Shown here: positions 1 to 64,000 of the stretch, in pieces | Numbering within the stretch: position 1 is the stretch's first letter | Layout: each line of letters opens with the position of its first letter | Source: Streptantibioticus ferralitis | GTDB taxonomy: Bacteria; Actinomycetota; Actinomycetes; Streptomycetales; Streptomycetaceae | Assembly: GCF_029223525.1 (NCBI RefSeq) | Contig: NZ_JARHTQ010000013.1 | Coordinates: 1 to 64,000, forward strand | DNA length: 64,000 nucleotides | Reading direction: 5' to 3' | Translations under genes and position numbers: made by a program | The notes under the pieces: model-generated | Seen by the model: the letters and a program-made list of their open reading frames with translations, nothing else | Told to the model about the DNA's origin: nothing | The model's database searches: none

Positions 1-38
1 CGGGTGGGCGGGCGGGGAGATCTCGCCAGACGCGATCG

Positions 39-1637
39 TCAGATGTGCACCGAGCCGCCGGCGGCATCGGCGTTCGCCCCGCGCTTGGTGAAGAAGGCCA
101 CCACCGCGGCCACGGCCGCCACCACCGCGGCGACGGTGAAGGACAGCCCCATCCCGGAGACGAACGTCTCGTGGCCGACCCGGGTGATGGTCGTCGCCAG
201 CTGGACGGGCGCGTGCGGCGGTACCGGCGCCACGCCGACGGCCACGGCGTCGGAAGCCTGGGCGGCCTGCGCGGGGGGCAGCTTGGGCAACCCCGCGGCG
301 GCCCAGCGGCTCGGCAGCTGGTTGTCCACCCGCGCGGCCATGACCGCGCCGAGCACGGCGGTGCCGAGCGATCCGCCGACCTGCATCGCGGCCTGCTGCA
401 GGCCTCCGGCGACACCGGACAGCTCCAACGGGGCGTTGCCGACGATGACTTCGGTGGCGCCGACCATGACCGGCGCCAGGCCGAGGCCAAGGAGCGCGAA
501 CCACAGCGAGGTTGCGGCCGTGCCGCTGTCCGCCGTCAGACGCGACATGCCGATCATGGCGACGGCGGTGAAGAGCATCCCGCCGACCAGCGGGATCCGC
601 GGCCCGAACCTGGTGATCAGCGCGCCGGCCACCGGCGAGGCCACGATCATCATCGCGGTGAGCGGCAGCAGGTGGACGCCGCTGGAGACCGGGCTCATGC
701 CGTGCACGTTCTGCAGGTAGAAGGTGACGAAGAACAGCCCGCCCATGAAGGCGAAGGCCATCAGCACCATCAGCACGGTGCCCGCCGACAGCGGTACGGA
801 GCGGAACAGGCCCAGCGGGATCAGCGGTTCACGCGACCTGCTCTCCCACAGCGCGAAGACCGCGAACAGCAGCACCGATCCGCCGACGAACGCCCAGGTG
901 CCGAACGAGCTCCAGTGCCAGGCGGGAGCCTTGATCAAACCCCAGATCAGGCAGAACATCGCGGCCGACAGCAGCGCGATACCGGGGACGTCAAAGGACT
1001 TGGGCGCCTTCTCCGCCCGCAGGTCCTTCAGGATCACCAGTCCGAGCGCCAACGCGATGGCCCCGACGGGGACGTTGATGAAGAACACTGACTGCCAGTT
1101 GACGTGCTCGACCAGCAGGCCGCCGATGATCGGCCCGGCGGCGGTGGAGGCGCCGATGACCGCGCCCCAGATGCCGATCGCGGTGTTCAGCTTCTCCGCC
1201 GGGAAGGTCGCCCGCAGCAGGCCGAGCGCGGCGGGCTGCAGCAGCGCGCCGAACAGCCCCTGGAAGACGCGGAGCACGATCACCATCGCCACACTGCTCG
1301 ACAGGCCGATCAGGCCTGAGGTGAGGGCGAATCCGGTGATGCCGATCAGGAAGGTCTGGCGGTGTCCGAACCGGTCACCGAGCTTGCCCGCCGTGATCAG
1401 CGCGACGGCCAACGCGAGCAGATAGCCGTTGGTGATCCATTGCACATCGGCGAGGGAGGCCCCGAGGTCCTTCTGGATGGCCGGGTTGGCGACCGCGACG
1501 ATCGTGGCGTCCAGCGCCACCATCATCACGCCGATGGCGACCGAGAACAGGGTCAGCCAGGGGTGGCCACGCAGCGACTTGCGGGGCTCCGGTATCTGGT
1601 CCGGGCGGTGGTCGGTGGCGAGGGGAACTTGGCTCAT
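39..1637 (-). CDS. DHA2-family MFS drug exporter
   Basis: Predicted proton-coupled multidrug efflux protein of the EmrB/QacA (14-helix) type, 532 residues, the usual length. The N-terminal 26 residues are cytosolic and proline/charge rich. The first helix carries the DHA2 signature LDATIVAVANPAI (42-54), the helix 2-3 loop has motif A GKLGDRFGHR (84-93), and a glycine-rich motif C (GASTAAGPIIGG) lies in helix 5. The start is the ATG at 1637. It is divergent from a TetR gene, and the 115-bp gap holds two palindromes, so it is probably repressed by that TetR and induced by its substrate. The substrate cannot be read from sequence. Confidence 0.93.
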   Translation of the reverse strand: MSQVPLATDHRPDQIPEPRKSLRGHPWLTLFSVAIGVMMVALDATIVAVANPAIQKDLGASLADVQWITNGYLLALAVALITAGKLGDRFGHRQTFLIGITGFALTSGLIGLSSSVAMVIVLRVFQGLFGALLQPAALGLLRATFPAEKLNTAIGIWGAVIGASTAAGPIIGGLLVEHVNWQSVFFINVPVGAIALALGLVILKDLRAEKAPKSFDVPGIALLSAAMFCLIWGLIKAPAWHWSSFGTWAFVGGSVLLFAVFALWESRSREPLIPLGLFRSVPLSAGTVLMVLMAFAFMGGLFFVTFYLQNVHGMSPVSSGVHLLPLTAMMIVASPVAGALITRFGPRIPLVGGMLFTAVAMIGMSRLTADSGTAATSLWFALLGLGLAPVMVGATEVIVGNAPLELSGVAGGLQQAAMQVGGSLGTAVLGAVMAARVDNQLPSRWAAAGLPKLPPAQAAQASDAVAVGVAPVPPHAPVQLATTITRVGHETFVSGMGLSFTVAAVVAAVAAVVAFFTKRGANADAAGGSVHI

Positions 1638-1649
1638 GGGCGGGAGATT

Positions 1650-1666
1650 ATGTCAGCAGCTGACAT
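1650..1666. promoter_or_regulatory. Perfect 17-bp palindrome, likely TetR operator 1
   Basis: ATGTCAGC-A-GCTGACAT is a perfect inverted repeat around one central base, placed 13 bp upstream of the exporter start. A TTGACA hexamer overlaps its right edge at 1667-1672, on the strand of the TetR gene. Confidence 0.7.
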
Positions 1667-1683
1667 TTGACAAACGGGTTCAC

Positions 1684-1700
1684 CTGTCGGTAACTGACAG
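1684..1700. promoter_or_regulatory. Near-perfect 17-bp palindrome, likely TetR operator 2
   Basis: CTGTCGGT-A-ACTGACAG has the same architecture as the palindrome at 1650-1666, with one mismatched pair and the shared core TGTC/GACA. The centres are 34 bp apart, about three helical turns, which would place two dimers on the same face of the DNA. Confidence 0.65.
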
Positions 1701-1752
1701 ATATAGCGCAGGTATGGTGACCTGCGGAAAACGATGAGGAGGTAGCCGGCGG

Positions 1753-2424
1753 ATGACGGACACCGTGGCGACAGCGCAGCCCGCACCGGGCGCCTCCGGG
1801 CTACGGGCGCGCAAGAAGCAGCGCACCCGCGACGCCCTGACGCGGGCGGCCATGGAGCTGTTCACCACCCAGGGCTTCGAGCACACCACGGTCGACGAGA
1901 TCGCCGACGCGGTGGAGGTGTCGCAGCGCACCTTCTTCCGCTACTTCAGCAACAAGGAGCAGGCCGCGCTCGCCCTTGAGGACCTGATCGAGGAGCGCTT
2001 CATGGCCTCGCTACGCGAACGGCCCGCCACGGAAACCCCGTTGGAGGCGTTGCGCCAGGCGGTGCTCGGCACCTGGGACGACATCAGCGCGGCGATCCAC
2101 GAGGTCGTACCGATCGAGCTCTACATGCGGATGTACCAGGTGATCGAGTCCACCCCCGCCCTGCTGTCCACCCGTATGCGGCGCCAGTCGGAGATGGAGC
2201 AGCGGATCACCGCCGAGATCGCCCGACGCGAAGGGCTGGACCCGGTGACGGACCTGCGGCCGCGGGTGCTGGTGGCGGCGGTCGGCGGGGTCATCCAGGC
2301 GGCGTCGGGGCACTGGGGGCAGTGCGAAGACGACAGCGTCGAGCAGATGCGGCGCAGCTTCGACGAACACCTGACCACGCTCACTCCGGCACTCACCGGC
2401 CAGTGGCGCACGCCTGGCGCGTAG
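1753..2424 (+). CDS. TetR/AcrR-family transcriptional regulator
   Basis: Repressor of 223 residues. The N-terminal three-helix DNA-binding domain is at about 29-73, with recognition region VSQRTFFRYFSNKEQ, followed by a variable ligand-binding domain in the TetR_C/AcrR style. A clear Shine-Dalgarno (GAGGAGG) lies upstream of the ATG at 1753. It is divergent from the DHA2 exporter with two matching palindromes between them, the classic layout for an autoregulated repressor that also controls an efflux pump. The ligand is unknown. Confidence 0.93.
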   Translation: MTDTVATAQPAPGASGLRARKKQRTRDALTRAAMELFTTQGFEHTTVDEIADAVEVSQRTFFRYFSNKEQAALALEDLIEERFMASLRERPATETPLEALRQAVLGTWDDISAAIHEVVPIELYMRMYQVIESTPALLSTRMRRQSEMEQRITAEIARREGLDPVTDLRPRVLVAAVGGVIQAASGHWGQCEDDSVEQMRRSFDEHLTTLTPALTGQWRTPGA

Positions 2425-2547
2425 CATCACCCGCACGCTGAGTCAATGTCACCCCTGTGCCACTAACGGCCGTTTATGACCGATATAAACGTGATCTGAG
2501 TCACCGTATTCACGGTCGGGGCCGTCTTTCTCCTATGGTGGCCCGCG

Positions 2548-3816
2548 GTGAATGTCTTCGATGAGCGCATCGGCGCTCCCTCCTCCCCTCGATCCCTCGG
2601 CTGGTACTGGCTGCGCGTCATCGCGCAGGACCTGACCTCGCCAGGGCGGGCCGCGATGGCCGTGATGGTCGTCTTCGTGCTGCTGGCGACGAGTGGCTGG
2701 ACCGCCATGCGCCATCAGAAGCCACCACAGGATCCGCGGGCCGCCGCGGTCTCCGCGTGGCTGCACGGCTCGGTCGCCGGACGCCGCCTGCCCAACCCGG
2801 ACACCGCCAGCGCGGCCACGGTCTCCCGCTTCTTCGCCTCGCTGAGCAACGCGCAGCGGGAGCAGCTCGCGGACCGCTACCCGCTGGTCGTCGGCAACCT
2901 CAACGGCGCCCCCATCCCGCTGCGCTACCTGGCCAACCGGCAGGCGCTCGGCCAGGCCGAGGCCTGGCAGGAGGCGCGTTCCAAGGCCACCGACCTGACC
3001 GCCGAGGGCCGCCAGTCCGCGCTCCAGCTCGCGCACCGCTTCGGCTCGCTACGCAGCCCGGAGCGGCAGATCCTCGCCTTCGACCCGAGCGGTCGCGGCC
3101 GGGTCGCCGAGGTCTTCGGCGATCTGACGACCGCGCGCCGCACCGCCGTCGTGGTGCCCGGCGTGGACACCGACATCCTCTCGTTCGAGAAGACCGTCAA
3201 GCCGTACTCGACCCCCGACGGCATGGCCGAGGCGCTCTACGGCGCCGAGCGGGCCGCCGATCCGTCGGCGAAGACCGCGGTCATCGCCTGGGCGGACTAC
3301 ACGACGCCGGAGGGCGTCGGCCTGGACGCCTCCACCGGCGCCATGGCCGAGGCGGGCGCGATCCGGCTCAACAACATGGTCCGGGGCCTGCCGCAGGACA
3401 CCAGCGTCCAGCTGTTCTGCCACTCGTACGGGTCGGTGACCTGTGGTGTGGCCGCCTCCCGGCTGCCGCAGCAGAAGGTGACGGACATCACGGTCTACGG
3501 CAGCCCGGGCATGCGCGCGGACAATGTCGCCGGGCTGCACACCCGGGCCCGGGTGTGGGCGGCGCGGGACGCGACCGACTGGATCCAGGACGTCCCGTAC
3601 CTGGAGGTCGCCGGTATCGGGCATGGCTCCGACCCCGTCTCCAGCTCGTTCGGGGCCCGGGTGGTCTCCGCGGCGGGCGCCCTACAGCACACCGGATACT
3701 TCGCTTCCGGTACGGAGAGCCTCAAGAACTTCACCCGCATAGCGTTGGGCGAGTACGGGTCGGTGCGCTGCGCCACGAGCAACGCCACGTGCGCCGCGGG
3801 CGCCGTCGCCGCCTGA
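2548..3816 (+). CDS. Membrane-anchored alpha/beta hydrolase (DUF1023-like)
   Basis: Protein of 422 residues with one N-terminal transmembrane segment at about 36-50 and a large exported or membrane-facing hydrolase domain. The nucleophile elbow is CHSYGS (Ser about 293), the variant H-S-Y-G-S typical of the actinobacterial DUF1023 alpha/beta hydrolases. The translation starts at GTG 2548; no strong ribosome-binding site is visible, so the exact start is uncertain. It ends at a strong hairpin shared with the convergent aldo/keto reductase gene. Substrate unknown; lipase or esterase activity is family-level inference. Confidence 0.85.
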   Translation: MNVFDERIGAPSSPRSLGWYWLRVIAQDLTSPGRAAMAVMVVFVLLATSGWTAMRHQKPPQDPRAAAVSAWLHGSVAGRRLPNPDTASAATVSRFFASLSNAQREQLADRYPLVVGNLNGAPIPLRYLANRQALGQAEAWQEARSKATDLTAEGRQSALQLAHRFGSLRSPERQILAFDPSGRGRVAEVFGDLTTARRTAVVVPGVDTDILSFEKTVKPYSTPDGMAEALYGAERAADPSAKTAVIAWADYTTPEGVGLDASTGAMAEAGAIRLNNMVRGLPQDTSVQLFCHSYGSVTCGVAASRLPQQKVTDITVYGSPGMRADNVAGLHTRARVWAARDATDWIQDVPYLEVAGIGHGSDPVSSSFGARVVSAAGALQHTGYFASGTESLKNFTRIALGEYGSVRCATSNATCAAGAVAA

Positions 3817-3830
3817 TCCGCACGGACGGC

Positions 3831-3865
3831 AGGGGGTTGGGGAAGGACTTCCCCAACCCCCTTTC
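3831..3865. terminator. Bidirectional hairpin terminator
   Basis: A 15-bp perfect stem (3831-3845 pairs with 3848-3862; left arm begins AGGGGGTTGGGG) is followed by CTTT. It sits between the convergent hydrolase and aldo/keto reductase genes. Confidence 0.75.
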
Positions 3866-3871
3866 CGCTGT

Positions 3872-4888
<1,017 letters not shown>

Positions 4889-4893
4889 GAAAC

Positions 4894-5346
4894 TCAGTGC
4901 CTCTCCGGCGCACGCTTGGCGCCCGCATACAAGTCGATCTTGTAGTCGAGAACGTCGAGAGTGCCGCGCAGCTCCGCGATCCGCCGGCGCACGCCCTCGC
5001 GGTGCGCCACCAGCAGCTCCAGCCGGTCGGGATAGGTGTGATCGCCCTCGCGCACCAGCTCGGCGTAGCGGACCATGTCCGCGACCGGCATCCCGGTCAG
5101 CCGCAGCTTGCTGACGAAGTCGAGCCAGTCCAGGTCACGGTCGGTGTAACGGCGCTGTCCGGTGTGTGATCGGTCGACGTGCGGCATCAGACCGATGCGC
5201 TCGTACCAGCGCAGGGTGTGGGCGCTCAGCCCGGTGTAGCCGACGACCTCGCTGATCGTGTAGCGGTCCTGGCGTTCCGGGCGCTGCTTGGCGACCGGCT
5301 CAAGACAGCTGGTCAGCGGGCTCCGTTCGGTCTCCACGACTGTCAT
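4894..5346 (-). CDS. MerR-family transcriptional regulator
   Basis: Regulator of 150 residues from the ATG at 5346; a longer in-frame extension to 5427 is unlikely, and a purine-rich AAGGGG lies just before this ATG. The winged-helix motif YTISEVVGYTGLSAHTLRWY is followed by the MerR wing and a long dimerisation helix. No cysteine cluster for metal sensing is evident, so it probably responds to an organic or redox signal, or belongs to the AdhR-like group. It is upstream of, and probably co-transcribed with, the aldo/keto reductase. Confidence 0.9.
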   Translation of the reverse strand: MTVVETERSPLTSCLEPVAKQRPERQDRYTISEVVGYTGLSAHTLRWYERIGLMPHVDRSHTGQRRYTDRDLDWLDFVSKLRLTGMPVADMVRYAELVREGDHTYPDRLELLVAHREGVRRRIAELRGTLDVLDYKIDLYAGAKRAPERH

Positions 5347-5471
5347 GCCGTACCGCCCCTTCCGGCTGCCGCCTTCTCGATCTCTCGATGTCCTCAACGC
5401 TAGAGAGTTCGAGTGCACTCTAAGCAAGCTCGGTCGTGGGCGCCCAGCGGCACCGCGTTACGCTCGCGGTC

Positions 5472-6302
5472 ATGGAGAGCCTGGAAAGTCTGCGGTTGAT
5501 CGAGAACTGGCCGGTGCCGATGGCGGCGGCGGCCGTGGTCCGTGCGGACGGCCGGATGGCCGGATCGTACGGTCCTACGGGGCACCGCTTCCGTCTCGCC
5601 TCGGTCACCAAGCCGCTCACCGCCTACGCGGCACTGGTCGCGATCGAGGAGGGCGCGGTCGAGCTGGACGAGCCGGCGGGCCCCGACGGCTCGACCGTAC
5701 GGCATCTGCTCGCGCACGCGTCGGGCCTGGCCTTCAACGACCACCAGGTGATGGCCGCGCCCGGCACCCGCAGGCTGTACTCCAACGCCGGATTCGAGGT
5801 GCTGGCCGACCACATCGCCAAGGCCACCGACATCCCGTTCGCGGAGTACCTGCGCGAGGCGGTACTGGAGCCGCTGGGCATGGCCTCGACCGAGCTCACC
5901 GACTCGCCCGCGTGGGGCGCCTACTCGACGGTGGACGATCTCGTCCGGTTCGCCGCGGAGCTGCTGTCCCCGCGGCTGATCGCACCGCAGACGCACGCGG
6001 AGGCGACGGCGGTCGCGTACCCCGGGCTGAAGGGCGTGCTGCCCGGGTACGGGCACCAGAACCCCAACGACTGGGGCCTCGGCCTCGAGATCCGGAACAC
6101 CAAGTCGCCGCACTGGACGGGGAGTTCGTCCTCGCCACGCACCTTCGGCCACTTCGGCCAGTCGGGCACGTTCCTGTGGGCCGACCCCGCGGTGGGCGCG
6201 GCGTGCGTCTGCCTCACGGACCGGGACTTCGGCGAGTGGGCGCTGCCGCTGTGGCCCGCGCTGACCGACGCGGTGCTCGCGGAACTGGGGCGTCAGCCGT
6301 AG
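5472..6302 (+). CDS. Serine hydrolase of the beta-lactamase/class C family
   Basis: Penicillin-binding-protein-like serine hydrolase of 276 residues. Catalytic SVTK (44-47) is the SxxK motif, YSN (103-105) is the YxN motif, and HFGQSG near residue 220 replaces KTG. No signal peptide is visible, so it is probably an intracellular esterase or peptidase rather than a secreted beta-lactamase. The ATG at 5472 is preferred because it starts the conserved region; there is no strong ribosome-binding site. Its 3' end overlaps the convergent pirin gene by 10 nt. Confidence 0.87.
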   Translation: MESLESLRLIENWPVPMAAAAVVRADGRMAGSYGPTGHRFRLASVTKPLTAYAALVAIEEGAVELDEPAGPDGSTVRHLLAHASGLAFNDHQVMAAPGTRRLYSNAGFEVLADHIAKATDIPFAEYLREAVLEPLGMASTELTDSPAWGAYSTVDDLVRFAAELLSPRLIAPQTHAEATAVAYPGLKGVLPGYGHQNPNDWGLGLEIRNTKSPHWTGSSSSPRTFGHFGQSGTFLWADPAVGAACVCLTDRDFGEWALPLWPALTDAVLAELGRQP

Positions 6303-6946
6303 TTCGGCTCGCCGTGCATCTCCCAGACGAGGTACTCGGCCGGGCCGCCGCACTCGGCCGTCAGCCCGGCTTCGTCCCGGACGCGGGCCGAGTCCCCCGG
6401 GCCCAACGTCTCCCCGCCGAGCCGGACTTCACCGTGCACGACATGCACGTACACGAACGGCGCGTCGGGCAGCCGGGCGGTGCCGGTGTGCGCGCTGAGC
6501 ACCGCGCCGGGCTGGCGCAGCGGGCTGACGACTTGGCCGCGGGTGATCTGGTACGAGGGTTCGCCGCCGAACTCGGCGGGGTGCAGCCACATTTGGACAA
6601 ACCTCAGCGGTCTGTCCGGGGAGGCGTTGCGCTCGCTGTGCAGGACGCCTGAGCCTGCGCTCAGGCGTTGAACCTCGCCCTCGTGGACGAGTCCGCGGTG
6701 CCCCGCGTCGTCCTCGTGGCGCAGCTCGCCCTCGATGACCCAGGTGACGATCTCCACATCGCGATGCGGGTGTCGGGCGAAGCCCGCGTTCGGCGCGAGC
6801 TGCTCCTCGTTGCAGGCGAGGAGCAGGCCGAACGACAGGTTGTCCGGGTCGTAGTGCGGCCCGAAGGAGAACGCGTGCCGGGTCTCGATGCCGTTGGCGG
6901 CGTCGCCGCCGATGTAGCGCTCGCCTGAGCGCCTCACCTCAGTCAT
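6293..6946 (-). CDS. Pirin-family bicupin protein
   Basis: Pirin-like protein of 217 residues, a metal-binding double cupin related to YhhW/quercetinase. The N-terminal cupin carries the ligand motif RHPHRDVEIVTWVIEGEL with His59 and His61, and a conserved GSGVLHSE segment follows. The start is the ATG at 6946; the reading frame stays open further upstream, but that sequence is low-complexity repeat and is not coding. It converges with the serine hydrolase gene, overlapping by 10 nt. Probable quercetin-2,3-dioxygenase-like or regulatory function; not determined. Confidence 0.9.
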   Translation of the reverse strand: MTEVRRSGERYIGGDAANGIETRHAFSFGPHYDPDNLSFGLLLACNEEQLAPNAGFARHPHRDVEIVTWVIEGELRHEDDAGHRGLVHEGEVQRLSAGSGVLHSERNASPDRPLRFVQMWLHPAEFGGEPSYQITRGQVVSPLRQPGAVLSAHTGTARLPDAPFVYVHVVHGEVRLGGETLGPGDSARVRDEAGLTAECGGPAEYLVWEMHGEPNYG

Positions 6947-7213
6947 CCGCCCACGGTATGCCCGCCCCTGCGGGCGGGAAAATCCGCCGCGGGCGCAACG
7001 GCGGCGCACCGACCACCCCACCGAAACCCGCCGCGAGACGCACCGCCCCCACCCAAGCCCGCCGCAAGGCGCACCGCCCCCGCGCACCGCAGCGCACACC
7101 CCGCCGAAGCCCGCCGCAGGCGACGGCGCACCCCACCCCACCCCACCCCAGCCCGCCGCAGGCGACGCCGCACCCCTTTCCGCTCGCCGCAGGCGATAAG
7201 GCAGGCTTGTCCC
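6947..7213. repeat. Low-complexity GC-rich intergenic tract
   Basis: This gap between the divergent pirin and fasR genes is dominated by imperfect repeats around CGCCGCAGGCGACG and runs such as CCCACCCCACCCCA. Frames stay open only because of GC bias. Apart from possible promoter function I see no gene. Confidence 0.6.
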
Positions 7214-8425
7214 GTGCCCGAGTCCACGCATACCCCGCATCCACCGAAGTCCTCGCGGAGCGCCCCGCACCCGCACAGCGCCACCCTGCGCCGACTGGAG
7301 CAGTCCTCCGGCAGGCTGTCGGCCGCGGCGATCGCGCGCATGGACGAGCAGTTGCCGTGGTACCGCGCGATGCCGCCGGAGAACCGCTCCTGGATCGGCC
7401 TGGTCGCCCAGGCCGGTATCGCCGCCTTCACCGAGTGGTTCCGGCACCCCGAGGCACCGCAGGCCATCAGCACGGATGTGTTCGGCACCGCGCCGCGCGA
7501 GCTGACCCGGGCGATCTCGCTGCGGCAGACCGTCGAGATGGTGCGGACGACCATCGAGGTCATGGAAGCCGCGATCGATGAGGTCGCGGCGCCGGGCGAC
7601 GAGGCCGTACTGCGCGAGGCGCTGCTGGTCTACGCCCGCGAGATCGCCTTCGCCACGGCGCAGGTCTACGCGCAGGCCGCGGAGGCCCGCGGCGCGTGGG
7701 ACGCGCGACTGGAGTCGCTGGTCGTCAACGCCGTGCTGTCGGGTGAGGCGGACGAGGGAGTGCTTTCCCGGGCCGCCGCGCTCGGCTGGAGCTCACCCGA
7801 CCGAGTGGTCGTGGTACTCGGCACCGCACCCGACGGCGACAGCGAGTTGACGGTGGACGCCATCCGCCGGGCCGCCCGGCACGCCAAGTTGCAGGTGCTG
7901 ACCGGAGTGCTGGGGCACCGGCTGGTGGTCGTCGCGGGCGGGTCGGACGATCCGATCCGTACCGCCAAGGACCTCATCGGCCCGTTCGCGCCCGGCCCCG
8001 TCGTGGCCGGTCCCGTGGTGGGCGATCTGCTGGCCGCCACCCGGTCCGCACAGGCGGCCGCGGCCGGGCTCAAGGCCTGTGCGGCCTGGCCGGACGCACC
8101 GCGTCCGGTGCTCGCGGACGATCTGCTGCCGGAGCGGGCGATGGCGGGCGACCCGGCAGCCCGCGAGCAGCTGGTGGAGGAGATCTACAGACCGCTGGAG
8201 GAAGCGGGCTCCGCGCTGCTGGAGACGCTCAGCGTGTACCTGGAGCAGGCCTCGTCACTGGAAGGCGCTGCCCGGATGTTGTTCGTTCATCCCAATACCG
8301 TCCGCTACCGGCTGCGACGTGTGACGGATGTCACGGGCTGGTCGCCTTCCGATGTACGCTCCGCCTTCACCCTGCGGATCGCCCTGATCCTCGGCCGACT
8401 CTCCGGCGGGGATCAACCGGATTGA
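7214..8425 (+). CDS. fasR: PucR-family regulator of fatty acid synthesis (FasR-like)
   Basis: Regulator of 403 residues that in Streptomyces activates the fabDHPF operon lying immediately downstream; that role is known for FasR of S. coelicolor and is transferred here by synteny. The body contains a GGDEF-like CdaR/PucR domain, and the C-terminus has the PucR helix-turn-helix (ASSLEGAARMLFVHPNTVRY). The start at GTG 7214 gives an N-terminus MPESTHTPHPPK. A perfect 19-bp inverted repeat begins 4 nt after the stop and is a candidate binding site. Probably tunes membrane lipid and polyketide precursor supply. Confidence 0.92.
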   Translation: MPESTHTPHPPKSSRSAPHPHSATLRRLEQSSGRLSAAAIARMDEQLPWYRAMPPENRSWIGLVAQAGIAAFTEWFRHPEAPQAISTDVFGTAPRELTRAISLRQTVEMVRTTIEVMEAAIDEVAAPGDEAVLREALLVYAREIAFATAQVYAQAAEARGAWDARLESLVVNAVLSGEADEGVLSRAAALGWSSPDRVVVVLGTAPDGDSELTVDAIRRAARHAKLQVLTGVLGHRLVVVAGGSDDPIRTAKDLIGPFAPGPVVAGPVVGDLLAATRSAQAAAAGLKACAAWPDAPRPVLADDLLPERAMAGDPAAREQLVEEIYRPLEEAGSALLETLSVYLEQASSLEGAARMLFVHPNTVRYRLRRVTDVTGWSPSDVRSAFTLRIALILGRLSGGDQPD

Positions 8426-8428
8426 GCT

Positions 8429-8447
8429 TTTGTGGGACACCCACAAA
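8429..8447. promoter_or_regulatory. Inverted repeat in the fasR-fabD gap
   Basis: TTTGTGGG-ACA-CCCACAAA is a perfect 8-bp inverted repeat located between the fasR stop and the fabD start. No U-tract follows, so an operator for FasR is favoured over a terminator. Confidence 0.6.
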
Positions 8448-8514
8448 TCGCCTGACCGTTCTTGGTCCCTGTCCTCACCGGCGGCGACCGCCTGACGCGA
8501 GAGAGAGTGTGAAG

Positions 8515-9699
8515 GTGCTCGTACTCGTAGCTCCCGGCCAGGGCGCCCAGACGCCCGGCTTCCTCAGTCCCTGGCTCGAACTCCCGGGCGTGGCCGACCG
8601 GTTGCACTGGTGGTCCGCCGTCGCCGGACTCGACCTCGTGCACTACGGCACGAAGGGCACCGCCGACGAGATCCGCGACACCTCCGTGGCACAGCCGCTG
8701 CTGGTGGCCGCCGGTCTGGTCTCGGCCCTCTCGGTCTTCCCGCACCCGGTCGACGGACGCCGCGTGGTCGGCGCGGTGGCGGGCCACAGCGTCGGTGAGA
8801 TCACCGCCGCGGCCGGAGCCGGAGTGATCACCGCCGAGGCGGCCATGGTGCTCGTACGGCAGCGCGGCCTCGCCATGGCGCAGGCCGCGACCGTCACCGA
8901 GACCGGCATGTCCGCGGTGCTGGGCGGCGATCCGCAGGACGTGGTCGCCAAGCTGGAGGAGCACGGGCTGACCGCGGCGAACATGAACGGCGCGGGCCAG
9001 ATCGTCGCCGCCGGAACCATGGAGCAGCTCGCGGCGCTGGCCGAGGACAAGCCCGAGGGGGCGCGCGTTCGCCCGCTGCAGGTGGCCGGTGCGTTCCACA
9101 CCCACCACATGGCCCCGGCCGTCGCCACGCTGGAGGCCCTGGTGCCCGGTGTGTCGGTGCACGACCCGCGGACCCGGTACGTCTCCAACGCCGACGGCCA
9201 GGTCGTGCACAGCGGCGCGGAGATCGTCCGCCGACTGGTGAAGCAGGTGGCCGGACCGGTCCGTTGGGACCTGTGCATGGAGACCTTCAAGGAGCTCGGC
9301 GTCACCGCGCTGGTCGAGGTGTCCCCGGCCGGTACCCTCGCCGGGCTGGCCAAGCGGGCCCTGCCGGGTGTCAGGACGCTGGCGCTGAAGACCCCCGACG
9401 ACATCGACGCGGCCCGCGAGATCATCGCGGAGCACGGCGACGCCGCCGGCAACCCGCTGGAGCACGGGCCGACCTGGCGGCTCGCGGTGGCCCCGTTCAA
9501 GGGCACGGTGAGCACCGGCGAGGTCAAGGCCGGTGATGTGCTGGAGCCGGGCGCTACGGTGGCGCATGTCGCCAACAACCGCGACCGGCAGGCGGTTACC
9601 GCCGAGCACGGCGGCACCGTCGTGGAATGGCTTGTCGAGGACGGCGACCCTGTCGCCCCCGGGCAGCCGCTGCTGCGCATCCATCCCGTGGCCGAGTGA
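8515..9699 (+). CDS. fabD: Malonyl-CoA:ACP transacylase with C-terminal biotinyl/lipoyl-like domain
   Basis: Loads malonyl units onto AcpP for type II fatty acid synthesis. Catalytic serine in GHSVGE (Ser92), substrate arginine in VRQRGLAM, and active-site histidine in AFHTHHM (195-198). GTG 8515 is preferred over GTG 8509 because GAGAG then sits 9 nt upstream and the protein begins MLVLVAPGQG as in other Streptomyces FabD. At 394 residues it is about 75 longer than usual. Residues 321-394 resemble a barrel-sandwich hybrid domain (VAPFKGTV ... GDVLEPGATVAHV ... GGTVVEWLVEDGDPVAPGQ), but the position expected for the modifiable lysine reads ANNRDRQA. Confidence 0.95.
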   Translation: MLVLVAPGQGAQTPGFLSPWLELPGVADRLHWWSAVAGLDLVHYGTKGTADEIRDTSVAQPLLVAAGLVSALSVFPHPVDGRRVVGAVAGHSVGEITAAAGAGVITAEAAMVLVRQRGLAMAQAATVTETGMSAVLGGDPQDVVAKLEEHGLTAANMNGAGQIVAAGTMEQLAALAEDKPEGARVRPLQVAGAFHTHHMAPAVATLEALVPGVSVHDPRTRYVSNADGQVVHSGAEIVRRLVKQVAGPVRWDLCMETFKELGVTALVEVSPAGTLAGLAKRALPGVRTLALKTPDDIDAAREIIAEHGDAAGNPLEHGPTWRLAVAPFKGTVSTGEVKAGDVLEPGATVAHVANNRDRQAVTAEHGGTVVEWLVEDGDPVAPGQPLLRIHPVAE

Positions 9700-9748
9700 A
9701 CCTGATGGACCGACAGGACATCGGCGAACCAACGAGGAGCCCCAGAGC

Positions 9749-10759
9749 ATGACCGCGAAGATCAAGCCGAGCAAGGGCGCGCCCTACGCCCGCATCCTCG
9801 GCGTCGGTGGCTACCGCCCGACCCGCGTGGTGCCGAACGAGGAGATCCTCAAGTACATCGACTCCTCCGACGAGTGGATCCGCACCCGCTCCGGTATCAC
9901 CACCCGGCACTGGGCGAGCCCGCAGGAGACCGTCGCCGAGATGTCGATCGAGGCCGCGGGCAAGGCCATAGCGGACGCCGGTCTGACCGCCGAGGACGTC
10001 GACGCGGTACTCGTCGCCACGGTCACGCACTTCAAGCAGACCCCGGCCATCGCGACCGAGATCGCTCACCGGCTCGGCGCGGGCAAGCCCCCGGCGTTCG
10101 ACATCTCCGCGGGCTGTGCGGGGTTCACCTACGGGCTGACCCTGGCCAAGGGCATGGTGACCGAAGGATCGGCAAAGTACGTGCTGGTCATCGGTGTTGA
10201 GCGGCTGAGCGACCTCACCGACAAGGAAGACCGGGCCACCGCCTTCCTGTTCGGCGACGGCGCGGGCGCGGTGGTGGTGGGCCCGTCCGACGTGCCCGCG
10301 ATCGGCCCGACGGTCTGGGGCTCGGAGGGCGACAAGGCCGAGACCATCAAGCAGACCCTGCCGTGGGACGTCTACCGCGCGGCCAACCCGGAGGACATCC
10401 GCTTCCCGGCGATCACCCAGGAGGGCCAGGCGGTCTTCCGCTGGGCGGTCTACGAGATGGCCAAGGTCGCCCAGGAGGCGCTGGACGCCGCCGGTATCAC
10501 CGCGGATGAGCTGGACGCGTTCATCCCGCACCAGGCCAACATGCGGATCATCGACTCGATGATCAAAGCACTCAAGCTGCCGGAGCACGTCGCGGTCGCC
10601 CGCGACATCGAGACCACCGGCAACACCTCGTCGGCCTCCATCCCCCTCGCCATGGAGCGGCTGTTGGCGACCGGCCAGGCCAAGAGCGGCGACACCGCGC
10701 TCGTCATCGGGTTCGGGGCGGGTCTCGTCTACGCAGCCGCTGTCGTTACCCTCCCCTAG
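9749..10759 (+). CDS. fabH: 3-oxoacyl-ACP synthase III
   Basis: Initiating ketosynthase that condenses acyl-CoA with malonyl-ACP; in Streptomyces it favours branched starters. 336 residues from the ATG at 9749, preceded by GAGGAG. The catalytic triad is visible: Cys123 in SAGCAGFTYG, His261 in IPHQAN and Asn292 in ETTGNTSSAS. It follows fabD by 49 nt and precedes acpP, so it is part of the fabDHPF operon. Length and motif order are entirely typical of the family. Confidence 0.97.
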   Translation: MTAKIKPSKGAPYARILGVGGYRPTRVVPNEEILKYIDSSDEWIRTRSGITTRHWASPQETVAEMSIEAAGKAIADAGLTAEDVDAVLVATVTHFKQTPAIATEIAHRLGAGKPPAFDISAGCAGFTYGLTLAKGMVTEGSAKYVLVIGVERLSDLTDKEDRATAFLFGDGAGAVVVGPSDVPAIGPTVWGSEGDKAETIKQTLPWDVYRAANPEDIRFPAITQEGQAVFRWAVYEMAKVAQEALDAAGITADELDAFIPHQANMRIIDSMIKALKLPEHVAVARDIETTGNTSSASIPLAMERLLATGQAKSGDTALVIGFGAGLVYAAAVVTLP

Positions 10760-10832
10760 GCAAGATCCCCTGCGGACCGCACTTCCGCGAGCCGCGTTAT
10801 CACTACCGTAGAAAACTGAAGGAGCGCCGCAG

Positions 10833-11081
10833 ATGGCCCACACCAAGGAAGAGATCGTCGCCGGTCTCGCCGAGATCGTCAACGAGATCGCTGGCATCCC
10901 GGTCGAGGATGTCCAGGTGGACAAGTCCTTCACCGATGACCTGGACGTCGACTCGCTGTCCATGGTCGAGGTCGTCGTCGCCGCCGAGGAGCGCTTCGAC
11001 GTGAAGATCCCGGACGACGACGTCAAGAACCTCAAGACCGTCGGCGACGCGACCGACTACATCCTGAAGCACCAGAGCTGA
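10833..11081 (+). CDS. acpP: Acyl carrier protein
   Basis: Small acidic carrier of 82 residues for type II fatty acid synthesis. Ser41 in DLDVDSLSMVE is the 4'-phosphopantetheine attachment site. Strong ribosome-binding site GAAGGAG upstream of the ATG. It lies between fabH and fabF, the standard Streptomyces order. The 73-nt gap after fabH may contain an extra promoter, as expected for a highly expressed carrier, but I cannot assign boxes with confidence. Confidence 0.97.
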   Translation: MAHTKEEIVAGLAEIVNEIAGIPVEDVQVDKSFTDDLDVDSLSMVEVVVAAEERFDVKIPDDDVKNLKTVGDATDYILKHQS

Positions 11082-11169
11082 ACCATCCCGTAGGTTGACG
11101 CGTCTGTCGCCGCCCGCCCGGGTGGCACCGCGTTGCCTTCACCCTCGATACGTGGAGACAAGAATTCCT

Positions 11170-12432
11170 GTGAACTCGACCAATCGCACCGTGGTCGTCA
11201 CCGGTATCGGCGCAACCACACCCTTGGGTGGCGACAGCGCATCAACCTGGGAGGCGCTGCTCGCCGGACGCTCCGGCGTGACGCCCCTGGAGCAGGAGTG
11301 GGCCGCTGACCTGCCGGTTCGCATCGCGGCGCAGATCGCCGTGGAGCCGACCGAGGTCCTGCCCCGCCCGCTCGCCCGCAAGCTGGACCGCTCGGCGCAG
11401 TTCGCGCTGATCGCGGCCCGGGAGGCATGGGCGGACGCCGGGTTCTCCGGCAAGGCCGGGGACGAGCCCGCGGTCGACCCGGACCGCCTCGGCACGGTGG
11501 TGGCCTCCGGCATCGGCGGCGTCACCACCCTGCTCGGCCAGTACGACGTCCTGCGTGAGCAGGGCTTCCGCAAGGTCTCCCCGCACACCGTGCCGATGCT
11601 GATGCCCAACAGCCCGTCGGCGAACGTCAGCATCGAGTTCAACGCGCGGGCCGGTACGCACACCCCGGTCAGCGCCTGCGCGTCGGGCGCCGAGGCCATC
11701 GGCTACGCGATCGAGATGATCCGCACCGGCCGTGCCGACGTCGTCGTGGCGGGCGGCACCGAGGCGGCGGTGCACCCGCTGCCCATCGCGGCCTTCGCCA
11801 ACATGATGGCGATGTCGAAGAACAACGACGACCCGCAGGGCGCCTCCCGCCCGTACGACGTCGCCCGCGACGGCTTCGTCATGGGTGAGGGCTCGGGCAT
11901 CGTCGTCCTGGAGTCCGCCGAGCACGCCGCCAAGCGCGGTGCCCGGGTGTACTGCGAGGCGATCGGCCAGGGCATCTCCGCCGACGCCCACCACATCGCC
12001 CAGCCGGAGCCCACCGGCCGCGGCATCTCCGGCGCGCTCACCAACCTGCTGGACAACTCGGACCTGAAGCCGGCCGAGATCGCGCACATCAACGCGCACG
12101 CCACCTCCACGCCGCTCGGTGACGTCGGCGAGCTCAGGGCGCTGCGCGCGGTCTTCGGGGACGACATCGACCACATGGCGGTCTCCGCCACCAAGTCGAT
12201 GACCGGCCATCTGCTGGGCGGCGCGGGCGGCGTCGAGACGGTGGCCACCGTCCTCGCGTTGCACAACCGCATCGCTCCGCCGACGATCAATGTGGACAAC
12301 CTCGACCCCGAGGTCGACGCGAACATCGTGCGCGGCGAGGCGCGACCCCTGCCCGAGGGCACCATCGTGGCGCTCAATGACTCGTTCGGCTTCGGCGGTC
12401 TCAACGTCGTCCTGGCGTTCCGCAAGAGCTGA
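11170..12432 (+). CDS. fabF: 3-oxoacyl-ACP synthase II
   Basis: Elongating ketosynthase of fatty acid synthesis, 420 residues from GTG 11170 with GGAG upstream; the frame is open further 5' but those codons are not conserved in character. Active-site Cys170 in VSACASG, His310 in INAHATST, Lys342 and His347 in TKSMTGHLLGGAGG. It is the fourth gene of the fab operon. Downstream, a hairpin-forming repeat separates it from an accD-type gene in the same direction. Confidence 0.96.
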   Translation: MNSTNRTVVVTGIGATTPLGGDSASTWEALLAGRSGVTPLEQEWAADLPVRIAAQIAVEPTEVLPRPLARKLDRSAQFALIAAREAWADAGFSGKAGDEPAVDPDRLGTVVASGIGGVTTLLGQYDVLREQGFRKVSPHTVPMLMPNSPSANVSIEFNARAGTHTPVSACASGAEAIGYAIEMIRTGRADVVVAGGTEAAVHPLPIAAFANMMAMSKNNDDPQGASRPYDVARDGFVMGEGSGIVVLESAEHAAKRGARVYCEAIGQGISADAHHIAQPEPTGRGISGALTNLLDNSDLKPAEIAHINAHATSTPLGDVGELRALRAVFGDDIDHMAVSATKSMTGHLLGGAGGVETVATVLALHNRIAPPTINVDNLDPEVDANIVRGEARPLPEGTIVALNDSFGFGGLNVVLAFRKS

Positions 12433-12469
12433 TCGGCAGGACCGGGCGGGCCCGGCGGCAACGCCAGGC

Positions 12470-12497
12470 CCTCCCCCGTGCCTCAGGGCATGGGAGG
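12470..12497. repeat. Hairpin-forming intergenic repeat
   Basis: CCTCCC..GTGCC pairs with GGCATGGGAGG around a TCA/G loop between fabF and the carboxyltransferase gene. I recall very similar dispersed intergenic hairpins in Streptomyces genomes. It could attenuate transcription or protect the upstream mRNA. Confidence 0.5.
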
Positions 12498-12531
12498 TAC
12501 CCCCCTCGCCCTGACCCGAGGAGGCCGCAGG

Positions 12532-13929
12532 ATGGCCGGCAAGCCGCCACGCGAGAGCGATCCGCGCAATCCGCGGCTGCGGCTGCGGGCCCTGCTGGAC
12601 GAGGACGGCTACCAGGAGGTCTCGGCCTACGACGAGTCGGGCATGCTCGCCGCGATCGGCACGGCGGACGGGGCGAAGGTGGTCGCGTTCGCTTCCGATC
12701 CGACCGTGCAGGGCGGCGCGATGGGCGCCGAGGGCTGCGATGTGGTGGTCCGCGCCTATGACCGGGCGGTGGCCGAGAACTGCCCGATCATCGGGATCTA
12801 CCATTCGGGCGGCGCCCGGCTCCAGGAGGGCGTCGGCTCACTGGACGCGGTCGGCCGGATCTTCCACGCGATGATCCTGGCCTCCGGCCGGGTCCCGCAG
12901 ATCTCGGTGGTGCTGGGCCCGGCGGCGGGCGGCGCGGCATACGGTCCCGCGCTGACCGATGTGGTGATTCTGGGGCCCGAGGGCCGGATCTTCGTGACCG
13001 GGCCCGATGTGGTGCGTACGGTCACCGGGGAGACCGTCGACATGGCCCGACTGGGCGGCCCGGAACCGCATGGCCGCCGCTCGGGCGTGGTACACGTGAT
13101 CGCCGACTCCGAGCGGGACGCGTTCGACAAGGCCCGCTGGCTGGCCGAACTCCTGGGAACCCAGGTCGAGTCGCGCCTCGACGAGGTCGAGGACCGGCCG
13201 TTGGGCGAGATCCTGCCGGAGTCGCCCCGGCGCGCCTATGACGTACGCCCGCTGGTGGAGCGGGTGTTGGACACCCCAGGACTGGAACTGCACCCGAAGT
13301 GGGCGCCGAACATCATCACCGCGCTGGGACGGCTCGGCGGTCAGGCGGTCGGTGTGGTCGCCAACAACCCGCTGCGGCTGGGCGGTTGTCTGGACTCCCT
13401 CTCCGCGGAGAAGGCGGCCCGCTTTGTGCGGATGTGTGATGCGTTCGGAGTGCCGCTGGTGGTCCTGGTGGACGTCCCCGGCTATCTGCCCGGGGTCGGA
13501 CAGGAGTGGGACGGCGTCGTACGCCGCGGCGCGAAGCTGCTGCACGCGTTCGGGGAGTGCGTGGTGCCGCGGGTCACCGTGGTCACCCGTAAGGCGTACG
13601 GGGGCGCGTACATCGCGATGAACTCCCGCTCGCTCGGCGCGACCAAGGTCCTGGCGTGGCCGCAGGCGCAGGTCGCGGTGATGGGGGCGGTGGCGGCGGT
13701 GCGGATCCTGCACCGCAGGCGGCTGTCCCAGGTCCCCGACGAGCTCAAGGAGCAGTTCGAGCTGGAGCTGGCGGCGGAGCACGAGATCGTGGCGGGCGGT
13801 CTGCCCAAAGCGATGGAACTGGGCGTCGTCGACGAGGTGGTCTCACCGGACGCGACCCGCACCGCGATCGCCGAGGCCATCCGTGAGGCCCCGGCGCGCC
13901 GCGGAGCCCACGACAACATCCCGCTTTAG
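12532..13929 (+). CDS. Acyl-CoA carboxylase beta subunit (AccD6-like carboxyltransferase)
   Basis: Carboxyltransferase of 465 residues that would move CO2 from a biotinylated alpha subunit to acetyl- or propionyl-CoA to make malonyl- or methylmalonyl-CoA. Two crotonase halves are visible: the N half with YHSGGARLQEGVGS, the C half with RKAYGGAYIAMNSRSLGA, plus GGCLDSLSAEKAARFVRMCD and the C-terminal HDNIPL. The ATG at 12532 follows GAGGAGG. Its place directly after fabF mirrors mycobacterial accD6 after kasA/kasB, so a role in feeding the adjacent fatty acid synthase is likely. No alpha or epsilon subunit is nearby. Confidence 0.9.
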   Translation: MAGKPPRESDPRNPRLRLRALLDEDGYQEVSAYDESGMLAAIGTADGAKVVAFASDPTVQGGAMGAEGCDVVVRAYDRAVAENCPIIGIYHSGGARLQEGVGSLDAVGRIFHAMILASGRVPQISVVLGPAAGGAAYGPALTDVVILGPEGRIFVTGPDVVRTVTGETVDMARLGGPEPHGRRSGVVHVIADSERDAFDKARWLAELLGTQVESRLDEVEDRPLGEILPESPRRAYDVRPLVERVLDTPGLELHPKWAPNIITALGRLGGQAVGVVANNPLRLGGCLDSLSAEKAARFVRMCDAFGVPLVVLVDVPGYLPGVGQEWDGVVRRGAKLLHAFGECVVPRVTVVTRKAYGGAYIAMNSRSLGATKVLAWPQAQVAVMGAVAAVRILHRRRLSQVPDELKEQFELELAAEHEIVAGGLPKAMELGVVDEVVSPDATRTAIAEAIREAPARRGAHDNIPL

Positions 13930-14396
13930 CCCTTCCGGCGGATGGCTCGGTCGGGGGTGCGGCGGTGGCGTTACCGCCGGCCCCGTGGTGTGGTGGTTGC
14001 TCGCCGTCGCAGACTGGCGGTGCCGGACTCGCCTCGGGGCCGATCCGGACTCGCCTCGGGGCCGATGCGGGAATCCTCAGCGGACCGGGGTGAGTTCGAG
14101 ACCGCCGGACCACAACGCTGTGGTTACTCGCCGCTGCGGCGGACAGAATTTTCCGCAGCGGCGAGCGGCCTTCTCCTACCGATGGGGTGGCCCCTTGGCG
14201 GTATCAGGCACTTTCGTCTCCACCGCGGCAGCGGAACATTGCCTACCACCGCAGCGGCGGGAAATTTCTCCCGCCGCGACGGCGAGCAACCACGACACCG
14301 CGGCCCGGCGGTCTTCAACGCACCGCGCCCCGACACCGCGGCCCGGCGGTGCCGGGCTCCGTACCCGCCGACCGCCGCTGGACAGCGCTCCGCGCG
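13930..14396. repeat. Gene-free cluster of short GC palindromes
   Basis: This 467-nt tract has no plausible gene. It contains interrupted palindromes, including CGCCGCTGCGG (14129-14139) with CCGCAGCGGCG (14153-14163), GCGGCGGGA (14254-14262) with TCCCGCCGC (14269-14277), and a repeated CACCGCGGCCCGGCGGT near 14298 and 14336. A similar cluster lies at 44.5-44.76 kb. Confidence 0.6.
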
Positions 14397-15272
14397 TCAG
14401 TCGTCGAAGCTGGCCAGATACGACGCGGCGGCGTCCTTGTCCCCGTGGCCCAGTTCCACTGCCTGGCGCAGCCGCTCGACACCGGCGGGCGCCAGATACT
14501 GCCGGACCCCGGCCCGCTCCGCGGCCTCCGCGATCAGGCGGGCGTCCTTGAAGGTCGCCGAGACCGTGAAGCTGGGGGTGTAGTCGCCGCTCAGGATGGC
14601 CTGCGCCTTCATCCGCAGATACGGCGAGTCAAGCGTGGTGCCCTCCAGGGCGGCGAGGAACTGTTGCGGATCCACCCCGAGGCCCTTGGCGAGTGCCAGC
14701 GTCTCGGCGGTGCCGTTGATCACGGTGAGGACCCAGCTGTTGAAGACCAGCTTGAGCTTGCTGGCCGCCCCCTCGGTGCCGTCCTCGGCCAGCCAGACCG
14801 TACGGCTGCCGATCGCGTCGAAGACCCGGTCGGCGATGGGACGGGCGGCCTGCGGCCCGGCGGCGAGCACCTGCAACTTGCCCTGCTCCGCAGGGGCCTT
14901 GGTGCCCAGGACCGGTGCGTCGACGAAGTGCAGACCGTGCTCGGCCGCCAGCTCGGCCAGCGGCGCCAGGGCCTCGGGGCCCACCGTGCTCGACTGGAGC
15001 CACACCATGCCCTGGCGCAGCTCGGGCGCGGCGGCGCGCATCGCGTCGAGGACGCTCGGGCCGTCCAGCAGTATGGTCAGCACGGTGTCGGCGCCGCGCA
15101 CCGCGTCGGCCGGGTCATCGGCAACGTACGCACCGTCAGCGGCGAGCGATTCCGCGCGCGAGCGGGTGCGGTTCCACACCCGGACGGTGTGCCCGGCCCT
15201 GAGCAGGTTGCGCGCCATCGGCGCGCCCATCGTGCCGGTACCCAGAACAGCTACTGAAATCGTGTCAGCCAT
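14397..15272 (-). CDS. 3-hydroxyisobutyrate/6-phosphogluconate dehydrogenase-family oxidoreductase
   Basis: NAD(P)-dependent beta-hydroxyacid dehydrogenase, 291 residues from the ATG at 15272. The Rossmann fingerprint GTGTMGAPMA starts at residue 11 and is followed by the NRT cofactor-selectivity segment, the substrate loop SSTVGPEA, and catalytic lysine in ASKLKLVFN. The C-terminal helical domain is complete. It could act on 3-hydroxyisobutyrate, tartronate semialdehyde or a related acid. Nothing in the flanking genes fixes the substrate. Confidence 0.9.
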   Translation of the reverse strand: MADTISVAVLGTGTMGAPMARNLLRAGHTVRVWNRTRSRAESLAADGAYVADDPADAVRGADTVLTILLDGPSVLDAMRAAAPELRQGMVWLQSSTVGPEALAPLAELAAEHGLHFVDAPVLGTKAPAEQGKLQVLAAGPQAARPIADRVFDAIGSRTVWLAEDGTEGAASKLKLVFNSWVLTVINGTAETLALAKGLGVDPQQFLAALEGTTLDSPYLRMKAQAILSGDYTPSFTVSATFKDARLIAEAAERAGVRQYLAPAGVERLRQAVELGHGDKDAAASYLASFDD

Positions 15273-15326
15273 GCTGGCCACGCTACGACTTCGAGGCCAC
15301 TCAAGGTCAACGGCACAGCCAGGTGG

Positions 15327-15821
15327 TTACACCACCTGGTGCAGCCAGCGGACCGGAGCGCCCTCACCCGCGTACCGGAACGGCTCCAACTCGTCGTCCC
15401 ACGGCTTGCCGAGCAGCTTGGCGACCTCGGCCTGCAGATCGGCCTCACCGCGCGCCGCTCTGGCCAGTGCGGCGCGCAGCCGGTCCTCGGGGATGAGGAT
15501 GTCGCCGTGCATACCGGTCACGGCGTGGAAGATGCCGAGCTCCGGAGTGCTGCTGTACCGCTCGCCCTCGGCCGTGGCACAGGGTTCCGCGGTCACCTCG
15601 AAGCGCAGTAGATGCCAGCCGCGCAGCGCTGACGCGAGCTTCGACGCCGTACCGGGGTCGCCGTGCCAGGAGAACTCGGCGCGCCAGGTGCCGGGCGCGG
15701 CGGGCTGACGGATCCAGTCAAGGCTGACGCGCACACCGAGCACGCCCGCGACCGCCCATTCAACGTGCGGGCACAGCGCGCGTGGTGCGGAGTGCACGTA
15801 AAGAACTCCACGTGTCGTCAC
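15327..15821 (-). CDS. DUF3145 family protein
   Basis: Conserved actinobacterial protein of 164 residues with no assigned function. The start is GTG 15821 (MTTRGVLYVHSAPRALCPHVEW) because GGAGG lies 5 nt upstream; a longer in-frame extension to 15902 lacks support. It has an even distribution of aromatic and charged residues, no signal peptide and no membrane segment, and ends in VRWLHQVV. Occurrence near the fab cluster is usual in Streptomyces from my recollection, but a functional link is not established. Confidence 0.85.
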   Translation of the reverse strand: MTTRGVLYVHSAPRALCPHVEWAVAGVLGVRVSLDWIRQPAAPGTWRAEFSWHGDPGTASKLASALRGWHLLRFEVTAEPCATAEGERYSSTPELGIFHAVTGMHGDILIPEDRLRAALARAARGEADLQAEVAKLLGKPWDDELEPFRYAGEGAPVRWLHQVV

Positions 15822-16100
15822 CGGGACCTCCAGTGTGGGACGAGGTTCGCCTTCCCCAGCGGCCTCGCGCCCGATTCGGTGGCTCCGCCATAGCGACAGC
15901 ACCAGACATTCTGCACCATTTTTAGCAAACGGGACAAGAACTGATCGTTCGCACCCAAACTTCCGTCGACCACCCTCTTCGCCACCGAGCCCGCTGAGCC
16001 CGGTCGAGCCATCAGGGAAAAACTACCGTGCACCGTCCTTTCGAGGGTGACGTACCGTCGGGCTCAGACAGATATCACCCGGTCATCCGAGAGGACAACG

Positions 16101-17021
16101 ATGCGAGAGGCTCAAGGTCGCGGCGGGACGCGCGGGCGTCGGCCCGCAGGCGGCCCCGGGCGCGGCGTCACGGCCGTCCTCGCCGCCGCCCTGCTGCTCG
16201 CCGGTTGTGGAACGGGCAGCTCAGCCCCGTCGCACAGCCGCGCCGCCACGGCGGCCCCGCACCGGCCGTCCCCCTCCCCCACCCCCGTGTGGAATCCGCA
16301 TCCGCAATCGGTCGCCGCGCTCGGCGACTCCATCACCCGCGGCTTCGACGCCTGTTCACTGCTGTCCGACTGCCCGGAGGTGTCCTGGGCGACCGGTTCC
16401 CGCGCTGGTGTGGACAGCCTGGCCGGGCGCCTGCGCGGTTCGGCGCAGGAAGGAGACTGGAACTTCGCGAGGACCGGGGCGCGGATGGCCGATCTACCCG
16501 GCCAGATGCGACAGGCGGCGCTGCAGCGGCCGCAGTTGGTGACGGTGCTCATGGGGGCCAATGACGCGTGCGCCCACTCGGTGGACGGCATGACATCGAT
16601 CGACGACTTCCGGAACCGGTTCACCGCGGCGATGGACGAGTTGCGCCGCACTTCGCCCAAGACCGAGGTCTATGTCTCCAGCATTCCGGATCTGCTCCGG
16701 CTGTGGTCGGTCGGCCGGCACAACCCGTTGGGCGAACAGATATGGAAGCTGGGCGTCTGCCCGTCGATGCTGGCCGACTCCGCGAACACCGCGGCGGACG
16801 CGACGGCGCGCCGGGAGGCGGTGCGCGCCCGGGTGATGGCGTACAACAGCGCGCTGGGCGAGGCGTGCGGACGGTACCCGCTGTGCCGGTACGACGGCGG
16901 CGCGGTCTTCCAATACGCCTTCGGCACGGACGAGTTGAGCGACTGGGACTGGTTCCATCCCAGCACCAAGGGGCAGGCCGAACTCGCCCGGCTCGGCTAC
17001 GACGGGGTGACGAGGAGCTGA
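16101..17021 (+). CDS. SGNH/GDSL hydrolase lipoprotein
   Basis: Exported lipid-anchored hydrolase of 306 residues. A basic N-terminus leads into a hydrophobic stretch ending in lipobox LLAGC (Cys36). Block I is ALGDSITRGFD (Ser77), block III is MGANDACAH, and the catalytic Asp/His pair is in DWDWFHPSTKG. The ATG at 16101 is preferred, with GAGAGGA upstream; earlier in-frame starts would spoil the signal peptide. Probable esterase or lipase acting outside the cell. Two conserved-looking cysteine pairs may form disulphides. Confidence 0.9.
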   Translation: MREAQGRGGTRGRRPAGGPGRGVTAVLAAALLLAGCGTGSSAPSHSRAATAAPHRPSPSPTPVWNPHPQSVAALGDSITRGFDACSLLSDCPEVSWATGSRAGVDSLAGRLRGSAQEGDWNFARTGARMADLPGQMRQAALQRPQLVTVLMGANDACAHSVDGMTSIDDFRNRFTAAMDELRRTSPKTEVYVSSIPDLLRLWSVGRHNPLGEQIWKLGVCPSMLADSANTAADATARREAVRARVMAYNSALGEACGRYPLCRYDGGAVFQYAFGTDELSDWDWFHPSTKGQAELARLGYDGVTRS

Positions 17022-17091
17022 TCGGCGCGGCTCCGTCGCGCCATCGGCGGGCTTTGTCCAGCTCACACCTTTTGCCGGGTAGCCTCGCGGC

Positions 17092-17511
17092 ATGCGACTG
17101 CCCGAGGACGAGGCGCGGCGGCGGTTCACGGCCGCCAGGGTGCTGCGGTTGGCCACGATCGACCAGCGGGGACGCCCGCACCTGGTCCCGGCGGTCTTCG
17201 CGGCCGTGGGCCGTACGGTGTTCATGGCCGTCGACCAGAAGCCCAAGCGGCACCAGGAGTTGCGGCGGCTGGACAACATCCGCGCCACCCCGGAGGTCTC
17301 GCTCCTCGTGGACCACTACGAGGAGGAGTGGCGTCGCCTGTGGTGGGTGCGGGCGGACGGCACCGCCCGCATCCTCGGCGGGGACGACGACCGCATCGAG
17401 CCGATCCAGCGGCTGGCCGCCAAGTACCCGCAGTACGAGGGCCAGTTGCCGCGCGGGGCGGTCATCGACGTGACGGTCGACCGGTGGACGGGCTGGGCGT
17501 TCAGCGAGTAG
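17092..17511 (+). CDS. PPOX-class pyridoxamine 5'-phosphate oxidase-fold oxidoreductase
   Basis: Protein of 139 residues of the actinobacterial PPOX-class, probably F420-dependent, family (TIGR03668 type). Split beta-barrel features: RVLRLATIDQRGRPHLVPAV at 17-36, the basic AVDQKPKRHQEL segment for cofactor phosphate contact, and a terminal TGWAFSE. It is monocistronic and convergent with the PfpI-family gene 4 nt away. Cofactor choice (F420 or FMN) is inferred from the family. Confidence 0.85.
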   Translation: MRLPEDEARRRFTAARVLRLATIDQRGRPHLVPAVFAAVGRTVFMAVDQKPKRHQELRRLDNIRATPEVSLLVDHYEEEWRRLWWVRADGTARILGGDDDRIEPIQRLAAKYPQYEGQLPRGAVIDVTVDRWTGWAFSE

Positions 17512-17515
17512 CGGT

Positions 17516-18139
17516 CTACAGGCGCCAGGCGGCCAGCAGGTCCTTCGCGGCCTGCGGGGCCTTGGCGGGTGAGCCCGCGTCGAACGGCGGCTGCGGGTCG
17601 TACTCGATGAGCAGTTGCAACGCCTCGGCATGCGTGCGGTCCGCGATGCGCTCCACCAGGGCGAGGGCCATGTCGATGCCCGAGGAGACTCCGGCGGCGG
17701 TGACGATCCGGCCCTGGAAGACGGTGCGTTGCGGTGTGTACGTGGCGCCGTAGGACTCCAGGAGCTCCACCGCGCTCCAGTGGGTGGTGGCCTGCAGCCC
17801 CTTCAGCAGTCCGGCGGCGCCCAGCAGCAGCGACCCGGTGCACACCGAGGTCGTCCACTGCGCCAGGTCGTGCAGACGGCGGATCTGGTCCAGCAGCGGC
17901 TCGTCGTCGACCCGGCGGCGGGCACCTGGGCCACCCGGGACCAGCAGGATGTCGCAGCTGTCGACGTCGGCGAGCGCGGCTTCCGCGAGGAGCGCGGGGG
18001 TGCCGCTGTCGGGACGAACCGGCCCGGGCCGCGTGGCGGCGAAGACCACCTCGGCCTTCGGCAGTCCGTTCAGCACCTCGTACGGGCCGATCGCGTCGAG
18101 CGCTGTGAAGCCGTCGAAGACGGGGATGACGATACGCAT
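17516..18139 (-). CDS. DJ-1/PfpI-family protein
   Basis: Class I glutamine amidotransferase-like protein, 207 residues, with the nucleophile-elbow cysteine in SVCTGSLLLGAAG and a preceding LVPGGPGARR loop. It lacks the AraC domain of its neighbour. Located 10 nt downstream of a GlxA-type regulator with AAGGAGCG before its start, so the two are translated from one mRNA. Related proteins include isonitrile hydratase and proteases or chaperones of the family; specific activity unknown. Confidence 0.9.
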   Translation of the reverse strand: MRIVIPVFDGFTALDAIGPYEVLNGLPKAEVVFAATRPGPVRPDSGTPALLAEAALADVDSCDILLVPGGPGARRRVDDEPLLDQIRRLHDLAQWTTSVCTGSLLLGAAGLLKGLQATTHWSAVELLESYGATYTPQRTVFQGRIVTAAGVSSGIDMALALVERIADRTHAEALQLLIEYDPQPPFDAGSPAKAPQAAKDLLAAWRL

Positions 18140-18149
18140 GGGCGCTCCT

Positions 18150-19118
18150 TCATCGTGCGGTGGAGAAGTGATGGCGGTATTGCCCCGGCGTGACGCCGAG
18201 GGTGTGCTTGAAGCGGCGGTGCAGGGTCTCGGCGGTTCCGAAGCCGCAGACGCGGGCTATCGCGTCCACGGTGGTGTCCGTCGTCTCCAGCAGGGCCCGG
18301 GCCGCCTCGACGCGGACGGTCTCCACGTAGGCGGCCGGGGTGCGGCCGGTCTCGGCGCGGAAGACACGGGTGAGGTTGCGCTCGCTCATCCCGGCCCGCT
18401 CGGCGAGCACACGGACGGTCAGATCGTCCGCGAGATGGCCGGTGACCCAGGCCTGGACCTCGCGCAGCGGCTCCCGTGTCGGCCGCTGCGCGGCGAGTTG
18501 GGTGCTGAACTGGGCCTGGCCGCCAGGGCGTTGGACGAACATCACCAGCTGCCGGGCGACGGCCCGGGACACCTCGGGCCCGTGGTCCTCCTCGACCAGG
18601 GCGAGCGCCAGGTCCATCCCCGCGGTCACCCCGGCCGAGGTCCACACCTCCCCGTCCCGTACGAAGATGTGGTCCGGGGCGACCGTCACCTGCGGGTACT
18701 CGCGGGCCAGCCGCTCGCAGGACCCCCAGTGCGTCACCGCTCGCCGCCCGTCCAGCAACCCGGCCCGGGCCAGCAGGAACGCTCCGGTACACACCGAGGC
18801 CACCCGCCGGGCCCGCCCGGCCGCGGCCCGGAGCCAGCGGACGAGGTGCTCGTCGTCCGCCGCCTCCCGGTCGCCGGGGCCGCCGACGACCACCAGTGTG
18901 TCCAGCGGTCCCCCGCACCGCTGGACGGTACTGGTGGGTACGACGTCGACGCCGTGGCTGGCCCGCACCGCCCCGGGCTGGGGCGCGACGATCTCGACCA
19001 GGTAGCCGCTGCCCTCGGGCAGCCGCTCTGCTGCCTGCCCGAACACCTCGTGCGGTCCCGTCAGGTCCAGGAGCTGAAACCGCGGATAGACGACGAAGAC
19101 GATGCGGCGCTGCGTCAC
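18150..19118 (-). CDS. GlxA-type AraC-family transcriptional regulator with DJ-1/PfpI domain
   Basis: Regulator of about 322 residues. The N-terminal amidotransferase-like sensor domain begins RRIVFVVYPRFQLLDLTGP and has VCTGAFLLARAG as its elbow. The C-terminal AraC/XylS domain carries two helix-turn-helices (VLAERAGMSERNLTRVFRAE and IARVCGFGTAETLHRRFKHT). GTG 19118 matches the usual family N-terminus; an ATG at 19160 is the alternative. It likely controls the downstream PfpI gene. Divergent from a TetR gene. Confidence 0.9.
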   Translation of the reverse strand: MTQRRIVFVVYPRFQLLDLTGPHEVFGQAAERLPEGSGYLVEIVAPQPGAVRASHGVDVVPTSTVQRCGGPLDTLVVVGGPGDREAADDEHLVRWLRAAAGRARRVASVCTGAFLLARAGLLDGRRAVTHWGSCERLAREYPQVTVAPDHIFVRDGEVWTSAGVTAGMDLALALVEEDHGPEVSRAVARQLVMFVQRPGGQAQFSTQLAAQRPTREPLREVQAWVTGHLADDLTVRVLAERAGMSERNLTRVFRAETGRTPAAYVETVRVEAARALLETTDTTVDAIARVCGFGTAETLHRRFKHTLGVTPGQYRHHFSTAR

Positions 19119-19203
19119 ACACTCATCGTGGCGCGCCGTCGGTGATGGCGGCAAGGACATGGATATGACGATCTCAGCCAGTAGCGGTGGCTCTCTTTTT
19201 TCC

Positions 19204-19223
19204 TTTGACGCCTTGCCGTCAAA
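19204..19223. promoter_or_regulatory. Inverted repeat between glxA-type and tetR genes
   Basis: TTTGACG-N6-CGTCAAA is a perfect 7-bp inverted repeat in the divergent gap, 35 bp before the TetR start; it is a plausible autoregulatory operator. Confidence 0.5.
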
Positions 19224-19257
19224 CCCCTGGACGGCCGACTGATGGCGTTACCAAATC

Positions 19258-19923
19258 GTGAGGTTTAAACTGCCGATGGGCCGTAATACGCTCTCGCACG
19301 TGAGAGCCAACGGCCAGGGCCGATCACCAGGAGGGCGGTCGGCGCGCGGCGAGGACCGGCGCACGGAGATCGTCCAGGCCGCGCTGGCGGTCATCGCCGA
19401 GCGCGGCTACCGGGGCGCGTCACTGAGTGCGGTAGCGGAGCGGGTCGGCCTCACCCAGCAGGGGCTGCTGCACTACTTCCCCACGAAGGAAGCCCTGTTC
19501 ATGGCGGTACTGGAGGCCCGCGACCGCTGGGACGTGGCGTCGGCGGCGCTGCACGGCTCGGTCTGGCCGCTGGAGATGCTGGCCTCGCTGGTGGAGTACA
19601 ACGCGACCCGGCCCGGCCTTGTGCAGACCTTCACGGTGCTGGCGAGCGACAGCGTGACCGAGGGGCATCCGGCACACGACTTCTTCCGCGACCGCTATGC
19701 CTGGGTGCGCGCGGGCGCGGCGGACGCGCTGCGCGCCGAGTACGGGGACGAGCTGCCCGCCGGTCTCACTCCGGAGCGCGTCGCCCCGCTGCTCATCGCC
19801 GTGATGGACGGCCTGCAACTGCAGTGGCTGCTGGAGCCGGAGGAAGTGGACATGGCGGCCGCGTTCCGCGCCTTCCTGGCGCTGCTGAACCCCACGGAAC
19901 GCGGTAAGGGGCGTGCTCCATAG
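19258..19923 (+). CDS. TetR-family transcriptional regulator
   Basis: Regulator of up to 221 residues. The N-terminal helix-turn-helix spans about 34-80 (SLSAVAERVGLTQQGLLHYF). The ligand domain contains the segment ASLVEYNATRPGLVQTF, of the type seen in TetR_C_6-like regulators. Start is uncertain: GTG 19258, ATG 19276 or GTG 19300 are all in frame and no ribosome-binding site decides. The stop codon sits in the loop of a strong hairpin. Target unknown. Confidence 0.88.
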   Translation: MRFKLPMGRNTLSHVRANGQGRSPGGRSARGEDRRTEIVQAALAVIAERGYRGASLSAVAERVGLTQQGLLHYFPTKEALFMAVLEARDRWDVASAALHGSVWPLEMLASLVEYNATRPGLVQTFTVLASDSVTEGHPAHDFFRDRYAWVRAGAADALRAEYGDELPAGLTPERVAPLLIAVMDGLQLQWLLEPEEVDMAAAFRAFLALLNPTERGKGRAP

Positions 19924-19938
19924 AGCACGCCCCTTACC
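19903..19938. terminator. Bidirectional terminator containing the TetR stop codon
   Basis: A 16-bp perfect stem (GGTAAGGGGCGTGCTC with its complement) closes a CATA loop. The TAG stop of the TetR gene is at 19921-19923, straddling loop and stem, so the last codons of the gene form one arm. It serves the convergent Ohr gene too. Confidence 0.8.
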
Positions 19939-19956
19939 TGTGTGGCGAGTTGGCCG

Positions 19957-20385
19957 TCAGTCGACGGACAGCGTCACCTCGATGTTGCCGCGCGTCGCGT
20001 TGGAGTACGGGCACACCTGGTGTGCCTTCTCCACCAGCGACTTGGCGGTCTCGGCGTCCACGTTCGGGATGGACGCCGAGATGTCGACCTTGAGGCCGAA
20101 GCCGCCCGCCGCGGTCTTGCCGATGCCGACCTTGGCGGTCACGGTCGAACCGGAGATGTCCGCCTTCTCCTGGCGGGCGACCACGCCGAGGGCGCCCTGG
20201 AAGCAGGCGCTGTAGCCGGCGGCGAACAGCTGCTCCGGGTTGGTGCCGGCACCGCTGCCGCCCAGCTCCTTGGGCGGGTTGACGATGACGTCGAGCTTGC
20301 CGTCGTCACTGGCGACGCGGCCGTCGCGGCCGTTCTCGGCGGTCGCGACCGCGGTGTAGGCCACGTCTACGGACTGGATGGACAT
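19957..20385 (-). CDS. Organic hydroperoxide resistance protein (Ohr/OsmC family)
   Basis: Thiol-dependent peroxidase of 142 residues that reduces organic hydroperoxides. Both redox cysteines are present: Cys61 in GYSACFQGAL and Cys125 in HQVCPYSNATRGN, the arrangement of the Ohr branch. AGGAGG-like sequence precedes the ATG at 20385. No ohrR-type MarR gene is directly attached; the nearest MarR gene lies 1.2 kb away and is divergent from another gene. Cytosolic. Confidence 0.93.
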   Translation of the reverse strand: MSIQSVDVAYTAVATAENGRDGRVASDDGKLDVIVNPPKELGGSGAGTNPEQLFAAGYSACFQGALGVVARQEKADISGSTVTAKVGIGKTAAGGFGLKVDISASIPNVDAETAKSLVEKAHQVCPYSNATRGNIEVTLSVD

Positions 20386-20496
20386 ATAGCGACATCCTCC
20401 TGCTGGTGCGCCGCGACTCGCGCCCTCGATCGCGACGGTCTGGTGATGAGCCTAGGTGAGGGCTGCGAAGCCCGCGTAACGCCCCCGTTGCCTGCC

Positions 20497-21516
<1,020 letters not shown>

Positions 21517-21559
21517 GGGGAGGGCTCTCTCCTTCCGCCACAGCGTCACCATGGCAAAG

Positions 21560-21574
21560 GTTCAGGTTCTGAAC
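21560..21574. promoter_or_regulatory. Likely MarR operator
   Basis: GTTCAG-GTT-CTGAAC is a perfect 6-bp inverted repeat in the 111-bp gap between the oxidoreductase and the MarR gene, 44 bp from the oxidoreductase start and 54 bp from the MarR start. Confidence 0.6.
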
Positions 21575-21627
21575 TAATAATGCTCCTGGATATTTCACGT
21601 TGTCAAGCAAATGGGTATCCTGAAGCC

Positions 21628-22056
21628 ATGACGCCACGTATTGATCCCCTGACCAGGGAGGTCGTCGACCTCATCGGCTCGGTCGTCTTCCGCTACCACG
21701 AGGAGTACGACGCGGCGGCGGGCAAGCACCAGCTCACCGGCGCACAGGCCCGGGTGCTGGGGCTGCTCTCGCTCGAACCGATGCCCATGCGCCGGATCGC
21801 GGAGCAGCTCAAGTGCGAGCCGTCGAACGTCACCGGGATCATCGACCGGCTTGAGATACGCGGCCTGGTCGAACGGCGCCCGGACGCCGCCGACCGGCGG
21901 ATCAAGCTGGCCGCCGCGACGGCGGCGGGCAAGGAGACCTACGAGCGGCTGCGGTCCTCGCTGGACTTCGCCCGGGAGCCGCTGGCCCGACTGTCCACCG
22001 ACGAGCGGACGGCGTTGCGGGACATTTTGCGGCGCATGCTCGGCCTGGAGACCTGA
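21628..22056 (+). CDS. MarR-family transcriptional regulator
   Basis: Winged-helix repressor of 142 residues from the ATG at 21628. The recognition region is MRRIAEQLKCEPSNVTGIIDRL and the wing follows as ERRPDAADRRIKL. N- and C-terminal helices form the dimer interface. Probably represses the divergent oxidoreductase and itself through the inverted repeat at 21560-21574. No reactive cysteine is placed as in OhrR; the only cysteine is in the recognition segment. Confidence 0.92.
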   Translation: MTPRIDPLTREVVDLIGSVVFRYHEEYDAAAGKHQLTGAQARVLGLLSLEPMPMRRIAEQLKCEPSNVTGIIDRLEIRGLVERRPDAADRRIKLAAATAAGKETYERLRSSLDFAREPLARLSTDERTALRDILRRMLGLET

Positions 22057-22363
22057 GGCTCTCCAGGCGGCGTGGCGGCCGGGATGCCATGGGGCGCGGT
22101 GCGTTCGGACGCCGCCGGTCCGCGCCGTGCGGGTCGCTCGCCTTCACGGCGGAACAAATTCTGTCGGGGCAGGCCCCCGAACCCCCTGGGAGTGGGAGGG
22201 ACTCGGCCCCGACGCCCCCGGAGGTTTGGGGGCTGCCGCCAAGGAAGCCCGTAGGCAAGCGGACCGCCGACCGCAGCCACCGCTGGGGTTTGGGGCCTGC
22301 CCCCGACACCCCCGAGGCGGCACGGGGGCTTGGCTCCGGCTCTGGTCAGGTCCGCCGGAGGCG
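22057..22363. other. Gene-free GC-rich spacer
   Basis: About 300 nt between the MarR gene and the GlsB-like gene. It contains repeated G/C-run sequences such as GGGGCAGGCCCCCGAACCCCC and GGGGCCTGCCCCCGACACCCC, of the kind that decorate Streptomyces intergenic regions. No coding sequence is evident. Confidence 0.5.
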
Positions 22364-22636
22364 CTAGCGGCGCTCGCGGGAGTTGCCGAACAGGATCCGG
22401 TAGGCGATCAGCAGGACGAGCGAACCCGCGATCGCGGCCACCCAGGTCTTGAGGTCGAAGAACTGGTGCGGGATCGGGCGGTGCAGGAACTTCGCGGACA
22501 GCCAGCCGCCGAGGAACGCACCGGCGATACCGGTCAGCGTGGTGCCGATGAGGCCGCCCGGGTCACGCCCGGGCAGCAGGATCTTGGCTATCGCTCCGGC
22601 GAGCAGTCCCAGGATGATCCAGCCGACGATACCCAT
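22364..22636 (-). CDS. GlsB/YeaQ/YmgE-family stress response membrane protein
   Basis: Small integral membrane protein of 90 residues starting MGIVGWIILGLLAGAIAK. Three hydrophobic helices at about 3-20, 30-47 and 66-84 with the glycine-rich GRDPGGLIGTTLTGIAGAFL segment typical of the transglycosylase-associated protein family. The start is ATG 22636. It is downstream of an MFS gene by 179 nt and likely has its own promoter. Function in general stress is inferred from the family. Confidence 0.9.
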   Translation of the reverse strand: MGIVGWIILGLLAGAIAKILLPGRDPGGLIGTTLTGIAGAFLGGWLSAKFLHRPIPHQFFDLKTWVAAIAGSLVLLIAYRILFGNSRERR

Positions 22637-22815
22637 GTTGCTGTCCTGCCTTCTTCTCTTCGCTGCATGCGGCCACGGGGTGCGGCCACACCCCCACAGA
22701 CGCGGCCGCCCGCGGCCGCGGTTGCCAGTCCGCCTGCCCGCGCCCGGGCCGATCATGCGTGGCGAGGCTCGGCGCGGCGGACGGCCAGTTGGCCCCGTGC
22801 CCGCTGAACCCCGGC

Positions 22816-24171
22816 CTAGGCCTGCGGCGTTCTGGCGTCGTAGCGGGCGAATCCGCGCCACCGCAGCGCCAGCAGGCCCAACACCAGGACGCAGGCGAGG
22901 CCTCCGCCGACCACGGCGACGGTGGGCGAGGCCAGATCGGCGACGGAACCGGCGAGGAAGTCGCCGAGCCGCGGCCCGCCCGCGACCACCACGATGAACA
23001 CGCCCTGCAGTCGGCCGCGCATCTCGTCCGGGGTCGCCGCCTGCAGCATCGTGCTGCGGAACACCATGGAGATGGTGTCGGAGCAGCCCGCGATCGCCAG
23101 GAAGACCATGCCCAGCCACAGCTGACGGGTGAGCCCGAAGACGGCCACGGCCGCGCCCCAGGACGCGACGGCGAACAGGATCGCCAGGCTGTGCCGGCGT
23201 ATCCGGCCCAGCCAGCCGGAGAACAGCCCGCCCAGCACCGCGCCGATGGCGGGGGCCGCCACCAACAGGCCGACGGTCTTGGCACCGCCCCCGAACCACA
23301 GGGCCGCGATGGCCGGGAACAGCGCCCGGGGCTGTGCCAGCACCATGGCCGCCAGATCACAGAAGAAGGTCATCCGCACATTGGGACGGGTGGCCAGGAA
23401 GCGCAGTCCGTCCAGCACGGAGGCACGCCGCCGCCCGCCGCCGTCACCGCGGTCGGGACGGATGGCGGGCAGCCGCCACATGGCGTAGAGCGAGGCGGTG
23501 AAGGCCGCCACGTCGACCAGGTACGCGGCCTGGTAGCCCCACAGGCCGACGATCAGGCCGCCCAGCGAGGGGCCCGCCATCAGGCCCAGGTTGGTGGTGA
23601 GGGCCTGCAGTGCGTTGGCGGCGGGCAGCGACTCGGTCGGCAGCAGCCGGGGGATCATCGAGCTGCGGGCGGTGGAGTTCATGGCGAAGCAGATCGCCTG
23701 CAGCGCCACGATCCCGTACAGCAGCCACACGTGGTGGAAGTGCGCGAGCGCCGCCGCGGCCAGCACGACGGACAGCACCGTGGCCCCGCCGGCGCTCACC
23801 AGGCCCAGCTTGCGGCGGTCCACGGTGTCGGCGACCGCGCCGCCGTAGAGCCCGAAGACCACCAGCGGAACAAGGGAGAACAGGCCCACCAGGCCGACGG
23901 AGAAGGTGGACCGGGTGACCGCGTAGACCTGGAGGGAGACCGCGAGCGCGGTCATCTGCTGGCCCATCCAGGAGATCGTGTTGCCGAACCACAGACGGCG
24001 GTAGGCGGCCGAGATCCGCAACGGCGTCAGATCGGCGAACACCCGGCGCCGCGCCGCACCGCCCCCGTTGGGCGCGCCGGTGGCGGGCGGGCCGCCGGAG
24101 GCGCGTTCGGCCGTGGATCTGTCCGGGTCGTCAGCCCGGCTGCGTATCGAAGGCACACGACACGCTAGCAA
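22816..24171 (-). CDS. MFS transporter (enterobactin exporter EntS-like)
   Basis: Major facilitator protein of 451 residues with 12 predicted helices after a basic, disordered N-terminus of about 50 residues. Motif A-like GGAVADTVDRRKLG between helices 2 and 3 and a second copy SGWLGRIRRHSLA mid-protein are visible. It resembles the MFS_3/EntS group of exporters. Single gene; neighbours give no substrate. The start at 24171 could be later by some codons because the N-terminus is low complexity. Confidence 0.9.
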   Translation of the reverse strand: MLACRVPSIRSRADDPDRSTAERASGGPPATGAPNGGGAARRRVFADLTPLRISAAYRRLWFGNTISWMGQQMTALAVSLQVYAVTRSTFSVGLVGLFSLVPLVVFGLYGGAVADTVDRRKLGLVSAGGATVLSVVLAAAALAHFHHVWLLYGIVALQAICFAMNSTARSSMIPRLLPTESLPAANALQALTTNLGLMAGPSLGGLIVGLWGYQAAYLVDVAAFTASLYAMWRLPAIRPDRGDGGGRRRASVLDGLRFLATRPNVRMTFFCDLAAMVLAQPRALFPAIAALWFGGGAKTVGLLVAAPAIGAVLGGLFSGWLGRIRRHSLAILFAVASWGAAVAVFGLTRQLWLGMVFLAIAGCSDTISMVFRSTMLQAATPDEMRGRLQGVFIVVVAGGPRLGDFLAGSVADLASPTVAVVGGGLACVLVLGLLALRWRGFARYDARTPQA

Positions 24172-24325
24172 TCCGGCTGCCCCGTGCTCCGTACGGGTTC
24201 CGGGAACGTCCGTCGCGCGCCATTCAGCACATTGTGTGATCCCCTGTCAGATAACGGGTCAGCTGCCGGATTCCCGCATCGGACCCGGGAACATTGCGAC
24301 AGGGCAGCCATTCACGGAGGTCGCC

Positions 24326-25021
24326 ATGGAACGCTCCCAGGACTTCGAGCCCGGAAGATCCCCTGTGCCAGCCGAGCGGGAGACGCATCGCGCCCCGTCG
24401 AAGTCGGCCGTCGGCGCGGCCCTGCTGGCGCTGCTCGCGGGCGCGTGGCTGATGCACGACGGATCCCAGTCGAGTCAGCCGCCCGCCCCCAAGGCATCCG
24501 ACGGCCTGCCGCCGGGACGGCACAGCGGTGTCGTGTCCCCCTCGCCGACCGTCCTGCCCCTGCCGAACTCCGCCCCGAGGCGGGTCCGCATCCCGGCCAT
24601 CCGCGTCGACGCGCCCCTGATGAACCTCGCCATCGGCGCCGACCACCAGTTGCAGGTGCCGCCGGACAGCGACCGCAACCTGGCGGGGTGGTACGTCGGC
24701 AGCGTGATCCCCGGCGCCAAGGGCGCCTCGGTGCTCGCGGGGCATGTCGACACCATGGCGGGCCCGGCGGTCTTCTACAACCTCGGCTCGCTGCACAAGG
24801 GCAACACCGTCGAGGTCGCCCGCGCCGACCACCGCACCGCGGTGTTCACCATCTACGGCATCGAGGTGTACGCGAAGGAGAGCTTCCCCACCGAGAAGGT
24901 GTACGCCGACTCCCCGGCACCCGAGATCCGGCTGATCACCTGCGGCGGCGCCTTCTCGAAGAAGACCCACAGCTACACCGGCAACGTGGTGGTGTACGCC
25001 CGTCTCACCGGCACGAAATAG
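24326..25021 (+). CDS. Class E/F sortase
   Basis: Membrane-anchored transpeptidase or peptidase of 231 residues. The N-terminal anchor is VGAALLALLAGAWLMHD (about 33-49), followed by a proline-rich linker and the sortase barrel. The catalytic triad is His140 in LAGHVDT, Cys206 in LITCGG and Arg226 in VYARLTG. ATG 24326 with GGAGG 6 nt upstream. Class E/F enzymes are often found without an obvious LPxTG/LAxTG substrate gene beside them, and none is seen here. Confidence 0.92.
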   Translation: MERSQDFEPGRSPVPAERETHRAPSKSAVGAALLALLAGAWLMHDGSQSSQPPAPKASDGLPPGRHSGVVSPSPTVLPLPNSAPRRVRIPAIRVDAPLMNLAIGADHQLQVPPDSDRNLAGWYVGSVIPGAKGASVLAGHVDTMAGPAVFYNLGSLHKGNTVEVARADHRTAVFTIYGIEVYAKESFPTEKVYADSPAPEIRLITCGGAFSKKTHSYTGNVVVYARLTGTK

Positions 25022-25147
25022 CCCCGGCGCACGGGCCGCGGGCCGCGCGCCCGGCGAGTTGGACGAGCTGGACGGCCCCGGCGTACGGTGCCTGCTCGCG
25101 GTCGATGGCGACCACCCCCTGCGGGGGACGGGAGACAGTACGGAACC

Positions 25148-27709
25148 ATGTGGCAGTGGCTGGTGCACACCTACACCTCCCGGATCGTGCAGACCGGGCG
25201 GCAGCCGCTGTTCCTGCTGCTGACCGGCCTGGTCGGCTCCTTCGTCTTCATCCGGTTCAGCGTGCGGATGATCCGCCGCGGGGTGCGCTGGTGGCCCGGA
25301 AACATCGCACCGGGCGGTCTCCACATCCACCATGTGGTGTTCGGCCAGGCGATGATGCTGCTCGGCGGCGTCGGGGCGTTCACCATCCGCCCGGACTCGA
25401 CGCTGGCCCGCAATGTGCTGGCGGTGTTCTTCGGCGTCGGCTGCGGCCTGGTGCTCGACGAGTTCGCGTTGGTACTGCACCTGGAGGACGTGTACTGGAG
25501 CGAGGAGGGCCGCAAGTCGGTCGACGCGGTGATCCTCGCGGTCGCGCTGATCGTCATGCTGCTGCTCGGCTGGGTGCCGTTCGCCGGGTTCAGGGGTCCA
25601 CAGGCCGTCAGCAACCTCGGCAGCGCGGCGGTGTTGCTGGTGCTGGTGGTGTTCTGCATGCTCAAGGGCAAGGTGTGGACCGGGCTGTTCGGCGTGCCGT
25701 TCCCGCCCCTGGCGTTGATCGGTGCCATCCGGCTGGCCAGGCCGAACAGTCCGTGGGCACGCTGGCGCTACTATTCCCGGCCGCGCCGACTGGCCCGCGC
25801 CGAACGGCGTGACGCACGGCTGCACCGGCGGCTGGACACGGTACGCATGCGGTTCTACGACCTGTTGGCCGGTGCCCCGCACCTGGAACGCCCGCAGGCC
25901 AGGGCCGCGGAGATGGTGCGCAAGGCGCTGCCGACCCGACCGTCGGCCGCCGAGCTCGGCCCCTCCAGGCCGCAGCGCCTGTTGCGGCCGCTCAGTGCGC
26001 CGTGTCTGACGGCGGTGGTCTGGTATCTGCGGCTGGCCGCCACGTTCGACGTCGTGGCGGGCCTGATCGCACCGTTCCGCAACCGGGTGCACCGGGCCAA
26101 CAGCGGGGACTTCTTCACCCCGTTCCTGGTGACGGCGGGCTTCACCGCGGCCGCGCTGGCCGCGTTGCTCGCGGTGATGCTGCGCCGCCGCAAGCGGGCC
26201 GCCTGGATCGTGACCATCGCGCTGTCCACCGGTAACGCCGCGCTGTACGGGGTGGCGTTGTGGGCGCTGCCCGAGGTCCGCGCGCATCCGTTCAACTGGG
26301 CCTCCGCCGGGCTGACCACCGCGGTGCCGCTCGCCCTGCTGATCGCCGAGCCGGTCTGCCGGGTGCGCGGCGAGCGCGGCAACATCGCCCGCGGCCTTGC
26401 CTACCTGGTGCTCGGCGGTGTGGTGGCGGCGGGCCTCGGCACGGTGCTGGTGCACCAGACCGACCATCCGCCGACCGCGGACTGGGCGGCCTGCTTCCGG
26501 TACGCGGTGCTGCGCATCTTCACCGTCTCCACCCTGGTCAACCTGCCGGAGATCTCCGTCCCCGGCTGGACCGACCTGCTGATCAACATCATCAGCGTGG
26601 CGTTCTTCCTCCAGGTGCTGCGGGCCTTCTTCCGCTCGCCACGCGGCCGGGCCCGGCTGCTGCCGGAGGACGAACTGCGGCTGCGCACGCTGCTGGACGA
26701 GTTCGGCGCCCTGGACTCGCTCGGCTACTTCGCGCTGCGGCACGACAAGTCGGCGATCTGGTCGCCGGCGCACGACGCGGCCGTGCTCTACCGGGTGGCC
26801 AACGGGGTCGCGTTGGCCTGCGGTGATCCGGTGGGGGATCCGCGCGGCTGGCCGCAGGCGATCGACGCCTGGCTGGAGACCGCCCGTACCCACGCCTGGG
26901 TTCCGGCGGTCACCGGTGCGAGCGAGGCGGGCACGGCAGCGTACGAGCGGTGCGGGCTCAAGGTGCTGGCGTTCGGCGACGAAGCGGTGGTGGGCGTCGC
27001 CGGGTTCACGCTGGACGGCGATGCGATACGGCCGCTGCGCCAGGCGCACGAGATGATCCAGGCCGCCGGTTACACCGTCGTCGTACGCCGCCACCGCGAC
27101 ATCCCCGGGCCCGAGATGGCACACCTGGTGCATCTGGCGGACGCCTGGCGGCACGGCACCTCGGACCGCCAGTTCACGATGACGCTGGGGCGGCTCGGCG
27201 CACCGGCGGACGGCGACTGCGTCCTGGTCGAGTGCCGTGACCCCAACGACCGCACCTGCGCGCTGCTGAGCCTGGTGCCCTGGGGACACACTGGGTTGGC
27301 GCTGGACCTGATGCGGCGGGACCGCGAATCCTCCGGCGAACTGGTCCCGTACATGATCACCGAACTGCTGCTACGGGCCCAGGCGGGGGCGGAGCCGGTC
27401 GCCGGGCTGGAGCGGGTCTCGCTCAACTTCACGCTCTTCCACACCGCGGCCGAGCACGGCGGCCCGGGCACCGGTCTGGTCTTCCGGCTGCACCGGGGCA
27501 TCGTCCGACTGCTGTCCCGGCGGCGGCAGTTGGCGTCGGTGCAGCGGATCAACTCCGCGTTCCATCCGCGCTGGCGACCGCGCTTCCTGCTCTACGAGCG
27601 GGCCATGGAGCTGCCGCGCATCGCCCTCGGCGACGCCGAAGGCTTCCTGACCACGCCGCGTCTGCCGAGGGTCCCGCCTTCGGGCGGACCATCGAACGCG
27701 AGCGGCTAG
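25148..27709 (+). CDS. MprF-like phosphatidylglycerol aminoacyltransferase-family membrane protein with extra N-terminal domain
   Basis: Protein of 853 residues. The C-terminal about 350 residues form a DUF2156 acyltransferase domain (LDSLGYFALRHDKSAIWSP, ALACGDPVGDP, FGDEAVVGVAGFTLDG) as in lysyl-phosphatidylglycerol synthases. The middle has several transmembrane helices. The first about 230 residues are a separate multi-helix membrane domain containing GGLHIHH (56-62) and LDEFALVLHLEDVYW (about 104-118), possible metal or acid-base residues. ATG 25148 is chosen; there is no lysyl-tRNA synthetase domain. The gene follows the sortase by 126 nt and overlaps the next, convergent gene by 4 nt. 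Confidence 0.87.
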   Translation: MWQWLVHTYTSRIVQTGRQPLFLLLTGLVGSFVFIRFSVRMIRRGVRWWPGNIAPGGLHIHHVVFGQAMMLLGGVGAFTIRPDSTLARNVLAVFFGVGCGLVLDEFALVLHLEDVYWSEEGRKSVDAVILAVALIVMLLLGWVPFAGFRGPQAVSNLGSAAVLLVLVVFCMLKGKVWTGLFGVPFPPLALIGAIRLARPNSPWARWRYYSRPRRLARAERRDARLHRRLDTVRMRFYDLLAGAPHLERPQARAAEMVRKALPTRPSAAELGPSRPQRLLRPLSAPCLTAVVWYLRLAATFDVVAGLIAPFRNRVHRANSGDFFTPFLVTAGFTAAALAALLAVMLRRRKRAAWIVTIALSTGNAALYGVALWALPEVRAHPFNWASAGLTTAVPLALLIAEPVCRVRGERGNIARGLAYLVLGGVVAAGLGTVLVHQTDHPPTADWAACFRYAVLRIFTVSTLVNLPEISVPGWTDLLINIISVAFFLQVLRAFFRSPRGRARLLPEDELRLRTLLDEFGALDSLGYFALRHDKSAIWSPAHDAAVLYRVANGVALACGDPVGDPRGWPQAIDAWLETARTHAWVPAVTGASEAGTAAYERCGLKVLAFGDEAVVGVAGFTLDGDAIRPLRQAHEMIQAAGYTVVVRRHRDIPGPEMAHLVHLADAWRHGTSDRQFTMTLGRLGAPADGDCVLVECRDPNDRTCALLSLVPWGHTGLALDLMRRDRESSGELVPYMITELLLRAQAGAEPVAGLERVSLNFTLFHTAAEHGGPGTGLVFRLHRGIVRLLSRRRQLASVQRINSAFHPRWRPRFLLYERAMELPRIALGDAEGFLTTPRLPRVPPSGGPSNASG

Positions 27710-28203
27710 GTGTCCAGGTGATCCGCCAAGCGGAACAACGCCGGAAGCGCCGCACGGACGATGGCGCGATCCGCCTCGTCCAGGGCGCCCAGCGCGGCGT
27801 CCAGACGGCGCTCATGGGCCTCGGCCCAGGCGGCCAGTTGGGCGCGGCCCGCGTCGGTGAGGGTGACGGCGGAGGCCCGCCGGTCGGCGGGGTCCACGGC
27901 GCGGGCCACCAGGCCCGCGCTGATCATCTGGCCTATCAGGCCACTGACGGTGCTGGTCGCCAGGCGCTGGCGGGCGGCGAGGTCGCCGATCCTGGCCGGT
28001 GAGTGCTCGGCGAGCACCTGTAGCAACTCGACCTGCGCCATGGGCAGTTGCTCCCATGGGTAGTCGGTGCGTATCGAGGCGCGCAGCGCCCGGCGAAGCC
28101 GGGTGACGGCCTCGGTGAGCAGTCGGGCATCCTGGCCGTGCTCCGCGGGCGGTGGCGTCGCGGCCGTGTCGGCCTGGGATCCGGATCGGGACTGGGGCGG
28201 CAT
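27706..28203 (-). CDS. MarR-family transcriptional regulator
   Basis: Winged-helix regulator of 165 residues; a disordered N-terminal 25 residues precede the domain. The DNA-binding segment is ARIGDLAARQRLATSTVSGL, with wing ARAVDPADRRASAVTL. It lies 23 nt downstream of a DHA2 exporter in the same direction, so it is probably the last gene of that operon and feeds back on it. Its 3' end overlaps the convergent MprF-like gene by 4 nt. Confidence 0.92.
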   Translation of the reverse strand: MPPQSRSGSQADTAATPPPAEHGQDARLLTEAVTRLRRALRASIRTDYPWEQLPMAQVELLQVLAEHSPARIGDLAARQRLATSTVSGLIGQMISAGLVARAVDPADRRASAVTLTDAGRAQLAAWAEAHERRLDAALGALDEADRAIVRAALPALFRLADHLDT

Positions 28204-28226
28204 GACTAGACCCTAATGGCCTGCGG

Positions 28227-29654
28227 CTAACGGTTCCGGCGCGGACTGGACCAGGCGGCGAGCACCGCCGACGCGGCGACGGCGAGCAGCAGCACGAGGG
28301 CCCAGCGCGGGCCGTCGTGGGACGACAGGTGCAGCGCCAGGGTCACCAGGGCGACCCCGAGCGCGGTGCCCAGCCCGCGGGCCATGTTCACCAGGCCCCC
28401 GCCGGTACCGGCGGAGCTGCTCGGCACCGCCCCCATGATCAGCGCGTTGTTGGCGGGCATGAAGACGCCCAGCCCGATCCCCAGCACCGCGAGCAGCGGC
28501 GTCAGCCACGCCTCGTCCAGCGGAACGGCGAGCAGCACGCCGAGCGTCCCGGCGCAGACCGCGGCGCCGAGCAGGCACCGGCCGCGGTCGGTCATCCCCC
28601 TGGGCAGCAGCCGGTCGGCACCGGTGGCCGCGATGGCGAACCCGGCGGGCAGCGCGGTCAGCACCAGCCCCGCCGCCAGTTCGGAGGAGCCCGCTCCGGT
28701 CAGTACCACCGGCACCAGGACCAGCGGCCCGAACAGCACCAGATAGCCGCACAGCGCCCCCAGCAGACCCGCCGACACCGCCCGCGGCCGTAGCAGCGCC
28801 AGATCGATCAGCGGTGCGGACGTGCGCCCCTGCCGTACGGCGAATCCCCACCCCGCGGCCACCGCGACGGCGAACAGCACGGCCGCTCCCCAGCCGGGCA
28901 CGGCGAGCCCGGAGGCGGCCGAGACGCCGAGCAGCGCGGCGGTGGTGGCCAGCGCGAGCAGCGCGATTCCCGGCCAGTCGAATCCGGGGCGCCGGTTGCG
29001 GTTGCGGGTCCTGGGCAGCAGGTACTGGCCCGCGATCAGGGCGACCAGTCCGATGGGCACGTTGATGCCGAAGACCCAGCGCCAGCCGAGCGTGGACACC
29101 AGGGCGCCGCCGATGGTGGGGCCGAGCGCCAGTCCGAGCGCCTGGGCGGCGGCCTGGACGCCCAGCGCGGTCCGCATCCGGTCGCGGGGCGCGCTGGTGG
29201 CCACCAGCGCCACGCTGTTGGCCTGCATCATGGCGGCGCCGACCGCCTGTACGACGCGGAAGCCGATGAGGGCACCGAGCACCGGCGCCAGACCGCAGGC
29301 CGCGGAGGAGGCGGTGAACACCACGAATCCATAGAGGTAGAACAGCTTGCGGCCGTGCGCGTCGGCGAGCCGGCCCACCGGCACCAGCAGTGCGACCAGG
29401 GCCAGCAGATAGGCCAGCGAGACCCATTCGACCGCGGCCAGTGGGGCGTGGAACTCGGTGCGCAGACTGCCGTAGGTCAAGGTCACGATGCTGGCGTCGA
29501 GCTGCCCCATGAAGGCGCCGAAGCAGACCGTGGCGACCGCCAGCCACCATGCGCCGGGCCGGTTGCGGATACGCTCCGGCCGGCGGCGCTCCTGGAGCAG
29601 GAAGGCGGGCCAGGGGCGACGGCGCGGCGGGGCCGGGGACAGCTGTCCGCTCAT
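28227..29654 (-). CDS. DHA2-family MFS exporter
   Basis: Efflux protein of 475 residues with about 14 helices. Motif A is VGRLADAHGRKLFYL; the first helix has FMGQLDASIVTLTY, matching the DHA2 signature, and a glycine-rich motif C (LALGLALGPTIGGALV) is present. The ATG at 29654 follows AAGGAGG. It forms an operon with a MarR gene downstream. Substrate unknown; a lipophilic drug or natural product is the family expectation. Confidence 0.92.
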   Translation of the reverse strand: MSGQLSPAPPRRRPWPAFLLQERRRPERIRNRPGAWWLAVATVCFGAFMGQLDASIVTLTYGSLRTEFHAPLAAVEWVSLAYLLALVALLVPVGRLADAHGRKLFYLYGFVVFTASSAACGLAPVLGALIGFRVVQAVGAAMMQANSVALVATSAPRDRMRTALGVQAAAQALGLALGPTIGGALVSTLGWRWVFGINVPIGLVALIAGQYLLPRTRNRNRRPGFDWPGIALLALATTAALLGVSAASGLAVPGWGAAVLFAVAVAAGWGFAVRQGRTSAPLIDLALLRPRAVSAGLLGALCGYLVLFGPLVLVPVVLTGAGSSELAAGLVLTALPAGFAIAATGADRLLPRGMTDRGRCLLGAAVCAGTLGVLLAVPLDEAWLTPLLAVLGIGLGVFMPANNALIMGAVPSSSAGTGGGLVNMARGLGTALGVALVTLALHLSSHDGPRWALVLLLAVAASAVLAAWSSPRRNR

Positions 29655-29942
29655 GGCCTCCTTCTCTCTTCTACCGGCTGTGGCGTGGCATCCGACACTT
29701 CCAGGTTACATCGGCTACCGAAATGTTCTGCACCCGACGCATGTCGCACACAAGACGTCGCAGGTCAACCGCGGACAGCGACATCGGACCACCCCTAGCC
29801 GCCCCCTGCACACCCCTACGGAACCTCAAATGCCGGGAGTGATAGGGCGGTTGACCATTCGCTTCTCGCTCATGCGTGCGGTGGCCTTGGGTAAGATCCC
29901 CCGCACAGGCCGTGATCCCCCCGCCCCCGTCCCGAGGATCTG

Positions 29943-31289
29943 ATGACACGACACATACCGGAGGCGGTGTTCTGGTGCCTCCTGGCCGGGGCACTGGCCG
30001 TCGTGATCCTGCTGATACGTGAACGGCAGATCAGTGCCCGGTTGCGCAGAACGGTCGCCACGCTTGAGGCCAGCGTGCGCTCCCGTGACGAGGAAATCCG
30101 CCACCTGGCCACCGTCCGGCTCCCCGCGCTGATGGAGTCCGGACCGCACCAACCCGCCGGTGCCCCCGGGCTGCTGCACGGGCACCTCGCCGGATCCGAG
30201 TACGCGATCAGTCTGAAGACGGTGTCCGACCTGTTCAGCCGGTCCGCGCAGGCCGCACAGGCGCGCGCCGACCAGTCGGCGAAGGCCGCGCTCAAGGCCT
30301 CGATGCGCACCCTGCAGGGTCTGGCCAACGAACAGCAGCTGAGCATCTCCGAGATGCAGGACCGGCACGACAACGCCGATGTACTGCAGGACCTGTTGGC
30401 GATCGACCACACCAACTCCCAGTTCGGACGGCGCGCGCAGGCCATCGCCGTGCTGTGCGGCTCCTGGCCCGGACGCCAGCGCTCGGCCTCCTCGCTGGTG
30501 GACGTGGTGCGCGGCGCCACCTCCCGGATCCGCGACTACCGCCGCGTCCAGGTGCACGCCCAGGTCGACATCGCGATCGTCAGCCGGGCGGTCGAGCCCG
30601 TCGTACTCACCGTCGCGGAACTGCTCGACAACGCCGCGCGCCACTCGCAGCCGAACACCACCGTGCAGGTCAACATCCAGCCCGCGCACAACGGCACCGC
30701 CATCGTCATCGACGACGCCGGTGTCGGCCTGATCGAGCAGGAGATCCGGCGCGCGACCGAGCTGCTGTCCGGTGCCGGGCAGACCGTGGACATCACCCGG
30801 CTCGGTGACCCGCCGCAGTTCGGCTTCGCCGCCATCGGCGTACTCGCCGCGCGCTACGGATTCAGCGTCTCGGTGGACACCCGCTCCCCCTACGGCGGCG
30901 TACGGGCGGTGGTCTTCCTGCCCAGCGCACTGCTCACCCGGGCACACGACGAGGGCCCCGACTCGGTGCGCGCCCGTCCCCCCGCCCGGCACGCCGCGCC
31001 ACCGCGCCCGAGCGGTCCGGTGGCCACCGAGCACGTCGCGCCGGACGACGCCTCCCGGACGCCCAGCGCCGACCCGACCCCCGTGTACGCCTCGACCGCG
31101 GGCGGCCTGCCCAAACGCCGCCGCAGGCAGCCGACGGCAGAACACACCCCGCCGGCCGAACGGTCGGCACCCGAAACCCCGCAGGGCCGCTCGGCGCAGG
31201 ACGCCGCCGCCATCATCGGGGCGTTCGCCCGCGGCACCCGGTCCGGCCGCGCCTCCTCATCGGACCATGAAGGGAATCCCCACACATGA
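29943..31289 (+). CDS. cvnA: Conservon sensor-like histidine kinase (CvnA)
   Basis: Membrane-anchored signalling protein of 448 residues. One N-terminal helix (about 7-26, VFWCLLAGALAVVILL) precedes a coiled-coil linker, and the GHKL ATPase domain shows an N box (ELLDNAARHSQ) and G1 box (IDDAGVGL). No phospho-accepting histidine H box is obvious, as usual for conservon kinases. The C-terminal 120 residues are proline-rich and disordered. Its stop overlaps the start of cvnB (ATGA). In known conservons CvnA recruits CvnB-D into a membrane complex resembling eukaryotic G-protein-coupled receptors. Confidence 0.93.
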   Translation: MTRHIPEAVFWCLLAGALAVVILLIRERQISARLRRTVATLEASVRSRDEEIRHLATVRLPALMESGPHQPAGAPGLLHGHLAGSEYAISLKTVSDLFSRSAQAAQARADQSAKAALKASMRTLQGLANEQQLSISEMQDRHDNADVLQDLLAIDHTNSQFGRRAQAIAVLCGSWPGRQRSASSLVDVVRGATSRIRDYRRVQVHAQVDIAIVSRAVEPVVLTVAELLDNAARHSQPNTTVQVNIQPAHNGTAIVIDDAGVGLIEQEIRRATELLSGAGQTVDITRLGDPPQFGFAAIGVLAARYGFSVSVDTRSPYGGVRAVVFLPSALLTRAHDEGPDSVRARPPARHAAPPRPSGPVATEHVAPDDASRTPSADPTPVYASTAGGLPKRRRRQPTAEHTPPAERSAPETPQGRSAQDAAAIIGAFARGTRSGRASSSDHEGNPHT

Positions 31290-31708
31290 ACGGACTGAAC
31301 GAGACCTCCAACGACCGTCTCGGCTGGATGCTCGACGACGCCCTGGCCGTCCCCGGCGCCCGGCACGCGATCCTGCTCTCCGCCGACGGAATGCTGCGGG
31401 CGCACTCCCGGGGCATCAGCAGGGACGAGTCGGAGCGGCAGGCCGCCGCACTGGCCGGACTTCAGTCGATCAGCCGCTCCACCGCCGAGTTCTGCGACCA
31501 CCCCGACACCGCCTGGCGGCAGACGCTGATCGAGTTCGTGGACGGATTCGTCTTCCTGGTCGCTGCCGGGCCCGGCGCGTACCTCGCGGTGTCCGCCGCC
31601 GCGGATGTCGACATGGAGGCGGTCACGTTCCGCATGCACAAACTCGTGGACCGGTTGGGCAAGGAGTTGACCAGTCCGCCGCGGCAGGACGTCGGCAGGA
31701 CCGCGTGA
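31286..31708 (+). CDS. cvnB: Roadblock/LC7-domain protein (CvnB)
   Basis: Single roadblock/LC7 domain of 140 residues (LDDALAVPGARHAILLSADG ... MHKLVDRLGKEL), the MglB-like fold that acts as a GTPase-modulating partner of CvnD. It overlaps cvnA by 4 nt (ATGA) and cvnC by 4 nt (GTGA), so translation is coupled throughout. Soluble, expected at the membrane through CvnA. Confidence 0.94.
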   Translation: MNGLNETSNDRLGWMLDDALAVPGARHAILLSADGMLRAHSRGISRDESERQAAALAGLQSISRSTAEFCDHPDTAWRQTLIEFVDGFVFLVAAGPGAYLAVSAAADVDMEAVTFRMHKLVDRLGKELTSPPRQDVGRTA

Positions 31709-32058
31709 CCCCGCCGGGCAAGAAGAGAGGGCTGGTGCGGCCGTACGTCATTACCGACGGCCGCGCTCACCCGACCCGCAACACCCTCGATCTGGTGACC
31801 CTGGTGATCGCCGCGGGCGGTGAGACAGGCGGCTTAAGCCCGGAGAAACGCCGCGTCATGGAGCTGTGCCGGGGCGGATCGCTGTCCGTCGCCGAGGTGG
31901 CTGGACATCTGCGGATCCCGGTGAGCGTCACCAAGGTCCTGCTGAGCGACCTCGTGGACAGCGGCCACATCGTCACCCGCTCCCCCATCCCGTCCGCTGA
32001 ACTCCCCGAACCCCAGATCCTGCAGGAGGTCCTCGATGGGCTCCGTGCTCGCCTCTGA
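31705..32058 (+). CDS. cvnC: DUF742 protein (CvnC) with a TTA codon
   Basis: Conservon component of 117 residues with the DUF742 core: RPYVITDGRAHPTRNTLDL, a helix-turn-helix-like SLSVAEVAGHLRIPVSVTKV and the C-terminal LLSDLVDSGHI. GTG 31705 overlaps the cvnB stop. It overlaps cvnD by 23 nt. Leu44 is encoded by TTA (31834-31836), the only in-frame TTA I found in the window, so translation of this gene and of the coupled genes after it may need the bldA tRNA. Confidence 0.93.
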   Translation: MTPPGKKRGLVRPYVITDGRAHPTRNTLDLVTLVIAAGGETGGLSPEKRRVMELCRGGSLSVAEVAGHLRIPVSVTKVLLSDLVDSGHIVTRSPIPSAELPEPQILQEVLDGLRARL

Positions 32059-32635
32059 CGGCGTCTATCTGCCCGACACGGTGCAGACCGCGGTCAAGCT
32101 CCTCGTCGTCGGGCACTTCGCCGTGGGCAAGACCACGTTCGTGGGCACCCTGTCGGAGATACGGCCGCTGCGCACCGAAGAAACGATGACCCAGGCCGGT
32201 GCGCTCACCGACGACCTGGCGGGCGTTCCCGACAAGACCACCACCACCGTCGCCATGGACTTCGGGCGACTGACCCTCAACGACCATCTGGTGCTGTACC
32301 TGTTCGGCGCGCCGGGACAGCGGCGCTTCACCCAGCTGTGGCGGGACATGACGTACGGCGCACTGGGCGCACTGGTACTCGCCGACACCCGGCGCCTGGA
32401 GCACTCCTTCGACGTGATGGGCCTGCTGGAGGAGCACGGCCTGCCGTACGCGGTCGCGGTCAACCACTTCGACGGCGCACCGGTGTTCGCCGAGGAGGAG
32501 TTGCGCGAGGCGCTCGACCTGCTCCCCGAAACCCCGCTCGTCACCTGCGACGCACGCGACCGCAGGTCGTCCACGCAAGCGCTGATCTCGCTCGTCCAGT
32601 ACCTGTACTCCCGCAACCGCCAGGAGCGCGCGTGA
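32036..32635 (+). CDS. cvnD: Small Ras-like GTP-binding protein (CvnD)
   Basis: GTPase of 199 residues. The P-loop is GHFAVGKT (26-33), the switch II region LYLFGAPGQRRFTQLW follows, and AVNHFDGA replaces NKxD as the guanine-specificity motif, as in other Cvn/MglA-type proteins. It is the molecular switch of the conservon. Its stop overlaps the GTG start of the first P450 gene (GTGA). Confidence 0.94.
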   Translation: MGSVLASDGVYLPDTVQTAVKLLVVGHFAVGKTTFVGTLSEIRPLRTEETMTQAGALTDDLAGVPDKTTTTVAMDFGRLTLNDHLVLYLFGAPGQRRFTQLWRDMTYGALGALVLADTRRLEHSFDVMGLLEEHGLPYAVAVNHFDGAPVFAEEELREALDLLPETPLVTCDARDRRSSTQALISLVQYLYSRNRQERA

Positions 32636-34152
32636 CCAACCGCCCCCCGCACGACGCCCTTCCGCCCCCCGGCTGCCCCGCACACGCGGCCCGGCAGTCC
32701 GGTTACCCCGCGCACCCGACCGGATCGGGCGCGACACCGCTGTACGGGGCGGACTTCGCCCGCGACCCCGGCAGCGTCTACGACCGTCTGCGGCAGCAGG
32801 GCCCGCTGGCGCCGGTGGAGTTGGGGCCGGGCGTCGACGCCACCCTCGTCACCGGCTACGACGCGGCGCTGCAGGTGCTGCGCGGCACCGAGACGTTCGG
32901 CAAGGACGCCCGCCGCTGGCGGGCGCTGGCCGACGGGCGGGTGTCACCGGACAACCCGGTGGTCCCGATGATGACCTGGCGGCCCAACGCCCTCTACGCG
33001 GACGGCGACCGGCACCGGAGGCTGCGCGGCGCGATCGACGACTCCCTCGCGAGGATCGACCCCAACGCGTTGCGCGGCTATGTGGAACGCAGCGCCGACG
33101 CGATCATCGACCGGATCGGCCCGACCGGTCAGGCGGATCTGCTCGCCGACTACGCCAGGATGCTGCCCCAGTTGGTGATGAACCAGATCTTCGGCTGTCC
33201 GCCCGACCTCGGCGACCGGCTGGCGGAAGGCATGGGCGGGATCTTCGACGGGGTGGACGCCGAGAAGGCCGACGCGCTGCTCACCGAGACCCTGATCACC
33301 CTGGTCCAGGAGAAGCGGCAGCGACCGGCAGCGGATCTGACCTCCTGGCTGATGGCCCATGAGGCGCGGCTGACCGACGAGGAGATGATCCACCAACTCG
33401 TCGTGCTGATGGGCGCGGGCAACGAGCCGATGCACAACCTGATCGCCAACGCCCTGCGGCTGCTGTTCGCCGACGACCGGTTCGCCGGAAACCTGGGCGG
33501 CGGCGGTCTGCCGGTGGAGGACGCGCTCGACGAAGTGCTGTGGACCGACCCGCCGATGGCCAACTACGGCGTGCACTACCCGTTCTACGACACCGAGGTC
33601 GCCGGCTACCGGCTGCACGAGGGCGAGCCGGTGGTCATCAGCTTCGCCGCCGCGACCACCGACCCCACGCTCGCCTCCGACCAGCGCTCCGGCAACCGAG
33701 CGCACCTCGCGTGGAGCGCGGGACCGCACTCCTGCCCGGCGCGGCGCGAGGCGCGGATCATCGCCGCGGTCGCCATGGAGCGGCTGCTCGACCGGCTACC
33801 GGACATCGAACTGGCGGTGCGCGCCGAGGAGTTGCAGTGGCGCCCCGGCCCCTTCCAGCGGGCCCTCACCGGGCTCCCGGTGCGCTTCCCGCCGGTCGCC
33901 GCACCACTGCCGCCACCCGCGCCGCCCGTAGCCCAGCCCGGGTACGGGCCGATACCGGCGGCCGCACCGGCCGCGGTATCCGCTTCGCCGTCCGCTCTGC
34001 CCGACGAGACCCCTGGAGACAGCCGATGGACAGCCAGCCCCACGTCATCGACCCGGCCGGCCGCGACATCGCCGGAGAGGCAACCAGGATCGCGCGGCGC
34101 GGCCCGGCGACGCGGGTGGAGCTCCCTGGCCAGGTGGTGGCGTGGTCGGTAG
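32632..34152 (+). CDS. Cytochrome P450 lacking the EXXR arginine (CYP157-like)
   Basis: P450 of 506 residues coupled to cvnD. The heme ligand loop is WSAGPHSCPARREA (Cys368). The K-helix reads LDEVLW with Glu301 and Trp304 where the invariant arginine of EXXR belongs; CYP157 proteins, which accompany conservons, are described as having this defect. The I-helix is GAGNEPMHN, without the usual AGxxT threonine. A proline/alanine-rich tail of about 85 residues follows the fold and overlaps the next gene. Catalytic activity is doubtful; a structural or signalling role in the complex is possible. Confidence 0.9.
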   Translation: MTNRPPHDALPPPGCPAHAARQSGYPAHPTGSGATPLYGADFARDPGSVYDRLRQQGPLAPVELGPGVDATLVTGYDAALQVLRGTETFGKDARRWRALADGRVSPDNPVVPMMTWRPNALYADGDRHRRLRGAIDDSLARIDPNALRGYVERSADAIIDRIGPTGQADLLADYARMLPQLVMNQIFGCPPDLGDRLAEGMGGIFDGVDAEKADALLTETLITLVQEKRQRPAADLTSWLMAHEARLTDEEMIHQLVVLMGAGNEPMHNLIANALRLLFADDRFAGNLGGGGLPVEDALDEVLWTDPPMANYGVHYPFYDTEVAGYRLHEGEPVVISFAAATTDPTLASDQRSGNRAHLAWSAGPHSCPARREARIIAAVAMERLLDRLPDIELAVRAEELQWRPGPFQRALTGLPVRFPPVAAPLPPPAPPVAQPGYGPIPAAAPAAVSASPSALPDETPGDSRWTASPTSSTRPAATSPERQPGSRGAARRRGWSSLARWWRGR

Positions 34153-35237
34153 GCCGCACCGACCTGCTCAAGCAGCTGCTGACCGACCCCCGGGTCTCCA
34201 AGGACTCCCACCAGCACTGGCCCGCCTTCATCAACGGTGAGATCCCGCAGGACTGGCAGCTGTTCACCTGGGTCGCGGTGACCAACATGTTCACCGCGTA
34301 CGGCGATGACCACCGGCGGCTGCGCAAGCTGGTCGCCCCGGCGTTCACCGCACGCCGCACCGCCGCGCTGCGGCCGCGGATCGAGGAGATCACCGCGGGC
34401 CTGCTGGACCGGCTGGCCGCGGTGCCGGACGGCGAACCCGCCGATCTGCGCGAGGGGTACGCCTACCCCATCCCCATCCAGGTGATCTGCGAGCTGTTCG
34501 GCGTCCCCGAGCACCAGCGCGAGCCGCTGCGCAGGGCCGTGGACGGGGTGTTCGCCACCACCAACACCCCCGAGCAGGCGCTGGCCAACTACAACCTGAT
34601 GTACCAGATCCTGCGGGAGCTGGTCGCGATCAAGCGGGCCGAACCGGGCGACGACATGGCCAGTGTGCTGATCGCCACCCGCAACGAGGACGACGGCACC
34701 CGGCTGAGCGAGGACGAACTGGTCGACACCCTGCTGCTGGTCATCAGCGCCGGGCACGAGACCACCGTCAACCTCATCGACAACGCGATCCACGCCCTGC
34801 TCACCCACCCCGAGCAGCTGGCGCTGGTGCGCTCCGGCCGGGCCTCCTGGGACGACGTGATCGAGGAGGCGCTGCGGTTCCGTGCGCCGGTGGCGCATCT
34901 GCCGCTGCGGTACGCGGTCGACGACATCGAGCTGGAAGGGGTACGGATCGCCAAGGGGGATGCGATCCTCGCCAACTACCAGGCGGCGGGCCACCATGGC
35001 GACCGGGCGGACCAGTTCGACATCACCCGCCTGGACAAGGAGCATCTGGCCTTCGGCCACGGCGTCCACTTCTGCCTGGGCGCCCCGCTGGCCCGGCTGG
35101 AGGCGGCCATCGCGCTACCGGCGCTGTTCGACCGCTTCCCCGATGCCCGACTGGCCGTTCCGGCCGAGGAGTTGCAGACGGTGGAGTCGTTCATCTCCAA
35201 CGGTCACCGCTCACTGCCGGTGCTGCTGGGAGGCTGA
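34026..35237 (+). CDS. Cytochrome P450 (CYP154-like)
   Basis: Orthodox P450 of 403 residues from ATG 34026, with GGAGA upstream. I-helix SAGHETTVN, K-helix EEALR (Glu281-Arg284) and heme loop FGHGVHFCLGAPLARLEA (Cys350) are complete. CYP154 members are the usual partner of CYP157 genes in conservons. Its start lies 127 nt inside the preceding P450 gene, in another frame. Substrate unknown; related CYP154 enzymes hydroxylate steroids or flavonoids in vitro. A ferredoxin gene is not adjacent. Confidence 0.94.
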   Translation: MDSQPHVIDPAGRDIAGEATRIARRGPATRVELPGQVVAWSVGRTDLLKQLLTDPRVSKDSHQHWPAFINGEIPQDWQLFTWVAVTNMFTAYGDDHRRLRKLVAPAFTARRTAALRPRIEEITAGLLDRLAAVPDGEPADLREGYAYPIPIQVICELFGVPEHQREPLRRAVDGVFATTNTPEQALANYNLMYQILRELVAIKRAEPGDDMASVLIATRNEDDGTRLSEDELVDTLLLVISAGHETTVNLIDNAIHALLTHPEQLALVRSGRASWDDVIEEALRFRAPVAHLPLRYAVDDIELEGVRIAKGDAILANYQAAGHHGDRADQFDITRLDKEHLAFGHGVHFCLGAPLARLEAAIALPALFDRFPDARLAVPAEELQTVESFISNGHRSLPVLLGG

Positions 35238-35285
35238 GGCGGCCGGGCGGTCCGAGTCCGAGCAGGCGCTCGGACCGCCCGGCGC

Positions 35286-36149
35286 TCATCCGGTACGGCG
35301 CGCCAGCCCGTCCAGGATCTCGACCAGCTCCGGGCCGCGCAGCAGGGCCCGGACATGCCCACTGTCGATCGAGTGCACATCGAAGGGGTTGTCCGGGGTG
35401 AGCGCGTCCGCCTCCTTGATGAAGCGGTCCTGAAGCGCCACCGGCATGGTCCGGTCACCGGTCAGCCGTACGTAGGAGCGCGGCACGCGGCCCCACGTGG
35501 CCGCGTCCACCTGGGTGTCCGACGAGACAACGGCCAACGACTCGTCCGGCTCCAGGGTGTTGAGATGGGCGAGGAACTCCTGGTCGGTGCCGTCGGCCAG
35601 CAGGGCTTCCTTGAGCGCGGCGAGCAACGCGGTGTCGGAGGTACGCCAGTTGAGCCGTAGCGCGCCGAGCTGCGCGGGATCGCCCACCAGCAGGCCCACG
35701 GTGTCGCCCAACTTGCTCTCGGCGTTCTCCGGTGACTGCGAGTACTCCGCCGCCGACATCCTCACGCAGCACCACGCGGAGACATAGACCAACCGGTCGA
35801 TCAACTCCGGTACCACCGCGGCGACTGCGCTGAGCGTCAGCCCGCCGAGGCTGTGCCCGACCAGCACCACCGGTCCGTGCTCAGCCGCCCGGCACACGAT
35901 CCCGGTCACCCGCTCGACGTTGTCGGCGAGCGTCACCGAGGCCATGGCGGACGGCGACTGCGCCAGGGCGGCGGGATCCTGCGGCGCCTGGTACCCGGCC
36001 GGGAAGCCCGCCTCCACACCGTGCCCCGGCAGGTCGACGGCCACCGCCCGGTGCCCCAGCAGGGCGAGTTCGCGTTGCACCACGCTCCAGATCGAGGCGT
36101 TGCTGTTCTGGCCATGCACCAGCACGAAGGTCACGGTCACATCGATCAT
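35286..36149 (-). CDS. Alpha/beta hydrolase
   Basis: Cytosolic hydrolase of 287 residues related to the salicylate esterase/hydroxynitrile lyase-like group. Oxyanion segment FVLVHGQNSN, nucleophile elbow VGHSLGG (Ser100), and catalytic histidine in DSGHVRALL near the C-terminus. ATG 36149 is chosen because GGGAG precedes it and it begins the conserved fold; the longer in-frame extension to 36320 is unsupported. Monocistronic, convergent with the P450 gene. Confidence 0.9.
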   Translation of the reverse strand: MIDVTVTFVLVHGQNSNASIWSVVQRELALLGHRAVAVDLPGHGVEAGFPAGYQAPQDPAALAQSPSAMASVTLADNVERVTGIVCRAAEHGPVVLVGHSLGGLTLSAVAAVVPELIDRLVYVSAWCCVRMSAAEYSQSPENAESKLGDTVGLLVGDPAQLGALRLNWRTSDTALLAALKEALLADGTDQEFLAHLNTLEPDESLAVVSSDTQVDAATWGRVPRSYVRLTGDRTMPVALQDRFIKEADALTPDNPFDVHSIDSGHVRALLRGPELVEILDGLARRTG

Positions 36150-36250
36150 GCTCCCAGGTCGCCCGGCATCGGGCCACCGATTTACGGTGTGGACGATGCC
36201 GGAAGAATCCGGCCCGGGAACCAGCAGGATCAGCACTTTCGCACGTCCGG

Positions 36251-36484
36251 CTACGGACGACGGTTGTACGCCTCCACGGTCGCCTTGTTCGTCGAGGCAC
36301 TCTGGAAGACCAGCTCCCAAGGGCCGGTGTTGACGTCCATCTCCTTACCGAAGCCCACCCATTTGCCGACGATGCGGCGCCCGGTCGGCTCGGCAAGCAT
36401 CTGGATCGCCCCGTGATAGCGGGCACCCCGGTAGTAGCCGTCATCCGCGGTCTGCAACGACCGGCGTCCGGCGTTCACCACCAT
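36251..36484 (-). CDS. Hypothetical protein, possibly a truncated remnant
   Basis: A 77-codon frame from ATG 36484 has protein-like composition: YYRGARYHGAIQMLAEP, GKWVGFGKEMDVNTGPWELV and a final AYNRRP. The tryptophan/glycine-rich pattern resembles C-terminal domains attached to some Streptomyces DNA-binding proteins, from memory, but no helix-turn-helix is present here. The start codon overlaps the ATG of a frame on the other strand. I take it as a small gene or the 3' remnant of a larger one. Confidence 0.5.
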   Translation of the reverse strand: MVVNAGRRSLQTADDGYYRGARYHGAIQMLAEPTGRRIVGKWVGFGKEMDVNTGPWELVFQSASTNKATVEAYNRRP

Positions 36485-36704
36485 GTTCAACGCCGTCCGC
36501 AACGTCGGCGCCGACGTGCTCCGCGTGGTTATCGACCACGACTGGTACCGGCTCTCCCGCGACGACGACGCCCGCGGCCTGTTCACCCGCCGCATCATCC
36601 ATCTGGGCGCCACCGTCGAGACGTGCGACGGGGAGCAGCGCCGGGCCGACGGTACGTACACGACGCCCGGCGGTCCGCCGACAGCGGCAGCCGTCACCTC
36701 ATGA
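36483..36704 (+). pseudogene. Fragment resembling a serine recombinase
   Basis: A 73-codon frame whose middle part, ADVLRVVIDHDWYRLSRDD followed by ARGLFTRRI and GATVETCDG, follows the pattern of resolvase catalytic domains (xxDRLSRDxxxRxxF ... GAxVET). The catalytic N-terminal serine region and the DNA-binding domain are absent. It lies about 0.6 kb from three tRNA genes, a common place for integrated elements to decay. Identification is by pattern only. Confidence 0.35.
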
Positions 36705-37022
36705 AGGGCGTCTCAAGCATTCTCGTCGAGCGTCGCGGCGGCCGGGCCTTCGCCGCAGTCGGCCAGCTCGCTGTGGCCGCAATCGTCGTTCCGCTCTGCA
36801 TCTGGGCCACGTGCCCACACCCTGAGCCCGAAGTACGCCGCGGTGCCGGCCGCCTACGAGGCGGCCCGGGAAGAGCACCGCTACTGGCGGCCAGGGCGTA
36901 TCGAGCGGCCGAGGCGGCCCGCCCGATGGTGCGACGGGTTCACTCTTGTCGCGGACCTGGTTACCGAGGACACGACCGTCGTGCCCCATGATCTGCCGCC
37001 GCAGGAGCCCGAGCGGATCTGA
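36701..37022 (+). pseudogene. Frameshifted coding remnant
   Basis: An ATG at 36701 overlaps the preceding stop and gives KGVSSILVERR then a hydrophobic AVGQLAVAAIVVPLCIW. A protein-like stretch in another frame (from about 36822: TLSPKYAAVPAAYEAAREEH, later FTLVADLVTEDTTVVPHDLP) continues to a TGA at 37020-37022. The two halves look like one gene split by a frameshift. I do not recognise it. Confidence 0.35.
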
Positions 37023-37290
37023 CGCGACGCCGCACCGAACGGCCCCGTCCGTGCGCCCTGACCCCCTGAGGCGCACGGGCGGGGCCTTCTGGTTTGCGAG
37101 GCTCGTCATATCCAGGGCGGCCGTCCGGGTGGAGCGGTCGGGATACGCCGTCAGGTGCCTGAACTCGCTCGCCTGCGTATCGGCCGAGCTGCGGCCGAGC
37201 CAGCCATCTCCGCACTTCCCCCAGGTACACCCGGGGGAAGTCTCGGCGTGGCTCCACCGCAGGTGAAATCGTTTCTGCAGGATGGAGTCC

Positions 37291-37367
37291 TGGTGGGGCG
37301 TGTGGGACTCGAACCCACGACCGACGGATTATGAGTCCGCTGCTCTAACCGGCTGAGCTAACGCCCC
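37291..37367 (-). tRNA. tRNA with CAU anticodon (elongator Met or Ile2)
   Basis: Complete cloverleaf on the minus strand: acceptor GGGGCGT/ACGCCCC, discriminator A, encoded CCA (37291-37293), anticodon loop CTCATAA, T loop TTCGAGTC. It is not the initiator, because the D stem and anticodon stem lack its GGG/CCC features. Whether it is Met or lysidine-modified Ile cannot be settled by eye. Confidence 0.93.
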
Positions 37368-37503
37368 GTACGGCGTGCCGTGCTTTGCCGTGCACATCGT
37401 CTGCCGCAGCATAGCCGCTCATACGATCTGTCGCCCTCACGGGTCACACACGCACGACTGGGAGGACTTCACCCGCCGGGGATCGGTTCCCAACCATACA
37501 AAT

Positions 37504-37525
37504 AAGGACCCCGAAGGGGGTCCTT
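37504..37525 (-). terminator. Intrinsic terminator of the tRNA-Asn genes
   Basis: Perfect 9-bp stem AAGGACCCC/GGGGTCCTT with a 4-nt loop. Read on the minus strand it is followed by TATTTGT, downstream of the two tRNA-Asn genes. Confidence 0.8.
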
Positions 37526-37533
37526 GAGCTGTG

Positions 37534-37606
37534 CTCCCCCGACTGGACTCGAACCAGTAACCTGCCGGTTAACAGCCGGCTGCTCTGCCAATTGAGCTAC
37601 AGGGGA
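37534..37606 (-). tRNA. tRNA-Asn (GTT), copy 1
   Basis: 73-nt cloverleaf on the minus strand: acceptor TCCCCTG/CGGGGGA with a G-U-type pair, discriminator G, anticodon loop CTGTTAA (anticodon GUU), T loop TTCGAGTC. CCA is not encoded. Identical to the next gene, which lies 5 nt away. Confidence 0.96.
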
Positions 37607-37611
37607 CCGAG

Positions 37612-37684
37612 CTCCCCCGACTGGACTCGAACCAGTAACCTGCCGGTTAACAGCCGGCTGCTCTGCCAATTGAGCTACAGGGGA
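37612..37684 (-). tRNA. tRNA-Asn (GTT), copy 2
   Basis: Same 73-nt sequence as the gene at 37534-37606, upstream of it in the transcript. The 5-nt spacer implies a shared precursor cleaved by RNase P and 3' nucleases. Confidence 0.96.
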
Positions 37685-37894
37685 ATGCTCCGCGTGCCTC
37701 GAACGCACCCACATCCGGGCTGGCCCGGCGGCGTGCGCTCGCTGCGACACATACATTAGCGCAAGCAGGAGGGTGCTCCGCCAACCGGTATCGCCACGGT
37801 TGCCGTACGGCTACAGCGGGTAGGCGCGGAGCGCCGGATCGGTGCATTCTGGCGGAGCGCACCAGGTACGCCAGAACGAGGGAAGGGTGGAGTC

Positions 37895-38194
37895 ATGCGC
37901 TATCGGCTGACGTTCATCGCCGGAGCCGCCGTGGGCTATGTGCTCGGGGCGCGCGCCGGGCGCGATCGGTACGAGCAGCTACGCAAGACCGCCCAGCGCA
38001 TCGCGCAGAACCCCGCGGTGCGCAACACCGTGGAGTCCGCGGGCCAGCAGAGCCGGGAACTGGCCGGAAAGGCCGCCGACGCCGTGGCCTCGCGGATCGA
38101 CGGACGGCTGCCCGCATCGATGGGCGAACGGCTGCGCTCGCTGCGCGAGCAGCGCATGTCGGACGAGGACGACTGGGGCACCAGCAACACCTGA
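37895..38194 (+). CDS. YtxH-like small membrane-associated protein
   Basis: Protein of 99 residues: MRYRLTFIAGAAVGYVLGARAG is a short N-terminal hydrophobic segment with the glycine pattern of YtxH proteins, followed by a basic amphipathic helical region (DRYEQLRKTAQRIAQNPAVR) and an acidic tail. GGAAGGGTGG precedes the ATG. Conserved in Streptomyces beside the FGGY kinase; function unknown, perhaps envelope stress. Confidence 0.85.
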   Translation: MRYRLTFIAGAAVGYVLGARAGRDRYEQLRKTAQRIAQNPAVRNTVESAGQQSRELAGKAADAVASRIDGRLPASMGERLRSLREQRMSDEDDWGTSNT

Positions 38195-38239
38195 TCCCCG
38201 GATTCGCGACGGCGGTCGAATACGGCATGATCTGGCCCT

Positions 38240-39694
38240 ATGGGGATAGTCGCCGGTTTGGACAGCTCGACCGCAGGAACCACCGTCGTCGTATGTGACA
38301 CCGACACGGGTGCCGTGCTGCGGCAGGGGTACGCCCCACACCCCGCCGAAGGGGACGGCAAGCAGACCGAGGCCGATCCGCAGGCCTGGCTGCTCTCGCT
38401 CGGCGAGGCCGCCAAGGACGGGCTGCTGGAGGGCGTTCAGGCGATCGGCGTCTCCGGGCAGCAGCACGGGCTGGTGGCGCTGGACGCGGGCGGAGTGCTG
38501 GTACGTCCGGTCCTGCTGCGCAACGACCGGCGGGCACAGGTCGCGGCAGCCGACCTCACCGAGGCGCTGGGGGGACCCGCGGGCTGGGCGGAGGCGGTCG
38601 GTTCGGTCCCCGAGGCGGCGTATCCGGTCTCGAAGCTGCGCTGGCTCGCCCAGCACGAGCCGGCCTCGGCGCAGCGGACGGCGGAGGTACTCCTTCCGCA
38701 TGACTGGCTGGTGTGGCAGCTGCTGGGCCGCCCGGCGCGGCGCACCACTGACCGGGGCGACGCGTCCAGCACCGGCTACTGGTCCGCGGCGGCCGGCGGC
38801 TACCGCGCCGATCTGGTGGAGCTCGCGCTCGGGCACCGGGTGCGGCTGCCCGAGGTGCTGGGGCCCGCGGAGGCCGCCGGGCACACTCCCGAGGGGCTGC
38901 TGATCTCCGCCGGTACCGGGGAGAACATGGCCGCCGCCCTCGGGCTGGGCCTCGGCCCCGGCGACGCGGTGGTGGCGCTGGGTGCCTCCGGCACCGTCTT
39001 CGCGGTGCACCACGAGGCGCTGAACGACCCCTCGGGACTGATCACCTCGCTCGCCGACGCGACCGGCCACCACCTCCCCGTGGTGCAGACCCGTAACGCG
39101 GTCCGGGTGCTGCGCGGCGCCGCCGACCTGCTGGGTACCGATCTGTCCGGCCTGTCGGAACTCGCGCTGCGGTCCACCCCGGGTTCGTACGGGCTGGTGC
39201 TGCTGCCCTATCTGGAGGGCGAGCGCACTCCGCAACTGCCGCACACCGCCGGGCTGTTGGCGGGTCTGCGGCGCGAAAGCATGAAGCCCGAGCACCTGGC
39301 GAGGGCCGCGTTCGAGGGAATGCTGTGCGGGCTCGCTGACGCGCTGGACGTGCTGCGCGGACGCGGTGTGGCGGTGCGCCGGGTCTTCCTGCTCGGCCCC
39401 GCCGGTGAGCTGCCGGCCGTGCAGGCGATGGCACCCGCGGTCTTCGGGGTGCCGGTGGTCGTGCCCCCGCCCGCCGACTACGCGGCGCTGGGCGCGGCCC
39501 GCCAGGCGGCCTGGGCGCTGGGCGTCCAGCACGGCTCGCTGTCGCCGCAGGATCCGCCGCACTGGGAGTCGGCGGTGCTCTCCGGCAGCCGGGTGGCCGA
39601 ACCGGGTGACGAACTGGCCGCCGGCTCATCGGTGCGGCAGCAGTACCGGGCGGTACGGGACCAGACGCACCCGGGGGCCTTCGCGGTCGTCTAG
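38240..39694 (+). CDS. xylB: Xylulokinase-type FGGY carbohydrate kinase
   Basis: Sugar kinase of 484 residues phosphorylating D-xylulose to xylulose 5-phosphate, as inferred from the family. N-terminal GLDSSTAGTTVVVCD is the phosphate-binding loop; IGVSGQQHGLVALD is the xylulokinase signature; the C-terminal half has GASGTVFAV and LPYLEGERTPQLP. No Shine-Dalgarno is obvious and the message may be leaderless. Convergent with the sigma factor gene 6 nt away. No xylA is adjacent. Confidence 0.88.
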   Translation: MGIVAGLDSSTAGTTVVVCDTDTGAVLRQGYAPHPAEGDGKQTEADPQAWLLSLGEAAKDGLLEGVQAIGVSGQQHGLVALDAGGVLVRPVLLRNDRRAQVAAADLTEALGGPAGWAEAVGSVPEAAYPVSKLRWLAQHEPASAQRTAEVLLPHDWLVWQLLGRPARRTTDRGDASSTGYWSAAAGGYRADLVELALGHRVRLPEVLGPAEAAGHTPEGLLISAGTGENMAAALGLGLGPGDAVVALGASGTVFAVHHEALNDPSGLITSLADATGHHLPVVQTRNAVRVLRGAADLLGTDLSGLSELALRSTPGSYGLVLLPYLEGERTPQLPHTAGLLAGLRRESMKPEHLARAAFEGMLCGLADALDVLRGRGVAVRRVFLLGPAGELPAVQAMAPAVFGVPVVVPPPADYAALGAARQAAWALGVQHGSLSPQDPPHWESAVLSGSRVAEPGDELAAGSSVRQQYRAVRDQTHPGAFAVV

Positions 39695-39700
39695 CGGCGG

Positions 39701-40984
39701 TCAGTCCAGGTATCCCCGCAGTTGGTCGGCGAACGCGTGGTCGCGCAGCTTGTTGAGCGTCTTGGACTCGATCTGGCGTATCCGCTCCCGCGTCACACCG
39801 AAGATCCGGCCGATCTCCTCCAGCGTGCGGGGACGGCCGTCGACCAGCCCGTAGCGCAGCTGTACGACCTTCCGCTCGCGTTCGCCGAGCGTGGACAGTA
39901 CGGCTTCCAGGTGCTCGCGCAGCAGGAGGAAGGCGGCGGACTCGACGGGGGACGCCGCATCGCCGTCCTCTATGAGGTCGCCGAGGGCGACGTCGTCCTC
40001 CTCGCCCACCGGCGCGTGCAGGGAGACCGGCTCCTGTGCCAGCCGCAGGACCTCGGTGACGCGCTCCTCGGTGAGGTCGAGTTGGGCGGCGACATCGGCG
40101 GTGGCCGGTTCGAAGCCGCGCTCCTGGAGCAGTCGGCGCTGGACGCGCACCACCCGGTTGATCAGCTCCACCACATGGACCGGAACCCGTATGGTGCGCG
40201 CCTGGTCCGCCAGGGCCCGGCTCATGGCCTGGCGGATCCACCAGGTCGCGTAGGTGGAGAACTTGTAGCCACGCGCGTAGTCGAACTTCTCAACCGCCCG
40301 GATCAGACCGAGGTTTCCCTCCTGGACGAGGTCGAGCATGGTCAGCCCGCGTCCGACGTAGCGCTTGGCCACCGAGACGACCAGCCGCAGATTGGCCTCT
40401 ATCAGGCGGCGTTTGGCCATCCGGCCCTCCACCACGAGTTGGTCGAGATCGCCGGCGAGCCGGGAGTCCAGGTCGGCGGCGCCGCTCAGCTTCTCCTCGG
40501 CGAACAGTCCGGCCTCGACCTTGCGGGCCAACTCGACCTCCTCGACGGCGGTCAGCAGCGGAATGCGGCCGATCTCGCGGAGGTACTGGCGGAAGAGGTC
40601 GGCCGACGGGCCGGACACCTCGCCCTGGAAGGGGCGTTCCGCCTCCGGCACTTCGCTCACGTCGGGCACCGCGGTCCCCGCGCCGTCGAGTACCGGCTCG
40701 GCCTCGGGGTGCACCGCCGCGTGACTTTGCTCAGGCACACGTTCCAACGTGGTTTCGACGGGGGCGAGTTCGGTGGCACGGTCGGCTTGGGGGACGAGGG
40801 TCTGGGTCTGCACAGGGACGGCCTCCACACTGAGCGCGGTCACGGACTCGGAGGCGTGCGGCAGCGGAACGGGCACGGCCAAGCCGCTGTCCGTCCGGGA
40901 GTACACCGTGAGCGGATGGCCGGGGGGTTCTGGCGTTCCGCGCTCCGAGGACTCAGGCACCGGACCCAGTGTGCGGTACGACAC
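39701..40984 (-). CDS. RNA polymerase sigma-70 family factor (HrdA-like)
   Basis: Group 2 sigma factor of up to 427 residues. The first about 125 residues are a low-complexity acidic/proline region. Region 1.2 begins [18 protein letters not shown], region 2 contains [20 protein letters not shown] and [20 protein letters not shown], and region 4 has the helix-turn-helix [20 protein letters not shown]. Close to the primary sigma sequence, so it should recognise HrdB-like promoters. In S. coelicolor the sigma gene near dnaG is hrdA, which supports the name. Start at GTG 40984 is uncertain because no ribosome-binding site is seen. Confidence 0.9.
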
Positions 40985-41055
40985 CGCCCGACTACGAGGG
41001 GTGTGCGGTCAGTTTCTTCGGTTCCCGTTACCCGCAGCGCTCACCCGACTACGTT

Positions 41056-42945
41056 TCACAGGCCCGCGGCGCCCTGGTGACGCAGTCGGTTGCCGTACTG
41101 CTGCAGTGCCCACAGCTCGTTCTGCACGGCGCCGATCCGCGCGGGGTCGGCGCGCGGGCCGAGGCGGGCGAGGTCGGCCCGCAGCTCGCTCTCCCGGCGC
41201 TTGACCGCCGCCAGCCGTACGCTCACCAGCACCTCGCCCGCGTAGATGTCGGGCGCCTTGTGCATCACCGGCTCGACGGCCAGTTCGGTGACCATCGCGC
41301 GCACCGAGTCATCGGGCACCGCGTCCCTCACCCGGGTGAGGTATTCGGCGTCGGCGGCCGTCGCTCCCCCGGCTTCGGCGATGGCCCGGCGGACCGCCGC
41401 ATAGGGCGCCGCGGTGAACTCGTCCTCGCCGTAGGCGTCGAACGCCGGGGAGACCAACTGCGGGTACTGCAGTGCGAGTTTCAGCAGTTCACGCTCGACA
41501 CGATGGTGCGGGCTGCGCAGATCGAGCCGGGGGCCGGTGGGTCGCGGCGCGGCCTGCGGCTGGGCGGGCGCGGAACGGGAGGAAGCGCGCCGGCGGTCCG
41601 GCTGCCGACGGCGCTCGCGCTGCCAGCGGGCGAGTTGGCTGACCCGGCGGACCACGAAGCCCACTTCCAGGATGCCGAGCATCCCGGCGAGTTCGACGGC
41701 GTACTCGTGCTGGATGGCGGCGTCCTTGATCCCGGCGACGATCGGCGCGGACTCCTCCAGCGCTGCGGCGCGGCCCTCCGCGGTGTCCAGGTTATGCCGG
41801 GCGACGGTTGACCGGATGGCGAAGTCGAACAGCGGCAGTGCCTGGTCGACGAGATTGCGCACCGCCCCGTCGCCCTCGGCGAGCCGTAGTTCACACGGGT
41901 CCATACCGCCGGGGCTGACCGCGATGGAGGTACGGGCGGTGAACTTCTGGTCGTCCTCGAAGGCGCGCAGCGCGGCGCGCTGACCGGCCGCGTCCCCGTC
42001 GAAGGTGAAGACCACCTGCGAGCCGGAGTTGTCCATCAACACCCGCCGGAGGATCTTGATGTGATCCTCACCGAAGGCAGTGCCGCAGGTGGCGATGGCG
42101 GTGGTGACGCCCGCGAGGTGGCAGGCCATGACATCGGTGTAGCCCTCGACCACCACCGCGCGGCCGGACTTGCCGATGTCCTTCTTGGCGAGGTCGATCC
42201 CGTAGAGGACCTGGGACTTCTTGTAGAGCGGGGTCTCCGGTGTGTTGAGGTACTTCGGTCCGTTGTCGTCCTCGCGCAGCTTGCGCGCGCCGAAGCCGAT
42301 CACTTCACCGGTGATGTCGCGGATCGGCCAGATCAGGCGGCCGCGGAACCGGTCGATGGGACCGCGGCGGCCCTCGCTGGCCAGCCCGGAGAGCAGCAGT
42401 TCCTTCTCGGAGAAGCCCTTGCCGCGCAGGAAGCGGACCAGGTGGTCCCAGCCCGCCGGTGCGTAGCCGACGCCGAAGTAGCTCGCGGCCGCCTGGTCGA
42501 AGCCGCGGTCCGCGAGGAACTTCCGGCCGATCTCGGCCTCGGCGCCGCCGAGCTGGTCGACGTAGAACTGCGCGGCGATCTTGTGCGCCTCCACCAGCCG
42601 GGTGCGCTCGCCCTGCTGGCGGCCGGGCGTGTAGCCGCCCTCGTCGTACCGCAGGGTGATCCCGGCCTGGGCGGCCAGCCGCTCGACCGTCTCGGAGAAG
42701 GAGAGGTGGTCGAGCTTCATGACGAAGTCGAGGGTGTCACCGCCCTCCTGGCAACCGAAGCAGTAGAAAAGTCCCTTACTCGGACTCACCTGGAAAGAAG
42801 GGGACTTCTCATCATGAAAAGGGCATAGCCCCTTGAGGTTGCCGCCGCCCGCCGGACGGAGTTGAAGGTACTCGGACACCACGGCGTCGATCGGGACCGC
42901 GTCCCGAACCGCCTTCACATCCTCATCCCTGATCCTGCCCGCCAC
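41056..42945 (-). CDS. dnaG: DNA primase
   Basis: Synthesises RNA primers at the replication fork; 629 residues. The CHC2 zinc finger uses Cys41, His44, Cys62 and Cys65 (CPFHDEKSPSF ... YCFGCQEGGD). The TOPRIM core follows with VVVEGYTDVMACH and FDGDAAGQRA. The C-terminal DnaB-binding helical region is present after a basic linker (about 445-475). Upstream of hrdA in the same direction, 71 nt apart, echoing the dnaG-rpoD linkage of the macromolecular synthesis operon. Confidence 0.97.
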   Translation of the reverse strand: MAGRIRDEDVKAVRDAVPIDAVVSEYLQLRPAGGGNLKGLCPFHDEKSPSFQVSPSKGLFYCFGCQEGGDTLDFVMKLDHLSFSETVERLAAQAGITLRYDEGGYTPGRQQGERTRLVEAHKIAAQFYVDQLGGAEAEIGRKFLADRGFDQAAASYFGVGYAPAGWDHLVRFLRGKGFSEKELLLSGLASEGRRGPIDRFRGRLIWPIRDITGEVIGFGARKLREDDNGPKYLNTPETPLYKKSQVLYGIDLAKKDIGKSGRAVVVEGYTDVMACHLAGVTTAIATCGTAFGEDHIKILRRVLMDNSGSQVVFTFDGDAAGQRAALRAFEDDQKFTARTSIAVSPGGMDPCELRLAEGDGAVRNLVDQALPLFDFAIRSTVARHNLDTAEGRAAALEESAPIVAGIKDAAIQHEYAVELAGMLGILEVGFVVRRVSQLARWQRERRRQPDRRRASSRSAPAQPQAAPRPTGPRLDLRSPHHRVERELLKLALQYPQLVSPAFDAYGEDEFTAAPYAAVRRAIAEAGGATAADAEYLTRVRDAVPDDSVRAMVTELAVEPVMHKAPDIYAGEVLVSVRLAAVKRRESELRADLARLGPRADPARIGAVQNELWALQQYGNRLRHQGAAGL

Positions 42946-43001
42946 GCCAGAATTCTACGGTCGAGATCTGACAGCGGCGCCCGGGATGGTGATCACGTCG
43001 A

Positions 43002-44276
43002 TCACTCCAGGAAGGCGGTCAGCACAACGCCCGGGTCCGCGAGGCGGTCGGGGTCGACGGCGCGGCCGGAGCGGATGAGCTCCTGCAAGGTCTCCGTCAC
43101 GTCCCAGACGTTCACGTTCATCGCGGCCTGGACGTGGAACCCCTCGCCGCCCTGCCCCAGCCAGAAGGCGATGAACTCCCGCTTGCCGACATCTCCACGG
43201 CACACCACCTGGTCGTAGCTGCCCGGCGCCACATGCCCGGAGAACTCCATGCCCAGGTCGTACTGGTCGGAGAAGAAGTACGGCACGCGGTCGTACGACA
43301 CCTCCTGCCCCAGCATCGAGCGCGCCGCCGCGGGCCCCCCGTTCAGCGCGTTCGCCCAGTGCTCCACCCGCAGCCGCAGGCCCAGCGTGGGGTGCTGGGC
43401 GGCGGCGCAGTCGCCCGCCGCGTAGATGTCGGGTTCCGAGGTACGCAGCGCGGCGTCGACCGCGACACCGCCGCCGTCGGCGCGGGCGGCGAGGGTGAGA
43501 CCGGCCGCCTCGGCGAGCGCGGTGCGCGGTGCGGCGCCGATCGCGGCGAGCACATCGTGCGCCGGATGCTCCTCGCCGTCGTCGCTGCGGGCGGCGAACA
43601 CCACGCCGTCCTGGCCGGTGATCTCGGTCAGCCTGGCGCCGAAGTGGAACCGGACCCCGTGATCCCGGTGCAGCTCGGCGAAGACCGCGCCGAGTTCGGG
43701 GCCGAGGGCGGCGTACAGCGGCGTCGACTCGGGTTCCACGATGGTGACCTCGGCGCCGTACTCGCGTGCGGCGGCCGCCACCTCAAGGCCGATCCAGCCC
43801 GCGCCCGCGATCACCAGGTGGCCGTTGTCACGGCCGAGCGAGGTGAGGACGCCGCGCAGCCGTTCGGCGTGCGCGAGGCGGCGCAGGTGGTGCACGCCGA
43901 CGAGATCGGTGCCGGGAATGTTCAGCCGCCGCGGCTCGGCTCCGGTGGTGAGCAGCAGTTTGTCGTAGGTCAGCGCGGTGCCGTCGCCGAGGGTGACGGT
44001 CTTGGCGACGCGGTCGAGGTGGACGACCGGCTGGCCGAGGTGGAGTTCGATGTCCGCGCCGGCGTACCAGGCGGGTTCGTGGACGAAGACCGAGTCGCGG
44101 TCGTCCTTGCCCAGCAGATAGCCCTTGGACAGCGGGGGACGTTCATAGGGGTGGTCGCGTTCGTCGCCGATGAGGATCACCCGGCCGGTGAACCCCTCGG
44201 CCCGGAGGGTCTCGGCTGCCTTCGCCCCGGCCAGTCCGGCCCCTACGATGACGAACGTCTGATGTGCGTCGACCAC
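43002..44276 (-). CDS. FAD-dependent ferredoxin reductase-type oxidoreductase
   Basis: Pyridine nucleotide-disulphide reductase fold of 424 residues. FAD site IVGAGLAGAKAAETLRAEGF, NAD(P)H site HLVIAGAGWIGLEVAAAARE, and second FAD motif IYAAGDCAAAQHPT. A C-terminal reductase domain (RVPYFFSDQYDLGMEFSGH) matches rubredoxin/ferredoxin reductases that feed P450s or dioxygenases. GTG 44276 follows GGAGG. Could supply the window's P450s, but that is only inference. Confidence 0.92.
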   Translation of the reverse strand: MVDAHQTFVIVGAGLAGAKAAETLRAEGFTGRVILIGDERDHPYERPPLSKGYLLGKDDRDSVFVHEPAWYAGADIELHLGQPVVHLDRVAKTVTLGDGTALTYDKLLLTTGAEPRRLNIPGTDLVGVHHLRRLAHAERLRGVLTSLGRDNGHLVIAGAGWIGLEVAAAAREYGAEVTIVEPESTPLYAALGPELGAVFAELHRDHGVRFHFGARLTEITGQDGVVFAARSDDGEEHPAHDVLAAIGAAPRTALAEAAGLTLAARADGGGVAVDAALRTSEPDIYAAGDCAAAQHPTLGLRLRVEHWANALNGGPAAARSMLGQEVSYDRVPYFFSDQYDLGMEFSGHVAPGSYDQVVCRGDVGKREFIAFWLGQGGEGFHVQAAMNVNVWDVTETLQELIRSGRAVDPDRLADPGVVLTAFLE

Positions 44277-44779
44277 TGTGCGCCTCCTCGCGCGGAATCC
44301 CCCGGCGAATCCGTCTTCAGGGAGCGTCCCGCACGGCGCGGCCCGCGTGAAGGGCGCCGCACCGCCGGGCCGCCCGGCCTGTGTCGATCTCCATGGTGCA
44401 ACGCCGGGGGTGACGGGTCACCCCCGGCTACGGCATCGAATCTCCTGGCCGGGCCCGCTTGGCGGGGCTTCGTCGGGGTACGGCTGGTTCAGCACCGCCG
44501 GTCCGTGGCACGGGGGTTGATCACCGCTGCGGCGGCACGAGGCGCTCCGCTGCGGTGGCCAGAGATTCATCGCCGCGGCGATCGCGCGACCGCCGGGGCG
44601 CCTTGTCGTGGCTGATCGCCGTTGCGGCGACAAAACAGGCTCCAGTGCGGCGGCACGAGACTCTCCGCTGCGGCGGCACGATGAATCCGCCGCGGCGGCG
44701 AGTGACCACGGCGTGGCAGACCGGCGGTCGCGCGACTGCCGCCGCCCGCGGTGGCCGGGCGGGGTCCGCCGGAAGGGCG
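44277..44779. repeat. Gene-free region with a strong hairpin and short GC repeats
   Basis: No convincing gene in about 500 nt. A perfect 12-bp hairpin lies at 44403-44428 (GCCGGGGGTGAC-GG-complement). From 44514 to 44760 the unit CGCTGCGGCGGCACGA and variants (with GTGCGGCGG, GTTGCGGCG) recur at least four times, in the style of the cluster at 14.1-14.4 kb. Confidence 0.6.
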
Positions 44780-46075
44780 CTACGCCGCCAGTCGGTGGTG
44801 TAGGGCGAGGGCCGCGCTGTCGGTCAGGGAGGCGATCTGGTCGATGACCACCCGCAGCCGGGCGCGGTCGTCGTCCGCCGTCTCGTACATCCCGCGGAAC
44901 TGCGGGTCGAGGCCCTCGGGCGCCCTGGCCACCAGGGCCTCGGCCAACTCCGCGATGACGACGCGCTGCTCGGCCCGGCGCTTGGCCTGGTCGGCGCGTT
45001 GTATCACATACCGGTCGGCCACCGCCTTCAGCACGGCGCACTCCAGCCGTACGCGCCGGGGCACGACGAGCTGCGCCGCGTACCGGGTGAGGCGTCCGGG
45101 GCCGTAGGCGTCCCGGGTGGCCCGCTCGGCCGCCAGGCAGAAGCGGCCGATGAGCTGCGAGGTGGCGTCCTTCAACCGGGCCTGCGCGAGAGCGGATCCG
45201 TCGTAGCCGTGCGGCCACCACTCCTGGTCGAGCAACCGCTCCAGCGCTTCGGCCAGTTCGCCCGGCTCGGCGTCCGGCGCGTAGCGGCCTGTGGCGACCG
45301 TGTAGATCTCCTGCCGCTCGGGCTCGGCGAGCAGCAGATTCGGGTCGAGGTGCCCGGCCATCAGCCCGTCCTCGACATCGTGGACGGAGTACGCCACATC
45401 GTCCGACCAGTCCATGACCTGCGCCTCGAAGCACTGCCGCCCGGCCGGGGCACCGGCGCGCAGCCAGCTGAAGACCGGTTCGTCGTCCTCGTACACGCCG
45501 AACTTACGGGACCCCGGGTCCGTGGGGTGGTCGCCATGCCCCCAGGGGTACTTGGTGGCGGCGTCCAGCGCGGCCCGGGTCAGGTTGAGGCCGACGCTGG
45601 AGACGCCGCCCGCGCCGTCGGTGGTGAACCGCTTGGGCTCGATCCGGGTGAGCAGCCGCAGCGACTGCGCGTTGCCCTCGAAGCCGCCGCACTCCTTGGC
45701 CACTTCGGCGAGCACCTGCTCCCCGTTGTGCCCGAACGGCGGATGGCCGAGGTCGTGGGCCAGGCACGCGGTCTCCACCAGATCGGCGTCACAGCCGAGC
45801 GCCGCCCCCAACTCCCGGCCCACCTGGGCGCATTCGAGGGAGTGCGTCAGCCGGGTGCGCGGACTGGTGTTGACCTCGGGCATGGCCGCACCCGGGTCGA
45901 CCACCTGGGTCTTGCCCGCGAGCCGCCGCAGCGCGGCGGAGTGCAGCACCCGGGCGCGGTCCCGCTGGAAGGCGGTGCGGCCCGGCCGCTTGTCCGGCTC
46001 GGGCACCCAGCGCTCGGTGGCCGCTTCGTCGTACGGGGCGCCAGCGGCTGCTGTCAACGGGTGGTTCCAGTCCAT
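44780..46075 (-). CDS. dgt: Deoxyguanosinetriphosphate triphosphohydrolase-like protein
   Basis: HD-domain dNTP triphosphohydrolase of 431 residues, hydrolysing dGTP or other dNTPs to nucleoside and tripolyphosphate. Metal ligands are His78 in [10 protein letters not shown], His107-Asp108 in [16 protein letters not shown], and Asp in [16 protein letters not shown] 46075 opens the conserved N-terminus. The dGTPase-dnaG-sigma neighbourhood is conserved in actinobacteria and links nucleotide pools with replication. Confidence 0.93.
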
Positions 46076-46143
46076 ACTGCGACGGTAGCCGCAGGCACCG
46101 ACAGCCGCGCCCGCGCATCGCCCCCGTTGCCCCGGATCATGCC

Positions 46144-46320
46144 TCAGGCGGCCCGGCGGGGCTCGTCGGGCCCGGTTCCGCGCCGACCGGGCGGGGCTAT
46201 CCGGGTCAGCTGCGCGCTGAGCTGCTGGGTCACCAAGGACATGAGCTGCGCCGTACTGTCGAACACACCGTCGAAATCGAAGTCGGGACCGGACTCGGGC
46301 TCGGGCGTCGCATCCGTCAT
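46144..46320 (-). CDS. Small conserved-looking protein, 58 residues
   Basis: Frame from ATG 46320 to TGA 46144-46146. The protein is acidic at the N-terminus ([16 protein letters not shown]), amphipathic in the middle ([19 protein letters not shown]) and basic/proline-rich at the end. Codon usage shows the strong third-position GC bias of real genes. It is divergent from the trypsin-co-occurring-domain gene and 68 nt upstream of dgt in the same direction. The C-terminal QLSAQLTRI resembles the GQLTRI start of the neighbour only superficially. Function unknown. Confidence 0.6.
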
Positions 46321-46473
46321 GGATCAAGTCTTGCGGCGGCGAATTGCGCCCTCGTTGCGACGGCGTATCGTCCGGTTCACCGCTGGTCGGCGCCAGGGCG
46401 AAGCGCCGCTTGCCGGACGGGAGTTGGGAATTGCCGCTACGTTGGATATCCGGTCGTAGCGCAGGAGGTCGCG

Positions 46474-46821
46474 ATGGGGCAACTGACCCGGATTCCGCTC
46501 GACGGGGGCGGCGTGATCGTGGTCGAGACCGACGAGGGGCCGGACGGCGGTGACGACGAGAACCGGCGGGCCCGGGTGAGCCGCGGCCAGGACGCCGCAC
46601 GGCAGACCGCGGAGACCCTGCAGAGCACTCTGGCGCGCGTACAGCCCGCGCTGACCGCGGTGGTGGGCCAGGTACGGGCGCTGGCGCAGCCGCCGGACAA
46701 GGTGAGCGTGGAGTTCGGTATCAAGATCACCGCGGAGGCCGGGGCGGTGATCGCCCGTGCGGCGACCGAGGCCAACTTCACCGTCAAGGCGGAGTGGTCC
46801 CGCGAGCAGTCGCGGGAGTAG
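46474..46821 (+). CDS. CU044_2847-type protein (trypsin-co-occurring domain 1)
   Basis: Protein of 115 residues with the family pattern [15 protein letters not shown] at the N-terminus, a helical centre, and a C-terminal strand-rich core [20 protein letters not shown] ending NFTVKAEW. In other genomes this domain accompanies trypsin-like or effector-associated proteases; no protease is encoded next to it here. GGAGG precedes the ATG at 46474. Divergent from the 58-residue gene. Role unknown. Confidence 0.8.
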
Positions 46822-46901
46822 CGCGCTCTCGCCCCCTGCGCCTTCCGGGGCCCGGGCCACCAGCCGCCGCGTTCCTCCGGCGGCCGCCCGGTCCCGGTTC
46901 C

Positions 46902-47348
46902 TCACTCGTGCCCCCGGCCCCCGGATCCGCGACGGCTCTTCCAGTCACCGCCGGGGATGCGCACGCCGTTGGCGCGCAGGATTCGCGTGGTCGCGGTCGC
47001 GGCGAGGTACACCCAGGCCCGCCGGACACCCCCGGCCGCCGGCCGCACCTCGCGCACGACGCGCTCGTAGAGATTGCCGGGCGCGCCCGGGACGTACTCC
47101 TCAAGCCGGTCCAGATCGGCCAGCACCGCCTCGTACGCCTCGGGCCGTGGATCGATCAGTTCACCGTGGATCTCGCCGCCGCCCGGGTCGTCCACGGCGT
47201 ACGGGTACCCGGGCCCCTGGTACAGCAGCGCACCGGCGAGCACGGCGGGCGTCTGGGCGGCGGTGCGGCCGCGCAGCAGGCGCGGATGGTTGGCCTCGCC
47301 GGGACGCAGCGTGCCGTACACGAAAACGGGCAGGCGGCCGACGACCAT
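46902..47348 (-). CDS. Gamma-glutamylcyclotransferase-family protein
   Basis: BtrG/AIG2-like fold of 148 residues. N-terminal FVYGTLRPGEANHPRLL is the signature substrate loop; GELIDPRPEAYEAVLADLDRLEEYVPG contains the expected acidic residue region; AWVYLA closes the barrel. It could cleave gamma-glutamyl amides. Divergent from the SanA-like gene, with only 78 nt between starts. Start ATG 47348. Confidence 0.88.
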   Translation of the reverse strand: MVVGRLPVFVYGTLRPGEANHPRLLRGRTAAQTPAVLAGALLYQGPGYPYAVDDPGGGEIHGELIDPRPEAYEAVLADLDRLEEYVPGAPGNLYERVVREVRPAAGGVRRAWVYLAATATTRILRANGVRIPGGDWKSRRGSGGRGHE

Positions 47349-47426
47349 GATCCATCATCATGCCATCGCGGGAACCGGCCCGCCGGCGAACGCGTCGATG
47401 ATCTGCGGTGGGCGAGACGACGGGGG

Positions 47427-48152
47427 ATGACGGGGATCATGGGGATGCGGTCGCGGATCCGGCGGGGCATACGGGCGGTGCTGCCGAGGACGCGCAGGGG
47501 CCGGCGGCGCACCGTCCAACTGACCGCCGCCGCCTGTACGTTGGCGCTGCTGCCCGCCACCTGGATGTACGCGCAGGCCGCGCCCCGGGTGCGCGATGTC
47601 GCCGATGTCCCGGCGGCGCCCGTCGCCGTGGTCTTCGGCGCGGGTCTGGTGAACGGCACGCCGTCGCCGTACCTCGCCCACCGGCTGGCGGCCGCCGCGC
47701 AGCTGTACCGGGCCCACAAGGTCAACGCCCTGCTGGTCACCGGCGACAACGGCCGCGTCGACTACAACGAGCCCGGGGCGATGCGCACCTACCTGGTGCG
47801 GCACGGCGTCCCGTCCGACCGCGTGGTGCTCGACTACGCGGGCTTCGACACCTGGGACTCCTGCGCCCGCGCCAAGCGGATCTTCGGGGTCGACCGGGCC
47901 ATCCTGATCAGCCAGGCCTTCCACATCCGCCGCGCGCTGGACCTGTGCCAGGCGGCGGGCATCTCCGCGTACGGCGTCGGGCTGGCCGAGACGCACGACG
48001 CCACCTGGTACTACGGCGGGGTACGGGAGGTGGCGGCGGCGTCGAAGGCGGCCTACAACGTGCTGCTGCACCCCGACCCGAGCCTGCTCGGCCCGAAGGA
48101 CCACGGGGTCACGGAGGCGCTGCGCGCGGCGAATACGGGGGCGCGGCGGTAG
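47427..48152 (+). CDS. SanA/YdcF-like DUF218 membrane protein
   Basis: Protein of about 241 residues with a very basic N-terminus (RSRIRRGIRAVLPRTRRGRR), one transmembrane helix (VQLTAAACTLALLPATWMYA) and an extracytoplasmic DUF218 domain: VAVVFGAGLVNGTPSPYLAHRL ... LVTGDNGRVDYNEPGAM ... ILISQAFHIRRAL. Related to E. coli SanA, linked to vancomycin exclusion and envelope integrity. ATG 47427 is preferred; ATG 47439 and 47445 are alternatives. Confidence 0.88.
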   Translation: MTGIMGMRSRIRRGIRAVLPRTRRGRRRTVQLTAAACTLALLPATWMYAQAAPRVRDVADVPAAPVAVVFGAGLVNGTPSPYLAHRLAAAAQLYRAHKVNALLVTGDNGRVDYNEPGAMRTYLVRHGVPSDRVVLDYAGFDTWDSCARAKRIFGVDRAILISQAFHIRRALDLCQAAGISAYGVGLAETHDATWYYGGVREVAAASKAAYNVLLHPDPSLLGPKDHGVTEALRAANTGARR

Positions 48153-48215
48153 CGACGCCCCCGGGACGACCCCGGGACGACCAGGGGAGACGCCCGCAGC
48201 CCGGCGGCGAAGACC

Positions 48216-48380
48216 TCAGCGCAGCAGGAAAAAGAGGAAGACGACCACCGCCAGGGTCACCGGAGCCCCGATGACGAGCATCGGGCCCACCCACGGCCGG
48301 TCCAGTGGATCCGGCGGTGGCGGCGCGTACGGCGCGATGGTGACCAGCGGCTCCTCGGGTTCCTCTGCCTCAGACGCCAC
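48216..48380 (-). CDS. Small single-pass membrane protein, 54 residues
   Basis: GTG 48380, with AGGA 9 nt upstream, opens a 54-codon frame ending at TGA 48216-48218. The N-terminus is acidic and proline-rich (EAEEPEEPLV, PPPPDPLDRPW), and a hydrophobic helix GPMLVIGAPVTLAVVVFLFF is followed by LLR at the end. Codon bias and a good ribosome-binding site argue that it is real. It lies 32 nt after the dedA gene on the same strand and may share its message. Confidence 0.65.
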   Translation of the reverse strand: MASEAEEPEEPLVTIAPYAPPPPDPLDRPWVGPMLVIGAPVTLAVVVFLFFLLR

Positions 48381-48412
48381 CCGAGGATCCTACTTGTCCG
48401 ACCGGCGGTGGC

Positions 48413-49030
48413 TCAGGACCGCCCACGGTCCTGCGCGCGGCGCCTGCGGACCAGGACGAGCAGACCGGCGATCACCAGCACCGCCACCACTGCGGCGATG
48501 ACGTAGCTCGGTCCGTGGAAGTCGTCGGCGACCGTCTGCCAGTTGCGGCCCACCGCGTAGCCGACGATGCCGAGCGCCGCGGTCCAGGGGATGCAGCCCG
48601 CGACGGTGTAGAGGCCGAAGCGGCCCGCCGGCATGTTCGCGAAGCCCGCGGGCAGCGAGATGAAGGTGCGGATGACCGGCAGCATCCTGCCGAAGAAGAC
48701 GGCCGCGGAGCCGTACCCTTCGAACCAGCGCGTGGCCCGGTCGATGTCCTCGTCCTTCAGCCACAGGTAGCGGCCCCAGCGGTGCAGCGCCGCGTGCCCG
48801 CCGTACCGGCCGACCGCCCAGGCGAGGTAGCTGCCGACGACGTTGCCCACCACACCGGCGGCGATCACGCCGACCAGGTTGGGATGGCTGCCCGGAACCG
48901 CACCGGCGGCCAGCGCGCCGCCCATCAGCATGATCAGCTCGGACGGGATCGGGACGCAGGCCGACTCGGCGACCATGAGGACGAAGACCGCGAGGTAGCC
49001 GAAGGTCGCGATGAAGTTCTGCACGGCCGC
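48413..49030 (-). CDS. DedA-family membrane protein
   Basis: Integral membrane protein of about 205 residues, a family now regarded as undecaprenyl-phosphate or phospholipid flippase-like. Signature PIPSELIMLMGG, VGNVVGSYLAWAVGRYGG and FFGRMLPVIRTFISLPAGFANMP are present. GTG 49030 is preferred to an upstream ATG at 49078, because an inverted repeat occupies 49044-49065 and the family starts near FIATFGYLAV. Followed by the 54-residue gene. Confidence 0.9.
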   Translation of the reverse strand, partial: AAVQNFIATFGYLAVFVLMVAESACVPIPSELIMLMGGALAAGAVPGSHPNLVGVIAAGVVGNVVGSYLAWAVGRYGGHAALHRWGRYLWLKDEDIDRATRWFEGYGSAAVFFGRMLPVIRTFISLPAGFANMPAGRFGLYTVAGCIPWTAALGIVGYAVGRNWQTVADDFHGPSYVIAAVVAVLVIAGLLVLVRRRRAQDRGRS

Positions 49031-49043
49031 CACCCTAGCCGAT

Positions 49044-49065
49044 GCGTCTACAGATACGTAGACGC
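49044..49065. promoter_or_regulatory. 8-bp inverted repeat upstream of dedA
   Basis: GCGTCTAC-AGATAC-GTAGACGC is perfect over both arms, 14 bp before the preferred dedA start. Position and symmetry suggest an operator. Confidence 0.5.
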
Positions 49066-49236
49066 TGGATGGGGACAAAACGCGAACACGGTAGCCGATT
49101 ACATTGCAGGAATTACGCGCCCCGATGGCGCATGGAATTGATCCAGGCGAGTGAACGATAGGAACTTCCCCTTGCGCCGGGAGTTGTGCAGTCTGCTCCG
49201 GTAGTGGGGCGCTCCAGGATCGGAAGGAAAACTCGC

Positions 49237-49626
49237 GTGATCAAGAAGATTCTCGCTACAGCTGCGGTGGTCACTTCCATCGTCGGCGTCTCGGCCGCCC
49301 CGGCCATGGCGATCGGCAACGACCACGGCGGCAACGCCGCCAACGGCAATGGCTCGGAGCAGAGGTACGGGAACACCACCACCGGCGGCTACATGAGCCC
49401 CCAGATCGGTCTGATCCAGGGTTCGCTCAACAAGCCGTGCATCGCTGTTCCGATCAAGGACGTCCAGGTCCAGGCCGCCGCGGCGATCGGGCTGCAGAAC
49501 ATCCTGTCGCAGAACGGCGAACAGACGTGCGCCGAGAACTCGAGCTTCGAGCAGGGCGACGCCCCGCTGTCGCACATCCTGGACAACATCCCGATTCTGT
49601 CCGGGAACGGCGCGGCCAACCACTGA
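49237..49626 (+). CDS. Rodlin (copy 1)
   Basis: Secreted structural protein of 129 residues that, in Streptomyces, organises chaplin fibrils into the rodlet layer of aerial hyphae and spores. Signal peptide at about 1-25 ending APAMA. Mature start IGNDHGG, then NGNGSEQRYGN, MSPQIGLIQGSLNKPC and DAPLSHILDNIPILSGNG, all rodlin hallmarks, with two cysteines. GTG 49237 with GGAAGGA upstream; the frame open further 5' is leader. Presumed expression during aerial growth. Confidence 0.92.
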   Translation: MIKKILATAAVVTSIVGVSAAPAMAIGNDHGGNAANGNGSEQRYGNTTTGGYMSPQIGLIQGSLNKPCIAVPIKDVQVQAAAAIGLQNILSQNGEQTCAENSSFEQGDAPLSHILDNIPILSGNGAANH

Positions 49627-49645
49627 CCGCCATCCCGAGAAACCG

Positions 49646-49676
49646 CCCAGCCGTCGGCCTTCCGCCGACGGCTGGG
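49646..49676 (+). terminator. Rodlin 1 terminator
   Basis: A 13-bp perfect stem (CCCAGCCGTCGGC and complement) with loop CTTCC, 20 nt after the stop. Confidence 0.75.
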
Positions 49677-49726
49677 GGCTCCCGCTTCCGAACACGCGAC
49701 AACCACGAAATCGCCCATTGAGCGGA

Positions 49727-49987
49727 TTAGCCACAGCCTCCACGGACCCGGATCCATGCCTGCGGCGACCGCGGGGCCGACACCTGCCGGGCGTTCACGG
49801 CAAGCTGCTTGTCCAGCCAGGGTATTACTTCCGGATACTCGGCACGCCAGGTATCGAAATGGCGGCCACCCTCGTCGCGGATCAATGCGTCAATCCTGGT
49901 CGGCACCTTGGCCTTTGGCGCGAACTCCATGGTGAGGCGAAAGTTCCCCTCCCCCTTCTTGCTGCCGGCGAGCGACAGCGAGGGGGG
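49727..49987 (-). pseudogene. Truncated copy of the esterase C-terminus
   Basis: The minus-strand translation contains LIRDEGGRHFDTWRAEYPEV and IPWLDKQLAVNARQ, matching LIRDEGGHNFKTWSAEYPEV and ILWLDKRLSANSQQ at the end of the full esterase (50684-51835). The nucleophile and all N-terminal regions are missing, and homology stops at about 49987 where the duplication joint lies. It has no start codon in the homologous part. Confidence 0.8.
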
Positions 49988-50144
49988 ACGCGAACACATC
50001 AGCCCATTCCATTGCGACAATTTCACACGCTGGCGGCGCGTGGAATTGATCCAGGCGAGTGAACGATAGGAACTTCCCCTTGCGGTGGGAGTTGTGCAGT
50101 CTGCTCCGGTAGTGGGGCGCTCCAGGATCGGAAGGAAAACTCGC

Positions 50145-50534
50145 GTGATCAAGAAGATTCTCGCTACAGCTGCGGTGGTCACTTCCATCGTCGGCGTCTC
50201 GGCCGGGCCCGCGATGGCCATCGGCGACGACCACGGCGGCAACGCCGCCAACGGCAACGGGTCGGAGCAGCGGTACGGGAACACCACCACCGGCGGCTAC
50301 ATGAGCCCCCAGATCGGTCTGGTCCAGGGCACGCTCAACAAGCCGTGCGTCGCTGTTCCGATCAAGGACGTCCAGGTCGTCGCCGGCTTGGCGCTCGGGG
50401 TGCAGGACCTCCTGGCGCAGAACGGCGAACAGACGTGCGCCGAGAACTCGAGCTTCGAGCAGGGCGACGCCCCGCTGTCGCACATCCTGGACAACATCCC
50501 GGTTCTGTCCGGGAACGGCGTGGGCAACCACTGA
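50145..50534 (+). CDS. Rodlin (copy 2)
   Basis: Paralogue of the first rodlin with the same length (129) and architecture: signal peptide ending GPAMA, IGDDHGGNAANGNGSE, MSPQIGLVQGTLNKPC, DNIPVLSGNG. The first about 70 residues are nearly identical between copies. Differences concentrate at 75-95 (VVAGLALGVQDLLAQNG in place of VQAAAAIGLQNILSQNG). GTG 50145 with the same GGAAGGA leader. Expression signals were copied with the gene. Confidence 0.92.
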   Translation: MIKKILATAAVVTSIVGVSAGPAMAIGDDHGGNAANGNGSEQRYGNTTTGGYMSPQIGLVQGTLNKPCVAVPIKDVQVVAGLALGVQDLLAQNGEQTCAENSSFEQGDAPLSHILDNIPVLSGNGVGNH

Positions 50535-50552
50535 CCGCCATCCCGAGGAGCC

Positions 50553-50583
50553 CCCAGCCGCCGGTCTTCCACCGGCGACTGGG
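50553..50583 (+). terminator. Rodlin 2 terminator
   Basis: Stem CCCAG-CCGCCGGT paired with ACCGGCG-A-CTGGG around CTTCC, with one internal mismatch; homologous to the hairpin after rodlin 1. Confidence 0.7.
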
Positions 50584-50683
50584 GGCTTCTGTTTCCCAGG
50601 ACTCGATGACCACGCGATTACCCAATAAGCGAATGAGCCGCGACGCCGTCCACGGACCGGGGACTAGGGACTAGGGCTGGGGA

Positions 50684-51835
50684 CTAGGGCTGGGGTGACT
50701 GCGGGGCCGGTGCCTGCTGGGAATTCGCCGAGAGCCGCTTGTCCAGCCAGAGAATTACCTCCGGGTACTCGGCGCTCCAGGTCTTGAAGTTGTGGCCGCC
50801 CTCGTCGCGGATCAGCGTGTCGATCCTGGTGGGCGCCTTGGCGCTGGAGACGAACCGCATGGTGGGGCCGTAGTTGTCCTCGCCCTTCTTGCTGCTGGTC
50901 AGCAGGAGCGAGACCGGCGGCGCGGGCATGTGCTCCATCCGCCAGATCAGGTCGTTCTCCTTCTTCACCTGGGCGCTGCCCGCGTAGAGGTCGCCGGTGT
51001 CCCGGTCCTGACGGGCGAAGTAGTCGCCGGACAGGCTCGCTCCCGCGCCGTAGCGGGTGGGGTTGGTGATGGGGAACTTCAACGCGCAGTAGCCGCCGGT
51101 GGAGTCACCGACGGCGCCCCAGGAGCCGGGGGTGTCGGCGGAACGGTACTGGCTGGCGATGGCCGACGGCAGGTCCTGGTTGAAGAAGGTCAGCGCCTGC
51201 GGACCGCCGGGCACATCGGTGCAGTTGGTGTCCCGGCCGGGCACGATGGCCGGACGCACCATCACATAGATGGTCGGCTTGATCTTCTTGGCCACGATGT
51301 CGTCGGAGACGGTCCGCGGGATCTTCAGACCGGTGATCAGGTTCTTCGCCACGCCCGGGTAGCCGGTGAGGGCGACGACGACCGGGAACTTGTCCTTCTC
51401 GTGGCCCTTCTGGAAGTACTGCGGCGGCAGGTAGACGAAGCCGTCGGTGGTCAGTCCGGAGGACGGGCCGCGGAAGGTGACCTCCTCGACCTCGCCTGCC
51501 TTGGTCTTGCCGCCCTTGAGCCCCGCGTCGGTCTTGCCCTTGACGGTGAGGGTGACCGGACGACCGTCGTTGGTGTGGCCCGCGTCCATGATCTGCTGGC
51601 CGTCGGGGTTGCCGAGCAGGTCGTTCCACGAGGAGTAGAAGCCGAAGTTGTTGTTGGCCGCGACCAGGACCACGCACAGGATGGCACCCTGCGTCGCCGC
51701 GATCAGCCCGAGGCGGCCGAGCCACGGCACCGGGCCCTTCCTCGCGGCGCGCGGCCACAGCCATAGCGCCACGGCGACCACCGCTACCGCGATGATCACC
51801 AGCACTATGAAGAACACATTGGACGTGAGTCCCAC
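50684..51835 (-). CDS. Membrane-anchored esterase-family alpha/beta hydrolase
   Basis: Protein of 383 residues. Two N-terminal helices (FFIVLVIIAVAVVAVALWLW at 8-27 and GLIAATQGAILCVVLVAANN at about 43-62) anchor an extracellular esterase-D/antigen 85-type domain. Nucleophile in GDSTGGYCAL, oxyanion region VVVALTGYPG, and the catalytic His probably in EGGHNFKTW. In related actinobacteria such enzymes act on envelope lipids. A truncated copy of its 3' end lies between the rodlins, so it has been the outer neighbour of the rodlin locus since before the duplication. Confidence 0.88.
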   Translation of the reverse strand: MGLTSNVFFIVLVIIAVAVVAVALWLWPRAARKGPVPWLGRLGLIAATQGAILCVVLVAANNNFGFYSSWNDLLGNPDGQQIMDAGHTNDGRPVTLTVKGKTDAGLKGGKTKAGEVEEVTFRGPSSGLTTDGFVYLPPQYFQKGHEKDKFPVVVALTGYPGVAKNLITGLKIPRTVSDDIVAKKIKPTIYVMVRPAIVPGRDTNCTDVPGGPQALTFFNQDLPSAIASQYRSADTPGSWGAVGDSTGGYCALKFPITNPTRYGAGASLSGDYFARQDRDTGDLYAGSAQVKKENDLIWRMEHMPAPPVSLLLTSSKKGEDNYGPTMRFVSSAKAPTRIDTLIRDEGGHNFKTWSAEYPEVILWLDKRLSANSQQAPAPQSPQP

Positions 51836-52149
51836 GGTCGTCGCTCTCTCTTCAGGCTTCAGGCAGTCCTTCTCAAGAGAGGAGACGGAAATCCGTTCGG
51901 ATTGGTTTACTCAGCTTTGCAGCCAGCCTTCCCCACCTTTACGGCCCGTCCCGCCCATGGCCCATAGATCTCCCCACTTCAGACATATCCGACATCATCT
52001 GGAGTCTTCCCGATCATCTGGGGCCCGGCACCCCGGGGTTGTGCCCGAACGGGCCGAACGAGCGCATCTGCGGGCCGTCGGAGTCGGGGTCCACCTGATC
52101 ACATGTCAGCGGCCGGGGATGGGCTCGATGGGACAGCCTCGGTTGAGAG
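51836..52149. other. Intergenic region upstream of the esterase
   Basis: About 314 nt. Contains the inverted repeat AATCCG-TT-CGGATT at 51890-51903, 55 bp before the esterase start, a direct repeat TTCAGGC at 51851 and 51857, and two GATCATCTGG-like repeats near 51995 and 52011. No gene seen. Confidence 0.45.
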
Positions 52150-52500
52150 GTGACCGTGCAGCCGATCGCACTGCCGCTGGGGGATCCGGGCACAGGGCAG
52201 GGCCTGCGGCAGCTGACCGAGCTGGGGCTCGCCCTGATGCCGGCCGCACCGATCGGCCTGGAGCGCGCGATCCGGCAGAAGAGCGCCGGGTCGCGGACCC
52301 ATACGCCGGCCGGGGTGGGCAGCGCGCTGTTCATGGATGTCTCCCAGCACGGCCTCAACGGTGCCCTCGGCTTTGACCACGTCTCCTTCGCCCCCTCCCG
52401 GGTGGCCGCGCAGATCATCTCCGGCATCGACTTCATCGGCGGCACCATCTGGCCTCGGAGTTGGCGGAGCTGCCGGGCGTCGTCAGCATCTGGTCGCCAG
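52150..52500 (+). pseudogene. Unidentified, probably frameshifted gene
   Basis: From GTG 52150 (GAGAGG just upstream) about 100 codons look genuinely coding: LRQLTELGLALMPAAPIGLE, ALFMDVSQHGLNGALGFDHV, AAQIISGIDFIGG. At about 52448 the protein-like character jumps to another frame (HLASELAELPGVVSIWSP). The original frame then runs antisense through the CGNR gene, which is not credible. I read it as a gene with a frameshift, or one cut short. Not recognised. Confidence 0.4.
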
Positions 52501-52526
52501 CGGCCGCCGCCACGGACCGGCCGCGG

Positions 52527-53096
52527 TCAGCCCTCTTCCGCCGCCTTCCTGCGGGCCCGCAGCGCCCGTACCCGGCCGCGGCTCGCGCAGGCGGGCGCGG
52601 GGCACCAGCGGCGCCGCCCACCGGGGTTGGCGAACACCGCACGGCAGTCGTGCTCACCGCACAGCGCGAGCGTGCCGCGCTCCGGTCCGGTGAGGTGGTC
52701 CACCGCCTGCCGGGCGATCCGGGCCAGCGCCGCCCCGGCGTCCGGCGGCGGTTCACGCGAGAGCCGCTCGGCGGCCCGCAGTCGCACCGGATCGGGCCGC
52801 CCGGCGAGGAACTCCTCCAGCCGCGCCGCCACCTCCGCCGGCGGCCGGTCGCCCGTCACGGTCGCCATGGCGAGCGCCCGCAGCGCCTCCCGCAGCCGCC
52901 GCGCCGCCGCCACGTCCCGCGCGGTCGGCGGCGTCACGGGCGCCAGCTCGCACCGTTCCAACCACTCCCGCAGCCGTTCCGCGGTGGCGATCCGCTCCAC
53001 CGATCGGTCACTGAACGTCCGCCCGCTGGTGGCCAGCAGGTTGAGCCAGGTAGCGCCGCAGTCGAGCCGGAAGGCGAGCGATCCCTCATCGTCCAC
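52527..53096 (-). CDS. CGNR zinc-finger (ABATE-domain) regulator
   Basis: Transcriptional regulator of 189 residues. The N-terminal ABATE ligand-binding-like domain carries LDCGATWLNLLATSG. The C-terminal zinc finger is CGEHDCRAVF ... RRRWCPAPACASRGRVRALR, a CGNR-type finger whose name motif is altered to CASRGR. The start ATG 53096 lies 10 bp from the first of two identical-type operators shared with the divergent phosphotriesterase-like gene, implying autoregulation. Confidence 0.9.
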   Translation of the reverse strand: MDDEGSLAFRLDCGATWLNLLATSGRTFSDRSVERIATAERLREWLERCELAPVTPPTARDVAAARRLREALRALAMATVTGDRPPAEVAARLEEFLAGRPDPVRLRAAERLSREPPPDAGAALARIARQAVDHLTGPERGTLALCGEHDCRAVFANPGGRRRWCPAPACASRGRVRALRARRKAAEEG

Positions 53097-53105
53097 CGAA
53101 AAATC

Positions 53106-53124
53106 GTAACGCCTGAGCCGTTAC
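53106..53124. promoter_or_regulatory. CGNR operator candidate 1
   Basis: GTAACG-CCTGAGC-CGTTAC: perfect 6-bp arms, 7-bp spacer, immediately upstream of the CGNR gene start. Confidence 0.7.
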
Positions 53125-53137
53125 CCCTTGATAGCGT

Positions 53138-53156
53138 GTAACGGTCTGAGCGTTAC
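53138..53156. promoter_or_regulatory. CGNR operator candidate 2
   Basis: GTAACG-GTCTGAG-CGTTAC: same arms and spacing as the site at 53106, centres 32 bp apart, and both spacers contain CTGAG. Confidence 0.7.
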
Positions 53157-53203
53157 GCCGCCCGGGGGTGTCCCGGCCATTCGCCATTCGATCGGAGCGC
53201 CCG

Positions 53204-54157
53204 ATGGAGCAGACCACCCAGGCAGCCGCCGTCCGTACCGTGCTCGGCGACATCCCCGCCGCCGAGCTGGGCGTCTGCGACGCCCATGACCATCTGTTCT
53301 TCCGCAGTCCGCTGCTGCCCGGTCAGGAGCTGACCGACCCGCTGGCGGCGACCCGGGAGTTGCGGGCCTTCCGCGAGCTGGGCGGGCGGGCGGTCGTGCA
53401 GTGGTCGCCGTTCGGCACCGGCCGCCGCACCGACGCGCTCCCCCGGGTCTCCCGCGACGCCGGCGTACATGTCATCGCGGCGACCGGTCTGCACCAGGCC
53501 GCCCACTGCACGCCCGGCGTACTGGACCGCGTCATGGACCGACTGGCCGAGCTCTTCGTCGCCGAACTGACCGAGGGGGTACGCCAGGACGAGGACCCGG
53601 ACGGCCCCGCCGAGCCGGTCAGGGCAGGACTGATCAAGGTGGCGGGCGCCTTCCACGGCCTCGACACGCACGCCCGGCGGGTGATGGCGGCGGCGGCCGA
53701 GGCGCACCACGCGACCGGCGCGCCGATCGCCGTGCACCACGAACTCGGCACCGCGCCGCTGGACGTACTCGGCCTGCTCTGCGGCGAGTTGGAGGTGCCC
53801 GCGGCCAAGGTGGTCCTCGGCCATCTGAACCGCTCGCCCGATCTGCGCGTCCATCGAGAGGCGGCGCGATCCGGCGCCTTCCTCGCCTTTGACGGGCCGT
53901 CGCGGGCCAACCACGCGACGGACTGGCGGCTGTTCGACGCGCTGGTGGCGCTGGCCGAGGCAGGCCACACGGACCAGGTGCTGATCGGCGGCGACACCAC
54001 GACCGCCGCGGCGCGGGCCGCCACCGGGGGCGGTCCCGGCATCCCGTTCCTGCTGCGCGTGCTCCGGCCGCGCATCGCCCGTGAGTTGGGCGAGCAGAGC
54101 GCTGACGCGTTCTTCGTCGCCAACCCGGCCCGGGCCTTCGCGACGCACTGGCACTGA
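53204..54157 (+). CDS. Phosphotriesterase-family metal-dependent hydrolase
   Basis: Amidohydrolase-superfamily TIM barrel of 317 residues. Metal ligands: DAHDH after strand 1, the likely carbamylated lysine in GLIKVAGAF, histidines in IAVHHELG and VLGHLNRS, and terminal aspartate in IGGDTTT. ATG 53204 is chosen because GGAG lies 6-9 nt upstream; an in-frame GTG at 53168 is less likely. Divergent from the CGNR regulator with shared operators, so probably induced together with it. Substrate could be a lactone or ester. Confidence 0.88.
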   Translation: MEQTTQAAAVRTVLGDIPAAELGVCDAHDHLFFRSPLLPGQELTDPLAATRELRAFRELGGRAVVQWSPFGTGRRTDALPRVSRDAGVHVIAATGLHQAAHCTPGVLDRVMDRLAELFVAELTEGVRQDEDPDGPAEPVRAGLIKVAGAFHGLDTHARRVMAAAAEAHHATGAPIAVHHELGTAPLDVLGLLCGELEVPAAKVVLGHLNRSPDLRVHREAARSGAFLAFDGPSRANHATDWRLFDALVALAEAGHTDQVLIGGDTTTAAARAATGGGPGIPFLLRVLRPRIARELGEQSADAFFVANPARAFATHWH

Positions 54158-54167
54158 GCCATTTCAC

Positions 54168-54180
54168 GCATTCGCAATGC
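54168..54180. promoter_or_regulatory. Palindrome upstream of the ABC importer
   Basis: GCATT-CGC-AATGC, a perfect 5-bp inverted repeat 34 bp before the solute-binding protein start; candidate site for a sugar-responsive repressor. Confidence 0.4.
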
Positions 54181-54213
54181 ACGTTACACGCACCCGGACG
54201 ATACTTCTTGACC

Positions 54214-55518
54214 ATGTCGGAGCCGCAGCACAGCACGCTTCCCATGCTCTCCCGGCGCCGTCTGCTCGGTCTGAGCGGCGGCCTCGCACTCACCGGCGCG
54301 CTCGCCGCCGCCTGCGGGTCGAACACCGGCCGCGGCGGCGGGAGTTCCGGTGGTGGCGGACCGGCGCTGTCGCAGTGGTACCACCAGTACGGCGAGGCGG
54401 GCACCGAACAGGCGGTGCAGCGGTACGCGGCCGCGTACCGGCAGGCCAGGGTCACGGTGCAGTGGCGGCCCGGCGACTACGACCAGCAGACCGCCGCCGC
54501 CCTGCTCACCGACGCCGGACCTGATGTCTTCGAGGTCAACGGGCCTTCCATCGACCAGATCCAGGGCGGTCAGGTCGCCGATCTCACCGAGCAGATCAAG
54601 AACGCCCGCGCCGACTTCAATCCCGCGGTCCTGGCCCCGAAGACGTACCAGGGCAGGGTCTACGGCATTCCGCAGGTCATCGACATGCAGTTGCTCTACT
54701 ACCGCAGGAGCCTGCTGGACAGGGCGGGGGTGCGACCGCCGCAGACGCTCGACGAGTTGGTCGACGCGGCACGCAGACTGACCACCAAGGACACCAAGGG
54801 CCTCTTCCTCGGCAACGACGGCGGCGCCGGTGTGCTCGGCCAGGGCGGCCTTCCGCTGTTCGCGGCCGGGCTGCAACTCGTCACCGACGACGGAAGGACC
54901 GGCTTCGACGACCCGGCCGCCGCCCAGACCCTGGGCAAGCTGCACACCCTGTACGCCAGCGGGTCACTGCTGCTCGGCGCGCCCGCGGACTGGTCCGATC
55001 CCTCGGCGTTCACCCAGGGTCTGACCGCGATGCAGTGGTCCGGCCTGTGGGCGCTGCCGCAGATCAGCAAGGCGCTCGGCGACGACTTCGGCGTGCTGCC
55101 GTTCCCCAGGGACGGTTCGGCGGGGCGCCCTGCCGTACCGGTGGGCGCTTACGCCTCGTCGGTCAGCGCCCGCGGCAAGCACATCGACGCGGCCAAGGCG
55201 TACGCGAAGTGGCTGTGGGTGGACCGCACCGAATACCAGGGGGACTTCGCGCTCTCCTACGGATTCCACATCCCGGCCCGGATCTCGCTGGCGAAGAAGG
55301 CGGCGAAGCTGCGCTCCGGCCCGGCGGCCGACGCGGTGCGCTTCAGCACCGACCACGGGCACGCCCTTCCGCTGCTGTGGACGCCCAAGTCGCAGGTGGC
55401 GCTGGAGGACGCGGTCAGCCGGATCATCAAGGACGGCGCAGACCCGGCGGCGCAGGTCAAAGCGGCGGTGGCGACGGCGAACGCCGAACTCCAGCGCGTC
55501 CGCCGGAAGACGGGCTGA
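54214..55518 (+). CDS. ABC importer extracellular solute-binding lipoprotein
   Basis: Cluster-B type (MalE/sugar) binding protein of 434 residues. A twin-arginine-like SRRRLLGLSGG precedes lipobox LAAAC, so Tat export followed by lipidation is likely. After a GGGSSGGGG linker come LSQWYHQYGEAGTEQAVQRY and the domain with GIPQVIDMQLLYYRRS. No Shine-Dalgarno before the ATG at 54214; an in-frame TTG at 54208 is the alternative. First gene of a three-gene importer operon. Sugar not predictable. Confidence 0.92.
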   Translation: MSEPQHSTLPMLSRRRLLGLSGGLALTGALAAACGSNTGRGGGSSGGGGPALSQWYHQYGEAGTEQAVQRYAAAYRQARVTVQWRPGDYDQQTAAALLTDAGPDVFEVNGPSIDQIQGGQVADLTEQIKNARADFNPAVLAPKTYQGRVYGIPQVIDMQLLYYRRSLLDRAGVRPPQTLDELVDAARRLTTKDTKGLFLGNDGGAGVLGQGGLPLFAAGLQLVTDDGRTGFDDPAAAQTLGKLHTLYASGSLLLGAPADWSDPSAFTQGLTAMQWSGLWALPQISKALGDDFGVLPFPRDGSAGRPAVPVGAYASSVSARGKHIDAAKAYAKWLWVDRTEYQGDFALSYGFHIPARISLAKKAAKLRSGPAADAVRFSTDHGHALPLLWTPKSQVALEDAVSRIIKDGADPAAQVKAAVATANAELQRVRRKTG

Positions 55519-55522
55519 ACCG

Positions 55523-56437
55523 GTGCTGTCCCGGCTGCTCGGACCGCAGCGGCGGTATCTGTGGTTCTGGGTGTTCACCGGCCCCTTTGTCATCGGGCTG
55601 GCGGTGTTCGCGTACATCCCGCTGCTGTGGAGCATCGGGCTCAGCTTCTTCGACGCCCACAACACGGTGACGCCCACGCACTTCGTCGGCTTCGCCAACT
55701 ACGGCTCAATGCTGTCCGATACGGCCTTCACCTCCAGCCTGGCCACCTTCGCGGTCTTCTCGCTGTTCATCGTCCCCGCGACCTACGCGCTCTCGCTCGC
55801 CCTGGCGCTGATGGTCAACCGGCTGCGGTTCGCCCGCGCCTTCTTCCGCTCGGTGTTCTTCCTGCCCACCGCCTGCTCCTATGTCGTCGCCTCGATGATC
55901 TGGAAGCTGTCGGTCTTCAACGGGGTGCGGTTCGGGCTGGCGAACACCGTGCTGGGCTGGTTCGGCGCGGATCCGGCCGCCTGGCTGTCGACCACGCGTC
56001 CGCCCTGGTACTGGGTGGTGATCGTGACCGTACGGCTGTGGCTTCAGGCCGGTTTCTACCTGGTGCTGTTCCTGGCCGGGCTGCAGCGCATTCCGGGCAC
56101 CCTGTACGAGGCGGCGGCGGTGGACGGCGCCCGGCCCGGCTGGCAGGTCTTCCGGCACATCACCTTCCCTCAGCTGCGGGCCACTTCGGTGGCGGTGCTG
56201 CTGTTGCTGGTGATCAACGCGTTCCAGGCGTTCGACGAGTTCTACAACCTGCTGTCCACCGCGCGCGGCTACCCGCCGTACGCCCGGCCGCCGCTGGTCT
56301 ACCTGTACTACGTGGCCCTGGGGCAGGGGCAGGACCTCGGTCTTGGCAGCGCGGGCGCGGTGATCCTCGCCCTGATCATCGCCGTGGTCACGGTGGTGCA
56401 GGCCCGCTGGTTCGGTCTCGGCCGCAAGGAGGCGTGA
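55523..56437 (+). CDS. ABC sugar importer permease (MalF/UgpA-type)
   Basis: Permease of 304 residues with six helices. The EAA loop YEAAAVDGARPGWQVFRHIT that docks the ATPase is intact. GTG 55523 lies 4 nt after the binding-protein stop, and its own stop overlaps the next start (TGATG). Works as a heterodimer with the following permease. Confidence 0.94.
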   Translation: MLSRLLGPQRRYLWFWVFTGPFVIGLAVFAYIPLLWSIGLSFFDAHNTVTPTHFVGFANYGSMLSDTAFTSSLATFAVFSLFIVPATYALSLALALMVNRLRFARAFFRSVFFLPTACSYVVASMIWKLSVFNGVRFGLANTVLGWFGADPAAWLSTTRPPWYWVVIVTVRLWLQAGFYLVLFLAGLQRIPGTLYEAAAVDGARPGWQVFRHITFPQLRATSVAVLLLLVINAFQAFDEFYNLLSTARGYPPYARPPLVYLYYVALGQGQDLGLGSAGAVILALIIAVVTVVQARWFGLGRKEA

Positions 56438-57273
56438 TGGACACCGGGTTGCGCGGGCTCGCGCGGGCCCTGCGGCTGGTCATCCTGGTCGCGCTCGCGG
56501 TGCTGTTCCTGGTCCCCTTCTACCTTCTGGTACGCAACGGCCTGGCCACCGAGTCCGACATCACCGCCCCCAACTGGACCTTCTTCCCACGGCACCTGCA
56601 GTGGGGCAACCTCCGCGAGCTGTTCGACGACCCGTCGGTGCCGATGCTGCACGCGCTGTGGAACTCCGCACAGATCGCGGTGGCGACCACGGCCGGAACA
56701 CTGCTGCTGGCATCGCTGGCCGGATACGGTCTGGCCCGTATCCCCTACCCATGGGCGGACCAGGTCTTCTACGGGATCCTCGGCACCCTCATGATCCCGT
56801 CGGCGGTCACCTTCGTGCCGAGCTTCGTGCTGGTCTCGTCGCTCGGCTGGGTCTCGACGCTGCGCGGGCTGATCGTCCCCACGCTGTTCAGCGCGTTCGC
56901 CGCGTTCCTGTTCCGGCAGTACTTCCTGGGGTTTCCGCAGGAGTTGGAGGACGCCGCGCGGGTGGACGGGCTCGGCTACTGGCGTACCTACTGGCGAATC
57001 GTGGTGCCGAACTCCGCCCCGGTCTTCGCCGCCGTGGGCACGATCGTCTTCATCGGCTCCTGGAACTCGTTCCTGTGGCCGCTGGTCATCGGCCAGGACC
57101 AGCAGTCCTGGACGGTGCAGGTGGCGCTGTCCACGTTCACCACAGGGCAGACCGTCAACCTGCATGAACTGTTCGTCGCTGCGGCCGTGTCGATCCTGCC
57201 GCTGCTGGTGGTGTTCGTCGTGCTGCAGCGCTTCATCGTCGCAGGTGTGGAGCGTAGCGGGATCGACGACTGA
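56437..57273 (+). CDS. ABC sugar importer permease (MalG/UgpE-type)
   Basis: Permease of 278 residues with six helices, EAA loop LEDAARVDGLGYWRTYWRIV. ATG 56437 overlaps the previous stop by one base, with AAGGAGG upstream. No ATP-binding protein gene follows, as is common for Streptomyces sugar importers, which share the ATPase MsiK encoded elsewhere. Confidence 0.94.
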   Translation: MDTGLRGLARALRLVILVALAVLFLVPFYLLVRNGLATESDITAPNWTFFPRHLQWGNLRELFDDPSVPMLHALWNSAQIAVATTAGTLLLASLAGYGLARIPYPWADQVFYGILGTLMIPSAVTFVPSFVLVSSLGWVSTLRGLIVPTLFSAFAAFLFRQYFLGFPQELEDAARVDGLGYWRTYWRIVVPNSAPVFAAVGTIVFIGSWNSFLWPLVIGQDQQSWTVQVALSTFTTGQTVNLHELFVAAAVSILPLLVVFVVLQRFIVAGVERSGIDD

Positions 57274-57348
57274 CCGAGCCGGACTTAGGCTGATCATGTC
57301 AAAACAGGGTAGGCGCCCGCTAAACCGAGCGAGGAATGGGCTGGTGTC

Positions 57349-58281
57349 ATGGGCTGGACCGCGAACGACATACCCGACCAGACCGGCCGTACCGCAGTGG
57401 TCACCGGCGCCAACAGCGGGATCGGCTACTGCGCCGCCCGTGAGCTGGCCCGGCACGGCGCACACGTCCTGCTCGCCTGCCGCAGTGAGCAGCGCGGCAA
57501 GGACGCCGTCGACCGGTTGACGTGCGAGGTGCCGTCCGCCCGGGTCACCCACCGCCGTCTGGACCTCGCGGATCTGGCGTCGGTACGCGCGTTCGCCAAG
57601 GACTACTCCGAGGACCGGCTCGACCTGCTGGTCAACAACGCGGGCGTGATGGCACTGCCGTATGCCAGGACGATGGACGGCTTCGAGACCCAGTTCGGCG
57701 TCAACCACCTCGGCCACTTCGCGCTGACCGGGTTGCTGCTGCCGAAGCTGCTGGCCACCCCGGGCGCCCGCGTGGTGAGCGTCTCCAGCGGTTTGCACGT
57801 GATCGGCAACATCGACCCGGGCGACCTCAACAGCGAGCGCAGGTACCGGCGTTGGACCGCCTACGGGCGCTCGAAGAGCGCGAACCTGCTGTTCATCCAC
57901 GAGTTGGCCCGCCGGTTGCGGGCGGCCGGATCCGATGTGATCGCCGCCGCGGCGCACCCCGGTTACGCGGACACGAATCTGCAGACGGCCGGGCCCAAGT
58001 TGGACGACCGCAGGTTCGCGGAGCGGATCGCCCAGCTCGGCAACCAGCTTCTCGCCCAGTCCCCCGTCACGGGCGCGCTGCCGACGCTCTACGCGGCGAC
58101 CGCCGCGGACGTACGGCCGGATGCGTTCTTCGGTCCCCGGATGCTGTCGGTGTGGGGCGGTCCCGCCAGCTCGTGGCGGGCCCCCTGGACGCTCAACGAC
58201 GTCGCCGCCGAGCGCCTGTGGACCGCGTCGGAGCAGTTGACCGATGTGCGGTACGCGGGGTTGGCGGCCGTGACCCAGTAG
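57349..58281 (+). CDS. Short-chain dehydrogenase/reductase (WW-domain oxidoreductase/retinol dehydrogenase-like)
   Basis: NAD(P)-dependent SDR of 310 residues. Cofactor motif TGANSGIGYCAA, LLVNNAGVMA, active-site serine in SVSSGLH, and catalytic YGRSK. Downstream of the importer by 75 nt but probably with its own promoter. Its stop codon lies at the first base of an operator-like decamer that belongs to the next gene. Substrate unknown. Confidence 0.92.
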   Translation: MGWTANDIPDQTGRTAVVTGANSGIGYCAARELARHGAHVLLACRSEQRGKDAVDRLTCEVPSARVTHRRLDLADLASVRAFAKDYSEDRLDLLVNNAGVMALPYARTMDGFETQFGVNHLGHFALTGLLLPKLLATPGARVVSVSSGLHVIGNIDPGDLNSERRYRRWTAYGRSKSANLLFIHELARRLRAAGSDVIAAAAHPGYADTNLQTAGPKLDDRRFAERIAQLGNQLLAQSPVTGALPTLYAATAADVRPDAFFGPRMLSVWGGPASSWRAPWTLNDVAAERLWTASEQLTDVRYAGLAAVTQ

Positions 58282-58300
58282 TGGCATCACGTGGTGCCAC
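58281..58300. promoter_or_regulatory. Decamer pair (GTGGCATCAC, GTGGTGCCAC)
   Basis: Two abutting decamers form an 18-of-20 palindrome with CACGTG at its centre, directly after the SDR gene. A further related decamer GTGGCACCGC occurs at 58330-58339. Confidence 0.55.
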
Positions 58301-58428
58301 TAGATGCGCCAGAGAGGCGGAGACTCTACGTGGCACCGCATTGACGCAACTCGACGTCGACACGTTTCCACAGGTCAGAGCCGTCACATTAGCCCTGACC
58401 CACAACCGCTCCCGCTACGGGCTTGCAT

Positions 58429-58462
58429 GTGGCGCCACAGTGGTGCCACCATGACGTCATGG
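58429..58462. promoter_or_regulatory. Decamer pair plus palindrome over the start codon
   Basis: GTGGCGCCAC (58429-58438, perfect palindrome) and GTGGTGCCAC (58440-58449) are followed by the perfect 14-bp palindrome CCATGACGTCATGG (58449-58462), which contains the ATG of the ribbon-helix-helix gene. Binding here would block initiation. Confidence 0.6.
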
Positions 58463-58980
58463 ACCTCACGCCGTATGTCGACAACCTCCGCCGCGAACTC
58501 GCGGTGGCCGCCGAAGCAGGCGGCGAAGAAGCCCGCGAGCTGGCCGAGCGGCTCACCGCTCCCCTGGAGTCGGCGACCCGCCTGACGATGCTCAATGTGC
58601 TCTCCGCCGCGATGGACGAGATCACCCGCGAACTCGCCCCGGGCTCGGTCGACGTACGGCTGCGCGGGCTCGACCCCGACTTCGTGGTGACGCGGCCGGC
58701 GGGCGACGAGGCGTACGAGGACAGGAGCGGGCCCCCCGAGCCGCTCAAGGCACCGGCCCCGGCCGACGGTGACGACGGCGGCACCGCCCGCGTCAACCTG
58801 CGCCTGCCCGCCCACCTCAAGGCGCGCGCCGAGGAGGCCGCGAGCCGCGAGGGCCTGTCGGTCAACGCGTGGCTGGTACGAGCCGTGTCGGCCGCGGTCG
58901 ACGGCGGCACCCGGTCACGTACGGCGGAGACCCGCACCACCCGCACCGTCGGACAGAGCTTCACGGGCTGGGTGCGCTAG
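58459..58980 (+). CDS. Ribbon-helix-helix (HicB/Arc-like) regulator
   Basis: Protein of 173 residues. The N-terminal half is helical and acidic; residues about 115-150 (ARVNLRLPAHLKARAEEAAS, then LSVNAWLVRAVSAAV) form an Arc/MetJ-type ribbon-helix-helix. It resembles the HicB antitoxin fold but no HicA toxin is adjacent. ATG 58459 is embedded in a palindrome. It heads a cluster with DUF4097 and DrrAB-type genes, an arrangement I recall from other Streptomyces, and is the likely local repressor. Confidence 0.85.
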   Translation: MDLTPYVDNLRRELAVAAEAGGEEARELAERLTAPLESATRLTMLNVLSAAMDEITRELAPGSVDVRLRGLDPDFVVTRPAGDEAYEDRSGPPEPLKAPAPADGDDGGTARVNLRLPAHLKARAEEAASREGLSVNAWLVRAVSAAVDGGTRSRTAETRTTRTVGQSFTGWVR

Positions 58981-59061
58981 CCGCGCCCCGGCCACCCCAC
59001 TTCACCCACACCACGTCCCACCAGCAGGGACGCCACGAAGACCCAGGAGGACGGGACAGCT

Positions 59062-59919
59062 ATGCCTTCTTTCGACGCTCCTTTCGACACTCCCGAACCG
59101 ATCTCGGCCACCGCCCACGTGGAAGCCGGATCCATCCGGTTCATCGCGGCTGACCGTCTCGACACCGTCGTCGAGGTGCAGCCCCGCGACCCGAAGAAGG
59201 AACTGGACGTACGGGCAGCCGAGCAGACCGAAGTGCGGTACGCGAGCGGCCTGTTGACCATCAGGACGCCGAAGCAGCGCTACCTCATCGGGCGCACCGG
59301 CACCGTCGACGTGACGGTCGAACTGCCCACGGGCTCGCAGGCGGAGATCACCGGCGCCTGGGCCCAGGTGCACGGCGAGGGCCGGCTCGGCGAGGTCCGG
59401 GTGAAGATCTCGTCGGGCGACGTCCGCCTCGACACCACCGGGCCGCTGCACCTGACCGCGTCCCACGGCAGCATCACCGTGGACCGCGTCGAGGGGCCCG
59501 CCGAGATCACCTCCAGCTCCGGCAGTCTGCGCGTCGGCACCGTCGAGGGCCCGGCCGTCCTGAAGAACTCGCACGGCACCACGTCCGTCGGCGACGCCCT
59601 GGGCGATCTGCGGGTGAGCGGCGCCAACGGCGACATCATCATCGAGCACGCCGAGGGCTCGGTCACCGCCACCACCGCACACGGCACCCTGCGCCTCGAC
59701 GAAGTAGTCCGCGGCACCGCCCAGTTGGAGACCTCCTACGGCGCCATCGAGGTCGGCATCCGCGAGGGCACGGCCGCCTGGCTCGACGTCAGCTCAAGCT
59801 CCGGCCAGGTGCACAACTCGCTCACCGCGTCCGAGAGCCCGGAGAAGACCGAGGACACGGTCGAGGTCAGGGCCCGTACTCGCTACGGCAACATCGACAT
59901 CCGCCGCGCCCGGGCCTGA
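59062..59919 (+). CDS. DUF4097 beta-strand repeat protein
   Basis: Protein of 285 residues built of repeating short strands (GSITVDRVEGPAEITSSSG, GSLRVGTVEGPAVLKNSHG, TTSVGDALGDLRVSGANG), predicted to form a right-handed beta-helix-like stack. No signal peptide or transmembrane segment, unlike many DUF4097 proteins that carry a membrane anchor. 81 nt after the RHH gene and 66 nt before the ABC ATPase, so the four genes probably form one operon. Function unknown. Confidence 0.87.
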   Translation: MPSFDAPFDTPEPISATAHVEAGSIRFIAADRLDTVVEVQPRDPKKELDVRAAEQTEVRYASGLLTIRTPKQRYLIGRTGTVDVTVELPTGSQAEITGAWAQVHGEGRLGEVRVKISSGDVRLDTTGPLHLTASHGSITVDRVEGPAEITSSSGSLRVGTVEGPAVLKNSHGTTSVGDALGDLRVSGANGDIIIEHAEGSVTATTAHGTLRLDEVVRGTAQLETSYGAIEVGIREGTAAWLDVSSSSGQVHNSLTASESPEKTEDTVEVRARTRYGNIDIRRARA

Positions 59920-59985
59920 CCCGCCCAATCTCCTTACAACCAAGGCCACTTCACCGCTCACCACGCCTTCGAATGGGAGGACCCC

Positions 59986-60993
59986 ATGCCTTCTTCTGTC
60001 ATGCCCACACCAAGGCAGCGCAACGGCCGGCAGCGGCCCGTCGCCGTCTCCACCGCCGACCTGCGCAAGTCGTACGGCGACAAGACCGTTCTCGACGGCA
60101 TCGATCTGCGGATCCCGGCCGGAACCGTGTTCGCGCTGCTCGGGCCGAACGGCGCCGGCAAGACCACCACCGTGCAGATCCTGTCCACGCTCATCTCCGC
60201 CGACGGCGGGCAGGCCCAGGTCGCGGGCCACGACGTCGCCACGTCGCCGGACGGGGTGCGCGCCGCGATCGGCGTCACCGGGCAGTTCGCCGCGCTCGAC
60301 GACCTGCTCACCGCCGAGGAGAACCTGCTCCTCATGGCCGACCTGCTGCGCCTCGGCAAGCGCGAAGGACGCAAGCGGGCCAAGGAGTTGCTGGAGCGGT
60401 TCGACATCGCGGACGTCGCGCACAAGCGCGCCGCGTTCTTCTCCGGCGGTATGCGGCGTCGGCTCGACATCGCCATGACGCTGGTCGGCGACCCGAAGGT
60501 GATCTTCCTCGACGAGCCGACGACCGGCCTCGACCCGCGCAGCCGCCGCACCATGTGGGAGACCGTGCGCTCACTGGTCGCCGGCGGCGTCACCGTCTTC
60601 CTCACCACGCAATACCTGGAGGAGGCCGACCAGTTGGCGGACCGGATCGCGGTGCTCGACGGCGGCCGGATCGTCGCCGAAGGAACCGCCGACGAGCTCA
60701 AGGCGCAGATCCCCGGCAGCCATGTACGCCTGCGCTTCACCGACCCCGACGAGTACGAGCGCGCGGCCGCCGTCTTCCCCGGCGCGGTCCGGGGCGACGA
60801 GGAGCTCGCTCTGCGCGTCGCGGGCGACGGCGGCCTCGACGCGCTGCGCGCCCTGCTCGACCGGCTCGACGCCGCCGGTATCCGCGCCGCCGACTTCTCC
60901 GTGCACACCCCCGACCTCGACGACGTGTTCCTCGCCCTGACCGGCGACGGCAGCACCAACACCGCGCTCCACGTGAAGGAGACCCTGCGATGA
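59986..60993 (+). CDS. Daunorubicin-resistance (DrrA)-type ABC transporter ATPase
   Basis: ATP-binding subunit of 335 residues. Walker A GPNGAGKTTT, signature FSGGMRRRLDIAM (in place of LSGGQ), Walker B VIFLDEPTTGLDPRSRR, and the DrrA C-terminal domain (FSVHTPDLDDVFLALTG). Overlaps the permease gene by ATGA. Exports an unknown small molecule or lipid with its permease. Confidence 0.94.
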   Translation: MPSSVMPTPRQRNGRQRPVAVSTADLRKSYGDKTVLDGIDLRIPAGTVFALLGPNGAGKTTTVQILSTLISADGGQAQVAGHDVATSPDGVRAAIGVTGQFAALDDLLTAEENLLLMADLLRLGKREGRKRAKELLERFDIADVAHKRAAFFSGGMRRRLDIAMTLVGDPKVIFLDEPTTGLDPRSRRTMWETVRSLVAGGVTVFLTTQYLEEADQLADRIAVLDGGRIVAEGTADELKAQIPGSHVRLRFTDPDEYERAAAVFPGAVRGDEELALRVAGDGGLDALRALLDRLDAAGIRAADFSVHTPDLDDVFLALTGDGSTNTALHVKETLR

Positions 60994-61772
60994 GCACCCT
61001 CACCTACGCCGTGCACGACTCGATGACGATGCTGCGGCGGAATCTCAAGCACGCGATCCGCTATCCGTCCGTGGGGCTCGGCAGCGCCATGATGCCGATC
61101 CTGATGCTGCTGCTGTTCGTGTACGCCTTCGGCGACTCGATCGGCGCCGGCATGGGCGGCGGCCGGGACGCGTATCCGAACTATCTGACGCCCGGCATCC
61201 TCATCATGGGGGTGGCCGCCGGCTCGATGTCGACCTCGATCGCGGTCTGCACCGACATGACCGAGGGCATCATCAACCGCTTCCGCACCATGAACATCAC
61301 GCGCTCGTCGTTCATGACGGGGCATGTCATCGGCAGCGTCATCCAGACGATGGTGAGCGCCGTGCTGGTCGTCGGCGTCGCGCTCGCCGTCGGCTTCCGG
61401 TCCGGGGCGACCCCGCTGGAGTGGCTGGCCGCGGCCGGCCTCCTCGCGGCCATCGCCTTCGCGGTGACCTGGCTGTCCGCGGCGCTCGGCCTGATCTCCA
61501 AGACCGTCGAGTCGGCGAGCAACAAGCCGTTGCTCGTCCAGTTCCTGCCGTTCCTCGGCTCGGCGTTCGTGCCCGCCCAGTCGATGTCGCCGGGCCTGCG
61601 CTGGTTCGCCGAGTACCAGCCGTTCACGCCGATGACCGAGACACTACGCGGCCTGCTGACCGGCACGGCGATCGGCAACGACGGCTGGATCTCGCTCGCC
61701 TGGTGCGCCGGTATCGCCCTGGTCGGCTACGTCTGGTCGCGGTCGCTCTTCAACAGCGGCACCACACGCTGA
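60990..61772 (+). CDS. DrrB-type ABC transporter permease
   Basis: ABC-2 permease of 260 residues with six helices (PILMLLLFVYAFGDSIG; TPGILIMGVAAGSMS; WLAAAGLLAAIAFAVTWLS). The cytoplasmic N-terminal elbow helix is MLRRNLKHAIRYPSVG. ATG 60990 overlaps the ATPase stop. The operon ends at a 23-bp stem terminator. Confidence 0.94.
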   Translation: MSTLTYAVHDSMTMLRRNLKHAIRYPSVGLGSAMMPILMLLLFVYAFGDSIGAGMGGGRDAYPNYLTPGILIMGVAAGSMSTSIAVCTDMTEGIINRFRTMNITRSSFMTGHVIGSVIQTMVSAVLVVGVALAVGFRSGATPLEWLAAAGLLAAIAFAVTWLSAALGLISKTVESASNKPLLVQFLPFLGSAFVPAQSMSPGLRWFAEYQPFTPMTETLRGLLTGTAIGNDGWISLAWCAGIALVGYVWSRSLFNSGTTR

Positions 61773-61780
61773 ACACCGGA

Positions 61781-61839
61781 ACACACAAGGGCGGGGTGCT
61801 CACTCCCTGCCGGTGAGTGAGCACCCCGCCCTTGTGTGT
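61781..61839 (+). terminator. Long-stem terminator after the DrrAB genes
   Basis: A 23-bp perfect stem (61781-61803 with 61817-61839; core AAGGGCGGGGTGCTCAC) and 13-nt loop, 8 nt after the permease stop. Confidence 0.85.
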
Positions 61840-61890
61840 CCGCACTCAGACGTCCCGCACCTTGGTGGGAAGCCGGCGCCAGACGGAATG

Positions 61891-61942
61891 TCTTGACGGA
61901 ACTCTGACGAGGCGCGCCCAAAGCGCGGCTCAGGCGTCAAGA
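61891..61942 (+). promoter_or_regulatory. Foldable leader upstream of the KimA-like gene
   Basis: TCTTGACG (61891-61898) pairs perfectly with CGTCAAGA (61935-61942); inside, CTGA pairs with TCAG and CGCG with CGCG around a CCCAAAG loop. It lies 105 nt before the start codon, so it may be a structured 5' leader or a regulator site. Confidence 0.4.
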
Positions 61943-62046
61943 TCGCGCCAAGACGGCGGCACTGGGTGACAAGAGCGCGCTAGGACCTGCCGTGCGCCCC
62001 GGCGCGCACCCGCACGCTGGGATCTCCCGCACGGAGGTACCACAGG

Positions 62047-63900
62047 ATGTCCGCAGTGTCGCAGCCCACAGCGCCAGAATCGCCCGCCGCGACCCGGGAG
62101 CAGCCGCCCGATACCGGCGACCGCCACAAGCTCACCGCCCTCGGCGGACTGGCCGCGCTCTCGCTGGACGCGATGGCGTCCGTGGCGTACGGACCCGAGT
62201 CGATCGTGCTGGTGCTGGCCGCGGCCGGGGCACACGGTCTGGGGTTCACCCTCCCGGTGACGCTGGCGATCGCGGCGCTGCTCGCGGTGCTGGTCGCCTC
62301 GTACCGGCAGGTCATCGCGGCGTTCCCGAACGGTGGCGGGTCCTACGCGGTCGCCAAGACTCATCTGGGGCGCCGTACCAGTCTGGTGGCGGCCGCCTCG
62401 CTGATCCTGGACTACGTCCTCAACGTGGCCGTTTCGGTGACCGCCGGTGTGGCGGCGCTCACCTCCGCCTTCCCGTCCCTCTACGGCGACCGGGTGTGGC
62501 TGTGCCTCGCGGTGCTCGTCGCGGTCACCGGGGTCAACCTGCGCGGCATCGCCGAGTCCGCGCGGGTGTTCATGATCCCGACCTTGGTCTTCGTCGGGTC
62601 GATCCTGGCCCTGATAGTGGCGGGCCTCTTCCGCGACCACCCGGTGAGCACGGCGACGGCCGCCGGGCACAGCTCGGTACTGGCCGGCAACGCCACGACG
62701 GTGGGCGCGCTACTGCTGCTGAAGGCGTTCTCCGCCGGGTGCTCCGCACTGACCGGTGTCGAGGCGATCGCCAACGCCGTACCGTCCTTCCGCACACCGA
62801 AGGTGAAGCGGGCGCAGCGCACCGAGGTCGCGCTGGGCGCGCTGCTCGGCGTCATGCTGATCGGTCTGTCGGTGCTGATCGGCCGGTTCCATCTGCAGCC
62901 GGTGGAGGGGGTCACCGTCCTCGCCCAGCTCGCGGACGCCTCGCTCGGCCACAACTGGGCCTTCTACGTGGTGCAGTTCGCCACGATGATCCTGCTGGCG
63001 CTGGCCGCCAACACCTCCTTCGGCGGGCTGCCGGTGCTGATGGCGCTGCTGGCCCGCGACAACCACCTGCCGCATGTCTTCGCGCTGAAGGCCGACCGCC
63101 AGGTGCACCGGCACGGCGTGCTGGCGCTGGCGGCCGTCTCGGCGGCACTGCTGGTGTTCTCCGGCGGCGACACCAACACGATCGTGCCGCTGTTCGCCAT
63201 CGGCGTCTTCGTCGGCTTCACCATCTGCCAGGTGGGCATGGTCATCCACTGGCGCGCGGAGCAGTCCCCCGGCTGGGCCGCCAAGGCCGCGCTCAACGCC
63301 TTCGGCGCCGTGCTGACCGGGATCGCCGCGGTCATCGTGACGGCGACCAAGTTCACCGAGGGCGCCTGGATCATCGTGGTCGCGCTGCCGCTGCTGGTGG
63401 TGCTCTTCGAACGGATCCACCGGGCGTACGGCCGGATCGGTGAGTCCCTGGGCCTCGGCCGGGTGCCGGAACCGCCGCGCCGCGACCGCTCGTTGGTCAT
63501 CGTGCCGGTCTCCACACTGTCCCGGCTGACCAGCGAGGCGCTGACGGCGGCCACCTCACTCGGCGACGAGGTGATGGCGGTGACGGTCGCCGCGTCCGAC
63601 CCGGAGGACCGGGCGCACACCGAGTCGCTCCGACGGGACTGGGACCTGTGGAACCCGGGCGTACCGCTGATCGAACTCCCCTGCCCCCGTCGTGCGTTGG
63701 GCCGCCCGGTGACCCAGCTGATCCGCGAGCTGACGGCCGAGCGCCCCGGCACCCGGATCACCGTGATGATCCCGGAGGTCGAGCCCGCCCATGTGTGGCA
63801 GCGCCTGCTGCAGAACCAACGCGGCGCGGTCCTGGCCCACGCGGTCCGCAGAGACACCGACGCGGTGATCTGCCGCCTCCGCTTCCGCCTCAACACGTAA
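62047..63900 (+). CDS. APC-family transporter, KimA-like potassium importer
   Basis: Transporter of 617 residues with about 12 helices and a soluble C-terminal domain of about 150 residues. The motif LSLDAMASVAYGPESIVLVL in helix 1 and YRQVIAAFPNGGGSYAVAK match KimA (YdaO), a proton-coupled high-affinity potassium importer of B. subtilis, and the length fits (607 there). ATG 62047 follows CACAGG. KimA is inhibited by cyclic di-AMP; a similar control is plausible but not shown. Annotated in many genomes simply as amino acid permease. Confidence 0.87.
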   Translation: MSAVSQPTAPESPAATREQPPDTGDRHKLTALGGLAALSLDAMASVAYGPESIVLVLAAAGAHGLGFTLPVTLAIAALLAVLVASYRQVIAAFPNGGGSYAVAKTHLGRRTSLVAAASLILDYVLNVAVSVTAGVAALTSAFPSLYGDRVWLCLAVLVAVTGVNLRGIAESARVFMIPTLVFVGSILALIVAGLFRDHPVSTATAAGHSSVLAGNATTVGALLLLKAFSAGCSALTGVEAIANAVPSFRTPKVKRAQRTEVALGALLGVMLIGLSVLIGRFHLQPVEGVTVLAQLADASLGHNWAFYVVQFATMILLALAANTSFGGLPVLMALLARDNHLPHVFALKADRQVHRHGVLALAAVSAALLVFSGGDTNTIVPLFAIGVFVGFTICQVGMVIHWRAEQSPGWAAKAALNAFGAVLTGIAAVIVTATKFTEGAWIIVVALPLLVVLFERIHRAYGRIGESLGLGRVPEPPRRDRSLVIVPVSTLSRLTSEALTAATSLGDEVMAVTVAASDPEDRAHTESLRRDWDLWNPGVPLIELPCPRRALGRPVTQLIRELTAERPGTRITVMIPEVEPAHVWQRLLQNQRGAVLAHAVRRDTDAVICRLRFRLNT

Positions 63901-64000
63901 CGGCACCCACACCCGTGATGGCACGCACCGGGCACCCCCGTTTCCGGCAAGGTGAGCGAGCCGCAGTGACATCAGCGGCCTCCGGCCGCGGAGCGCGCCG
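63901..64000. other. Window-end spacer
   Basis: The last 100 nt after the transporter show no gene start or clear terminator apart from a weak GGCCTCCGGCCGCGG inverted repeat near 63975. Confidence 0.4.

Follow-up and report, generated by a model that had tools for sequence, protein, structure and literature searches.

A lysine-less BCCP-fold domain at the C-terminus of actinobacterial FabD and its association with the operon AccD6

Why would a malonyl-CoA:ACP malonyltransferase carry a biotin-carrier-like domain at its end? The question is raised by fabD in the window, a 64,000-nucleotide stretch of Streptantibioticus ferralitis DNA (NZ_JARHTQ010000013.1, positions 1 to 64,000) that holds a fatty acid operon consisting of a PucR-type regulator, fabD, fabH, acpP, fabF and a carboxyltransferase gene. 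An initial annotation made from the sequence alone had proposed that FabD ends in a biotinyl/lipoyl-like domain without its lysine, and that this domain may dock an acyl-CoA carboxylase or ACP. The relevant features are as follows, in window coordinates.

7214..8425, + strand: PucR-type regulator, upstream of fabD (Pfam PF13556, PF17853)
8515..9699, + strand: fabD, malonyl-CoA:ACP malonyltransferase with C-terminal extension, 394 aa, GHSVGE motif
9439..9474, + strand: linker, FabD residues 309-320, variable in sequence and of low predicted order
9475..9696, + strand: lysine-less biotinyl (BCCP-like) domain, FabD residues 321-394 (Pfam, PDB search, AlphaFold2, fold matches)
9580..9585, + strand: Arg356-Asp357, at the hairpin tip where a biotinyl domain would have its lysine (alignment)
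9637..9639, + strand: Glu375 of the FabD tail (alignment conservation)
9682..9687, + strand: His390-Pro391 of FabD, past the last strand (alignment conservation)
9749..10759, + strand: fabH, beta-ketoacyl-ACP synthase III (Pfam PF08545, PF08541)
10833..11081, + strand: acpP, acyl carrier protein (Pfam PF00550)
11095..12432, + strand: fabF, beta-ketoacyl-ACP synthase, start uncertain (Pfam PF00109, PF02801)
12478..13929, + strand: accD6, carboxyltransferase subunit, start uncertain (ATG 12532 possible); best PDB match M. tuberculosis AccD6
13036..13080, + strand: AccD6 loop VDMARLGGPEPHGRR, residues 168-182 (numbered from 12535), candidate docking site, conserved mainly where the tail is present

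The fabD reading is uninterrupted from a GTG at 8515 (or from another GTG at 8509, for 396 aa) until the stop codon at 9697-9699. The first 310 residues make up an ordinary FabD: a fold search returned S. coelicolor FabD (1nm2) at 71% identity, a separate match to that enzyme (E 4.2e-127) reaches only to residue 311 of the 396-aa reading, Pfam recognises the acyltransferase domain (PF00698, 52.6 bits) and the GHSVGE motif, starting at G90, is invariant. The protein misses the NCBIfam cut-off for the fabD equivalog TIGR00128 (166.7 vs 260.9 bits) and likewise that for malonate_mdcH (176.2 vs 297.9 bits), but is identified as FabD nonetheless because of its identity to the solved S. coelicolor enzyme and its place in a fab operon. 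Tailed FabDs that miss both cut-offs may receive vague names from automatic annotation.

The carboxyltransferase gene does lie four genes after fabD, as had been claimed, and its product scores 627 bits against M. tuberculosis AccD6 (4fb8), 398 against PccB and 380 against AccD5; by these scores it is an AccD6 orthologue, nearer to AccD6 than to PccB or AccD5. According to PMC11617747, MabR holds the same position upstream of fabD in M. tuberculosis as the PucR-type regulator does here. Elsewhere in the same genome (G000), a very large modular polyketide synthase region spans ~262000-391000 of contig C44, with open frames of up to 8082 aa and many acyltransferase matches.

A BCCP-fold domain without its lysine

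The last 74 residues of FabD (321-394) form a domain of their own, in agreement with the earlier estimate of about 75 residues beyond the classic enzyme. Searched alone, the tail passes the Pfam cut-offs for Biotin_lipoyl (PF00364, 28.1 bits, cut-off 22.1), Biotin-lipoyl like (PF13533, 34.6 bits, cut-off 29.8) and HlyD_3 (PF13437, 35.0 bits, cut-off 22.2); with whole FabD as the query, PF00364 passes (24.9 bits) and PF13533 fails (25.5 bits). The top match in a single-sequence PDB search was the transcarboxylase 1.3S biotin carrier (E 3.3e-4), and in that alignment an Arg of the tail occupies the biotinyl Lys position. AlphaFold2, run on the tail only with an 81-row alignment, gave an all-beta model with a pLDDT of 94.5, for which the best fold match was 1bdo (Foldseek TM 0.85; VIA-align Z 12.8, rmsd 1.8 over 72 residues), the first among best matches that are BCCP biotinyl domains. 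The barrel-sandwich hybrid foreseen in the initial annotation is thus recovered by Pfam, by structure prediction and by fold comparison, and the prediction it had called for returned a BCCP barrel-sandwich rather than some other fold. That the tail is a true lysine-less BCCP-fold domain is close to certain. A lipoyl or HlyD adaptor identity was considered and rejected: the HlyD_3 cut-off is passed, yet BCCP domains rank first by fold. Order in the linker is predicted to be low (AlphaFold2 block pLDDT 58, with residues 317-319 below 50).

The biotinyl-lysine column of the window tail is Arg356. Across 112 aligned tails this column is R in 100 and K in none, and among 80 named loci (the best 80 of 408 matches, selected by tail motifs) the site reads RD in 70, RE in 7, GD in 2 and SE in 1. 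At the positions of VANNRDRQ in the tail, a pair of biotinyl proteins encoded by the same genome read VEAMKMEH and VEAMKLMN. The claim that ANNRDRQA replaces the biotin/lipoyl lysine motif therefore stands, and no lysine-bearing ancestor of the fusion was found among the 112 aligned tails. Elsewhere in the domain the stretch EWLVEDGDPV.PGQPL.R.HP is nearly invariant, and Trp321, Arg322 and Arg388, near both ends, are conserved. Judged from these alignments, loss of the lysine is not simple decay, a conserved Arg-Asp/Glu standing in its place, and the tail appears to be a relative of biotin carriers and not itself a carrier. It should not carry biotin, because the biotin lysine has been replaced by the conserved Arg-Asp/Glu; the earlier suggestion of a non-modified domain is accordingly strengthened as regards unsuitability for biotinylation, by the Arg at the lysine site, the fold and the motif comparison.

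Distribution of the tail and its association with AccD6

FabD lengths are bimodal, with 380-411 aa for tailed and 298-341 aa for tail-less proteins and a single degenerate form of 359 aa. The tail was found in 12/61 genomes of the window's family, where the other 49 matches end at residue 310-346, and its profile is matched in 16/147 genomes of the order and in approximately 122/394 genomes (62/138 genera) of the class, FabD being found in 358 of the 394 at the threshold used. The class search misses some degenerate tails (G287, G328, G300), and one of the 122 matches (G522) lies in a 709-aa frame that has no FabD match and is probably an ordinary biotinyl protein, not FabD. Among named organisms, the tail is carried by Streptantibioticus, Wenjunlia, Embleya, Yinghuangia, Catenulispora, Jiangella, Nocardioides, Janibacter, Intrasporangium, Auraticoccus, Nanopelagicales MAGs and a small number of strains called Streptomyces sp., among others. 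When 296 genomes were drawn from the phylum, there were 65 matches to the tail profile at E 1e-7, in which the FabD tails of the window genome and of G287, both members of the window's class, score 130 and 56 bits and all other rows 46 bits or less; ten of the low-scoring loci were read and proved to be five EAMKM lysine-bearing biotinyl proteins and five without a usable motif.

An assembly or sequencing artefact absent from relatives, the weakness that the initial annotation had named, is ruled out: the in-frame tail recurs in many genera at the family, order and class frequencies given above and is widespread in relatives. This class-wide spread, the conserved Arg-Asp/Glu and AccD6 as a likely partner could not have been revealed by the first view of the sequence. 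Some individual loci are irregular. Two short contigs from MAGs assigned to Sphaerobacter and Bifidobacterium breve (L106, L145) carry a tailed, actinomycete-type fabD, the assignments probably reflecting binning contamination, and the tail of L106 is letter-for-letter identical to that of L047 (genome G061). In G389 (contig C2, 319472-320675) the FabD core and tail lie in separate frames of 410 and 112 aa, owing to a frameshift or sequencing error.

Presence of the tail is associated with the AccD6 gene at the far end of the operon. AccD6 lies downstream of 105/112 tailed but only 16/63 tail-less FabDs in 175 loci that were not sampled at random: tail motifs served to select the best 80 of 408 matches, and the others were chosen to cover families. 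By comparison, acpP and fabF follow 112/112 tailed and 63/63 tail-less FabDs, and fabH follows 112/112 and 58/63. An accD was scored as present when it exceeded 150 bits on the same strand within 5 kb. The starting set comprised 195 sequences (the window plus L092-L285), from which one locus with a cut FabD (L137), five identical cores and 14 loci with short downstream sequence, a cut FabD or an ambiguous accD (including L110) were left out; L208, with its degenerate tail, was entered as tail-less. Counted anywhere in the genome (E 1e-135), an AccD6 orthologue is present in 108/122 tail-matching genomes (108/121 without G522) and 127/272 others of the class, in a table of 394 drawn genomes without tree correction; several of the 14 tail-matching genomes without AccD6 are incomplete assemblies.

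The association persists when relatedness is taken into account. A carefully built tree was made from 138 FabD cores, thinned from the 175, with a bootstrap that had not quite converged (0.985). It implies 18 or more changes of the tail, and independent contrasts on it gave 15 supported pairs in which 8.9 agree, 0.5 disagree and 5.6 show no difference (median p 0.0078, range 0.002-0.18). The same test on three quick trees gave median p of 0.031, 0.016 and 0.031; for the earlier quick-tree set (n=141), L145, L106 and L157 were also excluded. Seen from accD, 7.2 of 13 contrasts were uninformative. Pairs that differ in both tail and accD are L099/L232, L094/L231 and L130/L184, on starred branches, and more weakly L246/L174. 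A single deletion cannot remove both tail and accD, since they lie at opposite ends of the operon and the intervening fabH, acpP and fabF are retained. In the window's own family (f1, taken to be Streptomycetaceae from contigs shared with named records), all 19 tail-less loci read lack accD, as does G011, although operon transfer within this family may inflate the count of co-losses. Nine genomes with accD-less operons were searched for AccD elsewhere: in eight the best AccD is a paralogue at 44-49%, and the ninth (G287) has a 60% AccD copy, yet a diverged tail.

A strict dependence of the tail on AccD6 was ruled out, as each feature changes without the other on the tree and exceptions exist. 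AccD6 does not need the tail, because AccD6 without it is common (16/63 tail-less loci; 127 class genomes), and in family f16 (L208, L213, L217) the tail is decayed or lost although AccD6 stays. Correlated loss shows a tie between tail and AccD6, not contact. As to the partners first proposed, an acyl-CoA carboxylase gains indirect support from the tree-corrected co-occurrence of genes, which points to AccD6 specifically as the likely partner, while the constancy of acpP downstream of tail-less FabDs makes it less likely that the tail exists for ACP.

Tails have also eroded in most lineages where AccD6 has left the operon. Seven of the 112 tailed rows, in ~6 lineages, have no operon AccD6, and their tails diverge beyond what the core predicts when compared with the other 105 (Mann-Whitney p 1.1e-4, uncorrected for relatedness). 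Five of the seven have at most one of the 105 below them; L121, with a fairly good tail, lies above 5, and L113, which has no operon accD and a perfect tail, above 80. Conserved core positions are kept at 0.964 with AccD6 and 0.893 without it, and conserved tail positions at 0.951 and 0.745. The residues with the lowest p among 28 conserved tail positions (uncorrected) are R356 (98/105 with operon AccD6 vs 2/7 without), E375 (96/105 vs 2/7) and H390 (101/105 vs 3/7).

In L029 and L226 (G054) the FabD is closely related to that of the window but tail-less, and its C-terminus, ..GGASLPLIHPAAEEESPQT, resembles the last residues of the tail; the tail ends in RIHPAAE in the nearest relatives of the G054 FabD, whose own C-terminus is possibly a deletion scar. 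The 359-aa FabD of L208 (G300, f16) keeps the first tail strand and the ELLVADGDPVSAGQPLARV end and has lost the hairpin-tip middle, and is read as an intermediate of tail loss with AccD6 still in the operon. At L110 (Actinospica acidithermotolerans, ~8552-8902) the AccD6 match that comes immediately after fabF, beside a conserved FabD tail, covers only the last 117 residues of the protein, which is a truncated gene or an assembly break.

If the tail has a counterpart on AccD6, residues 168-182 are the candidate. AccD6 columns were compared between 104 proteins from tailed and 16 from tail-less genomes: 17 are conserved only with the tail, 2 only without it and 156 in both, an asymmetry that is partly expected given how few and how varied the tail-less proteins are. 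The VDMARLGGPEPHGRR loop contains six of the 17 (P 0.0025, conserved columns resampled), the loop columns having been chosen for their tailed/tail-less difference. R172, R181 and R182 occur together in 102/104 tailed and 2/16 tail-less genomes, namely L208 and L213 of f16, where the loop is unchanged despite a decayed or lost tail. In family f27 the loop is changed in the tail-less L192 and L205 and kept in their tailed relatives L248 and L249; L177 and L176 are tail-less, yet keep much of it. After tree correction the loop contrasts run ~3 to 0 of 6 pairs, too few for significance, and the highest-scoring AccD6 column in contrasts, D326, lies outside the loop. The tail residues E371, E375, D376 and D378 are acidic and the loop residues R172, R181 and R182 basic, which suggests that the two may form an interface.

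Proposed role of the tail and its alternatives

The tail is most plausibly a dock for AccD6, because it is fused to FabD and is kept mostly where the operon encodes AccD6. The domain would be a pseudo-BCCP adaptor, tethered to the catalytic domain of FabD by a short flexible linker, that binds AccD6 much as a real BCCP domain visits its carboxyltransferase; a BCCP fold without the lysine could retain the binding behaviour without the chemistry. The user of malonyl-CoA, FabD, would thereby be held beside its maker, AccD6, with the basic AccD6 loop facing the tip at Arg356 and the acidic strand EWLVEDGD; the arrangement might serve hand-over of malonyl-CoA, co-localisation or control of AccD6. 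We give this docking reading a probability of roughly 55%. That AccD6 is the functional partner of the tail, by whatever means, is a little more probable, whereas channelling proper of malonyl-CoA is a tentative proposal. Equally speculative is a fuller history, in which an ex-biotin carrier, frozen by a Lys-to-Arg change, was acquired by FabD in an ancestor common to much of the class and physically links acetyl-CoA carboxylase (AccD6) with malonyl transfer in a committed-step complex, with the Arg356 tip at the carboxyltransferase's biotinyl-lysine entry or at the VDMARLGGPEPHGRR loop, and in which the tail tends to go when another AccD replaces AccD6.

The tail could instead be a structural appendage of FabD that acts in stability, dimerisation or as an active-site lid and has no partner protein. 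It is in cis to FabD, and the conserved Trp321, Arg322 and Arg388 near the domain ends could face the core; FabD is also complete without it, 1nm2 ending before the tail. This explanation is nevertheless unlikely, given a linker that is variable and predicted to be disordered, a loss of the tail that tracks the AccD6 gene on the tree, and tails that diverge once AccD6 has left the operon while the FabD core remains. A similarly low probability attaches to a regulatory role, in which the pseudo-BCCP would occupy the BCCP site of AccD6 and restrain malonyl-CoA synthesis when FabD is idle. All of the evidence for AccD6 docking is shared by this proposal and does not separate inhibition from tethering; a biotin-less mimic of a mobile substrate domain would make a natural competitive inhibitor, but fusion to FabD would be an odd route to a pure inhibitor.

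The association with AccD6 might also arise without any interaction, if operons lacking both tail and accD had spread as units by horizontal transfer. The interleaving of tailed and tail-less rows in the FabD tree fits such spread, as does the absence of accD in 20 (the 19 f1 loci and G011) of the 49 tail-less genomes of the family. Against it, widely separated lineages show the same pairing (L130/L184, support 100/97; L250 and L165 with L187, 99/92; L246/L174, 97/56), residual tails diverge after the loss of AccD6, and the short FabD of G054 ends in IHPAAE.., like the tail's own end, as deletion in place would predict; linkage is slightly less credible than either of the preceding alternatives. 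Least probable is recruitment of acyl carrier protein or another Fas-II enzyme. The acpP, fabH and fabF genes do sit between fabD and accD, but loss of the tail does not follow acpP or fabF, as both follow all 63 tail-less FabDs, and the best fold matches are carboxylase biotin carriers.

Docking on AccD6, the preferred reading, would mean that a covalent carrier has apparently been converted into a non-covalent adaptor, widespread in one bacterial class. Actinobacteria are major polyketide makers, and polyketide supply depends on malonyl-CoA. With the domain, its residues and its partner all named, the architecture allows a direct test of whether bacteria pass malonyl-CoA straight from acetyl-CoA carboxylase to FabD. 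No earlier description of a FabD-biotinyl fusion was found in the open-access literature searched, nor was a report of FabD-AccD6 contact in the parts of that literature that were accessible.

Comparison with known systems

The closest structural relatives of the tail are the biotinyl domains of BCCP and acyl-CoA carboxylase alpha-chains (1bdo; transcarboxylase 1.3S, 1dcz), which share the barrel-sandwich over the whole tail (Z 12.8 to 1bdo) and its repeated hairpins; 1dcz is matched in sequence at E 3.3e-4. In contrast to BCCP domains, the tail has an Arg-Asp/Glu tip without the modification-site lysine and is fused to an acyltransferase, not to biotin carboxylase. BCCP domains move between biotin carboxylase and carboxyltransferase, as modelled for E. 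coli in PMC10863985.

Another enzyme with a C-terminal domain of this fold is the cyanophycin dipeptide hydrolase CphZ (8eip, 8ein; Z 10.8-10.9), which differs in its unrelated catalytic domain and is only 15-17% identical. To our knowledge the CphZ domain is not biotinylated, and we know of no link between CphZ and a carboxylase.

The catalytic domain itself is that of S. coelicolor FabD (1nm2) and M. tuberculosis FabD (2qc3), at 71% and 52% identity, but the solved chains of both lack the tail found in the window. The related M. tuberculosis operon has the order fabD-acpM-kasA-kasB-accD6 (PMC11617747), and the carboxyltransferase of the window operon is, at 627 bits, the orthologue of its AccD6 (4fb8). 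Since its solved FabD chain ends without a tail, M. tuberculosis pairs accD6 with a tail-less FabD, unlike the window operon, in which accD6 accompanies a FabD that carries the lysine-less domain.
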